Shown piece after piece: positions 1-64,000 of a DNA stretch of 64,000 nt. Source of the stretch: Halichondria panicea (taxonomy: Eukaryota > Porifera > Demospongiae > Suberitida > Halichondriidae); the NCBI RefSeq assembly GCF_963675165.1, contig NC_087381.1, positions 372,001-436,000 of the forward strand, in the 5' to 3' direction. The notes below the pieces were generated by a model, which was not told the DNA's origin, did no database searches, and saw only the letters and a program-made list of their open reading frames with translations. How positions within the stretch are numbered: the stretch's first letter is position 1; each line of letters starts with the position of its first letter. The position numbers and the translations under genes were made by a program.

Positions 1-301
1 TAAGGCGTCTCAGGCGTGGCTACTACGGCAGCCCACCGGTTACCTTCAATTTAATACCTTTAAATTTGGTGATCTTCAATCAATCAATTAGCAATTTTGT
101 TCCGATTCAATACCTTGTCTACTGCTCATGCATATACGTAGGGCATGAATATATAACTCCTACAATTCATTGCTAGCAAAAAATAATTGTGTTGACATAA
201 TTGTTTTGCGACAAATTCTATATAAGGAAAATACATGCATGTATACACTATATATATATATCCATGCACTATATAGCTATAATATAGATTTGAACAGCAT
301 A
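1..301. other. AT-rich flank, nothing recognised
   Basis: Downstream of SRCR gene C on the minus strand; probably holds its 3' UTR. TATATATA runs near 250. No other signal. Confidence 0.5.
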
Positions 302-1260
302 TTAACTTGTGTATGGGGGAGGACTATCTCCTGTGGTGACAAAAATCATCTTCACTCGTGGTGGAAGACTATATTGTCTGGTGGAGCCTGAGGAATCAGG
401 TTTGAAGTAGTAGTAGCAGCATACACAACAGCATATGATCACACAGATGGATATGACGGAACCAACGCCTCCACCGGAATAAGCTGGGATGTTTGACCCA
501 CCACTTTCACTTCCACCACCACCTGCATGTGTGGTCAAACTTGATGCAGGGCATGTACATCATTTGTACACATCACTGTACGTACATCTAGCTCCTTGAG
601 TATATGTAGTATCAGTAACTGCATGCATGCTGAGATATACCGTTACCTGTAGTACAAATCAAGGCCACATCTTCTGAATGGGTGCAATCTTCAACTCCGA
701 TAGCATTAGCAGGACAATTAATGAGTCTGCTCTCAGTTCCTAAGCAACGAAGCTCGTCCAGCCATATCGGAGTGGTTGATGATGCTTGAGAAAAACTATA
801 AATAGGAGGAATGATTATCAAATAATTACATCAGTTTATATAGTCTATATAATTATTATAGATAATTATTATAATTATGCATGTGCATGCAATGATACTC
901 ACCCTGTTCTTACTCGCCCATACTGGTACCCTAGTTGACGACAAGCCACCCTTGCATCATTTGAGCCGAAGTTGTCATCACACACTGTCCCCCATTGTCC
1001 ATTGTAATAGAACTCCAGTCTGCCAGAGGAGCCTCCTGTTTGGCCTGAGTTGCCTACCAGCCTCAAGTTTCCATTAGTAAGACCTTCAAAAGCAAATCAT
1101 GCACTGTTTTGACAAACTTAAACTTTTATTTTCAGTATCATGATGTAGTCTATACTGCCTATTTACTAGATAGCCTATAACTGCATGCAGTCTTACCTTG
1201 GGTGTCAGAAAAACAGAAGCCCAAGATAATCAAAAAGAAATAACTTGTAGAGCCTGCCAT
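302..1260 (-). CDS. SRCR-transmembrane receptor C (one SRCR domain, PPPY tail)
   Basis: Four coding exons on the minus strand: 1197-1260, 903-1083, 647-795 and 302-522. Exon 1 starts at a Met followed by a hydrophobic signal peptide ([16 protein letters not shown]). Exons 2 and 3 together encode one scavenger receptor cysteine-rich domain. It shows [33 protein letters not shown], then WLDELRC and [12 protein letters not shown]. The six cysteines and the split over two exons fit group A SRCR. The last exon has a Gly/Ser linker, one membrane segment ([14 protein letters not shown]) and a short tail ending SPPPYTS. The PPPY suggests binding to WW domains, for example NEDD4-type ligases; this is inference. 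It is the smallest of three tandem related receptors. Ligand unknown. Confidence 0.85.
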
Positions 1261-1406
1261 TTTGAAACCAAATGAATGCCTCAGTACACAGGGGATATTT
1301 TTGAGGTTATTCTCCTCCACAAACCATGTTGACAGATAAAGTGTGCGCATGCGTGTACATGTGATAATTATAAAGTTTCACATCCATGCACATTCATTAT
1401 GTAGCA

Positions 1407-4400
1407 TCAAAATATTAACGGAAAGGTATCTAGATCATCCATGTCAGTTGGATAGGGTGGTAGTTCAAAGTCTTGTTCCTCCTGTTCCCTGAACGGTGGT
1501 AAAGTAATGGAGGGACGTGGTAGAGTGATGGAGGGAGTGATGGAGGGACGAGGTAGAGTGATGGGGGGACGAGAAGGTGCCAGCGTAATGGAGGGACGAG
1601 AAGGTGGTACAGTGATGGAAGGACGTAAGGATTTCTCCAACTTATAAACCGGAGATCCCACGACCATTAGATAGTCCGGAGGGGCTTGCGTAATCCAAGT
1701 TGTTTTAGTGGGTACGTGTCGACTATCCCTGTGCTGAGAAGTAACATTTCTAGTGACGTCAGTGCCGGAGGTCCTGCTTAGTGGGTGTGTCTGAGAGTGT
1801 GCGTGGGTACGAGGGAGAGGGGGTGGTCTCGGAGGATGGCGATTGTTTGGACACGCTCTGCAGATTAGATAGAAGATGAAGATACTGATTAGAATACCAA
1901 CTACGATGCCTCCAAACATGTAGTAGTAGATGTAGCTCATATCATTGCCTGCAGAAATGGAAATAACTATATAATTATGCAGTAACTTGTTAGAGCATGG
2001 AGATAGTTTTTTTAGTAATCCCTGCAGGGTATGTAGTATCATCACAATAATATATACTTCTTTGTGAATTGAGCATTTCGATATCCGATAGTAATTACTG
2101 ATCTGGTATTTTAAAGGGCTACAAAATAATATTTACGGGCATTCATTTGTGACTATCGAAACAGGCCCATTTTGGAAAAATCACCAACTGAAGGCATTAA
2201 TTAACGAAGTATTTGCACGTGTGCAGATCTTGCACATGCACAGACTCACCATCACAGTTCTGTGGTGCACAGGACACACCCACATCCTCTAAGTGAGTGC
2301 AGTCTGTCACTCCCAGTTCATTGTGGGAACAGCCGAGGAGAGTCGTATCATTGCTACCACAGCGAAGATCATCCAACCAGATAGGAGCAGTATCAGACAC
2401 TTGAGAAATGCTGTCAGAACAATTAAAAGCGTACATATTATCAACAATCACATTGGGACAACAAAGAGCTACAAAATTCAATGCTTATATAATTTGCTAT
2501 AGCAGTATACAACAGAAGCACAACACTCCTTTAAATTATGACTGCAGCTCAACTGTTCCACTCTTCCTCCCAGGGGCGGATCCAGGGGTGATTTTGAGGG
2601 GCTGAAGCCCCCCCTGGCCCTTTTGAAAAAACTACCTATGTATTGCTAGTCTGAGGTTACAACAATTTTGCCACCAACCTTGTTACTTATGCATCTGCAT
2701 GTAGACTCACTGACTTAGAGATGCTAGACAATAGCCAAGTCTAGCTACTAAGAGTATAAAGGATGTAGGCTAGCTAGCTGGACATGCATACTATACTAGC
2801 TAGCGCATAGACTAGACTGAGCTAGCTAATAAAGTGCATAGGTCAACTATTGCTGTTGCTGAGTCAGCTCCTTGTGCAATGTTTTGTAGCCTCGATCATA
2901 TCCCAGGCCTCTTTTCCTAGGCCTTCTTGTGAAGGAGGCTATTGTATGCTGTTGAGCTGCAACATGGAGCAGATCTCAGACTTTTTCAGCTAGTTGCAAG
3001 GAAGCAGCCTTATCTCCTCTCACTCTCAGTGCAGTCTGGGTAGGCATTGTGATTCTTTCATGTACCAAGAGTGCATGAATGTAGATGTAACATCTATCTT
3101 TCATGTACCAAGAGTGATGAATGTAGATGTAACATCTACAGTATACATCCTTTTGTTGATTAGAACGAGCTTTTTGTATTAACTTTTTCATATTCAGTAT
3201 TCACTTATTAATATGACAGTTTAAAGGTAAAAGTGTGAGCAAATTGTAAAAAGCAAAAAATTTCGCCTCCAGCGAGGCGGGAGGGGGATGCTCCCCCTCC
3301 CATACCCACCCCCTGGGTGGCTCTGCCACCCTCGTACGGGGCTTCGCCCCTTTCTACTAGCCCCCCCCTTTCATTTTTCCTGGATCCGCCCCTGCCTCCT
3401 ACTACAGTATTGACTCTTCCACTGCAACAGCTATACCTACTGTTGAGTCCCCTCCCTTTTACTTTCCATACATTCTACAATAAATCCACTGCATGCAGCT
3501 ATATAATTATATACCTGAACTGCTCCACAGCTGTTCCCCAGCAGTATCCTTCATTGAAGCCTAGCTGTCTGCAGGCCACATCAGCATCAGGGCCATCAAA
3601 GTCATCGTCACAGATTGTCCCCCATTGGCCACTGTGATAAATCTCCAGCCGACCGTGTGTCCTGCTACCGTCTTGAAGCCTCAGAGATCCCTCTATTAAT
3701 TATATATTGCAGCATGCAAGGGTGACGCAATAATTATAATGTTAGTATATAATTATATTTAGTGTGTGATTATAACTCCATGCACATGCATGTATAATTA
3801 TATAGCTAGTATATACTAATGAGAGAATCCTCTATTAGAGGTGAACAATCATAGTATAGTATGCATGGCCTTGGTACAACATAGTAATAATCCGTGTACA
3901 TGTACTATACAATGATTTTTGTTAGTTGTGTGTGCACGTGTGAAGGCATTTCGGTAATGATTGGATTGCATGTGTGTTTGTACTGAAGCACAGTAGCATT
4001 CTATATAATAGGTACAAATCCATTCCTTTAACGGTGCCTGCCTGTTGTGCAGTGATCAATGTTAGTTATCCTCTGTTACAATAACTAAAGCTATGCACAA
4101 TAATTATAAGCAAAGGCACGTCAATTAACATGCACCCATGTGCATATATTCCATCCTCACCTCCTCCACACTTAAGACCCACGTCCTGACCGTGAGTGCA
4201 GTCATGGTTACCTACACCACTGTGAGAGCAGGAGTTGAGACTATCCTCTGTTCCTAGACAACGGAGGTTGTTAAGCCATATATTTTGAAAGGTGGTACCC
4301 GGGGAAAACCTGTCAACAATAACAACACAATTGAATAACACGATATCTTGCGAAACAATTGTAAACAACAGGCAATCAAAACACTAATAAAATTGGTGAT

Positions 4401-5337
4401 AATTCCTGTACACACTTGACATGTTAACTATAATTAGCATCACAACAGATACTGGAAAAGTATAACTCTGAGAGCTATTGAAATTGGCAATCAGCTGAGC
4501 ACACAATTATTTACAGGCTCTCAAGATAGCTGCCAAAATCAGTATTATTATAGTCAAGCTGTGTGTTCTGTAATGTTATGTAGGGCTAATGGTACTCACC
4601 CTAATTCTCCAACACGTCCGAAAGTTATATAAGTATTGTACACCAAGATCCTACAAGCCACTTCAGCGTCTGCTGTACTGAAGCCATTATCACACACTGT
4701 TCCCCACTGGCCATTGATGCGTATCTCCAGTCGACCAGAGGAGCCACCCGTCTTTCCGACATTGTCCACTAGCCTTAAATTCTCAGTGATTTGACCTGCA
4801 GGCATGCAATTTTGATATAAATAATATATATATATAGCTAGGAAACAGAATACAGTGGAACCCCTCTAGCTATAACGAACACTTTTGGGCAATGTTTTGG
4901 CCTTTGTTGAGGGGTTGTTTTTGTACACATAATTATATCTGTTCGTTTGGGACCTGGCCGTTATATTGAAGTTGGCCTTTTTTCAGGGGGTGGAGGTTTC
5001 AGTGTATTTTATTATCATTGCTGATTGACAACAACAGAGGCTACTGTATTTATAGTACTATATATAGCGGGTAATTTTCGTGGGCAGCTAGGCTGACCTC
5101 CACGAAATTTTATCGTAGGTGTGGCTTATCTGAACGTAGGAATGCTGTGCAGCCACGAAATTTTTACTCACAAAAACTACCGTTTCTCGAGTTGAACGAA
5201 TTTTTTACCCCACGAAACTTACCCGCTATACGGTATTATAGGCTATTATAATTATTATGTGTCTCACCTTGTGTATGCTGCAGAAAGGTGACTAGCATGC
5301 AAACTAGGAGCCCCACTATTGAAAGCATCTTCTGCAT
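1407..5337 (-). CDS. SRCR-transmembrane receptor B (two SRCR domains, PPDY/PPY tail)
   Basis: Exons (minus strand): 5268-5337 signal peptide ([20 protein letters not shown]), 4600-4795 and 4161-4309 first SRCR, 3515-3692 and 2250-2410 second SRCR, 1407-1948 membrane and cytoplasmic part. All junctions keep frame with GT donors and AG acceptors. Both SRCR domains have the six group A cysteines (for example [20 protein letters not shown]). After a Tyr-rich stretch (YIYYY) comes a membrane helix ([15 protein letters not shown]). The tail of about 145 residues is proline-rich, holds QAPPDY and LPPYP, and has serial PSITLP-type repeats. It is a type I surface receptor by layout. A hAT-like MITE lies in the intron between the two halves of the second SRCR domain. 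Confidence 0.85.
2571..3394. mobile_element. hAT-like non-autonomous DNA element (MITE)
   Basis: The ends are inverted repeats: CAGGGGCGGATCCAGG at the left and its complement CCTGGATCCGCCCCTG at the right. The flanks share CCTCC as a possible short target duplication. Just inside each end lie G/C-rich stretches with stem-forming runs (GGGGCTGAAGCCCC at left, GGGGCTTCGCCCC at right). The inside has no coding capacity and includes a tandem copy of a roughly 40-bp unit near 3057-3140. CAGGGGCGGATCCAGG-type ends are familiar from hAT-class elements of aquatic animals; family assignment rests on that memory. It sits in an intron of SRCR gene B. Confidence 0.75.
4851..5006. mobile_element. MITE, TACAGTGGAACC family, TA-flanked
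   Basis: A 156-bp element in the first intron of SRCR gene B. It begins TACAGTGGAACC and ends GGTTTCAGTGTA, an inverted repeat ending in TA. The body reads GGCCTTTGTTGAGGGGTTG and related words that recur at 18.04, 19.12, 26.65 and 53.85 kb. TA borders suggest a Tc1/mariner-type mobiliser, as inference. Confidence 0.65.
5063..5230. mobile_element. MITE, TATAGCGGGTAA family
   Basis: A palindromic element of about 168 bp. The left end is TATAGCGGGTAATTTTCGTG; the right end is its near-perfect complement (CACGAAACTTACCCGCTATA). No coding content. Similar ends occur at 26.04-26.24, 28.72-28.88 and 63.06-63.13 kb. Confidence 0.65.
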
Positions 5338-5613
5338 GCAGTGAGTTCTCAAACCAGCCAGAGCTCATTAGATATTAGATTTATAGAACTAAGTCACATG
5401 CACAGCATGCAGTCAGATAAACACAACAGTCTCCATGGTAAACAAATTCATTCTTTTGTCAGTAGGAGGACACACAACATTAATTATAATACAAACAGGC
5501 TGAAGCAGCAGTTCATGAATAAGATATACATACACACATGCATAATTATAAAGCTAGTGCAAAACACGCATACAAATGAGTTCTGAGTTTTGTGCAGAGT
5601 TTGAGCACTAAAG

Positions 5614-7913
5614 TCACTGATAATCAACCATTTCAGTTGGGCTACCAGGATAGGGAGGTGGGGGGGCATCTGGATAGGTAGTCAATGCCACCGTTTCTTG
5701 CCTTCCTTCGGAACTTATTTCCAGATCTTGTACTTGATAATCCGCCGTTCCTACGGCTGCGAAATAACTTGGAGGGGCTTGCGAAGTCCAGGTGGTAGGT
5801 TTAGTCGGCTCTGGTACATAAACTTGAGGAGTAGCGTCACCTGATGTGGTGGTCGGACTGACGGTTGTTGTTGCTACTCTCGTTCTAGGGGCTCTAGTCG
5901 TGGGTAATCGAGCGTGGTGGTGTCGACTGGAGCGGTGACCATTCGAATTCCTGAAAACGCTCTTGACGAGAAGGTAGCAGAGACAGACTGCCACGAAGAT
6001 CCCGGTGGAGGCAGCACCGGATGAGTAGTAGTAGACGTAAGACCCACTGCTTGCAGTGGTCAGCCCTGCAGGGGGGCAGACGAGGGGAGACATAAGAACA
6101 ATAATAGCTTTCACTGAAAGCAAGCCCTATAACTTTAATAATCTACATAATAATTATATATTACACTTTAGTTCTGGTCACCCAATTTCAAGCAGTTTAT
6201 CTAAATTACTTGGTACGAAATAATTATAAGCTCCTTTTTAAGCTTTAATAAGATAATTGTAACACCAGTTATGGCCGTTCAAAGATGCTACACTAGACAC
6301 AGTCCCATGCATCAAACCACTCACCATTACAGTTGTTCTGTGGTGCACAGACTAAACCCACATCCTCCGAGTGAGTGCAGTCCGTCACTCCCAGTCCACC
6401 GTGGGAACAGCTGAGGAGAGTCGTGTCATTGCTACCACAGCGGAGATCGTCCAACCAGATACGAACTCTGGTAGAGGCTCGAGAAAAACTGTGTGCATAC
6501 GTGTAATGTGTATTGATGTAATTCAATTAAAAACCCTTTTAACCTCAGTGTGCACACATTATAGGCTCTGTACACTAGCTACAGTGTACACAGTGGGACC
6601 ACACTATAGGCTCAGTACACTAGCTACAGTGCATGCACACAGTGGGACCACATTATAGGCTCTGTACACTAGCTACAGTGTGCACACATTATAGGCTCTG
6701 TACACTAGCTACAGTGTGCACACATTATAGGCTCTGTACACTAGCTACAGTGTGCACACATTATAGGCTCTACACACTGAAGGTCAATTAGAGTAGCATT
6801 TCTGCTTCCTAAAATATTGACGGTGAAAAGGGTTATAGTGTAGTCTTGAGAGGTCCTGAGCTTCAGTGTATACAGTATACGTTTAATATTTATACTAGTT
6901 GCTCAACTAAACACTCACCCCAGTGCTCCCACCGTCCCCCAGCAATAGCCTCGGGTGTAGCCCAGCTGAGCACAAGCCACGTTTGCATCGTTTGAGCCAA
7001 AGCTGTCATCACACACTGTCCCCCATTGTCCACTGTAATAGACCTCCAGTCTGCCAGAGGAGCCTCCTGTTCGGCCTGACCTGACCAGCCTCAGGCTGCC
7101 TACCTCCTGGCCTAAGTGGGGTATATCGTTTAACTGCTGCATTTCGACTATTAAATCACAGAACATGTATCTAAACACACCATTGGAAAGGTAATTCTGA
7201 GAGCTATTGAATGCATCAATTAGTTTTGAAATTGGACAATCCGAACACAAATTATAGGCTCTCAAAGATGGCTACCTAATATGAAAACGGCAACAGAACA
7301 AGTTGTTTGTTATCTATAACACAGGAAGGTCATAGTGTATGTCAAGTGTCATGGGGGGTATAATTATAGCTGAGTCAACAATGAATAGACTAACTGATAT
7401 CGAATGCTGTCATCTGGCACTATCCATAAAATAAACACACCAGTACGTATATGTACATCACAAAGTACATCACAAAGTGCACTCATACAGTACAGAGCAC
7501 GGCTAATACTTGTATTAGTAATGTATTTATCATACGAATTCGTGTCATAATTATAGCTAGCTATTGTTAAATACCTTGTGTATAATTATTGCAAAACCTT
7601 TCATATGCGCAATCATTGCAGATATTGATTAAATAAAGCTCCTTTATTATATTGAAAGGGAGGTCAATGGACAATGAAAGACGTACTGCAAGCACAACAT
7701 CTTAGTTACCAATCACAGTGGCATGGCAAAGCTGAATATCTCAGTTCTAGTTTAATAGAGTCTTTATAGGCCTACAACTTGTAGTACAAGCTAAAGCCTA
7801 TGTATGTACGTACGGCTAGATATAGACCTACTGCTGTGTAATATTCGATGTAACTCACCGTGTAAGTTGGGAAGAATACCCAGCAATAAGAAGACTAGTA
7901 AGAAGACTGCCAT
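5614..7913 (-). CDS. SRCR-transmembrane receptor A (one SRCR domain, PPSY/PPPY tail)
   Basis: Four exons (minus strand): 7859-7913 signal peptide ([18 protein letters not shown]), 6919-7111 and 6325-6488 one SRCR domain, 5614-6065 membrane segment and tail. The SRCR halves show [44 protein letters not shown] and [12 protein letters not shown], with six group A cysteines. The last exon has SYVYYY, a membrane helix ([15 protein letters not shown]) and a tail of about 115 residues with QAPPSYF and APPPPYPG, both PPxY. A block around [12 protein letters not shown] is shared with receptor B ([12 protein letters not shown]), so the genes are tandem duplicates. Its start lies 197 bp from the divergent PWWP gene. 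Confidence 0.85.
6532..6834. mobile_element. MITE with internal minisatellite, AACCCTTTT ends (copy 1)
   Basis: Left end AACCCTTTTAACCTCA; right end GGTGAAAAGGGTT is its partial inverted complement. Between them are tandem copies of a 36-45 bp unit containing GTGCACACATTATAGGCTCT and TGTACACTAGCTACAG. It lies in an intron of SRCR gene A and is the first of five copies in the window. Confidence 0.65.
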
Positions 7914-8109
7914 GTTAGTTGCCAATGTTTTGTTTGCTCGTACTAATTAATTTTCACTTGTATGTTTAACGACCTACACTTAGCGGGACGCGACACGACC
8001 CGCTACCCAACGCGCACATTATGGTAACGACCTTTACCTAGTACCTAACAGCTGCCTTTGCAGAACCTAGCTAGCTAGAGACATCTATTATCTTTAGAGG
8101 CGCGCCCTA
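7914..8109. promoter_or_regulatory. Likely bidirectional promoter, SRCR A / PWWP gene
   Basis: Only 196 bp separate two divergent start codons. The interval has a CG-containing stretch (CGGGACGCGACACGACCCGC) unlike the AT-rich surroundings, and no TATA box that I can place with confidence. Shared promoter use is inferred from spacing. Confidence 0.5.
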
Positions 8110-8591
8110 ATGGATAGAAAATTTCGCGTGAATGATCCAGTATGGGCCAAAATGAGAGGCTACCCACCATGGCCCGCCAAGGTGAGCAGCCTAAAACATT
8201 TAAATCCATATTCACCAAAATAATAATTTAAAAATACATGATGATACGCGTGTTAACCTCGTACAGGTAACCAAGCATCCTAAGGGTGTGCACGGACCTT
8301 CGAACAGACTCTACGTATTCTTTTATGGCACACATCAAAAGTAAGGAAGGACATCGATCGTATGCGTTATTATCCCTACACCCACTCCACACCCTCACAC
8401 ACCACACACACAGTGCTTGGATGTTACCTAGTGACCTCTACCCCTATGCTGAGTACAAGGATACCTACCTCAAGCCCTCCTCTAAGAAAGGTTATGCAGA
8501 GGCAGTATGGGAGATCGAGGAGGACCCTCAACTCACCATCACCTCCTCTGTTAAGACTCCAAAGAGAAAGGGACCTGCCAAGAAGGTAAGC

Positions 8592-8628
<37 letters not shown>

Positions 8629-11550
8629 CCTTACGCCCCCCCCAGACATTACATGTATAAACATTAATTCTTTTCCTTGCAGATTTGCAAATCCTCGTCT
8701 CCTGTACCGCTAGAAAAACCTCGTAAACGGAAAACACATGCTTCTCCTCACACTTCCATGCCCACTCACTCGACTAAGCCTCACACTCCTCACACTTGTA
8801 CGCCCACTCCCTCGGCTATGAAGAAGGAGCGTCTCGACTCGGAACTGGAGTTGGAAACAGTGTTGTCCTCCGAGGCCCCTCTACCTACAAAGCAAGTAAT
8901 GCTTGATCCATCCAGCCAGTTGTCAGAAGATGGCAGCCAAATGCAACAACAACACAGATACTCCACAAGACGTAAAAATGTAACCGCGGGGATTGTCGAG
9001 GATCTGAAGCAAAACTACATGGCTAGGAAAGAGCAGCGTACTTTTACTACGAAGGCCACACCCCCATCTGCTAGGGAAATTTCCCCACCTGTACCAGCTG
9101 TCGTTGAAACTACACCAAAAGGGAAAGCCCCAACACCTCCACCAAAGAAACCAAAGTACATGACAAGGAAAGAGCAACGTACTTCAACTACAAAGGCCAC
9201 ACCCCCATCGGCAAGAAGGGAAATTTCCCCTCCTGTTACACCAAAGGGGAAAACCCCTACACCACCACCACCAACACCACCAAAGAAGAAAACATTACCA
9301 TCGAAACAAGACAAGGCAAACAAACAGCCAACGAAGAAGACTACCAAACCAGCAAACACAACAAGAGTAACAAGACGATCGCAAAGATTTGTAAGCAATG
9401 AGACAAGTTCTAACGACAATACAACGATAACTATCAAGCCAGAACCCGTCATATCATCACAAGAATGTGAACAATCAAGTCAAGAAATCTCCTCCCAAGA
9501 CACAACAATGGATTGCAGTGAACAGACTGACACAAGCATACCTCCTGTTATTAAACCAAGTAAAGAAATCGCCTTCGTTAATGAAACTGTTACAGTGGAT
9601 TGTAACGAACAGACGAACGTGAGCAGCACACCTCCTGTTGTTAAATCAAGTCAAGAAATTGCCTCTCAAGATATGGATTGCAGTGAACAAATTGACACCA
9701 GCACACCTCCTGTTATTAAACCAAGCCAAGAAATCACCTCTGTAAATAAAACAGTGGATTGTAACGTGACGAACATGAGCAGCACACCTCCTGTTATTAA
9801 ACCAAGTCATGAAATCACCTCTCAAGATATGGATTGTAACGAACGGACGAGCACACCTCCTGTTAAACCAACCACTGCTATCAAAGCCTCCTCGGAGTGT
9901 ATCTCATCACGTACACGACGCAGTAGACATCCGCAGCAGCAACAAAAAACTAATACTCAGAAAAAGTCTCGAAAAAAAGAAAATATTACTGAATTGAAAT
10001 CCACGACCGATAAACATATTATAGTAACACGTACCATGCTTTGTGATTCAGTGCCAAATGACGTACCGGAAATTTCAACGGAAGTAACGGTTCTTGATAA
10101 ATCTAACGAGAAATCTCTGCTGTCAGATATTTTAGTGAACACAGATAATAACTTGAGCACTGGTTCAACTGAACACATCACTGTGGTGACATCCATGATC
10201 ACTACTGACGAAGACTCAGCTAATATTACAGACAATGGCAAAGACAATCACTCAAACAAAGCTACAGAGGACGAAAAGTCCACTCCTCAGTCACAAGATG
10301 ACTTGACTGTTACTACTAGTGTACCTGACAACATGTGCAAGCCTTCTATAGAAACCGAAGTAATGGATATAGCTTCAGCTGAAGTTTCAACAAAAGAAAA
10401 TGAATTGCCATCGGAAAATTTGCCAGATTTAACTGCTCCTAGTAGCGACAACATTTCTCATGTTAAAGACAATTTGAAAGATTGCGACGAAAACACTGTA
10501 AAAAGTCAGAGTAGTAAGGAGGCTGGAAAAAACAACAAGACGAGTCCGAAGACCCAACGCCCAAAGAGGAGAATCAAGAATGCTACGATCAGTGCTGAGT
10601 CTCCACTGAAGAAATTCAAAGTGTCCGGACCGCCCAAAAATTTGAACGATAAAGGCTCATCAAACGAGAAAGCTAAAGATGACCAGAGGAGCAAACTACG
10701 AATTAGACAGCCCAGTGGATCTGGTAAAGGGTTATCACAGGAAAAAGTTCAAACAGACTCTACTCGCGATGTTTCTGTGGAGGCTGATAATGACAAAAAA
10801 GCTGATACTATTGAGGGCCGTGAGTCTGATGATGGTAACAAAGAGCAAGAGGAGGATAGCGTTCCCGTGTCTGCAGTGCCTAGTCTACCACCTTTCATTG
10901 CACCCCAGTCAGGTTGAGTGTGTGGTGTGTGGGTGTGTATGTGTGTGTGTGTGTGAGGCGTTTACATGAGCTTTGTACTACCCCTACTATCTATACATGT
11001 ATGTATACATGTATTAAATCACTGAAAACTTATTATTATTTTTGTTTTTCTCAGGAATGACCTCGATGCAGATTCTACAGACTTACAACTATAACTTGAA
11101 AGCTGCTCTCACCATCGAAGCTCCAGTAAGGAAAACTAGCTTCCATGGCATTATCCTAAGGCTGCAACTACTACCCACACACACTACACACACACCTACA
11201 CCACACACACACCACACACACACACACCCACACCACACACACACAGAACACGGAGTACGCTATTGAAATGTTGAATAAGCTGAGCAATTTCTACTGCACT
11301 GCTGCAGACTTGGACAAGTTCCCTTCCATCATGGACACTGTCAAAAAGGTTAGTTCACTTTCTCTAGCTTAATCTTACTTATCGTGTTTGTTAAAAAGGT
11401 TGTTTTAGTCCATTACCTATAATCATGTATTATATGGCTCCAGATTGTTCTGTTCTTTACCAACCCCCCCCCCCACACACACCTTACTCTCCCCACACAC
11501 CTCACACCTCACTCCCTCCCACACACCACCCTCACACCACACACACACAC

Positions 11551-11601
<51 letters not shown>

Positions 11602-13119
11602 CCCACACACCACATAGTTGAAGCGATATCGTGCCTGCCCGGGTGTTATGGAGGGAGCAGAGAAGGTCCACGAGAAGTTTAAGAAGCTCTTCCTTCATCC
11701 ACCTCCACCAAGACCAGCCCAGCGTATAAAGAGCGCCTCTAGAATACCCAAGAAAGCACCCATCATGGCCGACTATATCAGAGTAAGCATCTTATAGTGC
11801 AATATAGCAGTGATTTATTTCGGGCTCAAATTGTCCATTTTCTGACAAATTTTAGGATTTTTTGAAAGCTTATAAAAAGACCTTTCAAATGGTGTCATCG
11901 AAAATCATATTTAAGAGATAAAAGTATTTGCCGATTTGGCGACACCATGGTCCAAGGCCGAAAAATGACAAATTAGGGCCCCAACAAAATTTTGGATTGC
12001 AACACATCATTTGAAAGGTCTCTTTCTAAGTTTTCAGAAAATCCTAAAATTTTTGACATTGGATCAACGGTACTAAAATTAAGGCTGTTGAAAGATGTTC
12101 AACAACATTCGTTTATTCAATGGTTTGGGGATTCTTTCGGCTGCCATAACTTAAATTCCGTGGATCCAATGTCACAATTTTTAGGATTTTCTGAAAGCTT
12201 AGAAAAAAAGAGTTTAAATGGAGTCATCAAAAATCATATTTGAGAGATAAAAGTATTTGCCAATTTGGCGATACCATGAATAATAATAGCCCATGTCCAA
12301 GGCCGAAAAATGACAAATTAGACCCCCGACAAAATTTTGGATTGCAACACATCATTTTAAAGGTCTCTTTCTAAGCTTTCAGAAAATCATAAAATTTTTT
12401 CCCCCTTCCTAGAAAAAAATCGACCTAGGACCTACCTATATTGGGCTAATTGTCATCAAAACAGTCATATTCTCACTATTAAGTTGCAACGTGTAATCAC
12501 TGTTACTATAATAATCCCCCACCCCCTCCCCTCAGGCACAGAGCAGTCTTGCCAGCAACAGTAGGTCCACGCTGCACGGAAATGGGATCACAGACGTCAT
12601 CACCAAGCACAAGCCCAGCCCTCGCCAACTGAGGACACTCCACACACCCACTGTACCAGACAAACCAGTCGAGCCACAAGAGGAGAAAGAGACAGAAAAC
12701 ACGGTACTGAACTGTCTCTCTAGACTAACATGCATACATGTATCAATATCAATATAAGTGATGCACTCAGAATTTGTTGTTGGGTGGCTATTTTCAATCC
12801 TCAATCTCAGTTCATGTATTATAGCAAAGAGGTTGTTTTTGTCTGGAGGTGGTTAGTACCAACCAACCACCTCCACCGACCAGTGTGGGCACATCACTGT
12901 ACATGTAAGTGAAGTGTAGTACAAATGCAAGGTACATGCAGTTTATTCTGGTGTGAATTTATTTTATCAAGGGCGTCCTTTATTCAGGTCGAGGTTCCCT
13001 CCACTGTTGACGCTCACACAGAGGGGGGTGCTCCAAACATTTACAACTCAGTCGTCTCCGCTCAACCGTTGCCTAGCAACGACAAAAATGACCAGACTGT
13101 TCCTATCCTAGAAGACTAA
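8110..13119 (+). CDS. PSIP1/HDGFL2-like: PWWP and integrase-binding-domain chromatin protein (LEDGF/HDGFL2 type)
   Basis: Nine coding exons: 8110-8181, 8267-8340, 8414-8585, 8683-10912, 11055-11125, 11247-11348, 11618-11782, 12536-12703 and 12988-13119, about 1,061 residues. Residues 1 to about 85 form a PWWP domain (DPVWAKMRGYPPWPAK, VFFYGTH, WMLPSDLYPY), which reads H3K36-methylated nucleosomes. The giant fourth exon is a disordered Lys/Ser/Thr/Pro-rich region with internal repeats. Exons 5-7 encode an integrase-binding-domain-like helical bundle (LQTYNYNLKAALTI, LKRYRACPGVMEGAEKVHEK, FKKLFL), matching LEDGF (TLKKIRRFK, FKNMFL). PWWP plus this domain is the hallmark of PSIP1 and HDGFL2, which tether transcription partners to active genes. 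One-to-one orthology with either vertebrate gene cannot be decided. The linker is much longer than in vertebrates. Confidence 0.9.
9450..9880 (+). repeat. In-frame degenerate tandem repeat in the PWWP protein
   Basis: About five imperfect units of roughly 30 codons. Each contains a form of STPPVIKPSQEI followed by SQDMDCSEQTDTS. The units differ by deletions of whole codons. An upstream pair of units around KEQRTSTTKATPPSARREIS (9.02-9.24 kb) is a second duplication. The repeats lie in the disordered linker. Confidence 0.75.
11816..12400. repeat. Foldback repeat, CCATAACTT...GGATCCAATGTC family (copy 1)
   Basis: Lies in an intron of the PWWP gene. A half unit (GCCATAACTTAAATTCCGTG then GATCCAATGTC) is followed by its inverted partner (GACATTGGATCAACGGTACT). 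Other shared words are TTTCTGAAAGCTTA and GAGAGATAAAAGTATTTGCC. The same family fills a pyruvate kinase intron at 29.2-29.97 kb. No coding content. Confidence 0.7.
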
Positions 13120-13739
13120 CTCTCTAAAATTAATTAATTAAAATCATTTATTATATTTATTTTTAGGCTCTATTTCATACATGTACATGTACACAAAATT
13201 ACTTCATTCATTCCATTTCAATATTTTATATACATGTATTTGTAATAATTATAATTAGCTGAGCAATCAACATTAATTTTATTACAACGTTAATCAACGG
13301 GTAATAATCATCTATTCAGAATGTGCAATACAACTTTTTACAGTGGTGTGTGAGCGGCTCGTGAGCTCTCTAATGTGTACACTGTTGTAATATTCATTCG
13401 TGTTTCAAAGCTAGGAAATCGCAACCCAAGAAAAAATAGAAATTTCTCCCAGTTTAAATTTTGCATTAACTGCTCCGCCTTCGAAAAACGTGGCACCTCC
13501 TCGCTATGATATAACCATGCACTGCTAAATATTGTTATTACACGAAACAACTGATTTCTAAACACACATAAACTAAACACACAAGCTTTGCACTTTTAGG
13601 TGAAAATTAAACTTCTATAAAAGAATTTTAAGAGTTTCAAGTCTAAACCTACTACCGTGTGCAAGTACAGGTCACATGATATTTAATTAATAATAATAAT
13701 TGCTATGTTGAAAGGTCAAAAGTTCAGTAAAATGCTGAA
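13120..13739. other. Convergent 3' region, PWWP gene / coronin
   Basis: AT-rich spacer between two converging genes, presumably holding both 3' UTRs and polyadenylation signals. A TTTATT near 13.15 kb would read AATAAA on the minus strand. No coding exon recognised. Confidence 0.5.
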
Positions 13740-14864
13740 TCAGCGTGCCTTGAGTGTAGCCAGCTCTTCCTTCAGTTTCTCATTTTCTGTCTGTAGAGAC
13801 TTGAAGGCTCGTTTGTACTGTGTGTGTGTGTGTGTGTGTGTGGGTGTGTATGGGTATGGATGTGTGTGTGTGTGTGTGGTGTGTGTGTGTGGTGGGTTTT
13901 ATGTGAGTAAGTGAAAGAAGAAGTTGTGCATGGCTACACGTCTCCACTTATTAACACAGGACAATTAGAGACACAGCTTACAAGCATACTGCAATAGACA
14001 GTAATTATCACTCACATCATCTAGGGTCACCAGTACAAGGTTGGAGGAGGGTTCAGGGGAGCCAAAACGCTTGAGCACCTCGGGCTGTGCTTTCTCTTTG
14101 GGAGCCTCCTTGCTTTTGAACCTGATGTCTGTGGACTGTGTGTGTGTGTGCGGTGTGGAGGTGTGTGTGCGGTGTGTATGGGAGGGGGGGAGGGCGCTGT
14201 ACATAGGCAATGAAGACTATACATAACATAACAGACATGTGAGTACAGACAGTTTCAAACAAGCATACACTGACATCCTTTTGAAGGCCAGACATCAATG
14301 CGTATGGCATACATACATGTGCCAGCAACAAATCACCTGTCATCTGTTACAGCTAATAATTCACGTTTTTGGAGACAAGTTAACTAATACCATTGAGGGC
14401 AATTACGTGGCATAGCTACCAGCATTCCTTAGAACTGCCCAAAATTCACTGTCTTCTACAAATGTCCATATATGGGCATAAAACAGGTGCTGCTACTGGA
14501 TGCCACAAAACCTAATACATACAAACACACACAATACATTATACACACAAAGACTGCTAATAAATTTATGCCATAAGAAGAACTTCAAAAGCAGCTCCCA
14601 TATACAATTATGTCAAATCAGGATTACTTTCACATGAGGTTTAAGTTCCCACAGTGAAACCTCTAGGCTTTGTATGTGTACACAACACTTGCAAAAACAT
14701 GTATCCACATTGAAAATAAGTTTGTGTACAAATACAAATAGTCTGTGTACTAGACTCACAGTTCTGTGTAGACCCTAAGCACACAACCACAAGGAAACAT
14801 AAAATGCTGTTAAAATAGCCCACAAAACACACAAACACGACATAAGGCAAAAATATAATGTTGA

Positions 14865-14898
<34 letters not shown>

Positions 14899-17289
14899 CA
14901 CCACTTGGCATTTGGCAGGTGGCAACTCCACGAGGCCATCACGGGTGTACTCATACAGGACGGGGTCTTTGTCCACTCCACTGATCCACTCATCAGCACT
15001 GAGGGCTGGTTTGGGGGCATAGCAGGTCTTGAATATATCATCCTGTAACATCTCAGACTGTGCGTGTGTGTGGGGGGGGGGGGGAATATGGAAACTGAAA
15101 AATTCACGCTACTACTTCCTGTGAAGTTGATTTTGGGCTCTCAAAATGTTGCTCTTTAAACACAACATCACATAATTGAAATACAAACTATAATTATAAC
15201 GTACATACACACCGCACACTACCCACCCGCCCACACGTGCACTACCCACCCACCCACCCACTACACTACACACACTACACACACCTTCCTAGGGACGATC
15301 ATGGGCATTGGCTCCACCACTCCCTTAGTGTGCTGGAGACGGTAGAATCTCATCACCTCACATCTGAGGTAGTCCAGGTTGTGCTGTGGCATGACACAAG
15401 CGCCACGCTGAGGGATGTTGCCCAGCATCTGACTCAGGAAGAAGGCATACGGCTTCTGGTCGGTGACCTCGAAGTAGCGAATGTTGGTGTCTCCCTGTGT
15501 GTGTGTGTGTGGAGAGAGGGGGAACAAGCAGTGAACAGACGTCCTTTTTTTGTATACAGTAGACAAAGTAAGACTATAAAAATTACCATTGCGATATGTT
15601 CGCATTTAAAATAGGTTGTGTCCTACCTACTACGCTGGCATGCGGCACTTAAAAATCAAACAATCCAGTTTCTAAATCCCACAAAACACATTTTGAGGAT
15701 TGGTAATAACTGTACCTTTCCGATCAAGTAGAACATTCTAGTTCCTTCGTCCCAGAAAGGCATCAAGACACCGGAGGATGAGTCGATCTTCTCACTGGCA
15801 ACCGGACCTTTCTCTAAATCGCCAGCGTCCCACAAACTGTACTGACGCTCGCTGGACTTTGAGTAACCAGTCGTTAGTACTTGGTTGGTCGTCCCAAGAA
15901 ACACGCAGTGAGAGGGTTTGGTACCAGGATGAGTGACGCTCTCCTGCACATAATATTATTATTATGTAATTATAATTATTGCTACTAAATCCACTGTACT
16001 TATAATTATACAAAGAAAGGGGAAAAGAAAAGGGATTGGTTTTTTCATGTTGTGAGATTTCTGTCGTAATTCAATGTTTGTTGGGATTGGAAGCCATTCA
16101 ACAGTAGTCAGTTACAATAGCCAACCATGTACCTGCATGACACTCTGCTCTCGGACATTCCAGATTCTCAGTTTAGCTCCGCCCTCTTTGTACGAAGTGG
16201 CCATGTACTTGCCGTTGTAACTCCACGAGAAGGAGTAGATCTTGTCGGGAAACCCACCGAGGGTTAACAGTTCCGTGGCAGATTCCGTATTCCAGACTTT
16301 GATGACGTGGTCAAACCCAGAGGAAGCTAGGACGTTGGCAGCTGCGGGGTGCCAAGCAAGTCTGTTGACCTACAAAAGCGAAATTAACAACAAAATTAAT
16401 TTATAACATTGTTAATGGTTAAAATACTATGAAATGTAACAACAGGGGTTAAAGTACAATATGTAACAGCAGGGGTTAAAGTACAATATGTAGCTGGAAG
16501 TGGAAGTATAGAATAATTATAGTAAGATATTAACGAACAAAGTAACTTTTACTGAAAATTTTCAGTCTCAATTTATTGGTGGGTAGAAAGGTTACCTTTT
16601 TCCCATGACCTTTAAGCTCTGCCTTGCAATCTCCCGCTTCCAGATTTGCAGATATACCTCCGTCAGGAATCGTCCAAATTTTGATATTACAATCCTCTGA
16701 GCCTGAAGCAATTTCGTTGTCATCGAAAGGATTCCATTGGACGTCGAGGACGGGGCCCTTGTGTCCACAGATCTTGGGATGGTTGAGGTCCACTCGGCCA
16801 GGCTGTGTGTGTGGTGTGGGCGTGTGTGTGTGGTGTGGTGTGGGTGTGTGTGTGTGTGTGTGTGTGTGCGGTACGATTTTTTGTTGTGGAAAAGGCCAAC
16901 TTATTTCCTAAAACAGCTCACACACATATCAAATTTCACCGACCTATAATTATAGTAACCTAGCAAACAGAAGAGAGATACATCGTGTGACTAGATACAC
17001 TGCTCTTTTTGCTCCTACCCTACAAACTAGCTGTACATAATCCAATCTGTTCTTTTCAACTCAAAGGCTGCATGCTTTGTATGTATAGTCTAGATACCTT
17101 ATCCAGGCAAATGACAATGAAGCTTCCTCCACCTTGGCCCTCCATAGAAACGGCCAGAAACTTGGAGTTGACAGAGCTCATGTTGCCCTCCCATGGACCC
17201 TTGTTGATCTTGACCGAAGTGTAACATTTGTCTGTCTTTGGAGCTTCACCAAAGACGTGCCTGTACTTGGAGGACCTGACGATACTCAT
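13740..17289 (-). CDS. CORO1-like: Coronin (actin-binding WD-repeat protein)
   Basis: Eight exons (minus strand): 17098-17289, 16596-16802, 16133-16369, 15716-15943, 15285-15494, 14902-15057, 14016-14135 and 13740-13817. All splice in frame to about 475 residues, the normal size of short coronins. The N-terminus [20 protein letters not shown] matches the conserved coronin start. WD propeller blades follow ([48 protein letters not shown]). The coronin signatures [16 protein letters not shown] and [12 protein letters not shown] are present. The last exon encodes a short coiled coil ([18 protein letters not shown]) for oligomerisation. Coronins bind F-actin and regulate Arp2/3 and cofilin at the cell cortex. 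Five acceptors lie in (CA)n tracts. Confidence 0.95.
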
Positions 17290-17642
17290 CTTTGTTGCAA
17301 GAGCTTGAGCTTGACGATATCGATAGAGTAGCTGCTAGAGTAGCTTGACCCACACTCAAAAGGATGCTTGCAAATTGCACAGAAAATTTCCTAATAAGGT
17401 CACTTTTGGGACTAATTAGATGATTTTGTACACATTTTTCTTTTGTTTAGTGCCTCTATTTAATTACTAGTGATGTCACTACCTGAGAGAGCATTCTTCT
17501 TTTCTTTCTTTTGTACCTCTAAGGAACGCCCATTTCCTTTGCTGTAATCAGGCTGGTGCGAGACTAGTGGGCGTGTCGATACCGAGGGTGTGTCTCTACG
17601 CTTGCTTGTCTGTTTATCTTTATTTTACGGCGCTGTCAAGAG
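17290..17642. promoter_or_regulatory. Likely bidirectional promoter, coronin / CDO1
   Basis: 353 bp between divergent start codons. Contains pyrimidine-rich sequence (TTCTTTTCTTTCTTTTG) and no coding signal. A shared promoter is inferred from spacing only. Confidence 0.45.
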
Positions 17643-18945
17643 ATGGCTTGCTCTACCTCTAGTGTTACGTGGCAGGAGCTCCTGGACGGAGTGAGAGAGT
17701 CCTTCTCTACGGAGCAGGTTGATGTGGACCGCCTCAGAACATTGATGAATTCGTATCAGTCTCAGAGATCAGATTGGGAGCAGTATGCCCTCTTTGACCC
17801 ACACACGTACGTATTAAAATTAACGGCTGTTTTGTTAATAAAAATTATTGTCTCGCTCTAGTCTGTCATATTATCCTTTATTCACGGGACTATAGGTACA
17901 CCCGTAACCTGGTTGACGCGGGCAACGGACGCTATAACCTGATAATCCTGTGCTGGGACAGTGGCCAGGGATCATCCATCCATGACCATGCAGACTCTCA
18001 CTGTTTTCTCAAGGTACATTCCCACGTGCATTATTAGTCTATTACAGTGAAACCACCGAAGAAACATCAACTGCAATATAAAGGCCAGGTCCCAAATGAA
18101 CAGTTTGTGTACAAAACAGCCCCTCAACAAAGGCCACCTCTGGTATACCGTACAACAGCAGGTACGGGTATATTTCGAGGGTATAAATGTGGTTTTCACT
18201 GATTAAGCATGTACCACAAATTTAATAGCGCATGCATGCATGCTGCAAAAAGCTGCTATTCCGCGAAAATTAAACCCGCAAAAACCTTTCTAACAAAAGT
18301 TTATACCATTGAAATATAAACGAGGGGGCCAAAAACTGCACTCCCTAAAGTTGTCGTTATAGAGAGGTTCACTGTAGTTCTATGTTAATTTTTATCAGTT
18401 CCTCTCCCTCCTGCATAGGTACTGTCAGGTGAGGTCAAAGAGACAATGTACGCCTGGCCAGGGAGTGGTGTAAGCCCCTCCCACTCCAGCACGCCCACGA
18501 TGGAAGTCACAGGGTCCGAGTCCGTCCTCATCGACGATGTGGCTTACATCAACAGTAAGTGTGTGTGTGTGTGGGGATATGAACTCATTTTAGGTTACCA
18601 AGTATTAGAGGAACCATTGTGCATGCATCCTTTCAGTTAAGCAAAACTTTCTCTTTATCATACACACTTTTTAATTATTGCAAATGAGTATTGTATACCA
18701 CGTACGTACAACTGTATGCTTCACACCCCTACACACACACACACACACACCACCCCCACATAGACGAGATTGGTCTCCATCGCGTAGAGAACCCGAGTCA
18801 CACAGACCAAGCAGTCACACTCCACCTCTACTGTCCACCCATCACCACCTGTCAATCCTTCGAGGCTCGGACTGGGCGGAGTCACTCGTGTCATGTGACC
18901 TTTTATTCCAAAGAGGGCCAGAAAGTGTGCAGCTCAGTCAAGTAG
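17643..18945 (+). CDS. CDO1: Cysteine dioxygenase type I
   Basis: Four exons: 17643-17806, 17896-18013, 18419-18554 and 18764-18945, giving 199 residues (human protein 200). The enzyme oxidises L-cysteine to cysteine sulfinate in the cytosol, feeding taurine and sulfate synthesis. The cupin iron ligands are visible: HDH in [12 protein letters not shown], and the third His in GLHRVENPS. The Cys of DSHCF and the Tyr of LHLYCPP match the pair that forms the Cys-Tyr cofactor in animal enzymes. [17 protein letters not shown] is highly conserved. The protein looks whole and active. It is divergent from coronin and converges with the EF-hand gene. Confidence 0.95.
18043..18376. mobile_element. MITE, ACAGTGAAACC family, composite
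   Basis: Lies in an intron of CDO1. The left end ACAGTGAAACC is matched by right end GGTTCACTGTA. The body carries CAAATGAACAGTTTGTGTAC and CAACAAAGGCCACCTCTG in the orientation seen at 53.85 kb. The middle (about 18.15-18.33 kb) holds a second palindrome with GGGTATATTTCGAGGG and CGCGAAAATTAAACCC arms, so one element appears inserted in the other. Confidence 0.5.
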
Positions 18946-19620
18946 CTATTTGTTATTTTCGCTGCTCAAACAATGTTTTTGTTGCTCAAGTCACAGTCCA
19001 TTCTCAGTCTGTAATTATTACTTATGTATGATAATTATTATTTGTATACTGGTACATGTACACCATTCCACAAGGAACTTAATGTCGAAAAATATTTGAT
19101 TTTAACTTTCATAATTAACAGATGAGCCCCTCTATAATGGGAACACAATTTTGGCCCTTATTATATATACAGAGGTGGCCTTTGTTGAGGGGTTGTTCTG
19201 TACACAAACTGTTCATTTGAGACCTAGCCTTTATAATTATGATCGTATCATAGTACTCGACTTTTCTTCAGGGGTGGCCATAAGAGATTCCACTCTAATA
19301 GACTAACGACTAATACAAGGAACCTTACTAAGTTGAAATGGGATTCACATGAGCTTCGGAACTAACTCCAAACTACATACAAGTGCATACAGTTCAAATA
19401 AAGATATACCTCTATAATTATGGTACATGTATACTTCCTATAGTTGGCTTCCCTGTGCTTGTTGTGCAAACAAGTTTCTGACACTTTACGTGTTCAAGCA
19501 ACTACACAACATCATTCAACTAGGAATTTCTCATAACATAAGTACATGGATAACGTGATGTTTACTTGCACACAGTGGTTGTAGAAAGTGACACAAAGAG
19601 AATTAAAAAAGATTATTATG
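18946..19620. other. Convergent 3' region CDO1 / EF-hand gene with MITE remnant
   Basis: No exon seen. At about 19119-19292 lies a degenerate copy of the GGCCTTTGTTGAGGGGTTG MITE family. An AATAAA (TCAAATAAAGATAT, near 19.4 kb) could serve CDO1. Confidence 0.5.
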
Positions 19621-21424
19621 CTACAGTGCAGAGTGTCCACTCCATTCGTTCTTTTGACTGATATTTTCAATGAATTCTGAAAGAGGAGAATAAAGCAAAA
19701 TCAATGAACTAGTAATAGAATTGTATATACAAGATCACAGGGAAACTTGTTTATAAGACCTTGGGCAGACCATTACAGAGGGGTCCAAATACATAATTAT
19801 GCTATGGAGACTTAGGGGCCCATTAACCTGGCTGTATTATAGAGGGTGGCCTGCTAACACAGGTCCAAACACATGCTATGGATCTTTGGGCCCATTAACC
19901 TGGCTGTATTATAGAGGGTGGCCTTGCTAACACAGGTCCAAACACATGCTATGGATGGACTTTGGGGTCCATTAACCTGGCTGTATTATAGAGGGTGGCC
20001 TGCTTATAGGGACACCACAATAGAGCCATGCTTCTCTGTACTCTAGTATACTACTACGGGATATGCTATTGAATTCAGAAACTGTCACAACGAATACTTA
20101 CACAGTATAATTTTGATGCCACACTGGGCTACAATTATATCACGCGTAATTATAATAAATATGATAATTATGATACTATGATACAATAATATGTAACCTA
20201 ATACCTCAGATCATAATAATTACGGAAGCTTCAACTTTCACAAATACACATACCTTCATAGTTGATGAGGTCATCGCCATCTATTGTGCAGTTGTCCCGA
20301 ATCAGCCTCTCCACTGAGCAAGAAAATTAATTAGGAGATAATCACTACATAGGAGCACAATATTATTACTACAACAGTGAAAAAATAAAATTGAGCATTA
20401 ATTAAGACCGCCGAGAAAACGAATAGGGAGGGGGAGGGGCTTAGAGGGGGCTTATACTTGATCCAATACTTACACACACTTTCCTCCACGTCCAGTTGTG
20501 CCTGAACAAGGAACCGTTTTAGCATTGTGACCTTTATGAACCCTACACCTTCACTGTCAAACACTTGGAAAGCCTTGAGGGCATCTCCGTGCGACGGCCA
20601 ATCGGATTTCAGCGATGGGAGGTGGCGAAATACGATCTCTGATAACTTTCCTTCTCTGATGAGATTTTTGTGACTCGTGTCGGCGGCTCTTTTAATTTCA
20701 AGTACGATGCTGTGGTTAGACCCCACTCTCACTCCTATAGACCTGTGTGTGTGTGGAGTGTGGGGTGTGGGGGTGTGTGTGTGGGTGTATGTGTGTGGGG
20801 TGTGTGTGTGGAGTGTGGAGTGTGGGTGTGTGTGTGTGTGGGGGGTGTGCGTGGGTGTGTGTGTGGGTGTCCACTAAAGAGCTACTAAACGCTACTTTTC
20901 AATTGAATGCAAGCTACAGAGTCGAGTCTAAGTTGCCTACAGTACTAAATGACACATGTACATGTACTGACCGGAGAAATGGAAGCAGTGTAGAGTTAGC
21001 AGTGGACATTTCCGTGCCCCCACTTGAGAACACTAGGAAGGCTTCGTGGAACTCTACAGTGAGGGGGGGGGGGAGGTCGTAGTTAGCGGTAGAGGAATTA
21101 AAAGAATTGCGCTATAATTATAACAGACGTTAAATTGATTGCGAAGGGTTTACAGATAACTTTAATCAATAATAACATTTTATTGGTTCGCTACATAATT
21201 ATAAACCGTCAGAATAGACCTACGCATTACTAGTACCTTCTAGCCATCTTATTAATAAATAGCAAAAATTAATATAATTATTAAATGTAGAGCGGTATAG
21301 TATAGTAATGTACCTCCTTCATCCAGCAGTCCTATGTGCTCCAGGGACACGTGATCCGTCTCCTCTAGTTCAGCCTATGTGGGGGATAGTTAGTATCCTC
21401 TGAATATCAGCTAACACTTACCAT
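19621..21424 (-). CDS. EF-hand protein, DRC8/EFCAB2-like or calmodulin-like
   Basis: Six coding exons (minus strand): 21422-21424 (the ATG alone), 21314-21374, 20972-21053, 20474-20742, 20254-20313 and 19621-19676, giving 176 residues in frame. Exon 1 ends exactly after ATG, with donor GTAAGT. The layout is that of a two-lobe EF-hand protein: an N-lobe helix EFHEAFLVF with a degenerate loop, then a C-lobe ALKAFQVFDSEGVGFI and DGDDLINYEEFIENI. The last loop (DNCTIDGDDLINYEEF) lacks several calcium ligands. Size and hand spacing resemble DRC8/EFCAB2 of the ciliary dynein regulatory complex. A diverged calmodulin is the alternative. Confidence 0.75.
19770..20010. repeat. Tandem repeat in EF-hand gene intron
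   Basis: Three copies of a unit of about 73-80 bp containing CCCATTAACCTGGCTGTATT and AGGTCCAAACACATGCTATG. The copies differ by small indels. Located between the last two coding exons; no coding content. Confidence 0.75.
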
Positions 21425-21760
21425 GGCAGATGGCCTCCAGCTCTGTTATTTTATATCAGTAAAAAAAGCCTCTAATTATGACCTTTGATCTTTTGTCTTG
21501 CCTTCTGACGGGGTACACATTTTGCTGAGGGGTCCTTGCTATAAAATTTGTTCATGGGGGGGGTCTTATTTTACAGGGGTACAAATTTAACATGAGATCG
21601 ACCATTACCCATTAATAATAGATTGTTTTTCAATCAGTCTTTGATCAACATAATTAGCACGTATCCATAAACTGGGTAAACATTTGTAAAAGTAAGCTAC
21701 CCTACACATAAGCACATACAATGAACTATTTCTATTTTGTGAGTTCTTTCAGCCAGTTTT

Positions 21761-22057
21761 TTACGTTGCCTTTTTCTTCAGTTGAAATAGGGTAGCAATG
21801 AACGGGAGAGAGAATCCAAACGAAGCTCCTCCCACTAGCACTAAGAACAGTCTTGTCTTGTTCTTAGTTTGGAAGGGCATGTTCTGCAGAGGAGCAAAAA
21901 AACACTACTATGATTGAGCATTCTAATTAATGCGCATCAAAGATGACAAAATAGCTCTTACATTTCCAGGGACATTGTCGACGTGTCCTCCTCTGAGAGG
22001 GAGTTGTCTGGACCTGGTCAGGAGAGAGTAGCTTCTTGAGAGCAGTCGGTACGCCAT
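21761..22057 (-). CDS. COX7C: Cytochrome c oxidase subunit 7C, mitochondrial
   Basis: Two small exons (minus strand): about 21962-22057 and 21761-21887, joined in frame to about 72 residues. The N-terminus (MAYRLLSRSYSLLTRSRQLP) is Arg/Ser-rich without acids, a mitochondrial targeting peptide. The mature part has VDNVPGNNMPFQTKNKTRL, matching the GPGKNLPFSVENKW signature of COX7C. A single membrane helix follows (LFLVLVGGASFGFSLPFIA) and a basic end (LFQLKKKAT). The subunit sits in complex IV of the inner membrane. The gene is easily missed because of its size. It is head to head with the AKAP7-like gene. Confidence 0.85.
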
Positions 22058-22478
22058 TGGAAAGTGGATAACAATTTAATAAGTGACCTGCTTTCTTGCC
22101 AAACTTTGACCTCTGAGTGTGACAATAACAAAATAATGATATCTATATTGCAAATGTATAGTTAACGATCTTTACCTATAAATCTACCGGTACCTGTTTC
22201 TAGAAAAATATTTATTTTTTACTGGTTCTATAATTAGAACGTTTACGGTATTTCATAGTGTCATATTGAAGAAGGGGAATTATGAGATGCTAGCGTCTTC
22301 TCTACAAGCATATATCATTCTCCTACTATCATCAAGGCATCTCAAATCAGGTAGATCAATAAATGAATTAATACAAGTGTAATGTATGGTATTAGATCTA
22401 CCACTTTTCCACACTTTAATACTCATACACGTACACGTACACACAGTGTTTCCACTCAAATCTCAAGTACAAGTCAAA
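22058..22478. promoter_or_regulatory. Likely bidirectional promoter, COX7C / AKAP7-like
   Basis: 421 bp between divergent starts. An AG at CACGTACACACAG just before 22448 could be an acceptor of a 5' UTR intron of the plus-strand gene. An in-frame Met at 22386 would extend the AKAP7-like protein by 31 residues but has no domain support. Confidence 0.4.
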
Positions 22479-25374
22479 ATGGCTGAAGCATCATCGTCAT
22501 CAATCCCAACGACACTGTTCGAAACTTCCCCACAGAAAAATCCTTCCCAACAATCGTCAAGTGCCTTACCTGTATGCAATCAGCCAGACCCCGACCCTCC
22601 TCCCATCTCCCCACCAGACCCACAGGAGGTATCTACAATATCTTGTGAAGACAGTTCAATCATTTTAGCAGTTTCGGAACAATCTCCATCACCTATTCCT
22701 TCTCCAGCAACCGACAAACTAACTGAAAACAAATTAAAAATAATTTCAAGTAAGATTGATATGAAAAAAAGAAGTTCAGGACCTAGTTTGTCTTCTGAGA
22801 CTAAGCGTTCTGAGCACAAGACTGAGGCAAGTCTGATGTATCCTGCAAGGGAACCGAAATGGGAGCCTAGGGTTCGTCCAAATTCATTTGTAGCTATGAG
22901 GATACCGTCTGTTGAGATCAGAGATGGATTAAAAAGTGTTCAGCATTCTTTGATGAAGTTTGATCGTGACATGAAACATGTCATCACTTCTCTGGATAAG
23001 CTGCATTTAACCCTGTTGGTACTCAAATTAGCGGATGACAGTGAAGTTGAAAGGTATGATAGCTATAATTATGGTGTTGATATCGTGTCTATAATACAGC
23101 AAGAAGTTTTAGACAAAAATCTTCTTAGACATGTTGTTTAATTTTCTTGCACAGTAGGAAGCTGTGTGTGCACCTAAAAACTTAGCGCATCTGAAAATAT
23201 CAACGGCATCAGGAGTGTATGAAGAGGAGTATGCGACTCCCACGCACATTCCATTCTATATTTCGGACCTATTCCGTCACTAATACTTGTAGTTGTGTAA
23301 ACTGTTAGCCATGAATAAAATTAAATGTGGGCTGGAGGGTACAAACTACATGCGTGTGTATGCTGATATCTAATGAATCACTACACCTACGCACCCACTT
23401 ACACGGTCTGATAGTAACGTGGTATGACATACTTGTACCAAGGGCGTATGAAGAGAAGAGGGCATGCAACTACTATCTATCAGAAAACAAATGGGCGGGG
23501 TCTTATATCTAAAAACAGTAAAGAATGCATTGCACGTGCACCGTTTTTGTGCGTACACGGTGAAGATATACGGAAACTTACAGAGAAAGTAGCTATTCTA
23601 GCTAAGTTAGCTAAGCTAATATACTGCAGATGATTGTAGCTCTCTATACTAGTAGTAAATGATGCTAACAATGCTCAGTGACACTAGAAAGTGAGTAGCA
23701 TAGTCGTACTAGAAGCAACAAGCCAGAAACCACAAACTTTGAGTTGTTGCCTCAAATCCTTGGTTTCTTTGACTCCTGTTTTGATGTAGCAGGTTTAGCA
23801 ATCATAGTGTTAAACTACTACAACTCATAAACTAACAGGAGATGTTATACAAGAGAGATAAACGAGCTAATCGAAGAAAGTAGATAAAAAGTGTCGACTC
23901 AGCAGTTTGGATGGGTTTGGAGTTTTTACATAGAAAACATAAGCTCACGTGAATCTTAATTAATCGTGACCAACCTCCTCTAGTGGGCGGTTGGCTAAAT
24001 ATAGCATATCCTGCTGACTCATCAGTTTTTTGACGCATACACAGTTTACATTGTGAGTTGCATCCCCTCTTCTCTTCATACGCCCTTGCTTGTACCGTAA
24101 CATGGTTTACACTACAACTGCTACAGTTGGATATTCCTCTTCATACACTCCTGATGGCATCTTATGGCATACACTAGATATATAGATATCACCGTGAAAC
24201 CATGCAATTTTTGATCCAATCTCGACGGCATTATCATTATTTGACTACCACCCACCCACACACACACACACACACACTCACACACACACAGGGCTATATC
24301 CACTCTTGAGGTAGCTACCAAGAAAGTGGTACGTGACTATAACCTCTCCACTGATCCTCTGGTGCTGACTCTAAAAGGCGTCGGGACTTTTGGACAGAAA
24401 GTTCTCTTTGCTGAGATTGAAGACGGTCCATCAAAAGAAAGACTACAAGAAATAGCTGGTAATATATATTAATAATTATGCAGAATAATGTGCCCAGAAT
24501 AATCGAAGTTGAAGCTACTTTAATTCTCAATCTCTCAATTTTCAGTACACAAATATTTGCCTCTTTTATATACCGGTACAGTAGTAAGCTAGGCCTAAGG
24601 ATGGTTATTTTTGTCTAGCATAGACCAGTGTGGGCACATCCCTGGTATTGTAATAATAGAATAATTATGTTGTACAGCATAGACCAGTGTGGGCACATCC
24701 CTGGTATTGTAATAATAGAATAATTATGTTGTCTAGCATAGACCAGTGTGGGCACATCCCTGGTATTGTAATAATAGAATAATTATGTTGTCTAGCATAG
24801 ACCAGTGTGGGCACATCCCTGGTATTGTAATAATAGAATAATTATGTTGTCTAGCATAGACCAGTGTGGGCACATCCCTGGTATTGTAATAATAGAATAA
24901 TTATGTTGTCTAGCATAGACCAGTGTGGGCACATCCCTGGTATTGTAATAATAGAATAATTATGTTGTACTTTATTGTTGTCTAAAGCTCTTCTAGTAGG
25001 AAACTATTATTCTCACTGTAATACAAATATACTATATATAATAAAAAACAAATGTACTATTGCAATAATAATTTTCTCCAGGTGTTTTGAAGTCAGTATT
25101 TATGGCTGAGAAGTTCCCTGGCATCGACCCCAATCCCTTCAACCCTCATCTCACCATTGCTAAGATGTCTACAATGCCTCAGAACGTTGAAAGGAGACAC
25201 CAGCAACGTACAGGAAGAAGGAAGTGCATCGACAGAAGAGCATATGCTGAGTTTAGAGAAATGGAGTTTGGACGTCAAGTTGTGGACGGATTAGAACTGC
25301 TCTCCATGAAATTACCTGCAGATAGCCAGGGATATTATCACTGCTTCCATAAAAATCAATTTAATGCCATTTAG
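22479..25374 (+). CDS. AKAP7-like: AKAP7-like 2H phosphoesterase domain protein
   Basis: Three coding exons: 22479-23053, 24292-24458 and 25082-25374, about 344 residues. The first 110 residues are Ser/Pro-rich and probably disordered. The rest is the AKAP7 central domain: RPNSFVAMRIPS, first catalytic-type motif HLTLLVLKL, GVGTFGQKVLFAEI, second motif FNPHLTIAKMS, and the C-terminal QGYYHC. These match mammalian AKAP7 (HITLLV, GIGTFGNQV, FKPHLTFMKLS, NGYYHC). Both HxT motifs are intact, so nucleotide binding or 2',5'-oligoadenylate hydrolysis is possible. The PKA-anchoring helix is not evident. The Met at 22479 was chosen because it opens the recognisable protein. Confidence 0.88.
23205..24158. 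mobile_element. Nested pair of related inverted-repeat elements in AKAP7-like intron
   Basis: The outer arms are CATCAGGAGTGTATGAAGAG (near 23207) and its complement (24133-24156). An inner element at 23439-24088 has 30-base arms beginning CAAGGGCGTATGAAGAGAAG. It is flanked on both sides by CTTGTAC, a perfect 7-bp target duplication. Arms of both share GTATGAAGAG, so the two are related. No transposase reading frame is visible; both are non-autonomous. Confidence 0.75.
24613..24968. repeat. 59-bp tandem repeat, six copies
   Basis: The unit contains TAGCATAGACCAGTGTGGGC, ACATCCCTGGTATTGTAATA and ATAGAATAATTATGTTG. The six copies are almost identical, so the expansion is recent. The ACCAGTGTGGGCACATC core also ends a dispersed repeat at 12.8, 28.25, 45.96, 51.7 and 54.93 kb, so the array grew from that repeat's end. 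It lies in the second intron of the AKAP7-like gene. Confidence 0.85.
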
Positions 25375-25724
25375 GCCTATAGTATTTACCTGCAAGTTTA
25401 ATATAGCCAGCGATAATTATTGCTGCTATAGAATGTTTTGTGCTGTTTCTTATGCCAAATTATGTGTTTTAGCATTATCATAGATAGAACTGTTCTACTA
25501 CACTATCTATGATTATGTTGTATCTGATTTTAGTGTGTCCTAAAATGTATTGATCTACTGCGCATGTGCAAAATAAGCAAGACCTCGTGGGCAGCGTAAG
25601 GTGGGCGTGGTGCCACCTCCTATTCACGATCGAAATCAACAAACAGTCTCTGAACGTCTGTATCCGGATCGCATTGATCTCTGAAATCTGCTCAGCTAGC
25701 CGGTCGAAGAAGTTGCAGGTACCA

Positions 25725-28700
25725 ATGGCTTCTAACAGTGGCGCTAGTACACCTACCGAGGACGGCGGCAGCCCATTCTCTCCTGCAGCGCGTCTCGGAG
25801 TAGACGACGCATGGACAGGGAAGAGAGGACGCTTCTTTTCCACAGACTCGGCTAAAGATGTCGGGGCGGACATGCCTCACTATCAAGCACAGCAGGCCAG
25901 CACTTACCTGGAGCATCTGAGCCTGCTGGACACGTTTGTCAAACCTAACGTTGTGAGGAACACTGGCATCATCTGCACAATCGGTAATTCAATATCAGCA
26001 GGAGTGCATGAATAATTATGTAATAGCCTACTGTACATTATGATACCGTAGCAATAGCGTTTAATTTTCGCTGTTTTTAACAATCTTAGGTAATAGGTCC
26101 ACAAAATGCTTTAATAGCGGCAGACGCAACGTCATTGTGACCATTTTAATAATAGCATACACGAAATGTGTTCCACGAAATGCTTTGAGGCACTTCCACG
26201 AAAATTGGAAGTGCCTTGAAAATGTCGCGCTATACGGTAATGTTTTATTGCTCATATTAAAGCCTATTAGCTCTCAATGACACCTGTCTCCAATAAGTGC
26301 TACAGGCAGTACTATTGAATAGTAGGAGGAGGTGTTAATAGTACTAGTATTTCATTCCTTCCTGTACACTTATTATTCAAGCGTGACGATCGAGCGTCTA
26401 TGTTCTCATAATCATATAGAATGTATTTTGATTTTACCGTTGTTTTCCCTTAATTAGGTCCGGCGAGCAACACAGCGGAGACGCTGGTCAAGCTGATTGA
26501 GAATGGCATGTGCGTGGCTCGTATGAACTTCTCTCACGGAGACCATGAGGTAATCATAAATACGGCCACGCTACAATGAAATATCACATCACAGTATATC
26601 TAGTCTACGAAATACTGGTACAGTGGCATCACAATAGAGTTTTGGCACTTATTATTATGTATGCTAGAGGTGGCCTTTGTTGAGGAGTTGTTTGCATACA
26701 AAATGTTCAAAGTCTTGTTTTCCTTTCAGCCATTGATTATAGTAATGGATTTCACCTTGTTCCCCATTATTCTCCCCCACTACACGCACACACACACATA
26801 CCCACCACGCACACACAGACGCACGCCACCACTGTTGCCAGAGTGAGAGAGGCTGTAAAGAAGGTCAAAGGTCATTCCGTGGCCATTGCCTTGGACACTA
26901 AAGGCCCCGAGATCAGAACAGGGCTACTCAAGGGGGTAAGTAGTTAAAGGCTTCTCATGTTACCTTCCTATATAGATCCTATCTTAAGTTGCAACTTGGC
27001 TTCTTAAATAAATACAATTTTAAGTGCCAGTATTCCCACAATATAATAATATCCCTTCCCACGCACGCCCACACATACACACACCCGCCCACACACACAC
27101 AGGGTGGATCGGCTGAGGTCCAGTTAGACACGGGACACGTCCTCAAGCTATCCACGGACGTGAAATACTACGAGTGCGGCGATGCTAATCTGATCTACAT
27201 TGACTACGACAACATCGTGAAGATCATTCTCCCGGGGGATCTGATCTACATTGATGATGGTCTCATATCTCTCAAGGTCACTGACAAGGGAGCCAACTGG
27301 GTCTCCACAGGTCTGTACATGTATAGCCTGTTTTAATAACTTTGCTTACATTTCAAATACATATTCTGATAGCTAGCTCACTTTCAGTACTCATAACTTG
27401 AGTTACAATTGTCCATTTTTACATTTAAATTGTGCATTTTGTAGCTGTTTGAAAGTTAAGTATGTGTGGGTTATACTTATTATAAGGGGATTTCTTTGAA
27501 ATGGGTATTTTGATAACTAATTGAGTGCCCGTAACTTGAATTAGGATTGTCCGTCTATTAAAATATGCATTTTATACTCTTTGAAATGCCTAATGTTGAA
27601 TATGACTGCCATGTTGAGTATCACATTGTGTTGTGTGCAGTTGTACAGAACGGAGGCAAGCTAGGCTCACGAAAAGGAGTCAACCTCCCAGGGAAGAAAG
27701 TGGACCTGCCAGCCACCTCCGAGAAAGATAAGGTACGTGAAATACTTGTGGAAAACTCAGCTTTAGTGATTTTCTCGAAATGGGCCTATTTTGATGGCTA
27801 ACTTTGAGTGCTTATAACTTGAGTTAGGATTGTGCATTTCAAAACTAAAATATTCATTTTGTACCCCTTTGAAAGGTCTATCTAATGATGTGTTTAGATT
27901 CAGTGATTGCTTTCAGATAAACGTAATTATTATCGTGATACTACCCCCCATACGCAGCGTGACCTGAGGTTTGGTGTGGAACAGAATGTGGATGTTGTGT
28001 TTGCCTCGTTCATTCGTAAGGCACAGGATGTGCACGATGTCAGAGCTATACTGGGGGAGGACGGGAAGCATATCCTCATCTTCTCCAAGGTGTGTCCATC
28101 CAGTCATGTGACTATCACGTGACTAGTAGTGGTGTAGTTGGTATAAGTATGAGTATGCCTTAGACCAGTTTATTTCGTTATTTATTGCCTTTACGTCTAT
28201 GTACTAGTCAGTGGCACACGTATACATGTACAGTGATGTATCCACACTGGTCGGTGGTGGTGGTGGTTGGTACTAACCACCTCTTTGGCCTAGTTTACAC
28301 ATGTTAAGCTATAATAGACGCAAATTAATTAATTTTGTGTGTTTGAGAATTGAGAATAGCCACCAGTTACTTTGAAAATTCTGGTCACGTACATCACTTG
28401 TATATATGTATATCACATGACTATCACATGACTTGCAGATTGAGAACGAGGAAGGTGTGATCAACTTCGATGAGATTTTGGCTGCCAGTGACGGGATCAT
28501 GGTTGCCCGTGGCGACCTGGGTATCGAGATTCCTCCGTCCAAAGTGTTCATTGCTCAGAAGATGATGATTGGACGATGCAACAAAGCCGGGAAGGGTGTC
28601 ATTGTTGCTACGCAGGTGGGTGTGGTCTTGTCACTATAGTAACAGATAAAGATCAGCACAAACATTTTAAATGCTCAGGAAGCTTGTATTTTAGTGTACA

Positions 28701-30784
28701 ACATATACAAATAATTACCGTATAGCGAGTTATTTTCTAATGTGAAATTTTTAAAAATTAAAACTGCGAAATTATTAATGCGTGTTTAACGTCACTATCC
28801 TGAGCTGTACGAATATTTAAAATACGAAAAATTTAACTTTGTAGCTCATGCAAAAAATTTTAATCGAAAATTACCCGCTATACAATATTTAAATATTCAG
28901 AGTGTCCCTTCACACTATCCGCAAGTCGCTCTTTTCATAATAAAAATTGATGGGCAAAGTTCGTCTACAAGTATTGTACCCTGTACTTCTCCAGATGTTG
29001 GAGAGCATGGTATCGAAGCCACGCCCCACTAGAGCGGAGGCCAGTGATGTTGCTAATGCTGTCCTGGACGGAGCCGACTGTGTCATGTTGTCAGGGGAAA
29101 CAGCTAAAGGTATAGCGCTGTTAGAACAGACAATAATAGTATTATGTACATGTACATGTAGTGTATAACCTGTCTAGATGTGTTTTTTTTAAATTAGTTT
29201 TTTGTAGCTATGTTTGAGAGGCCATACATAACTCATTGAGAACGAACCCATAGTCCAAGGCTGAGTCACCTTAATGGTGAACCACTTTTCCACAATTCGG
29301 AGGTTATGGCTGTTGTATGATTTGGGGACTCTTTCAGCTGCCATAACTTGAATTCCGTGGATCCAATGTCAAAAAGTTTATGATTTTCTGAAAGCTTATA
29401 GAAAGATCTTTCAAATGATGTCATCAAACTTCATATTTGAGAGATAAAAGTATTTACCAATTTGGTGATACCATGAATAATAGCCCATGGTCCAAGGACA
29501 AATTAGACCCCCGACAAAATTTTGGATTGAAACACATCATTTGAAAGGTCTCTTTCTAAGCTTTCAGAAAATCTAAAATTTTTGACATTGGATCAACGGT
29601 ACTCGAGTTAATGGCTGTTGAAAGATGTTTAACTACACCCCCCCTCCGTCAATTGGTTCGGGGATTCTTTTAGCTGCCATAACTTAAATTCCGTAGATCC
29701 GGTGTCAGATTTTTTAGGATTTTCTGAAAGCTTGTGTCATCGAAAATCCTACATGTATTTGAGAGATAAAAGTATTTGCTGATTTGGCGATACCATGAAT
29801 AATAGCCCATGGTCCAAGGAGGCCGAAAAATGGCAAATTAGACCCCCGACAAAATTTTGGATTGAAACACATCATTTGAAAGGTCTCTTTTTAAGCTTTC
29901 AGAAAATCCTAAAATTTTTGACATTGGATCAACGGTACTAAAGTTAATGGCTATTGAAAGATGTTCAACTGCTGGTCTATGGTTTCCTCTCATGTGACTT
30001 TGCTCATAATTATGATCTCCCCCTTCCAGGCAAATACCCAGTGGAGGCGGTGGCTGTGATGAGTCGTATCTGTCAAGAAGCCGAAGCCGCCATGTTCCAC
30101 ACAGCAAAATTCAACGAGCTTCGAAGCATGACCCTAAAACCATCTCCAACGGTTACGACCATCGCTATAGCAGCAGTGGACGCATCGTTCCAACAGAACG
30201 CAGCCGCCATTATTACCTTGACAACCACTGGGAGGTATGTATGAATGATAATTTTTGCATCCCTGATCTACGTGTAATTATGTTTAATAATTATAGCTTG
30301 CACAGTGTGTAGAATTGTGAACTCTTGATGAGTTGTTTTCCTTCCCTGTGTAGGACTGCCTTTGCAGTGTCCAAGTATCGACCACGCTGTCCCATTATTG
30401 CCATCACCCGGGACCCCAGGACCGCCAGGATGGTGAGTCACGTGATCATCACACGATTGCTATTATATACCCTCAACTTTTTTTCCCCACTATGTTTTAG
30501 AAACTCTATCGATTCCACTTTTTCTTCCCATGATTATTGGACTCTAATTATTGTCACATGACTATCACATGCAGAGTCACATGTATCGTGGTATCCACCC
30601 CCTTCTGTACGAGGAGCCTAAGGAAGGCGATTGGACGGATGACGTTGAGAAGAGATTTCTGGCTGGAATTGAGCGTGGTCGTCAAGAGGGCTACATCTGG
30701 AAGGGATCCTGCATCATCATGATCAGTGGGTGGAGACCCGGCCCTCATCACATCAACACCATCAGAGTGTTCGTGGTTGAGTGA
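25725..30784 (+). CDS. PKM-like: Pyruvate kinase
   Basis: Eleven exons: 25725-25983, 26458-26549, 26819-26935, 27103-27310, 27641-27732, 27958-28089, 28439-28615, 28995-29109, 30030-30234, 30354-30432 and 30575-30784, about 561 residues. It catalyses the last step of glycolysis, phosphoenolpyruvate plus ADP to pyruvate plus ATP, in the cytosol. Landmarks in order: [59 protein letters not shown], the [15 protein letters not shown] region, [12 protein letters not shown], and [14 protein letters not shown]. The C-terminal effector domain ends [18 protein letters not shown]. The N-terminus has a Ser/Gly-rich extension of about 40 residues beyond the usual start. Substrate, metal and potassium site residues appear intact. 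Confidence 0.97.
28717..28884. mobile_element. MITE, TATAGCGGGTAA family (copy 3)
   Basis: Palindromic element of about 168 bp in a pyruvate kinase intron. Left ACCGTATAGCGAGTTATTTT, right AAAATTACCCGCTATAC. Another diverged copy lies at about 26045-26240 in the first intron of the same gene. Confidence 0.55.
29213..29970. repeat. Foldback repeat family (copy 2, about two and a half units)
   Basis: Alternating direct and inverted half units of the CCATAACTTGAATTCCGTGG / GACATTGGATCAACGG repeat fill most of the intron between 29110 and 30029. Unit length is about 330 bp. Related, more diverged words occur at 27.35-27.6 and 27.78-27.89 kb. No reading frame of interest. Confidence 0.7.
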
Positions 30785-31563
30785 ACACTTAGACTACGTG
30801 TAATGACTGCTTAGAAATTATTGTGTAGAGCATAATAACTATAATTATTATTAATAATTATAATATCTAGTTATTAGTTGTTTATTATGATTTGTTGAAG
30901 AAGTGTGATAATATATTTGTGTGTGTGTTTGTTTAACTTGTATTGTGCACTAGTATAATAATAACGTACGTAGCTTTGGCAATAACAAGTTATTGAACAT
31001 CGTAATTCCAAGATTTTAATTATAATTATTAGCATGTTATGTTAAGGTGTGGTGAGTACAAAGTTAATGACATGTTGATGCATGGATGAAATAGTATTAA
31101 AATTAATACCAAGATGTTTATTCCTTATAAAGTGAGATCCCAGGGCCTAATCAAGGTCAACATTTTAACTGGTGCTTATAATCGAGGCATGTGTACATGC
31201 CCGGCGTTTAATCGATAACACTGCTAGCTTATAATTATAATTATAAATCTCAATAATAACAACTTTTTATACAATCATCATACTTTCACATACACATTGT
31301 TGCATAGTCTGACGAGACTAATTGTTGCACAAATTATTGCTCCTATGAAGAATAGCACTTGCAATAAAATAAAAAACACATACATACATGCTCTATAATA
31401 GTACAGTCACTTATCGGATGAAATGAAATAAAACTCTGAGACAAATTAATAATAATAAGCACACACAGGTGTACTGTAACATGCAACTGACAAAGAAAGT
31501 AATTATGTTGCTTAGAAACAATCATTAATGGCACAGTTTATAAAACAGTTCACTCTTTTGTGT
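30785..31563. other. Convergent 3' region, pyruvate kinase / APC
   Basis: AT-rich spacer rich in ATAATTAT words. A TTTATT near 31.12 kb could be the APC polyadenylation signal on the minus strand. No exon seen. Confidence 0.5.
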
Positions 31564-34500
31564 TCAGCGTTTTTCTCCGTGCTCAATCACCCGAATTACC
31601 GAACCATCCAGCGCCAATTTCCCTGTTCCCCCGACCTTTCCTGACCCCTGGAGATCGTGTTGCCGTGGCGTTCGAGGTGATGGGTATAGATCTGCGGCTG
31701 ACGAGTGTTCCTCGCGTCTGATTGGCCGATCGATATCGTCAGCTTCGTCTTCGAGGTCCAACGGGTCCAGTTCAGCGTACACCTCGTGAGTTCTCTCAGG
31801 AGTGTTTGGGTCGAAACCAGCCTCTAGGGCAGTTAGCCCGGAGATAGCATCGTTTGATAGTTGGCTAGGCGATAAGCTCATGCTCACTTGCAAATCAGAG
31901 TTGGTGGAGAGGGTCTGAGATAAAGAATAAGGGGGGTGGCCTCCGCTGCTTCGGGACGACTTTGATTGCTTCTTTTTGTGGCGAGGTGGTTCGTCGGCAT
32001 AGGGCTTAGAGTGAACTCTCTCACTGCGATCCGGATAAGGCATGTAGCTAGTCCACTCATCTGTATCCTCATCCTCGTTGGTGATGGATGCCTGGGGGGC
32101 AGATTGGATTCGTGAAAGTTTCAGTTTGTTTTTGCTTTTCGAGGCGGCAACAACGGGATACTCTAGTTCAGCGTCTGGTGGGTACTGGTGGTCATAGCGA
32201 CGCTGTTCAACTCTGATAGGTTGTGTGAGGGAGAAAGTTGATCCGTTGCTTTTGGATCGACTGGGAAGAAGTTGGCTGCTTCGGCTGTGTAGAGACTCAC
32301 TGCTGTGCTTTTGTTGAGCCGAGGAGGGCTGCCCGAAAGTGTAGTTAGCCGCATAGCATAGAGATTTCGATAGACCTTGCTGCGTTTTCAAGTTGTATCC
32401 GTCCACATCTGACTTGCTAGAGTAGCCATTCTGTTGGCCAAAAGCGAGGAGGTTTCTCAGTGCCCCACGTGCATTCTCACCAATGTTGCGATATTCTGAA
32501 GTGGCGTGGACGTCCAAAAGTGGCACACATCCGAGTGTCCATAGCAACCTCTGGTCTTCACGACAACGTGCGGACAGATTCCACAGAGTGCCCGTAGCAT
32601 TGGCAAGAACGGTCTTGTTTTTGGATTTAAGATGTTGGGCAAGTTTCGCAAATCCACCGGCCTCACGGAACTTTCGTCGAAACTTCTCCTCTTGCATGAT
32701 CACCACAGAGAGGTTCTTCAAAATACCACCGACGTTTTCGATGACAGCAGAAGTGCCCGAGGGGCTGTTGTACGAGAGAAGCTCGACAAGGTGGTAGATA
32801 CCGTGTGGAGTGGAGCAAATCCTTCGCCGACTCTCAAGGGAATGGGCGGAGAGATTCCAGAGGGCAGAGGTCGTGTACTGGATGGTGGGCTCGTCGGAGA
32901 TGTACTTGACAGCTGATGTGAGCGCCATTGCCGTCTCGGACTTGTGCAGTGCTTCTTTGATATCGGGTGTAGCCCTCCACGATAGATTTCTGAGCACTTG
33001 AGCCGAGCTTGCAATTATGCTCTCGTTTTGCTGCCTTATGTGAAAGACGAGAGACTTGAGAAAATCGGGAACTTTGCAAAGCTCTGATTTGTTGTGTACA
33101 TCTCCGTACGTCAGGTTGATTAAGGTTGAGATAATCACCGTGATGATTTTCGATGAATGGCAAACTGGTTTCTCTTCCTGTCTGAGATACGGGTCTTGAA
33201 AAGCAATGAGTCGGAAATTGACAATCAGTACCTCGGCTGTTGCTTGTAGCCCACCAATATTCAGTATGGCTGGTCTGTACTTCTCTTTGTCGCTCGAATA
33301 CTTGTACAGCTTTCTGATTGGCTGCAGTAGCTCGCGACAATCGACTTGGATCTTCTCAAGAGTGGACGGGTCGATTCTGCGGCTGCCCTCGTGGGAAGCA
33401 ATAAACTCGAACAGTGTGTCGCAATGAGAACGGATTTTCTCCAGGACCCCCAGTACACAAAGTTCGTGTTTCCCTTGACGTGTGTCGCCAGTTGATTGGA
33501 TGATGTTTCGAAGGGTCTCGGCCGCACGTGCACGAACCTCACGATGTGACCTTTCACCTTTGTGGCGAATGTTGTGAAGTATCTGAATGAGCATGTTCAT
33601 GCAGCCAGGTTGCCGCATGACTGCACACGTATCGGGAGTACGTGACAATGCGAGAAGGAATTTCACGGCATCAGCATCATTTTGCTCCTTGCTGCTCGAG
33701 TTGACGACGGACAAAACCGACAGAACCATTTCGATTTTAATCTGTAACGAATCTCGGCTCGTCTCTTCGGGAATTTTAGGGTGGTCCGTCCTTTTCTTGC
33801 GTCTGTGTACTTCACTTGGCCGCTGATTCTCGCTGCCGTTGCCACGGTGACCTGGAGGAGGTGGGGCCACTCTGGCAGGAACGATAGATGCACTCTTCGA
33901 GGAGGTCGGTAGCACTGGCATGGAAACCGTCTCTTCTTCATGATCGGAATCGAACTCTCTGGGATGCCCTCCGCGGGAGTTGTAGTGTGTAAACGATCCA
34001 ATCTCGCTCTTTGCATGGCGAGGCGGGTACTCCGGTATGGAAGTGTAGAAAGTGGGTTTGGTATTGAAGGAACTGGAATTGGACAGGCTTGGCCGAGGGA
34101 GCACCCCCTTTGATCCGGAACGGGACGAGTTCAGGGAGGAGTTGGTCGAGGTTGATAGAACAGAGCCTTGGAACGAGACCATGCTACCAGGTCCCGATGC
34201 CAGTCTGTGGCGGACATCGGAGGTTATGCTACTCGTGTCGCTGCTCGAAGCAGGTGATCCCCTCTTGCGGTTATGGTAGTACGGGTCCTCATAGTAACGA
34301 GGGACGTGGGAGGACTGTGATAGTGAGAGCTGGCTCGGTGACTGATAACCGTACTGACGGCCCGAGTTGTAGTGGTGGTCGCTGTAGTGATCTTGACTAA
34401 GTGATGCTAGAGGGATATGCCCACTCATGGTAGCACGGCGACGGTGGGAGGGGCCAGTACGACCGACTTGAGCGAGAGCTTCCGTCATCTCGTTTCGTTC

Positions 34501-37500
34501 GGGAGCTAAATCTCCGTCGTTTGAGGCTGAACGGTTCAGAGGGTTTCTCAAGAAGTGAGGCATTTCAGGCATCTGTGAGGGAGAGGAGATCGTTAGGGGG
34601 AGTGGGATCATTTATACAACCGCATATTATTTTACATATACATACGTATATAACTATATATAGACGCAGCACTAGGTTTCGGATAATCTATATACGCATA
34701 AATTATTTATAGGCACAGAACACTAAAAGTACATTCATGAGCTACAGCACTAAAGTAAAGTTATCGGCGGCACATGCGATTAATACATTTTTTATTGATG
34801 GGAACTTTAGTACAGATTATTGATAAAGTATGAGACATACCTGTTTCTCGCGGAAGTGTCCCTCGGTGGGGAGGTGTGCCCTCTTGTGAGGCGTGTGGGA
34901 GGAGCCTGTTACGTCACTGTCCTTGTCAATGAAGCCGCTGTCCTCACTCGTGTGTGGTGGGCGGAGGTGTAGACTGTGATGGTGTGGAGGGAGCGAGTCT
35001 GTGATGCTGTGAGGATGTGGTGGGAGTGAGTCGTTGTACCCATCCACGGAGGAGGTGTACGACAGAGGAGGGCTACTCCAGTGAGAACCATCACGACCTG
35101 ACACCTATAAAGAGAATGAACGAATAATATAATTATGTGCAGATACTATACGTATAACTATGTTGAAATACTGTATCGATAATTATGAAATCATCATTCA
35201 CTACACATCATTGCTTGCGAACTAGTAACGTAACACGTAAAGGTCTTGTTTATGTGCAAGATCATTAAAAAGGTGTCTAGACATCCACTATGCCATCAAT
35301 GAGCTGGTAGAGGTTGAATTATGATCTCAGATTTCCTTAAACCCTCTTAGCCAGACGGACAATTGCACAACTGTCAAGTTGAGTGTTTACAAAGTAATTA
35401 GACCTCAATTAATAAGTGCATACGGCGTAGCAAGCTATGGCAACAAACCATTATGACCATTAACCAATCGCAAGTATCCGTTAACTACATCGCGTGTTGT
35501 TACAATTGATGCAGCATGTGTACTGAGGGATGCATGCACTAGTTGTCATGTGAACCATTAAGCAGCTAAATGAGGTGCTTTATAGCTTACACACTCCACG
35601 CAAAACGGAATTTGCTTAGTGCGGTCAAAATGGCATGCAACAGCTACTATGAACATTGTCAACAGTTACGCATGAGCTCCTATACATAGAGGGGCAGGTA
35701 CATGATCATGCCTACAGCATATTGTACCGGCACAGCATGGAATTGTGAATATATACTTAGGCTGCACATAGCTGGCACTATTAATACAACGATCATTGTA
35801 CGTATGAACTAAAACATACATATTCACATAGCTATACTGTGCATGTATGCATGCATGCGGCATACATGTTGGTGAGCTATGGCTCTAACATACTGGATGC
35901 TTGTGATTGGTGTCAATACACCACAGAAAGTCCTGCCAATCCGGGTCAAACTGATCCATAATACTTGCAAGTTTTGTTGCTGTATCTTTAAATCCTATAT
36001 CACTACTAGCTTGCAGCTAGCTACACTTGTAATAATTAATGCAGAGATGAAATAATGGTAGTCTTTACTTTTTTGACACTTTTAACTGATGCTCTAATGG
36101 GCACGACACTCGATCTATATAGACTACCGACTACAGTAACGATAGGCCCATATATGCACCGCAACTATGCAAATCCTGACGCCCACACGTTATTTGAGAC
36201 CAATCCTACGAGTGTGGAGAGAGTATGCTTGTGTCCAGTAACCTGATAGCTCTAGTACCCACACAGCTTGTGTGTACTGGATATGATCAGTTTGCATGAC
36301 TGTTTAAAGCTACTATTATGCATGCAAATTGTCACCCAAAACTTTTTCACTTCATGCAACTTGACTCTGAAATGTAAACCTTTTATTAGAGACAACATTA
36401 GTCTAGCACTATATCTATATACAGTGCACACAGTGGGACCACACTATAGGTTCTATACACTAGCTACAGTGTACACAGTGGGACCACACTATAGGCTCTG
36501 TACACCAGCTACAGTGTACACAGTGGGACCACACTATAGGCTCTGTACACTAGCTACAGTGTGCACAGTGGGACCACACTATAGGCTCTATACACTAGCT
36601 ACAGTGTACACAGTGGGACCACACTATAGGCTCTGTACACTAGCTACAGTGTGCACAGTGGGACCACACTATAGGCTCTGTACACTAGCTACAGTGTACA
36701 CAGTGGGACCACACTATAGGCTCTGTACATGCACTAGCTACAGTGTGCACAGTGGGACCACACTATAGGCTCTGTACATGCACTAGCTACAGTGTACACA
36801 GTGGGACCACACTATAGGCTCTGTACACTAGCTACAGTGCACACAGCGGGACCACGCTATAGGCTGTACACTAGTCTACACACTGCAGGTCAATTAGAGT
36901 AGCATTTCTGCTTTTTCTTTGTAGTTAAAGTGAGGTGAAAAGGTTGTATAAGCTGATGCCAAAACTTGCTATACAAGAGCTTTTGTATGTGCATTATAAA
37001 CGGTCATCTAATTCATATTTACCATAGCAACATCGCAAGAATAGCATTAATTACACGAAACGTATATGTATTAACAAAGAGAGAGCAGTTCCATTGTTTT
37101 GGTATTATTTTGTTACAAGAGCCATCCCCTCCCTACGTATATTGAATGGCTATAATTGTACAGTTTTCATATCAACAGATGATCGATATCTTACACATTG
37201 TCAAGTTAATGTACGTATAATTATGTATAAGCCATAAATTCGATCCCTGCATGCTACTGAAACTCCTACGTATATACTGACAGCTATATGTACGTATGTG
37301 CTTGTATTCAATTAAATCTTGAAGTGCTTAAGAGCCTTGAACAAAACGGTGGTACATGATACAAGTATATATATATACACACTGAAATAGCTGAATGACG
37401 CAATGGTATGCTGAGTACGTACTATGTCTAAGGGGGAGGGCAGGCCATGCATGATAATCTTATAACACTCCTGTGCAAGTATTTCAAAGATCAAAGATAT

Positions 37501-40500
37501 TATAGTTTCATCGATAATTTCTACGCATTTTTTCGCCAGCTGCCACAAAGTAGCTAGTGACGAAATACAATCCACTGAGAAATAGCACGTGCAACCAACA
37601 AGCAAACATTGTTTAGCTATTAGTCATAATATTAATTGACGAGTACAAGGCACAACTGACACTATGAATATTTTAAGTGCGAATCACAATAATTGTCATG
37701 ATGCAACATTAACAAAGGATATGGGATCAGGGAATTATCGAATACTTGACGAAGCATGCCTTTTATATAGGCATGTGTGTGTATTTATATAATGCTAGCT
37801 ATAGGTAGGTTATGACTTAATTGCTATATTGCAAGCAACTGCTATAATTATAATATAGCTATTGCCAGAAAGTAAGTACACTTAGATATAATAGTAGTAA
37901 GAATAAACCAGCAGGAATAAAACTACGATGTGTATATACGGCTGCGTATGTGGGCAGCTGTGTCCATTAGATTAGGCCCCCCGCCCCCACATTTGCACAA
38001 ACACTTTAGCCACGTTGACTAGCACTGTACGCAATGAATTTGTATCCATGTACAGATTACTGATCAAGTTTCACATGCACAGTGGGCACCCGACTACAAA
38101 CATGGGAATCTAATTAATCAAAGGGAAATTGCAGTAAAAGCGTTCAAAACACCGTGACTAATGCATTTCATTGTCCTTGGCAACTAATTCTCTGTTCATT
38201 GCGGATTAAAAGGGTAGCAGTTATTGTTCAATGAAACTTTGGGATGTAGTGCAAATCACCACTCTGGCAAATTAGGGGGCGGCTTTAATTTCTGGGATGG
38301 ATTAGCTTAGGAGTCCAGAAATCACTAATTACTTGTTGATATAGCAGGTATTGTTTGTAAGCACTTGTTAACTTAATTAGGTGAACAGCAGAAGTTAATA
38401 GGTATACCAGGTAAACAGTAGGAGAGATTGACCACACAAATAACAAGAAAGAACCACCTCTCATTTTAGTTACTGCCCTACAATGCTCACACCATTGACC
38501 TCCCTAAAGAGACACCATTAAAATCAGATGGAATTACAAAATACTATACATACTCTAGCTGAACAACTATTAATAATGTACGTGCACGATGCCATATTAT
38601 GAATTATATAGTCACACGAGGGTTAAGTAAAACCTAACGAGGCATAACGGGTGCATCATTAACGGTAAGGGGAAGACTGGATAAGGTATTGGAGCAATAG
38701 CTCACTTGGGAAAAACAGTAAGTGAACACACAAGCCAGTTCAAAATCAAAATTATGGTTCATAAAAAGGAATTTGACCACCCATGTCAAAATCCAAACAT
38801 GCAGAGAAGTTTACACGCTAAAATCCATTAATTTTACCACTCTTGGTTTACTGAGTACAAAGCAAATTTGGATAATACTCATGTGATAATGATCATGTGT
38901 ATAATAATATTGGATGATCTATATTATACAGATAAACCCAGAGATAGAGTTCGTCCGTGTGCTCTAGTGTTACAGTCTAATGTATGATGAAGGGGTATGG
39001 ATAACTTATACACTTATGTTGTCACGCTTACGATGAAACACGATACAGCTGCATGTTACACATGACACGGTTGTACGTTTATTATTATTTTTGGCCAGAC
39101 AATTATTCGGTACGCAAGAATAATTACTAACTGAGTTAAGTTGAATGCATATTTAAATTACCAATTGCCAAATATATCGAGGTAAATTACTCTTTATTAG
39201 ATATATGCAATTAAAGATTAAGTGGCAGAGTACAAGTTATGCCATAGCGACTAACAGCTATGACCATTTCGGTCGAGAGGTGCCATCAATTGCCAAGGGA
39301 AACAGAACACATGTTGTGTACTATATAAAACCCATTACCCATAATTTATGCAGGTATCTTAGAAATTTGTCAACCAATTCTCAAAAGAAAAACAAAATGA
39401 AAACCCGTTTCTTACACACAGTTTCTTATACAGCCGTATAGGTTTGACTAGCTATCATAATTATAAGTGATGGTGCACGTAACGTAAATGTTGTGAACAC
39501 TTGTACGTAACCTTGTATGCCCCAGTTACCTTGTCGTCATCTTGTAAACACTACATGATAAATACAAGGCCCTTTGATACGAAATGTTTAACGTATAATT
39601 TACTATGCATTGTCAGACTCCTAAGTCATTTCAATCTATGCATGTATGCATATTATGTAGACAGGTACGCACGTAAAATGCACAGTTGATCAAGCACATG
39701 AACGAGTAATTAAATAGTAGCTTTTTGAATCACTTTGAACATGCTCAGTTCAAACATGTCTCTCTTCACGAACCATTAGATAGTGGACATAGTTACGCTA
39801 AATACTACAGTGCCAGAATAATTATATATAATTTTACATAGAGACATATCTGTGTATGTATGAGCTTACGTATTAATCAAATATTCAAATACCACGGATT
39901 CGCCTCGAACCTCAAAAATGTAGTGCCTCAAAAAATACCTCCACTGTATATATACAGGGGTATGGTCATTTGAACAACATCTATCTTCGAAAATAAAATC
40001 CGCGAAATGTTTAGTGCCTCGAGAAAATAACTCCGCTATAATTAATACTCTAATTGCTACGAATCGTTTAAGAGAATAAATTAAAATTAATTATCTGAAA
40101 CAACAGCATCCTGTTTGGACCTAGTGAAGCACGGAAAATAGTTCGAAACAGATCGTTTCAAATAAACTATATATACCGATCAATTAGTTGATTTATAGGC
40201 CATGCCATCTACGTACTAAACATTTTCTCTTTGCAGCGAGAGAACGCACTACTCACACAGTTATTCTAATATTTTTCTCTTATTAAGCGGCGAGAGAACG
40301 TACCCATAGTCTCGGACTGGAGCAGAGGTGGTCACCGTATATATAGGTTGTGTCACAGACGGTGGCCATCACTGATTGGTCGCTTCTTGGCTCTTGCATA
40401 GACACTTACAGATATAGATATACTCAAGAACTTGCTTTACAAGCTAATTAGTGTCAAGCTAGAAGCTATAGTCATTAACCACAAACTGATGATTTTTTTG

Positions 40501-42935
40501 AATAGCTCTGTGTTTTATCGCGCTTTTATAGAAACTGATGTGAAGCCAGGATTAGCTCATTTATAAAAGTGATGGTATTTTACTCGAGCCAAGAGAGTTA
40601 TTTTATATGGACATGTACAACTAACATGGGTATTACACGACAATAAACAAGTTGTACATGATTTGTACATGCATGTGTGCCTTTGGGGCAGATGATAATA
40701 GAATTCATTGCATATTTGTGGCAGGGCTATCAACCCAAAATGTAAGCTTTGTAAAATGTTCTCCCTTGGGGCGAGTCAGATAAACAACAATGCCCCTGGA
40801 GCTAACACACAACACATTCCGCCGATTAAGAGTTCTATACAAACTCTACGATAAAACAAACTCTACGATTGAACGATTCAATAGCTTTATGACTTGAAGC
40901 TATACGTCATTTTACAAGTGCGTTGATTTATTATCAACATTATCACCATAATTAAAGGACAGTTAGATCATCTTTAAGAATGCAAAATCGAAATACTGCA
41001 TTATATTGCATGACCGCAATTAAAATTCACAGATTCAATAGCTTTATGACTTGAGGCTATACGTCATTTTACACAAGTGCGTTGACTATTACACCAAATT
41101 TACCATTACAGTCAGTCAGATCATCTTTAAGAATGCAAAATCGAAATATTGCATGACCGCAATTAAAATCACATATAAATAACGCTACATTGCTATAGAA
41201 ACGACCGGGTGGGTTGGACAATTGCAACAAACAAGGTAACAAGTAATTTAGTTACATATAGAAACAAACTGATGTCATAATTACGTCAGACTTAATGCTG
41301 CATTTTACAGGATGTACATGTAGCAATTAATTAATTTTAGACAACCAGTTGCTAGGTTGTAATCATCAGGGTTGGCAGAGACATTGGCAGCTTTTTAGCA
41401 ATCTTCATTAATATTAGTATCTACGAGCGCATATCGTGTCAAAATTATTTAGTATTTGTTTAGGAATTGGCAAAGCATTTGTAGCTTTTTAGCAATGTAA
41501 TACAATATTAGCAATATCTTGACTACATTTCCTGGTAGGTAATCAAGCTAGGAGGAAAATAAAAAGTGGTTTTTTAGGAAAGTTGTGCCTACATACATGC
41601 GCTCTCCATTGAAGTCTGGCACGTACGTATCAGAAGTACAGGACAAAACTTGTTCAGCTTACGCAAATATTTTCTCAATATACAATTAATTATCGTGTTG
41701 AAATACAAGGGAGTGGACCTCACAAGGAACCGTGGTTACAAGCAATGCACACACAACCGGTAAAAATAATCAGCAGACGTAAACAAACAACAGAGGCCAT
41801 AGGTGGATTCTCAGTTAGCTTTGATGCATACACGAATGTACGCACGCACGTCCGCCCGCCCTAGGGCAATTACTGCATGGAAACACACAGTATAACCCAA
41901 CCAGTGTGGTAGCCAACTAAGCGCACATGCCCAATTACTGCATGGAAACATACAGTAACCCAACCAGTGTGGTAGCCAACTAAGCGCACATACATGCATC
42001 TACAATGGTACAAATTACGTCAGCATAAAAACGCAGACAATAATTATTACACGCACAAACTCAAGGAGCAGTACAAACGCATTTTTCTGCTGTCATTATA
42101 ATTATAAGAAGTCACCATCTCTAATTATCCGGTAGGGCTACAGCCTCTCATCTTATTCAATGGATAATGAGTTCACTTTTGGCTCAAAAGACGTATCAAT
42201 AGAACTTCCCTGTCTGTATAAGGTTTGGCCCAGCATAGTTCGGTACGGTAAGTGACCCATATCAGATAAGCTGTGTCTAGACGGCATATCGCTTTAGGAT
42301 CTAAAACGCTCTATATATAGAAGAGACTCAATGCTAATTATTTATAAATAGCCATTGAGCGATTGATCGATGGAATTTAATATGCATACATATGAATGTA
42401 TTCATAGACGGTGCATGTCTATAATTATACAATATAATGACAGTCACATCATGCACGATCAAAGCCACCCAATTAGAGAAGTTCTAGACATAAATCATCT
42501 ATATACATGCGCAGACAATATTACCCCCCCTAAGCAACCCCCCCCCCTACATGCATCGTTATACAGACATTACACGCGCGCATGCACTTAGATATGTCAT
42601 AACAGACAACACACACACACACACACACACTTAGATGCAGTGTTACAGACATATACAAGAAACTCCTTCCCCCTAACAACATCGACTGATTGACGCACCT
42701 GACTGCTCTCGGGGGAGCTAACGGGTTGGAAACGAGACTGTTGGAAGGAGCCTAGACGATGCTCAATCTCCAGTAGCCTGTGACGCCACTCCTGCTCTCG
42801 TAGGGCGTAGTCCGCAGGTGTGCCGAGGGTCGAGTACATGTCCTCTATGATACGCTGAATGGTACGCTTTATCTCGGCATACTGTGTGTGTGTGTGGGGG
42901 GGTGTGAGGGTGTGTGTGTGTGGAGTGTGCATGTG

Positions 42936-42998
<63 letters not shown>

Positions 42999-45673
42999 GT
43001 GTGTGTGTGTGTGTGTGAGGGTATATACATACCTCGACAGACGTGGGATTTTTCTGGAGAAGAAGTGAGTTTTGCATGTTGAATTCTTCTTTCAGACGAC
43101 TCGCATGATTGAGCTCTTGGATGAGTGAAGTCCTGTGTGTGTGGGTGGGGTGTGAGGGTGTGTGAGGTGTGAGATGGGTAGGGTGGTGGTAGTTAGGTGT
43201 GGTGTGTACCGCATACTAGTAGTTTCAACACAGTTGCCAATCATTCTTAAAAACACAATTATCAATTGAGCAGATTTGAGACTTTTAGGCGCTAAAAATA
43301 ATACTACAACTAACGATACTCTTAATCTGTGACACCACGTACGAATGCTTTTACCACGGGCAGAATTTTTGAATATCATTTATATAAAATACCGCCGTAC
43401 CACCACAAGCGTATGCAACTATCACACCACTCACAGCTCGCCCACGCACTGCACTATATAGTGGTGTAGAATTTACGTGAAAGGCAGTCACAGCTTTGAT
43501 TGGTCGCTAGAAATGATACACGATATGCTAGATCTCATTAAGACAGAATTTCATCGTACATGAAATCAATCAGCATATACATTATGTAATAGTTTGTCTT
43601 AAGAGGTTCAATGCCAGCTGTTAGTTTCATAGACTTCAAAACAGAATAAAAACAATTAGAAGCTAAGTTTAAGTAGACTTTATTGGACCCACTTTATAAA
43701 AACACTTTAACTAGACAGAAGTTTATTCGTATGATCGCCCGATGGAATTTAATTTCCCTGAGGCAATGTACTCTTATGCAGCTGCCTGTTCTATGTTTGT
43801 AATTAAGACTCCGATATTCATTCACTGTCTTCAATTAGCACTTTGAATGGTCTAGCCACAGCTGTGTTAAGTCCTCTCTAATAGTAGCTTTGAAATTATT
43901 ATGGGCTATATACATAATTCTTTTTCACACTAATTGTTGACTAACATAATATGTAATAGTTAAGCTGTGTCTATGCGTCAACTTGTTATATCCCATTTCC
44001 ATGGTTACAGAGGGATGAACGACTTTTGAATTGATCACGTTTATAATTATATCCCTTAAATGAGATCACTAAACGAAGAACAATCGTATTAATACGCTAT
44101 TAAGACATTTGAACACAACCTGAAAAATAACAAACCCAGCCACAAAGTCTAACGTGTAATGGAACACACTCGTACGCTAAAATAACTTCCGAAACAATGC
44201 AAAGTACGAAATAAAGAATGCACGCACATATGCAATTAATTACCAGAGCAAAGAATGTACGCTAGTTACTACAATAAATATTTCATATGAAAATACAATT
44301 TCTAGAGTAGAGAATTTCATTAATAAATTGTTGATTCGTGCAAAATCACATTTTCCTTACAAATAGAGATTTTCCCATACTTGCAATTGTATATACTACT
44401 AGCTCGGTCATCACATGTCACATGTGCGTACCTTTCTTGTTCCAGTTGAGCAATCTGTGCCTGTGTGGAGGTGGGCGGCCTTCGGGAGTGCGGCTCACGT
44501 TTCTTGTACCGCGTATGTGTCTGTGTGATGTGTGTGTGTGGTGTGTGTGTGTGTGTGGGTGGAATGTAAACATCGCAGGGATATTGCTACACACAAAGTA
44601 ATGTAATTTAAGCTAGTGGACAAAAGTATTAGAGAAATTAAAGAAGCCTTAAATTTCTCAATTTATATCCGTACGTACGTACTTACATTACAAGTTCAAG
44701 TTACGCAATAAATTATTATTTTTCTGCACAATTGCTACAAGCAAATAATTAGATTAATTAATAGTACGATATGACATCACAGCGACATCATGTCTCACAT
44801 GTGCTCCTGAACAAACAACAGACTAATTGATTGGACAACGAACAGACAGACAGACGGACGAACAGACGGACGAATGTATCACAGTAGATGTCACAACACT
44901 CACATCCAATTAGCGTAAAATAAACAGCCTAATTAATGGCATTGGTTTACTACGGAAACAGATGTTCAAGTGTAAGCACCAATAACACGGTATCATGCCA
45001 GCTCACGAGTGGTTAGTAATTGCAGGGGACTGTGTCTAGTGTAGCATCTTTGAACGGCCATAACTTGTGTTGCAATTTCAACTGATTTTCTGAAAGCTTA
45101 AAAGGAGCTCTTTAAAATGGGATGCTTAATTCTCAAGTTTGCAACATGACCAAATTTCCCATTTTCGGCAAATGATCATGGGCCCATGGTAATTTGTCAA
45201 AAATGATATTTGATTTGACATACCAACTGAAAGATTAAGCTTTAAAAACTACAAAATCATTGAAAATTGGGTCACCAGAACTGAAGTTATGGCCGTTTAA
45301 ATGAATTGGCAATTTTGAAAGCTTAGAAGGAGTTCTTTCAGATGGCAACAATTGGTACAGCCCTCCCACTCAATCACCTCTGAGAGAGTGCAAGTACTCT
45401 TGCGACATCTCACCTCCTTAAGCCGTGGCAACAACACCATGAATATCATTAAGGCTTATATGAATCTCATTATCATCTATGACCTCACAAACGTGCACAC
45501 TGTAGCTGTAGCTGTGCATGCAGTCAAATAACAGTTGATGCCTTAATTTATGGCTTGGACAGAATGACAAATGACACACGCACACACACACACACTCACA
45601 CTCACGCTCACGCTCACGCACACGCACACGCACACGCACACGCACACGCACACGCACACGCACACGCACACGC

Positions 45674-45725
<52 letters not shown>

Positions 45726-48700
45726 GGTCTAGACAGCCATTGCATTCGGGCTTCTTTCTACACGAATTTGGAAGTGTCTAATCCATTTACATTGTTTGTG
45801 CTCATTTTGCACCTTTGCAAAATATAAACAATCTCCAAACAAGATAATTCATTTTATCATTTGCACCCAAAACATGGCGGCCATAATCCAATCACTCTAA
45901 TTTTCATCACATCACTCGAGCGTACACAAGCGTATTTATAAACAGTAAACATGATGTGTCCACACTGGTCGGTCGGTGGTGGTTGGTACCAGCTCTATAA
46001 AAAACACTTTTAGGCCTAGCCATATACCACATGTCATCAGACTGATGAAGTCAGGTGGTTTTATATATATATACCATAAAGGGAACAAGTTTGAGTACAT
46101 CGCTATATAGCTAGACCTACTCATGCAGACTCTATAAGGTTATTAGTCTAGGGAAGTCAGGTGTTTCATAGATTATACTATAAAGGGAGAAAGTTTTGAG
46201 CACATTACTATAGCTACTCATGCAGACTGTAAGGTTATTTTGTCTAGTGAAGTCAGGAGGTTTCATAGACCAAACGAAGGGATATCAAATAACATAATTC
46301 CCACACCTACATAGGAGACGACTAAATCCCCCTCACACACATCCACTCGAGCGTGCTCTGTAAATGCAATTATCTAATGTACAATCTACGAACTTGGAGA
46401 CTACATGCAGACACAAAGGCTACTACTCTAAAGTAATTATATCCAGGCAACAGACAAGCTTTCTATGGCCACACAACAAGAGAGGGATATTATTGGTGCC
46501 AAAATTATGACTGAACTATAAAATTAGTTTTCCGAGTATTAGAGTAAAGACTGTTTGTTAACTATTACATAACATCAAAGTTTTTTTTACAACCCTTTTT
46601 GCAAACCTTATAATAATAGAGCTAGAAAACATAGTCAACCACTAGCTACAGTGTACACAGTGGGACCACACTATAGGCTCTGTACACTAGTCTACACACT
46701 GCAGGTCACTGCAGGTCAATTAGAGAGCATTTCTGCTTTTTTCTTTTAATTAAGTGAGGTGAAAAGGACTCTAATATTAACTGTACGAGAATTAAAAAAT
46801 AGTATGATTGTGGTAAAACTTGATGATTGATGATTGTACATCGTGGTCGGTTGTTGTTGACATAGAAACACGCGTACACATAAGTGGGCGACCACTATTG
46901 AAAAATGTGCAACCACTTAACGAAATCATGTTCCAGAGATGTTCGTATCATGTATAGCAATCTCATTAAGCCGATATAGTGAAGAAGAAATATGGATAGA
47001 GTTGAGAAAGAAAGAGAATAGGAGATAGTGTGGGGGGGTTATTTGGATATATTCGGCTTATTACTGACAGTACAAAGTTCAATCTATTCATCCACGAGGA
47101 CAACACATGAATATACCCGGTAAGTTGATACAGTCAACAAACATTATGTATATGATCAAATCACTTATATACATTGTATAAGACAGACAACAAATTATTC
47201 GGTGGTGTAAACTGATCAGGCTAATAATTAGTATGAATAGAGTAACATGCAATACAATCAACCACAACAACATTGAATATGGTTCCCCTACAGCCAAGAA
47301 GTGTGTCTGTGTTACACTTTAGAGGTGGGATGTTACAAGGCTCATGCCATTGTGTAGTTTAAGACACAGTAGCCATATATATATTCCACGGTCTGTTTAC
47401 TAGGCACTATCACTACTTGTCTCTCTTTGCTGGATTATTGTGCATTGTTTAACTAACTTGAAAGGCAAACCTTATTAGAGAAAACATAGTCAACCACTAG
47501 CTATAGTGTACACAGTGGGACCACACTATAGGCTCTGTACACTAGTCTATAGTGTACACAGTGGGACCACACTATAGGCTCTGTACACTAGCTACAGTGT
47601 ACACAGTGGGACCACACTATAGGCTCTGTACACTAGCTACAGTGTACACAGTGGGACCACACTATACTAGCTACACACTGCAGGTCAATAATATTTATTT
47701 TTTCAAGGAGTTGAAAAGGGTTGTGTTAAAAAACCCATGAATTCGGTTGTTGGCTCCAACAGGGAAGATGGTCAATTGTATGCCCTAATTAGACCCAGCT
47801 GGACCATTTATCATGTATTCACTTCATTAACAGTCACACCTCTAGAGTGATTATCACCATTATACAATAAAGTGTATGTGTGGGCGTGCAGTGTAGCCCT
47901 GGCAACCTGTCTGTGTGTACGCATAGTGCTGCATATCGGTTGGTTAATTGCCAGGTCTAGTTGCTAGGCAGTGTAAACAGAGTGGTAGGTGCGGGCAGTG
48001 GGAGGGGAATGGTGATTAGGACGTAATGAAAGCCAAATAACATGAATACAGCCTTTGTGATCAAAAGTTAGCAAAACCATCTCCTACTCAAGCTAATGGC
48101 TTAGTTAGATTCACTCAAGACAAAACGATATTTACAACCATTATATTAGATAATGTAATGAAATTATAGCTAACAACATGCACGTATGATGGTTTCTTTG
48201 TCAACAACGGGTTTACATCACACGCAGTAATGTGATTAATCGCTCAGCTACGTACGTGAAATTAGCTGTACAAACAAAATACCCACTAAAAATGGAATTT
48301 GGAGAAGGGGCTAATCAGAGCAATGTACGTACATGTAGTACAGTGCAGGACACAGATATCAACTCTACATGCAGTACTGTCAACTATACTGCTAGTCTCG
48401 TGGACCAGCCGATATATTATCATGATCAGGGTCTGGGTCTGCGAGACTACTCTACTGCATACACATGCAAATATACTAAGATATTGATAGCTAGAGCCTA
48501 CGTATTTATATCAGAAAGCAGCAGCGTAAGTATACCTACTGAGCTTTAGCTACGTACATATGACACTAACTACATGCATTACTGCATGCATGGATGAAGA
48601 TACTTTAAATATGTAAGACAATCAGGGGGTTACTGAAATACACTAACTGCATGGAATGGGATCTGATCAATCACTGCATGTGTCCTTGACAACTCAAAGC

Positions 48701-51700
48701 ATTCTCTAAGATCAGCAAATCCCCGGAGGGCACACTTGAGCATGAGAACAATTGTTATTCATTGCCTTAGGACATACAATAGGAGCTAGTGTTCCTCTCA
48801 GAAAGCTTTGATCGAGATCTCAGCTGATAAGTGCATTCGGACAACAGATCACAGCTGGTTAGCAACGTGGGAACAGATGGCTTCAAATAGACTGATAGAC
48901 AAATGCTCTCGCAGTGATTGCGAGAAAAAATGCACTAGACCACGACACCACACCCCCTTTAGAGACGATTTCGCCCCTTCTTAGAGTATCACAAAACAGT
49001 CGCGTTTCATTTTAGGAAACTTTCTTTAGAGGAATAAGCATAAATTATTGATGGCCAGTTGGAATTTTGTGGTGTATGTGTAAGGTCAACAATGGTAATC
49101 CCCTTAAGTGGATTTTATTGTCTCATAATCATAATGTGGTATTGTTCAAGCTCCAATTTTGGCTAAGGGTAGTTGGTATGTGTGGGACTGGGGGCTCTTA
49201 ATTATAGAGTACACATTTGTAATGGCATGAAACAATGGCTGCAGTGTAGGAGAGAGTGGGTCGGTGATGTACAACAGAACCCACCATTACTGAACAAATT
49301 ATCGAGTAGTAATGAGATTACGTCCCCACGCATGTATAGAGCTGTTGTAAACAATCTCTATGCGTGAAACCACATCCATTGTGGATCTATACTATAATGT
49401 ATATTCTGCATGCATACACTGCCACCAATGTATGTATTTGCGTGTATATAATCTGATTTAAACATAAATATTATGAAAGAAGCTATATATGTATGTATTT
49501 ATTTTGTAAGCATTATTTTAATTAGTTGGTAGACAATACACGAATACACGACCGGACCAACGTAACCTAATTTAACAATTTTAACAATTATGGGAAAAGG
49601 TGTTGGTGTGTATTTTGTACAGAGCATTATTATTTATTTGTGAGGCCATTCCGACAATTTTAAGATCAACACTATCTAGTTCTATAACGGACAGTGAACT
49701 TTGTAAAGCTAATCTGTACCCTGGAAGTTAAAACTTTGTAAATATAGCACGTAAACGGTCACATGACAGAACAGTCACATGACAGAACAGTCACATGACA
49801 GAACAGTCACATGACAGAACAGCTATGTACATAATTCTATAATGCATTTTATCCGGAACTGAGATACTGGAAGTTAAGACTATGTAAATATAGCACACAA
49901 AGAGCATATAGGCCAACATTATAGCCATGTATACGTATTATTATTACGTACGTAATGCTTTTACGATAATTACCTCCGGAACTGAGACACTGGAAGTTAT
50001 GACTATATAAGTATAGCACATGCACACACAGACACAGACTCAGTCTGACAGAAAAGCTAGCTATATATAGGTCACTATTAGTTACAGATAATAATAATCA
50101 CCGCCAGAACTTATGGAGTATCAAGTATCACTGCAGACAGTCGGACAGGAAGAACTTGTGTCAATGTTCTCAGATTTCATCATGGAATGTTTATATGAAT
50201 TGCACTGTATGTATAACCTCAAGCAGCCAGAAATTGGTTTTGGCTTGTCTGCTAAAGAGACCACGAAATTGCCTAACATACAAAATAACATGTGGCGATC
50301 TTTATAATAATTATTAAATTCAACTCACAGGATGGCATTTTCAAAAGAGTAACAACATGGAAGACTAGAGTGGTACAGTACATGGAAGATTGTTTTAATT
50401 AATAGGTCATACAAGCTTCCAAGGATGTAAGAAACCAACGCACCACCCCCCCTCCAATTATCCCCAAGACGGCCGGCACAAAAACAGGAACCAACTGTAA
50501 ATTTAATTACTAAGCTAACGAGGTGTGGAAAGCATATTCAAAGAGTCTCGTTGCATGGAGGTGTGGTCATGAATAATATACGAGAGGACAATCTTCAGAC
50601 CCACGTACCTTGTCATTATCGGCTAGTTACCATATAAGGTAGGGTCGCTGTATCAGGCTACACGTAGGTGATGGTTTCCATGGGGAGGTCACGCAAACGA
50701 AATAACATTGTTTTACACAAACTACCTATAGTAATTCAAGCAAGTGAAACAAGATACGCTAGATATATGGTTGGAAGTTAATTATACCACCTGGGAAATG
50801 TTGTCACTGTTGTCTTAGTCATTCTTACTGTGTATATATATACACTCGAGTTGTGACTATATAATTATATTAAGCGTCCAATGAAAATACATACGTAGCT
50901 GATGATGCTCTAATTATTGGCACAGTCGTACATCACTTTATGTCTTCCGGAACTACTTATAAAAGTCATCAAAGCATTACTAAATAATGTGGCAGGCCAA
51001 ATGGGCTCTTCTATAGACAACCTTCTAGGCAACAGAATTGTCCGAAGGTCTACTATACAATCCCAAACGTGCTGCACATGGACAAACACCGTCTACTATA
51101 AACACTCACTATAATTATATACAGGCGCTGTGTGTATGCTGATGACATCGTACGTACGACAATGAAACCTAAATTTCAAATCTTATGATCATTGAAGATG
51201 GTATGCAGGGAAAATGTGATTATCAAAGTGGAAATGTAATCACTAATTATAGGCCTAAAGACGAGGTAATTGTACGGCTTTTATTTATACTACAAACCAG
51301 GTACACACAATTACACCAAACGTGTCAGAATTCAAAGTGTAAAGAAGTTCATATTTAGGGGAAAAAATGTCGTGTGGTTTGGCATGTTATTTTGTTAAGG
51401 GCAATTTACTCCTAAAATATCCCTCCCACATTGTTCTTATCAACTTATGATTAGCACTAGTCACCACATGAGAGGAAGACAACCGATAATTCGGATAAAA
51501 TACAATAATAATAACATAGCACGCTCTAATAGAGCATCAGCTTTTATTACTGTATACCCCGAGGCATTACGTTATTTACAGCATAGCAACTACGTAGCGG
51601 TAGCTATCAGTGAAATGCCCCAAAGTTTGGCTATTTTCAAGGCCTTAATCACACAAACTTGCCTCTTTTATGTGGTAAACTAGGCCTAAGAGGTGGTTAT

Positions 51701-52700
51701 TTTGTCTAGAGGTGGTTGAGTACCAACCACTACCAAACAGTGTGGGCACATCTCTGAGCTACGTATTCCGCCCCAGGGAAAAACAATTACATTAGTGTAT
51801 ATACTTAGAACAAGAAGATTCTTACCTGGGAATCATAAATGTTGTCAGCATCCGTAGATTCTGCTGAATCAGGAGCATATCCGCCACCACTGTCCTGCAT
51901 ATAATCCCCTCGCTGTTCCTCTGTTCCCTCTCTTGGAGCCACGCCCCCTTTCACAGCGTACTTGGCGGGTGTGGATGCACTGCGGGACCTGTAGTAGCCG
52001 GGCTCAGATGATGAGTACGCACTCGCAGGTTGCTTTCTCTGGTGATCCTCGACTTTGTCCTCGTGATAATGGTAGCGGGTCACAGGGTAACCATCTGGTA
52101 CTGAAGCAAGAGGGAGAGAAAAAGTAAATGAACTGGAAATAACAATTCTAATAAATAGGTACTTAGTGTCCATCAGGTTTAGAGACAACTTGTATTCAGT
52201 CCATTCTCCATTCTAGCTATACGTACATGCACGTATATAGATGTCGACTCTGGCATTGTTATTCATTTTCTAGCCAACAGTTGGAAGCTAATTCTCATGA
52301 AGGATGTTTACAACGGAAAATGTACTCAATTCAATGAATGAAACTTCCCTACCTTTCCCCTTAGCAAGTGCAACTAGCTATAGCGGTACAATCCTACTCT
52401 GCATGCATACTAGCTAGCTGTATACAACCCTGGAGAGAGTCTCTTGTACTCCTTTCATCCAGTGGAACTTATTGCTCTACTGACATGCAAGCTGAGCTCT
52501 AGACTAGAAATTATTAAATTAAGCTATTGCTCTAGTTGGTGAACTTGATATGCACACTGCAAGATATAATAGAGTAATCTAAGACTATACTGCAGCATGG
52601 TAGACTCTTGCTTGAGCTAAACTACAGTAGCTTGTAGCCAGCAGCACTGGCTTGTTGCAATACATGACTTATAAATCTATTGCTTACTCCATCCTTCCAT
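31564..52700 (-). CDS. APC: Adenomatous polyposis coli (APC) homologue
   Basis: Exons (minus strand): 52688-52700 (candidate first exon, MEGW), 51826-52100, 44432-44520, 43033-43132, 42699-42881, 34841-35104 and 31564-34572. All are phase-compatible and give about 1,310 residues. The coiled coil IAQLEQERTSLIQEL and the following helices match human APC (LEELEKERSLLLADL). The last exon holds the armadillo domain: INLTYGDVHNKSELCK, VLRNLSWRA, SALWNLSAHS, NVGGILKNLSV, GTLWNLSARCREDQRLLW, GALRNLLAFG. The tail of about 300 residues is Ser/Arg-rich and shows no FxVExTPxCFS-type 20-residue repeats, 15-residue repeats or SAMP motifs. APC scaffolds microtubule and polarity complexes and, in bilaterians, beta-catenin destruction. 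Two introns exceed 7 kb, unlike all neighbours. The 13-nt first exon is tentative. Confidence 0.9.
36377..36945. mobile_element. MITE with 45-bp minisatellite (copy 2)
   Basis: Left AACCTTTTATTAGAGACAAC, right GAGGTGAAAAGGTT. About ten tandem copies of a 45-bp unit (ACAGTGTACACAGTGGGACC, ACACTATAGGCTCTGTACAC, TAGCT) lie between. Right of the array is the constant segment ACACTGCAGGTCAATTAGAG. The unit length is a multiple of three, so long open frames through it are artefacts. Confidence 0.75.
40875..41175. repeat. Tandem duplication of about 165 bp
   Basis: Two copies beginning GATTCAATAGCTTTATGACT and ending GCATGACCGCAATTAAAAT, with a few substitutions and a small indel. It lies in the large APC intron. 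Confidence 0.8.
41862..41993. repeat. Tandem duplication of about 62 bp
   Basis: Two copies of CAATTACTGCATGGAAACAC followed by ACCCAACCAGTGTGGTAGCC and AACTAAGCGCACAT, nearly identical. In the APC intron. Confidence 0.75.
42920..43018. repeat. (GT)n microsatellite next to an APC acceptor
   Basis: About 45 GT units with few interruptions. On the coding (minus) strand this is (CA)n filling most of the 151-bp intron 42882-43032, just upstream of the acceptor of the exon that begins at 42881. Confidence 0.9.
45575..45723. repeat. Compound (CA)n / (CACGCA)n microsatellite
   Basis: Pure CA, then CTCACG, about twelve CACACG units and again CA. A compound pattern with a regular CG every six bases. 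In the APC intron. Confidence 0.9.
46591..46767. mobile_element. MITE with minisatellite (copy 3, about one unit)
   Basis: Left AACCCTTTTTGCAAACCTTA, right TAAGTGAGGTGAAAAGG. Only one 45-bp unit is present, so this copy shows the element near its unexpanded form. The CTGCAGGTCA word is doubled. Confidence 0.7.
47467..47722. mobile_element. MITE with minisatellite (copy 4, about four units)
   Basis: Left AACCTTATTAGAGAAAACAT, right GAGTTGAAAAGGGTT, with about four 45-bp units and the CACTGCAGGTCAATA segment. In the APC intron. Confidence 0.7.
49758..49821. repeat. Four 16-bp repeats, each with TCACATGA
   Basis: The unit AGTCACATGACAGAAC occurs four times without change. Each contains TCACATGA, close to the CLEAR/M-box site of MITF/TFE-type bHLH-ZIP factors. 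It lies in the 7.3-kb APC intron; regulatory use is inference. Confidence 0.7.
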
Positions 52701-53852
52701 TATAGAAGCCTTGACTTTGTTGCACTTTAGAAATCAATATACTGATGCTGCAGAGAGTCTCTTGTTTCGCTGGTCAGTAGTGTTGACGAACTTGATGAAA
52801 CACAGTTAGCTAGCTAGAGCAATGTTGTGGCAATGATTGCTGATTGAGCCACTGATAAGCAGCCAGCAATAATTAATTAATTAATGCGAGGGGGTGGAAT
52901 TGTGAAGGTGGGCAGGGCTACCCTATGAATATTGTTCATGTTATGATCAACCTCGTATTGTCGCCGTGAACAATAGCACAGACAATGAATACTATTACGG
53001 CTAGCCTCGTTTTGCCGCCGCGACTATTATTCACACATTGCCAGAAAACACAACAAACAAACAAACAAACAAACACATAAAATGTCACAAAAATAACTGC
53101 ATACAAATTAATTGTCTTTGTAACTATTAACTGTGTCTTGGTCTTGGCAGAGTCTGTACAGAGCTAGATCTAGATCGTCCCTGTGTGCATGCATGCAATG
53201 TGTACAATTATGTATACCGGCATGTAGTGGGAATTACTATAACAAAAATTAATGTTGCATGAACTAGGGTACTGTATAACCATCCTTGGTTTCAATATCG
53301 TATTACTTGCAAGTGAAAAACCTTTGCAAATGAGCCAAATCAGACCCTTTGCAGCTTCATTACTAACTACGCTGCATGGCTAGGATAGTGTGTAATACTG
53401 CTAGTTCATGTGATTTTATTGCTGCGAAATGGTCAACGCTTGCAAATTAAATTCGCAATACTTATGTCTGGTGCTCGCAAAACATTCTAGTAGTACGGTA
53501 AGTAATTGATCTGTGACTGTACTTTCGGAAGTACTTTAGACTTAGCATATAATTACAGTAGGGAATATGCACACTGTGTACACTGAGGGATGTATAATTG
53601 TAATTTAATTAAACTCGTCAATTGAATTAGCACTGGGCTACTATGTATATCATTTACACCCACTATTTCTCCAGGCATAACTTTTCCTATGGGATTTATC
53701 CCAGAGGTAGGGTGATTGATGATGACATTGGTCCCACTGATGGGTCTAATTAAATGTGACACTTGAGTAGACTATGGTAAAGATAAAATGTGCCGACTCA
53801 GCATGCAGCAAGACAACAGGAAGGATGCATATTATAGCAAATCAACGACTAT

Positions 53853-54025
53853 TACAGCGGAACCGACTCTTAGCGGCCACCCCTGAAGAAAGGCCAGCTT
53901 CGATATAGAGGACAGGTACCAAATGAACAGTTTGTGTACAAAACAACCTCTCAACAAAGGCCACCTCTGTATAAAGGCCAAAACATTTCCCCAAAGGTGT
54001 CCGTTATAGAGGGCTTTCACTGTAT
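53853..54025. mobile_element. MITE, TACAGTGGAACC family
   Basis: About 173 bp, left TACAGCGGAACCGACTCT, right GAGGGCTTTCACTGTA. The body CAAATGAACAGTTTGTGTAC and AACAAAGGCCACCTCTGTAT matches the copies at 4.85 and 18.04 kb. Confidence 0.65.
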
Positions 54026-55077
54026 ACTGTAATTATTCGAAATATCAAAAAATAACTACGTCTGTGAAACGCGCTAGTGTACACAAATCATGCTAAAAAA
54101 ATGTCAAAGTGGGCGTACTATTCAATTTAACTGTAAGGCTCCATAAACTTTATATTTGTGGTTTTGGATGGATGAGTTTATTAAAATACCTCGTGTGGGA
54201 CAATTGCGAAAGTAGTTAACACAACATTGACCCCGTTGACCCCGTGCATAGTGTTGTGAAAACATCACCTACTGATGCTTTTGTGCTGAAAGGACCTACT
54301 CAACGATGCGTAAACGAACAACATGCACGGATACAACAGGTTACTAAGCACTGCATACCGTATATATCACTAGGAATGTTTTGCGAGCATCAAACATATG
54401 CGAACTTTGATAACTTCGCAGCAATAAAATCGCAAAACCTAAATTAGTACTGGTAATTGACACACGATCCTTGCCAGAACGCAATAGTTAGATCGTAAAG
54501 GGTTAACTCATTCACAAAGGTTTTTCACTCGCAAAATATTTGTAGCCCATTCTTTTCGCAATACTTAGAAATGCAATCAATGCTTGTATACAGTGTCATT
54601 CACAATCGATTAACCTCGCATTACAAACCCGAGATATACGATACTACAAGTGCACTTACTGCAAAGAGTTAATAAATGGATCAAGCTACTGAAATTTCAA
54701 CTTCTCATCACATGTATGTTTGTCGGAACCCAATGAAATTGGCTGGATATAGTATCAATAATAATATTGTCATTAGCATTAACATTTCTTTGGCAGTGCT
54801 TCTGGTGGAAGATTAATTTGAATGAAATTGTTTTGAGAAAGCAACAAGTGGGGCAATTACAGCTGGCTTTGTTTCTTTAGGGCGTACCGTATGCTCGAGT
54901 CTATGCAGCCAGGTGTGTTTAGAAAGCAGAGGGATATGCCCACACTGGTCGGTGGTGGTTGTGGTTTTGGTACTAACCACCTCCAGTTTACCACAACATT
55001 CGTGTGTGCATCGAGATTGAGGTTAAGGATCGAAAATAGCCGAACATTCTGAGCACAAGATGCACGAGATGTTACAG

Positions 55078-55649
55078 CCCTTTTCACCTCACTTAAGTAA
55101 AATTGTACAAGCAAAAAGCAGAATGCTATCATTCTAATTGACCTGCAGTGTGTAGACTAGTGTACAGAGCCTATAGTGTGGTCCCACTGTGCGCACTGTA
55201 GCTAGTGTACAGAGCCTATAGTGTGGTCCCACTGTGCGCACTATAGCTAGTGTACAGAGCTTATAGTGTGGTCCCACTGTGTGCACTGTAGCTAGTGTAC
55301 AGAGCCTATAGTGTGGTCCCACTGTGTGCACTGTAGCTAGTGTACAGAGCCTATAGTGTGGTCCCACTGTGCACACTGTAGCTAGTGTACAGAGCCTATA
55401 GTGTGGTCCCACTGTGCGCACTGTAGCTAGTGTACAGAGCCTATAGTGTGGTCCCACTGTGCACACTGTAGCTAGTGTACAGAGCCTATAGTGTGGTCCC
55501 ACTGTGCACACTGTAGCTAGTGTACAGAGCCTATAGTGTGGTCCCACTGTGTGCACTGTAGCTAGTGTACAGAGCCTATAGTGTGGTCCCACTGTAGCTA
55601 GTGGTTGAATTATGTTTTCTCTAAAAATGTAGAGTTTAATTGAAAAGGG
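55078..55649. mobile_element. MITE with 45-bp minisatellite (copy 5, reverse)
   Basis: Inverted relative to copies 2-4: left CCCTTTTCACCTCACTTAAG, then CTAATTGACCTGCAGTGTGT, about ten 45-bp units, then GAAAAGGG. Units differ mostly at the TGTGCGCACTG / TGTGTGCACTG positions. Confidence 0.75.
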
Positions 55650-55908
55650 TAGTTTCATCATTAGACAACACTGCCTCAGGTAATACAATGACACACCGTA
55701 CACCCACCACACCTAGTCCACAATAGCAGCCCTCAGGCTTCTATTGGAGAACAGCATATTAGGGAGCATAATTATTGAAAGAGCTCCTTTAGTGATTCAG
55801 TTTCTTTCATGTGGTATGTATAATTATGTACAAACTCAACAATTTTGTTTGTACCACAATTAAATATTTAGATCAATTAAAAATAATTAACAATACCCCA
55901 AAGGCCCA

Positions 55909-57399
55909 TTAATTATGACTCACCTTGACAGTTGAATCACGTCTTCGTAGTGTTTGATTGAATCTCCGTCTTCCGTACACTTTAGCGGCTTCTTCTCTCT
56001 CCTGATTGGTTACTTTGCTGTCGTCAAGGTGACGTAACTTTGGGAGGTGACTGAGAACATATTGTCTGTGTGCGTGTGCGCGTATGTACAATCATCATAA
56101 ATGCCTAGAAAACACTGCAATTTTTTGGTAAGTGAAAACCTTTGCAAATGAGCCAAATCTGTAGAAAATTGGCAAAAAATAATTTGCGATCTGGCAAGAG
56201 GATCGTGACGTCATACAAGTATACTGGTATAAAGGTATTTGCGATATTACTTTTGCGAACCATTAGCATTCGCAATTAAAGTTAATTATAGGCTCACCTA
56301 TAATCTTCATAATCTTTTTTACTGCCTCCATTGAAGTAACTCGGAGCAGCCTCGTTATTCATCATGGATAACTGGTATAAGTTAGGACAGCACTGAGCTA
56401 CGTTGCCGATGAATATTGACAGGTTTTTTATTTCGTTTTTGTTGACCCATAGGATTTTTAGTTTTGGTAGCGGTGGAAATACAGAGTGTGAGTGTATCCG
56501 GTTTGTATCCAGTATTAGGGTGCAAAGGTCAGTGAGCTCGAATAGCGAGCGAAGGTCTCTGAAACCATATCGTCAAGGAAACACAATCATTGGGTAAATC
56601 TTACCATATATGGTTATTATTTACCAGCCATGCATTAATTAACTGCATGGTATACAATAATGCATATGTTATGTACACATCAAGTTATCCCTAGGGGGAG
56701 TACATGTGCATACAATGACAACCTCATAGTTAGATACTAGTGCGTATTTGCAAACATTGCCTTCGAGGCTTGACTACACTTGACAACGGGACACTAAGTA
56801 TGAGTTGTACGTGGGCATAGTAACCCTCGAACTGTTCCCCATGTAGTTCCCATGTAGAGCTAATCAACTAGTGACAATCCTACTCCATTTAAGACGGAAC
56901 ATTGATGACAAATACATCACCATAATATTATTAGCCTAGTGGGGTGTGCTGTTAAGGCCAACTATTGTTTAAAAGAATGCACTTATTAAACTGCATGTGT
57001 TGTACATGTGTTGTACATATGCATGTGTTGTACATAATTTATACAGTGTAGGGGATAAAGGTATAAGCAGTTAGTACTGTAGTGCAGTGCTGGTAGGTTG
57101 CAGAACAAAATTTAATGTGCAGTTGCTATTTTTTAGTTTTTAACAAGATGACCCTTTATCAAACATTTACAAGGTAAAACCACAGACCACCTTGTAGAGC
57201 TACAAGCTTGAACAAGCTAAATACAACAGTGATTAATTATATTATAGTGAGGATACGATAGTTCATTGTTGCTCAGGTCAAGATAAGTAACGCCGGATAA
57301 TCTCGGTATAAGCTCTCTGGGTAGCTCCTTAAAGCCACGGTAGGCCAAACTGTACATGACATCTTGTTCATTGCCTGCACTGGATGTAGCCATCTCCAA
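55909..57399 (-). CDS. LRMDA-like: LRMDA-like leucine-rich-repeat protein
   Basis: Three exons (minus strand): 57257-57399, 56298-56558 and 55909-56065, about 186 residues. Leucine-rich repeats: YLDLSNNELSDLRSLFELTD, LCTLILDTNRIHS and LKILWVNKNEIKNLSIF. An LRR cap follows (NLYQLSMMNN, VLSHLPKLRHLDDSKVTNQE then REEA). Spacing and the cap match vertebrate LRMDA (C10orf11), a small LRR protein tied to melanocyte differentiation and Rab32/38 trafficking. That role cannot be assumed here. At 55924 an AAG|GTGAGT donor precedes the stop by a few codons, so the protein may continue into an unseen exon. Head to head with the pseudokinase gene. Confidence 0.75.
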
Positions 57400-57682
57400 A
57401 TTAAACTCTCGGGACCAGTAGCTTGTGTATAAAACTCTTCAAACTTCAGCTAGCTATAATTATTGCGTAAGTCAGCAACAACCAGTCACATGGCATACAG
57501 TTTCTCTTGGCTTCTTGCAGGAAAAGAGGGAGGGGCTGCTCTGCCAGTGCTGAGCCTCGCCCCCCGTAAATTAACACTGATCTCTATTGTAGGGGCGAAA
57601 TTCTCAGCTAACTAACTCAACTCGACAACTAGCTAGCTGAAATCAAGACACACTTTTAGACACTTTTATACACTATAATTAT
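57400..57682. promoter_or_regulatory. Likely bidirectional promoter, LRMDA-like / pseudokinase
   Basis: 283 bp between divergent starts. Includes GCCTCGCCCCCCGTAAATT and a GGGAGGGGCTG box, more GC-rich than its surroundings. Shared promoter use is inferred from spacing. Confidence 0.45.
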
Positions 57683-60600
57683 ATGCAACTAAAGCTGAAT
57701 GGAATGGACGAGGAAATTGTCTCACAAGCATCAGCCAAGGACTTCACCATTCATCACGTAATTGAAACCACCCATCACTATCTGGTGGTTGCAGCCATCT
57801 GTACTATAGAGAAAATTCAAGATCAAAACAAGCTCTACACTGTAAAGGTACTATTTGACGATCAGTCAGAAAGGGAAAAAGACATCTTCGACAATGAGCT
57901 GCAAATTTTGTCAGCATTGCCTTCGCATCGAAATATTGTCCACTGCCATTCAAATTTTATCAGTATTCTTCCCGAGTCGTTCTTAAAATGTCTACCACAA
58001 CTCAAAACGACCGAGCAAAGGGAGGTGATCCAAGTCAGAAGACAATTTATTGTATGTGACTACTATGCTCAGAATTTATCTGATTGGTTATCGAAAAAAA
58101 CATTTCCGTTGCGTTTGGAGGATGTCTTGAAACTAGCCGAGCAAATTTTGAGTATTTTCAAACATTTGAAAGAAAGCCGAATTTGTCACCTCAAGATTGA
58201 ACCGAGTAATTTTCAAATGACAGAAAGCGATAAGATTGTAATCAGTGACTTTCAACATGCAGTGCAGTTTGAAGATGAATCATTTCTACTTCCCTGTCAG
58301 CGAGCAGAGCTAATTTCTGATGATGATAGTGCGTACCTTGCGCCTGAGGTCATGAATCAGCTGTACCAGTGTGGAGGAAATTCATCAATATCAGGTACCG
58401 TATATCGGGTTTTGAATGAGAGGTTAAGTAATTGCGAATGACACTGTACAAGCATTGATTGCGTTTCTAACTATTGCGAATTGCATGGGAAATTGCATGC
58501 TCATGCTCACTCTTTGCGTTTCTTTCGATTGCGAAAATTCGCAATTCGTAATCAACCAGTATGCAGTTGAATAATGAATTATCCACTCTCTCTTTCATGC
58601 ACAGATGCTACGATTGACTGCTCTTCACAATCGTCGTTTGCAGCAGGCGTCCTCATTATGTCAATCAGTACAGGAACACACCCACTACCAGCTGGCTACC
58701 CCACCACCTACACAGACAGTAGCAACAACATCACCTACAGTAAAGCGAATATAATCCCTCTACCGAGAACCTACCCGAAGAGTTTCCACTCCATCGTTCA
58801 AGACCTGCTAGTGTGTGAGCCTGAGAGGCGATTGTGCGTGAGTGAGGCTCTGAACCAGCTCAAGGTGTGCTGCTCAAAGAGGAAGACTGTCAGCCTCTCT
58901 GAGCTCAGGGGATTGTCAGGCAGAGAGGAGGGAAGTGAAAGTGTGAGCAACTATTATATATAGTGTTAAATACAGCCAAGCGTATAGCATCAGATCGAGA
59001 TGGCATGTGTATTATAAGCATTATGCATTGGAGTTATATATACATATCTATAACTCTATACATTGTAACTACAACCGAACACCGAACATCATAATTACTC
59101 ACAAACACTTGACTGAGTTGCTCATATCTCTCCATGCAGGCTCTATTGAAGGCTGCACATGCTGAGAGAGACTGTGCAATAATGGAGAGAGATCACGTAC
59201 TCACTCAAAGAGACGAGGCATTGCAGCTCAGAGATGCTGCGCTAGTTGAGAGAGAAGAGGCCATCTTGGAGAGAGATGATACAATAGCCGTGGTGGAGAG
59301 GCTGTCTGAACAGTGTGAGAAGATGTCTAGTGAGTTCCAATCAATGGAAGATCACTGCGAACTATTGCTCAAAGAAATCGAGCAGGTATAATTATAAGTG
59401 GTGAAGTATTTAGAGTATATGATTATCCACCTAACCGTATTATATCAGCTAATTTTCAAGAGTTTGCAAATTACCTGAATTTTGTGGATAGAGAGAGTTC
59501 AATGTAGCCCCATGCGACTTTGTTGTATTGAATATATACCCACGCATCAAGTGCATGGCAGAAAATAATTATTGTATACCCCTCGGTGTAACTTGCATTG
59601 TATCAATTTAATCGCTAGCTTTTGGAAGTTTATAAATGTTATGTGTTTTGTTCCAGCTCCGCATTGATCGGGACAGTGCAGTACAAGCCAGTGCTAGTGC
59701 CTACCAAGCTGGGGAGCTGCTCAGAGATCAGCTGTCACTGGTAACCAGGGAGAGGGACATAGCACAAGCAAAGGTGTCCATTACATATCAGATTACAAAT
59801 GTAATGAGATTGTGTTAATTAGGTGGAAGAGCTTCGAGATGTAGTAACCAAGGCGCAACCTGAGGAACAGGTTATGTAAGTTATACGCATGCATGATGGT
59901 GAACTGAGCTTAGCATCTGCATGCATGGAGCGCTTTGATTGTTAACATTTCTGCATGTAATGAAGTATTTCTGAGCGCCATTTGATTGTCTGCATGTATA
60001 AAACACTAAAAATACGTGTACATATACTTTCTATAGGGACTGTACATGTTGTCACAAGTTCTTTCTGGAGTCTAGGAATACTTCAACTTCATGCAACTGG
60101 CATACTGGGGTAAAATGCGTAATTATTACTACTAAAATAATGTTACTTTATTTTCCACACACACTCGATCGTCTGGTCTCATTCACAAATACAGAAAGTA
60201 AGTCTCATTGTAATTGTCACTATGTATCACTCACCCCCCCCCCCTCCCACACACACACATGTATATACTAACTCCTCCTGATAGTACGTAAGTTAATAAT
60301 TATTATTATTTCTATAAAGTATAGTGCATAATCTAAGTACTTCTTCCTCTCTCCTGCATTCATTACGACTGGACCTTTTCTTCTTTATATACAGTTGGTG
60401 AGTTATGTACATATAGCAATAATATTAATATTTTAAAGTGACTCTTCCCCAAAAATGCAAACTTCTAATGGAATCCATGGACACCTCCAATAGTTTGTAA
60501 GTCAATTTCTAGTAACTTATTTCAATACATTATTCACAGGTTTATATGCACACAAACACACACAATCTGAACAATCATTACTACCACTGTGGACTGAAAC

Positions 60601-60779
60601 AGAATGTAAGTTCGGAACCTGAATATTACAACTATTACCCCCCCTACCCATGACCACACCTCCCATAGAGATGGAGTTGCTGCTACAAGCGTGACACTGA
60701 GGCTGTTGGATGCAAGACCAGTACACACACGGCCAGAGCAGTGCTCAATGAACACACTTATGACCTTGTAGCATCGTGA
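57683..60779 (+). CDS. Pseudokinase, coiled-coil, CHORD-like zinc module protein
   Basis: Exons: 57683-58394, 58605-58942, 59140-59385, 59657-59773, 59823-59875, 60037-60109, then five proposed 3-nt exons (60195, 60285, 60395, 60494, 60603) and 60669-60779; about 554 residues. The kinase fold keeps the VAIK-type lysine (YTVKVLF) and APE (YLAPEV). It lacks a glycine loop, has HLKIEPSNF in place of HRDLKPEN, and DFQ in place of DFG, so catalysis is unlikely. Exons 3-5 form a charged coiled coil (RDEALQLRDAALVEREEAIL). The end carries MDCTCCHKFF, SCNWHTG, RWSCCYKRD and GCKTSTH, a Cys/His spacing like CHORD zinc modules (HPG, WSCC, GC). An AATAAA lies near 60.82 kb. Function unknown; a scaffold is plausible. 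Confidence 0.82.
60195..60605 (+). other. Array of five 3-nt microexon candidates
   Basis: Five islands have the form YAG-NNN-GTRAGT: AAA at 60195, TAC at 60285, TTG at 60395, TTT at 60494 and AAT at 60603. Spacing is 90, 110, 99 and 109 bases. Each is preceded by a plausible branch or pyrimidine region; the second has a perfect TACTAAC 20-odd bases upstream. Inclusion would add Lys-Tyr-Leu-Phe-Asn in frame between HTG and RWSCC. All bounding exons are phase 0, so frame does not distinguish inclusion from skipping. Confidence 0.65.
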
Positions 60780-61515
60780 ACACTTCGTCTTTTCTATAAA
60801 CTGTGTTCACTGAATAATAATAAAAGTTTATCACTGAGACCATGTACCACCTTCAACAACCTGTTAAATTTGCTAGCTAGATCTGTTTGCAGACTTACAA
60901 GATGTTTAATGAATATTTGGAGGTCATAAAAATAGTAGCCATAGCTAATAGCTACATATATATAGGGGTCTATACATTATCTATATCCTTATGGTTCCTC
61001 CAAAAATGGGTGAGTATCCGTAGTAGCTCAGCTCAACCAACTATGACCTCTGAAGGTTTGTCTGCAAACATTGAGGGGTAAAAGTAATTTAATAGCCACA
61101 AAATGATACCAATAACAACAACATCACTTAGAAACCTTGTAACGTGTGGATAAGAAGTTTATTACTTTATAAACCGCGCACTTTAGTAGAACAGAAAAAT
61201 TACCCTTAAGAGCTTCGCAATTGAAGAATCAGAACACACACATTTTAATTTAGAATTGGATGTCATCACCTTCTTTCGTCTTTGGTTGTCACCAGTAGCC
61301 AGTGTAGCCTCTTGTATGATAAAGAACGGTGCTCCAGCTGACTTCTGACCCCTAGTTTGTCTGCAAAAATAACACAAAGGGACTTTTGTTATAACTGATA
61401 AGACGTCAGGCGCACCACAACATAACTTAGAAACCCCAGAGATAAGATATTGAATAAAAGGTTACTGTATAAAGTGTGTACTTTAGTAGAGCATCAACTT
61501 TGAACTGAGCTACAC
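60780..61515. other. Spacer upstream of collagen gene, with duplicated promoter-like block
   Basis: No supported exon. A block near 61110-61200 and another near 61410-61510 are similar: CTTAGAAACC, then a TATAAA, then ACTTTAGTAGA. This suggests a duplicated promoter or a remnant of a neighbouring gene copy. A minus-strand frame at 61183-61377 begins after an AG acceptor but matches nothing I know. Confidence 0.45.
61468..61474 (+). promoter_or_regulatory. Candidate TATA box of the collagen gene
   Basis: TATAAAG lies 48 bp upstream of the first Met. An equivalent TATAAA occurs in the upstream duplicate block near 61.17 kb. Confidence 0.4.
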
Positions 61516-62994
61516 ATGTACAGCACAAAGATGGGCTCGAATGTGAAGATTATCGCCTTTGTGCTATTGACAATTTCAATGTATGGAGGTCTATTCTTTG
61601 CTGTGTGGAATCTACATACTCAAAGTACAAACCAGCAGAACCAAATCACAGAATTGCAAAGTCTAAAATCTGAGAATGCAAACCTACAGAACCAAATCTC
61701 TGAATTGCGAGGCTTTGTCGGAGCTAATCCAAACCCCCACTCGAGTGATGAAGCCACGGTGATGGACACACTAAAGCGACTAACTCGACAATCCGGTTCC
61801 TCTCAAAGTGCTACTGATCTACTTGCTGATGCTCTGACAGAACTAATTGAAAAGAAACTCTACACTATAATGGACTGTGATAGAGATGACGCTGATAATT
61901 TAACCGACTGTTCGCTCAAGCCAGGCTCAAAGGGGGACAAGGGATGCCTGGGTGATCAAGGTAAAGAAGGCTCTCAGGGAATGATCGGAGAGCCTGGGGT
62001 CAAAGGACACATCGGCTACCCTGGTCATAAAGGGGAGGTGGGTCCAAGGGGTCCTATCGGCGATCCCGGCCCAATGGGGTACCGAGGGGTTAAAGGAGAT
62101 ATGGGCGAGATCGGTCAACGAGGTGAGGCGGGGGTTAAAGGCGAGCGAGGTTTTAAAGGACATTATGGTTTCCCAGGACACAAAGGCGAGAGTGGCGGGC
62201 CAGGTGCCAAGGGGGTTAAAGGAGATCGAGGCTTTGGAGGCAATAATGGACAAAAGGGAGAGAAAGGAATGACGGGAGTGCCAGGTCCACCGGGACCTAT
62301 TCCCACTATTCCCTCTGAGGCGTGTGGTGGTCTTGGATGGAGGAAGGTGGCATTCATTGATATGACTGATACTAGCCAAAACTGCCCTCAAGGACTAACA
62401 CTGACTGGCTACTCAAAACGATCATGTGGTGCAGCACATACAGGTAATCACGCTTGTTCATCAGTCACCTTTCCTGTTGGTGGAGGTCAATACAGTCGAG
62501 TGTGTGGGAGAGCTAAGGCTTATCACTATGGGTGGCTACATTCCTTTTATGGGTATAACCGTGCTTCACATGGTATCAATGCACAGTACGTTGATGGACT
62601 AAGCTTCACTCATGGAACACCTAGGACACACATTTGGACATTTGGAGCTGGATTATATCAACGTAGTGGTACTACCCATGGAAACGAACGTTGCCCTTGT
62701 AGCCAAGGCAACACCTACAGCCCCCCTCCTTTTGTTGGTAATGATTATTTCTGTGAGAGTGCCGTACATTCTTTGTCTCCAATTGGAAGTAACATATTTC
62801 ATGCTAATGATCCACTTTGGGATGGTCAGGGCTGTATCCATGGCAACCCGTGCTGTCAGTTAAACAACCCACCATGGTTTACCAAAACACTACCAACCCC
62901 CACAACTGATGATATTGAAATGAGAATGTGCATATGGCAAACTGCAAATGCTGGTAACATTGCTCTTGAACAAATGGAACTATACGTCTACTGA
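61516..62994 (+). CDS. Membrane-anchored (type II) collagen-like protein, intronless
   Basis: One exon of 492 residues. A short cytosolic start is followed by a signal-anchor helix (IIAFVLLTISMYGGLFFAVW), so the C-terminus should be outside. Next is a coiled coil with heptads (QNQITELQSLKSENANLQNQ) for trimerisation, then about 45 Gly-X-Y triplets (for example GEPGVKGHIGYPGHKGEVGP) with one or two interruptions. The C-terminal 220 residues form a Cys-rich globular domain (GWRKVAFIDMTDTSQNCPQG, WTFGAGLYQ, LWDGQGC, TTDDIEMRMCIWQ). I recall this domain behind collagen stretches in sponges and cnidarians. An adhesion, matrix or pattern-recognition role is inferred. Lack of introns contrasts with every neighbour; retroposition or a single-exon family are both possible. 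A second Met lies at 61531. Confidence 0.9.
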   Translation: MYSTKMGSNVKIIAFVLLTISMYGGLFFAVWNLHTQSTNQQNQITELQSLKSENANLQNQISELRGFVGANPNPHSSDEATVMDTLKRLTRQSGSSQSATDLLADALTELIEKKLYTIMDCDRDDADNLTDCSLKPGSKGDKGCLGDQGKEGSQGMIGEPGVKGHIGYPGHKGEVGPRGPIGDPGPMGYRGVKGDMGEIGQRGEAGVKGERGFKGHYGFPGHKGESGGPGAKGVKGDRGFGGNNGQKGEKGMTGVPGPPGPIPTIPSEACGGLGWRKVAFIDMTDTSQNCPQGLTLTGYSKRSCGAAHTGNHACSSVTFPVGGGQYSRVCGRAKAYHYGWLHSFYGYNRASHGINAQYVDGLSFTHGTPRTHIWTFGAGLYQRSGTTHGNERCPCSQGNTYSPPPFVGNDYFCESAVHSLSPIGSNIFHANDPLWDGQGCIHGNPCCQLNNPPWFTKTLPTPTTDDIEMRMCIWQTANAGNIALEQMELYVY

Positions 62995-63555
62995 TGAACT
63001 AGAGACACTGAACATTGATCTGACTCTGTTAGCTACTAGATTGATTTACATACTGTATCCGTATAGCGGGTATTTTCGTATGGGATATTGTAGAGCATTA
63101 TACGAAAAGAATATTCTACCGCATTACGGTAGGTTCGCTCCACATCTGTGACAGTGTGTGTGGTGTGGGCGGGGATAGTATTATACCGTATAATCTGGTT
63201 AGTAAGCACATGCGCCTATAGGGAAAAGAGCAGACCTCTATGCGCCGATTATCCAGGTGCGTTTATAGAGATTAACCACGCCCATGACGTTTCAATGAAG
63301 CAAATCTTCATTAGCTACGTTTTTCTGCAAGAAGTCTATAGTCATATCTGACAGCAGTAACACAACTACCGGTAGTGAAAGAGACTTACATGTAACATCT
63401 ATAAAGAAGTGTGGAGACAAGTTGTTGGGCAGAGAACTGTGCAGAAAACCATGCGCCTTCTATCAAGGCTCTTGGTCTGCTAACCAGTATGCGCCTATTA
63501 GTTGACGTGCGCTTATTAACCAGATTATAATTATGGTAGATACTTAATAATTCAC
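62995..63555. other. Collagen 3' region with two MITE-like palindromes
   Basis: No coding exon. At 63058-63133 is a short TATAGCGGGT-type palindrome. At 63190-63528 is a separate inverted-repeat element described below. Confidence 0.5.
63190..63528. mobile_element. MITE with ATAATCTGGTTA ends
   Basis: About 339 bp. Left ATAATCTGGTTAGTAAGCAC then ATGCGCCTAT; right is the complement (ATAGGCGC... region and GCGCTTATTAACCAGATTAT). No coding content. The ends hold the repeated word TGCGCC. Confidence 0.65.
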
Positions 63556-64000
63556 CTGTAGTAACGGAGGTCGTCATCTGATGCTTGACCTCGGTAGCGC
63601 TGTCCATCACACCTCCCCCCGATACACACAGCCGAGGAGCTGAGGGGTGAAAGGGCAAAGCTTGTAGCCTGTGCCCCAAGAAACTCGGGGAATTCATCCA
63701 CACCCACTTTCTGTACAGAGGAGGGGGAGTGGTCGTCAGAAAACAGTATTACCATTATCGCTGAATATAGTCGAGTCATGTCAGTACATCAAACCCATAT
63801 CCCGCACTATATTCATACTATAATTATATAGAGCTACAGTATAATTATTAGTCCTTGACTCACCTGGCCACCTTCCGTGGTTACCAAGGAGACGGGACCA
63901 GTGGGCGTGTATACAGGTACAGGATCTTCCCTCCTCTCCTCATTAGGTATAGTGACAAGTGAGGGACAGGCTCACCGTGACTATTGACACTGAGCTGAAG
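63556..64000 (-). CDS. Partial unidentified gene (at least two exons, runs off the window)
   Basis: Minus-strand exon 63556-63710 follows acceptor CTCTGTACAG and ends in donor GTGAAT. It reads KVGVDEFPEFLGAQATSFAL through DDDLRYYR. An upstream exon ends at 63864 with GGCCAG|GTGAGT and reads EDPVPVYTPTGPVSLVTTEG. Both are in phase. The sequence is acidic, low in order-promoting motifs and matches no family I know. A further donor-like GTGAGC near 63.97 kb suggests more exons beyond the window. Confidence 0.5.

Follow-up and report, generated by a model that had tools for sequence, protein, structure and literature searches.

Known systems of very short exons

Very short exons and consecutive microexons are already known; they are summarized here as far as the available text of the cited sources goes. 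Among vertebrate genes, a 3-nt exon is described in TLN1 (PMC4317164) and another is named for NCAM (PMC8042270). Human RPS24 contains three consecutive microexons (3, 18 and 22 bp) that are used alternatively (PMC12686416), and collagen genes are mentioned as having tandem micro-exons (PMC4317164). The MEGs of flatworms are defined by micro-exons of <70 nt that constitute at least half of the exons; these genes contain runs of at least four exons of <70 nt, and skipping of micro-exons varies the protein (PMC7653826). Plant microexons of 1-15 nt are conserved, coding and mostly included, and in VPS55 the 1-nt exon has conserved GTRAGT donors (PMC8831610); 1-nt exons as well as adjacent exons of 5 and 12 nt are described (PMC8831610, PMC11096116). 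Zero-nucleotide recursive splice sites (AG/GT), which leave nothing behind, are typically situated in introns >10 kb (PMC13149111).

We analysed a gene of the sponge Halichondria panicea located in a 64,000-nt stretch of DNA (hereafter the window, i.e. this stretch at its full length). The gene very probably carries five consecutive constitutive microexons of 3 nt, one codon each, between short GT-AG introns; the encoded pentapeptide, KYLFN, would form the spacer between His and CysCys in a zinc motif.

One-codon exons are common to this gene and the vertebrate genes NCAM, TLN1 and RPS24, but here there are five consecutive exons of 3 nt, apparently constitutive. For comparison with the MEG criteria of at least seven exons and at least four consecutive exons of <70 nt divisible by three (PMC7653826), the sponge gene has 12 coding exons and five such consecutive exons. 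Its micro-exons, one codon each, make up 5 of the 12 exons (a further exon of 53 nt is not divisible by three), whereas in the schistosome and tapeworm MEGs described in that source they make up at least half. Adjacent microexons number two at most in the available descriptions of plant genes, in contrast to the five adjacent one-codon exons found here. With zero-nucleotide recursive splicing, as far as it is described in PMC13149111, the locus would share the use in turn of a nearly abutting acceptor and donor; it differs in that a codon is left and in that the total length is 559 nt. All five exons, with 3 nt each and YAG/GTRAGT borders, fall within the usual microexon size (up to 15-30 nt, with canonical splice sites).

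The first-pass annotation of this DNA held a serial array of such exons to be undescribed. The literature that we searched agrees with it, as we found there no run of at least two one-codon exons, and thus none of five; most subscription papers were outside the scope of this search, which makes it weak evidence of absence.

Gene model

The gene occupies positions 57683-60779 on the + strand; its 12 coding exons are open throughout and encode a protein of 554 aa (Table 1). The model was built by comparison with P0001, a homologous database protein (see below). The order of domains is a pseudokinase, a coiled coil (identified by eye) and a Cys/His-rich zinc tail similar to the BTK and CHORD motifs. 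The 49-base intron that the first-pass annotation had placed in the same gene is present upstream of exon 5.

Table 1. Features of the gene model (positions in the window)
Feature	Positions	Strand	Basis
Exon 1: pseudokinase domain, first part	57683-58394	+	gene model; Pfam Pkinase E 9e-19; aligned with P0001
Exon 2: kinase domain end	58605-58942	+	gene model; donor picked by comparison with P0001
Exon 3: coiled coil (by eye)	59140-59385	+	P0001 alignment, gene model
Exon 4: coiled coil (by eye)	59657-59773	+	P0001 alignment, gene model
Exon 5 (53 nt), after 49-nt intron 59774-59822	59823-59875	+	gene model
Exon 6 (73 nt): zinc tail first half, ends HTG, phase 0	60037-60109	+	parse, gene model
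Intron, 85 nt, donor GTAAAA	60110-60194	+	parse, gene model
Microexon 1: AAA = K	60195-60197	+	unique parse; K in P0001
Intron, 87 nt, donor GTAAGT; TACTAAC at 60266	60198-60284	+	parse, gene model
Microexon 2: TAC = Y	60285-60287	+	parse; P0001
Intron, 107 nt, donor GTAAGT	60288-60394	+	parse, gene model
Microexon 3: TTG = L	60395-60397	+	parse; P0001
Intron, 96 nt, donor GTGAGT	60398-60493	+	parse, gene model
Microexon 4: TTT = F	60494-60496	+	parse; P0001
Intron, 106 nt, donor GTAAGT	60497-60602	+	parse, gene model
Microexon 5: AAT = N	60603-60605	+	parse; P0001
Intron, 63 nt, donor GTAAGT	60606-60668	+	parse, gene model
Exon 12: RWSCC, remaining zinc tail, stop TGA	60669-60779	+	parse, gene model

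By eye, the kinase signatures HRD and DFG are replaced by HLK and DFQ in the window gene, and its kinase fold is thus probably that of a pseudokinase. The usual signatures are also absent from P0001, which has HLE and KID at these motifs, while P0002-P0005 (see below) retain HLD and DFG (both by eye). Judged from these sequences, the window gene appears to form a pseudokinase branch with P0001. A genome search with P0002 (E <= 1e-10) recovered two exons of the window gene and one other match (E 1.4e-11); apart from the window gene, no strong member of this kinase family was found in the genome.

Two more features were observed in the window outside the gene: a tandem array at 55151-55595 (45-nt unit, 9.9 copies, 97% matches) and, downstream of the gene at 61530-62440, collagen-like repeats that follow a short hydrophobic N-terminal stretch (by eye).

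Array of five islands

A pattern scan of 60110-60668 identified five exact matches to YAG-NNN-GTRAGT, all on the + strand, starting at 60192, 60282, 60392, 60491 and 60600 (start-to-start spacings of 90, 110, 99 and 109 nt). The triplets inside these islands are, in order, AAA, TAC, TTG, TTT and AAT; joined, they give the 15-nt insert AAATACTTGTTTAAT. The scan reproduces what the first-pass annotation had reported (five exact islands with these triplets, spaced by 90-110 bases), and the ~0.009 matches that it expected by chance are of the right order of magnitude. Dinucleotide shuffles of the stretch (n = 5,000) produced a mean of 0.0058 matches with a maximum of 2, and the four matches of the window that lie outside the array correspond to 0.018 expected matches per 559 nt of one strand, with P(>=5) of ~1e-11. 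In the whole window, both strands, there are nine matches as compared with a shuffle mean of 3.0; none of the 100 shuffles reached nine.

The hexamer GTRAGT occurs 38 times on the + strand of the window, and each of the five occurrences inside the 559-nt stretch is an island donor. When the spacer of YAG-N(L)-GTRAGT was varied from L = 0 to 15, L = 3 alone was present in the stretch. The zero-nucleotide recursive splice site, YAGGTRAGT, has no occurrence on the + strand of the window; every island keeps 3 nt between acceptor and donor.

One of the matches outside the array is situated on the minus strand at 5217-5228 (TAGCGGGTAAGT). It recurs as a repeated pair at G000:C15:1609214 and is, for this reason, probably derived from a repeat rather than a microexon.

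A homologue with the same spacer

A protein-database search with the tail as query yielded one homologue, P0001 (E 1e-46, 69% identity over the 109 residues searched). The query included KYLFN; the strength of a match over 109 residues should be independent of these five. At the insert P0001 reads HTGKYLFNRWSCCYKRD, with KYLFN identical; the stretch around it is SCSWHTGKYLFNRWSCCYKRD. In the alignment of the window tail with P0001, 85 of 122 residues are identical (58/81 before the insert, 5/5 within it and 22/36 after it), and the identical run that spans the insert has 18 residues.

The frame of P0001 is a single uninterrupted one of 627 aa that fills its 2,035-nt contig, while the frames of P0002 and P0003, members of the same kinase family from contigs of 195,793 and 237,766 nt, stop shortly past the kinase domain, where an intron is expected. 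On these grounds we take P0001 to be, probably, a spliced RNA. P0004 and P0005, from contigs of 2,426 and 2,502 nt that may be DNA or RNA, likewise stop shortly past the kinase domain. As no second copy was seen in this genome (the window gene aside, its matches to the tail have E 2.6e-4 or weaker), P0001 is probably from another species, and in its own gene the spacer may be continuous. A protein-database search with a 92-aa tail gave no candidate. Relatives at the DNA level were sought among 310 pattern-matching stretches in a genome-contig database and 98 in a viral-contig database; none was confirmed in either.

Unique splice parse

We enumerated splice parses of 60038-60779 with GT or GC donors and AG acceptors, setting the minimum intron length to 20, 30, 40, 50 and 60. 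For the tail with KYLFN, exactly one parse was found at every minimum length, with five 3-nt exons and six phase-0 introns. The tail lacking KYLFN also has one parse, the skip of 559 nt. Contiguous or alternative coding of KYLFN inside 60110-60668 was ruled out, as no further GT/GC-AG parse exists. When KYLFN was replaced by random pentapeptides, 0 of 3,000 were encodable (minimum intron 40, GT-AG); the chance that five random codons would spell KYLFN ranges from 0.9e-7 with all codons equally frequent to 3.5e-7 with the base use of the window.

The sequence of the array, the uniqueness of its parse and the identical spacer of the homologue are direct observations. Because the parse is unique, this species, if it makes a tail of the P0001 type, must use the five microexons, barring a copy absent from the assembly. 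The first-pass annotation had proposed that inclusion adds K-Y-L-F-N between HTG and RWSCC and that skipping joins these two in frame. Both statements hold, the former with an identical P0001 sequence and a sole KYLFN parse that uses the five microexons, the latter with the skip parse. Its reading of the islands as microexons gains support from the same two results, and inclusion of all five is favoured over skipping.

Zinc motif with and without the insert

With the insert, the ligands of the window tail and of P0001 are spaced as H-x10-CC-x9-C, the same as in L028, the contiguous BTK motif on C15 that is the best in the genome; the skipped form has H-x5-CC-x9-C. L028 reads HPG-AYIKN-KWSCC, with a spacer of 5 residues. 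The genome search for BTK produced 19 matches. We counted seven of them (L028-L034, six of which exceed the Pfam cut-off) and left out the window gene itself (L035) and 11 weak matches (L036-L046; E 0.37 to 7.9). The spacers of these seven other BTK-like motifs have 5 residues (L028, L033), 4 (L030) or 8 (L029, L031, L034 and L032, the last read as L006); none has 0. Five of the weak matches (L036, L037, L039, L040 and L043) were inspected and appear unlike relatives, although L040 has HFQTGRYSCC, in which the gap is shorter.

The Pfam BTK profile (PF00779, cut-off 24 bits) hardly separates the two forms of the window tail, which score 23.5 bits with the insert versus 22.8 skipped. The tail of P0001 scores 24.2 bits, the whole of P0001 21.4 and the whole window protein (first model) 19.2. 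With the insert alone the His is in the profile register of L028 (profile 2-29 from residue 26, versus 5-29 from residue 24 for the skipped form). The Pfam CHORD profile (PF04968) gives 14.2 bits with the insert, below its cut-off of 24.6, and the skipped form is not listed. Among weak PDB matches, CHORD protein-1 (E 0.031) and RAR1 (E 0.94) are listed with the insert and not for the skipped form; the match to ITK is nearly equal for both (E 0.26 with the insert, 0.29 skipped). Both forms also have several PDB matches to ordinary zinc fingers, which carry little meaning.

The zinc motif of BTK/Tec proteins stands directly after a PH domain; the Pfam matches of the full-length window protein include no PH domain. 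The first-pass annotation had likened the insert to the short run between HPG and WSCC in CHORD modules; the spacing of the zinc ligands is closer to that of a BTK motif than to that of a CHORD module. Since the insert sets the distances between the presumed metal ligands, the form with full inclusion would be the working one.

The genome search for CHORD gave six matches, of which L050, L053 and L055 were read. In the CHORD gene on C16 (L050, 1381-1560) an intron was seen by eye inside the spacer from His to CysCys, near the place of the microexon array.

Splice signals and order of intron removal

The five microexon donors (four GTAAGT and one GTGAGT) all conform to GTRAGT, versus one of the gene's remaining six. 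Acceptors are YAG at 5/5 islands. A point against the model is that pyrimidines account for only 48-72% of the sequence close to the 3' end of each of the six introns. The exonic bases next to the donors are the codons AAA, TAC, TTG, TTT and AAT, fixed by the protein, and recognition is thus plausibly carried by the six intronic bases.

With acceptor and donor 3 nt apart, two introns that share an island could hardly be occupied together, a geometry that would make removal stepwise; the shortness of the introns would favour intron definition. The 559 nt would then be removed in steps by intron definition (introns of 63-107 nt with consensus donors), each step leaving one codon. Introns that are not adjacent could leave in one round, which would set the minimum at two rounds.

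A stricter proposal concerns order only and is compatible with five constitutive microexons: the 559 nt would behave as one intron removed by recursive splicing in a 5' to 3' relay, in which each island serves as acceptor, then as donor, and deposits its codon. The relay points with 3-nt remnants that the first-pass annotation offered as its second option are likewise the same structure, viewed by the sequence of splicing events. We consider such strict order possible but doubtful. In its favour, the geometry should bar simultaneous use of the two sides of an island, and the introns flanking plant microexons are removed consecutively, not simultaneously (PMC8831610). However, according to the available text of the same source, the downstream intron is more often lost first, which is the opposite order, and for that reason we refrain from assigning a 5' to 3' direction here. 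Moreover, the recursive sites described in PMC13149111 are typically zero-nucleotide sites in introns >10 kb, a type of site absent from the + strand of the window, and the direction of removal is not readable from sequence.

Constitutive or alternative use

The islands could instead be alternative microexons with varying inclusion, giving up to 32 in-frame forms; the zinc motif would then be adjusted to the cell type or the stage, comparable to neural microexon programmes or flatworm MEGs. Any subset of the islands would keep the frame, given 3 nt and phase 0, and the animal microexons described in the sources available to us are often alternative cassettes. Still, all five are present in P0001, the one transcript-like homologue, each of the seven further BTK-like motifs that we read has a spacer of at least 4 residues, and GTRAGT is found at all five donors. 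Alternative use appears unlikely on this evidence, and we infer that the five microexons are constitutive.

Rarity and origin

Genome-wide (131 Mb), we found 41 triples of AGNNNGTRAGT with gaps of 75-105, versus 3 in the reversed control; three of the 41 belong to the window array. Of the other 38, 36 are situated in tandem repeats (on C1, C2, C6, C8, C11 and C12) and two are mutual near copies (C3:4138167 and C12:4228523), as judged by eye from at most 80 letters each. Island pairs with gaps of 60-90 numbered 17, versus 16 in the reversed control. Two of these pairs are from the window array; among the remaining 15, 11 repeat the same trinucleotide, three have trinucleotides that differ by one base and are located in tandem repeats (L013, L014, L020), and the last has unlike trinucleotides outside a tandem repeat (L027, C16:1088884). 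Outside repeats, no second array of three islands was seen in the genome at gaps of 75-105. Within the spacings searched, the array appears to be a single event in this genome; as nothing comparable was seen, it might be a peculiarity of no broader significance.

In the BTK-like motifs of L028 and its kin the spacer is encoded in one exon, which makes intron gain likely. Repeated intron gain inside a once continuous spacer would be the likeliest origin of the array; codon-by-codon growth of the spacer within an older single intron is a conceivable alternative. For a plant gene with adjacent microexons, the authors infer gradual intronization, according to the available text (PMC11096116).

The gained introns might be introner copies or tandem duplicates that split the once continuous spacer, a scenario that agrees with the one-exon spacers of the paralogous motifs and with the statement, in the available text of PMC9860276, that introners are commoner in aquatic species. 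Against it, the genome gave no match to an 801-nt query with the stretch other than the query itself (simple repeats and very common words being skipped by the search). Pairwise comparison of the six introns (15 pairs) also revealed no clear likeness: the best score, for introns 3 and 4, was reached by 1/200 shuffles and the next, for introns 1 and 2, by 4/200. We therefore rate this scenario as quite improbable, although the copies could be old, decayed insertions. Tandem duplication of the islands themselves is unsupported, with a single weak AT-rich repeat pair in the stretch and introns that have no clear mutual similarity.

Implications

That the islands are chance decoys, with 60109 spliced straight to 60669 and the spacer lost, is hardly credible: an in-frame skip parse does exist, but against it stand the minute chance probabilities given above for five islands and for KYLFN, and the presence of exactly KYLFN in P0001.

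Five constitutive one-codon microexons are thus the reading that we retain. For 15 nt of coding sequence, six introns would have to be removed, an extreme case with respect to both exon size and serial splicing. A further step, for which we see the case as evenly balanced, would be to regard this conserved chain of one-codon exons as a coding form of recursive splicing, with 559 nt removed in obligatory steps that each contribute one amino acid to a zinc-binding loop. On the five-microexon reading, gene prediction or read mapping that fails to resolve exons of 3 nt would yield a clean-looking but false junction between exon 6 and exon 12, and with it an altered zinc motif. If true, the array would exceed in length any run of one-codon exons in the literature searched, and an animal spliceosome would have to cope with five successive exons too short for acceptor and donor factors to be bound simultaneously. 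The locus would then make it possible to test how order is maintained where neighbouring introns compete for three bases, and how such structures originate, whether by intron gain inside a run of codons or by codon-by-codon growth of a spacer.
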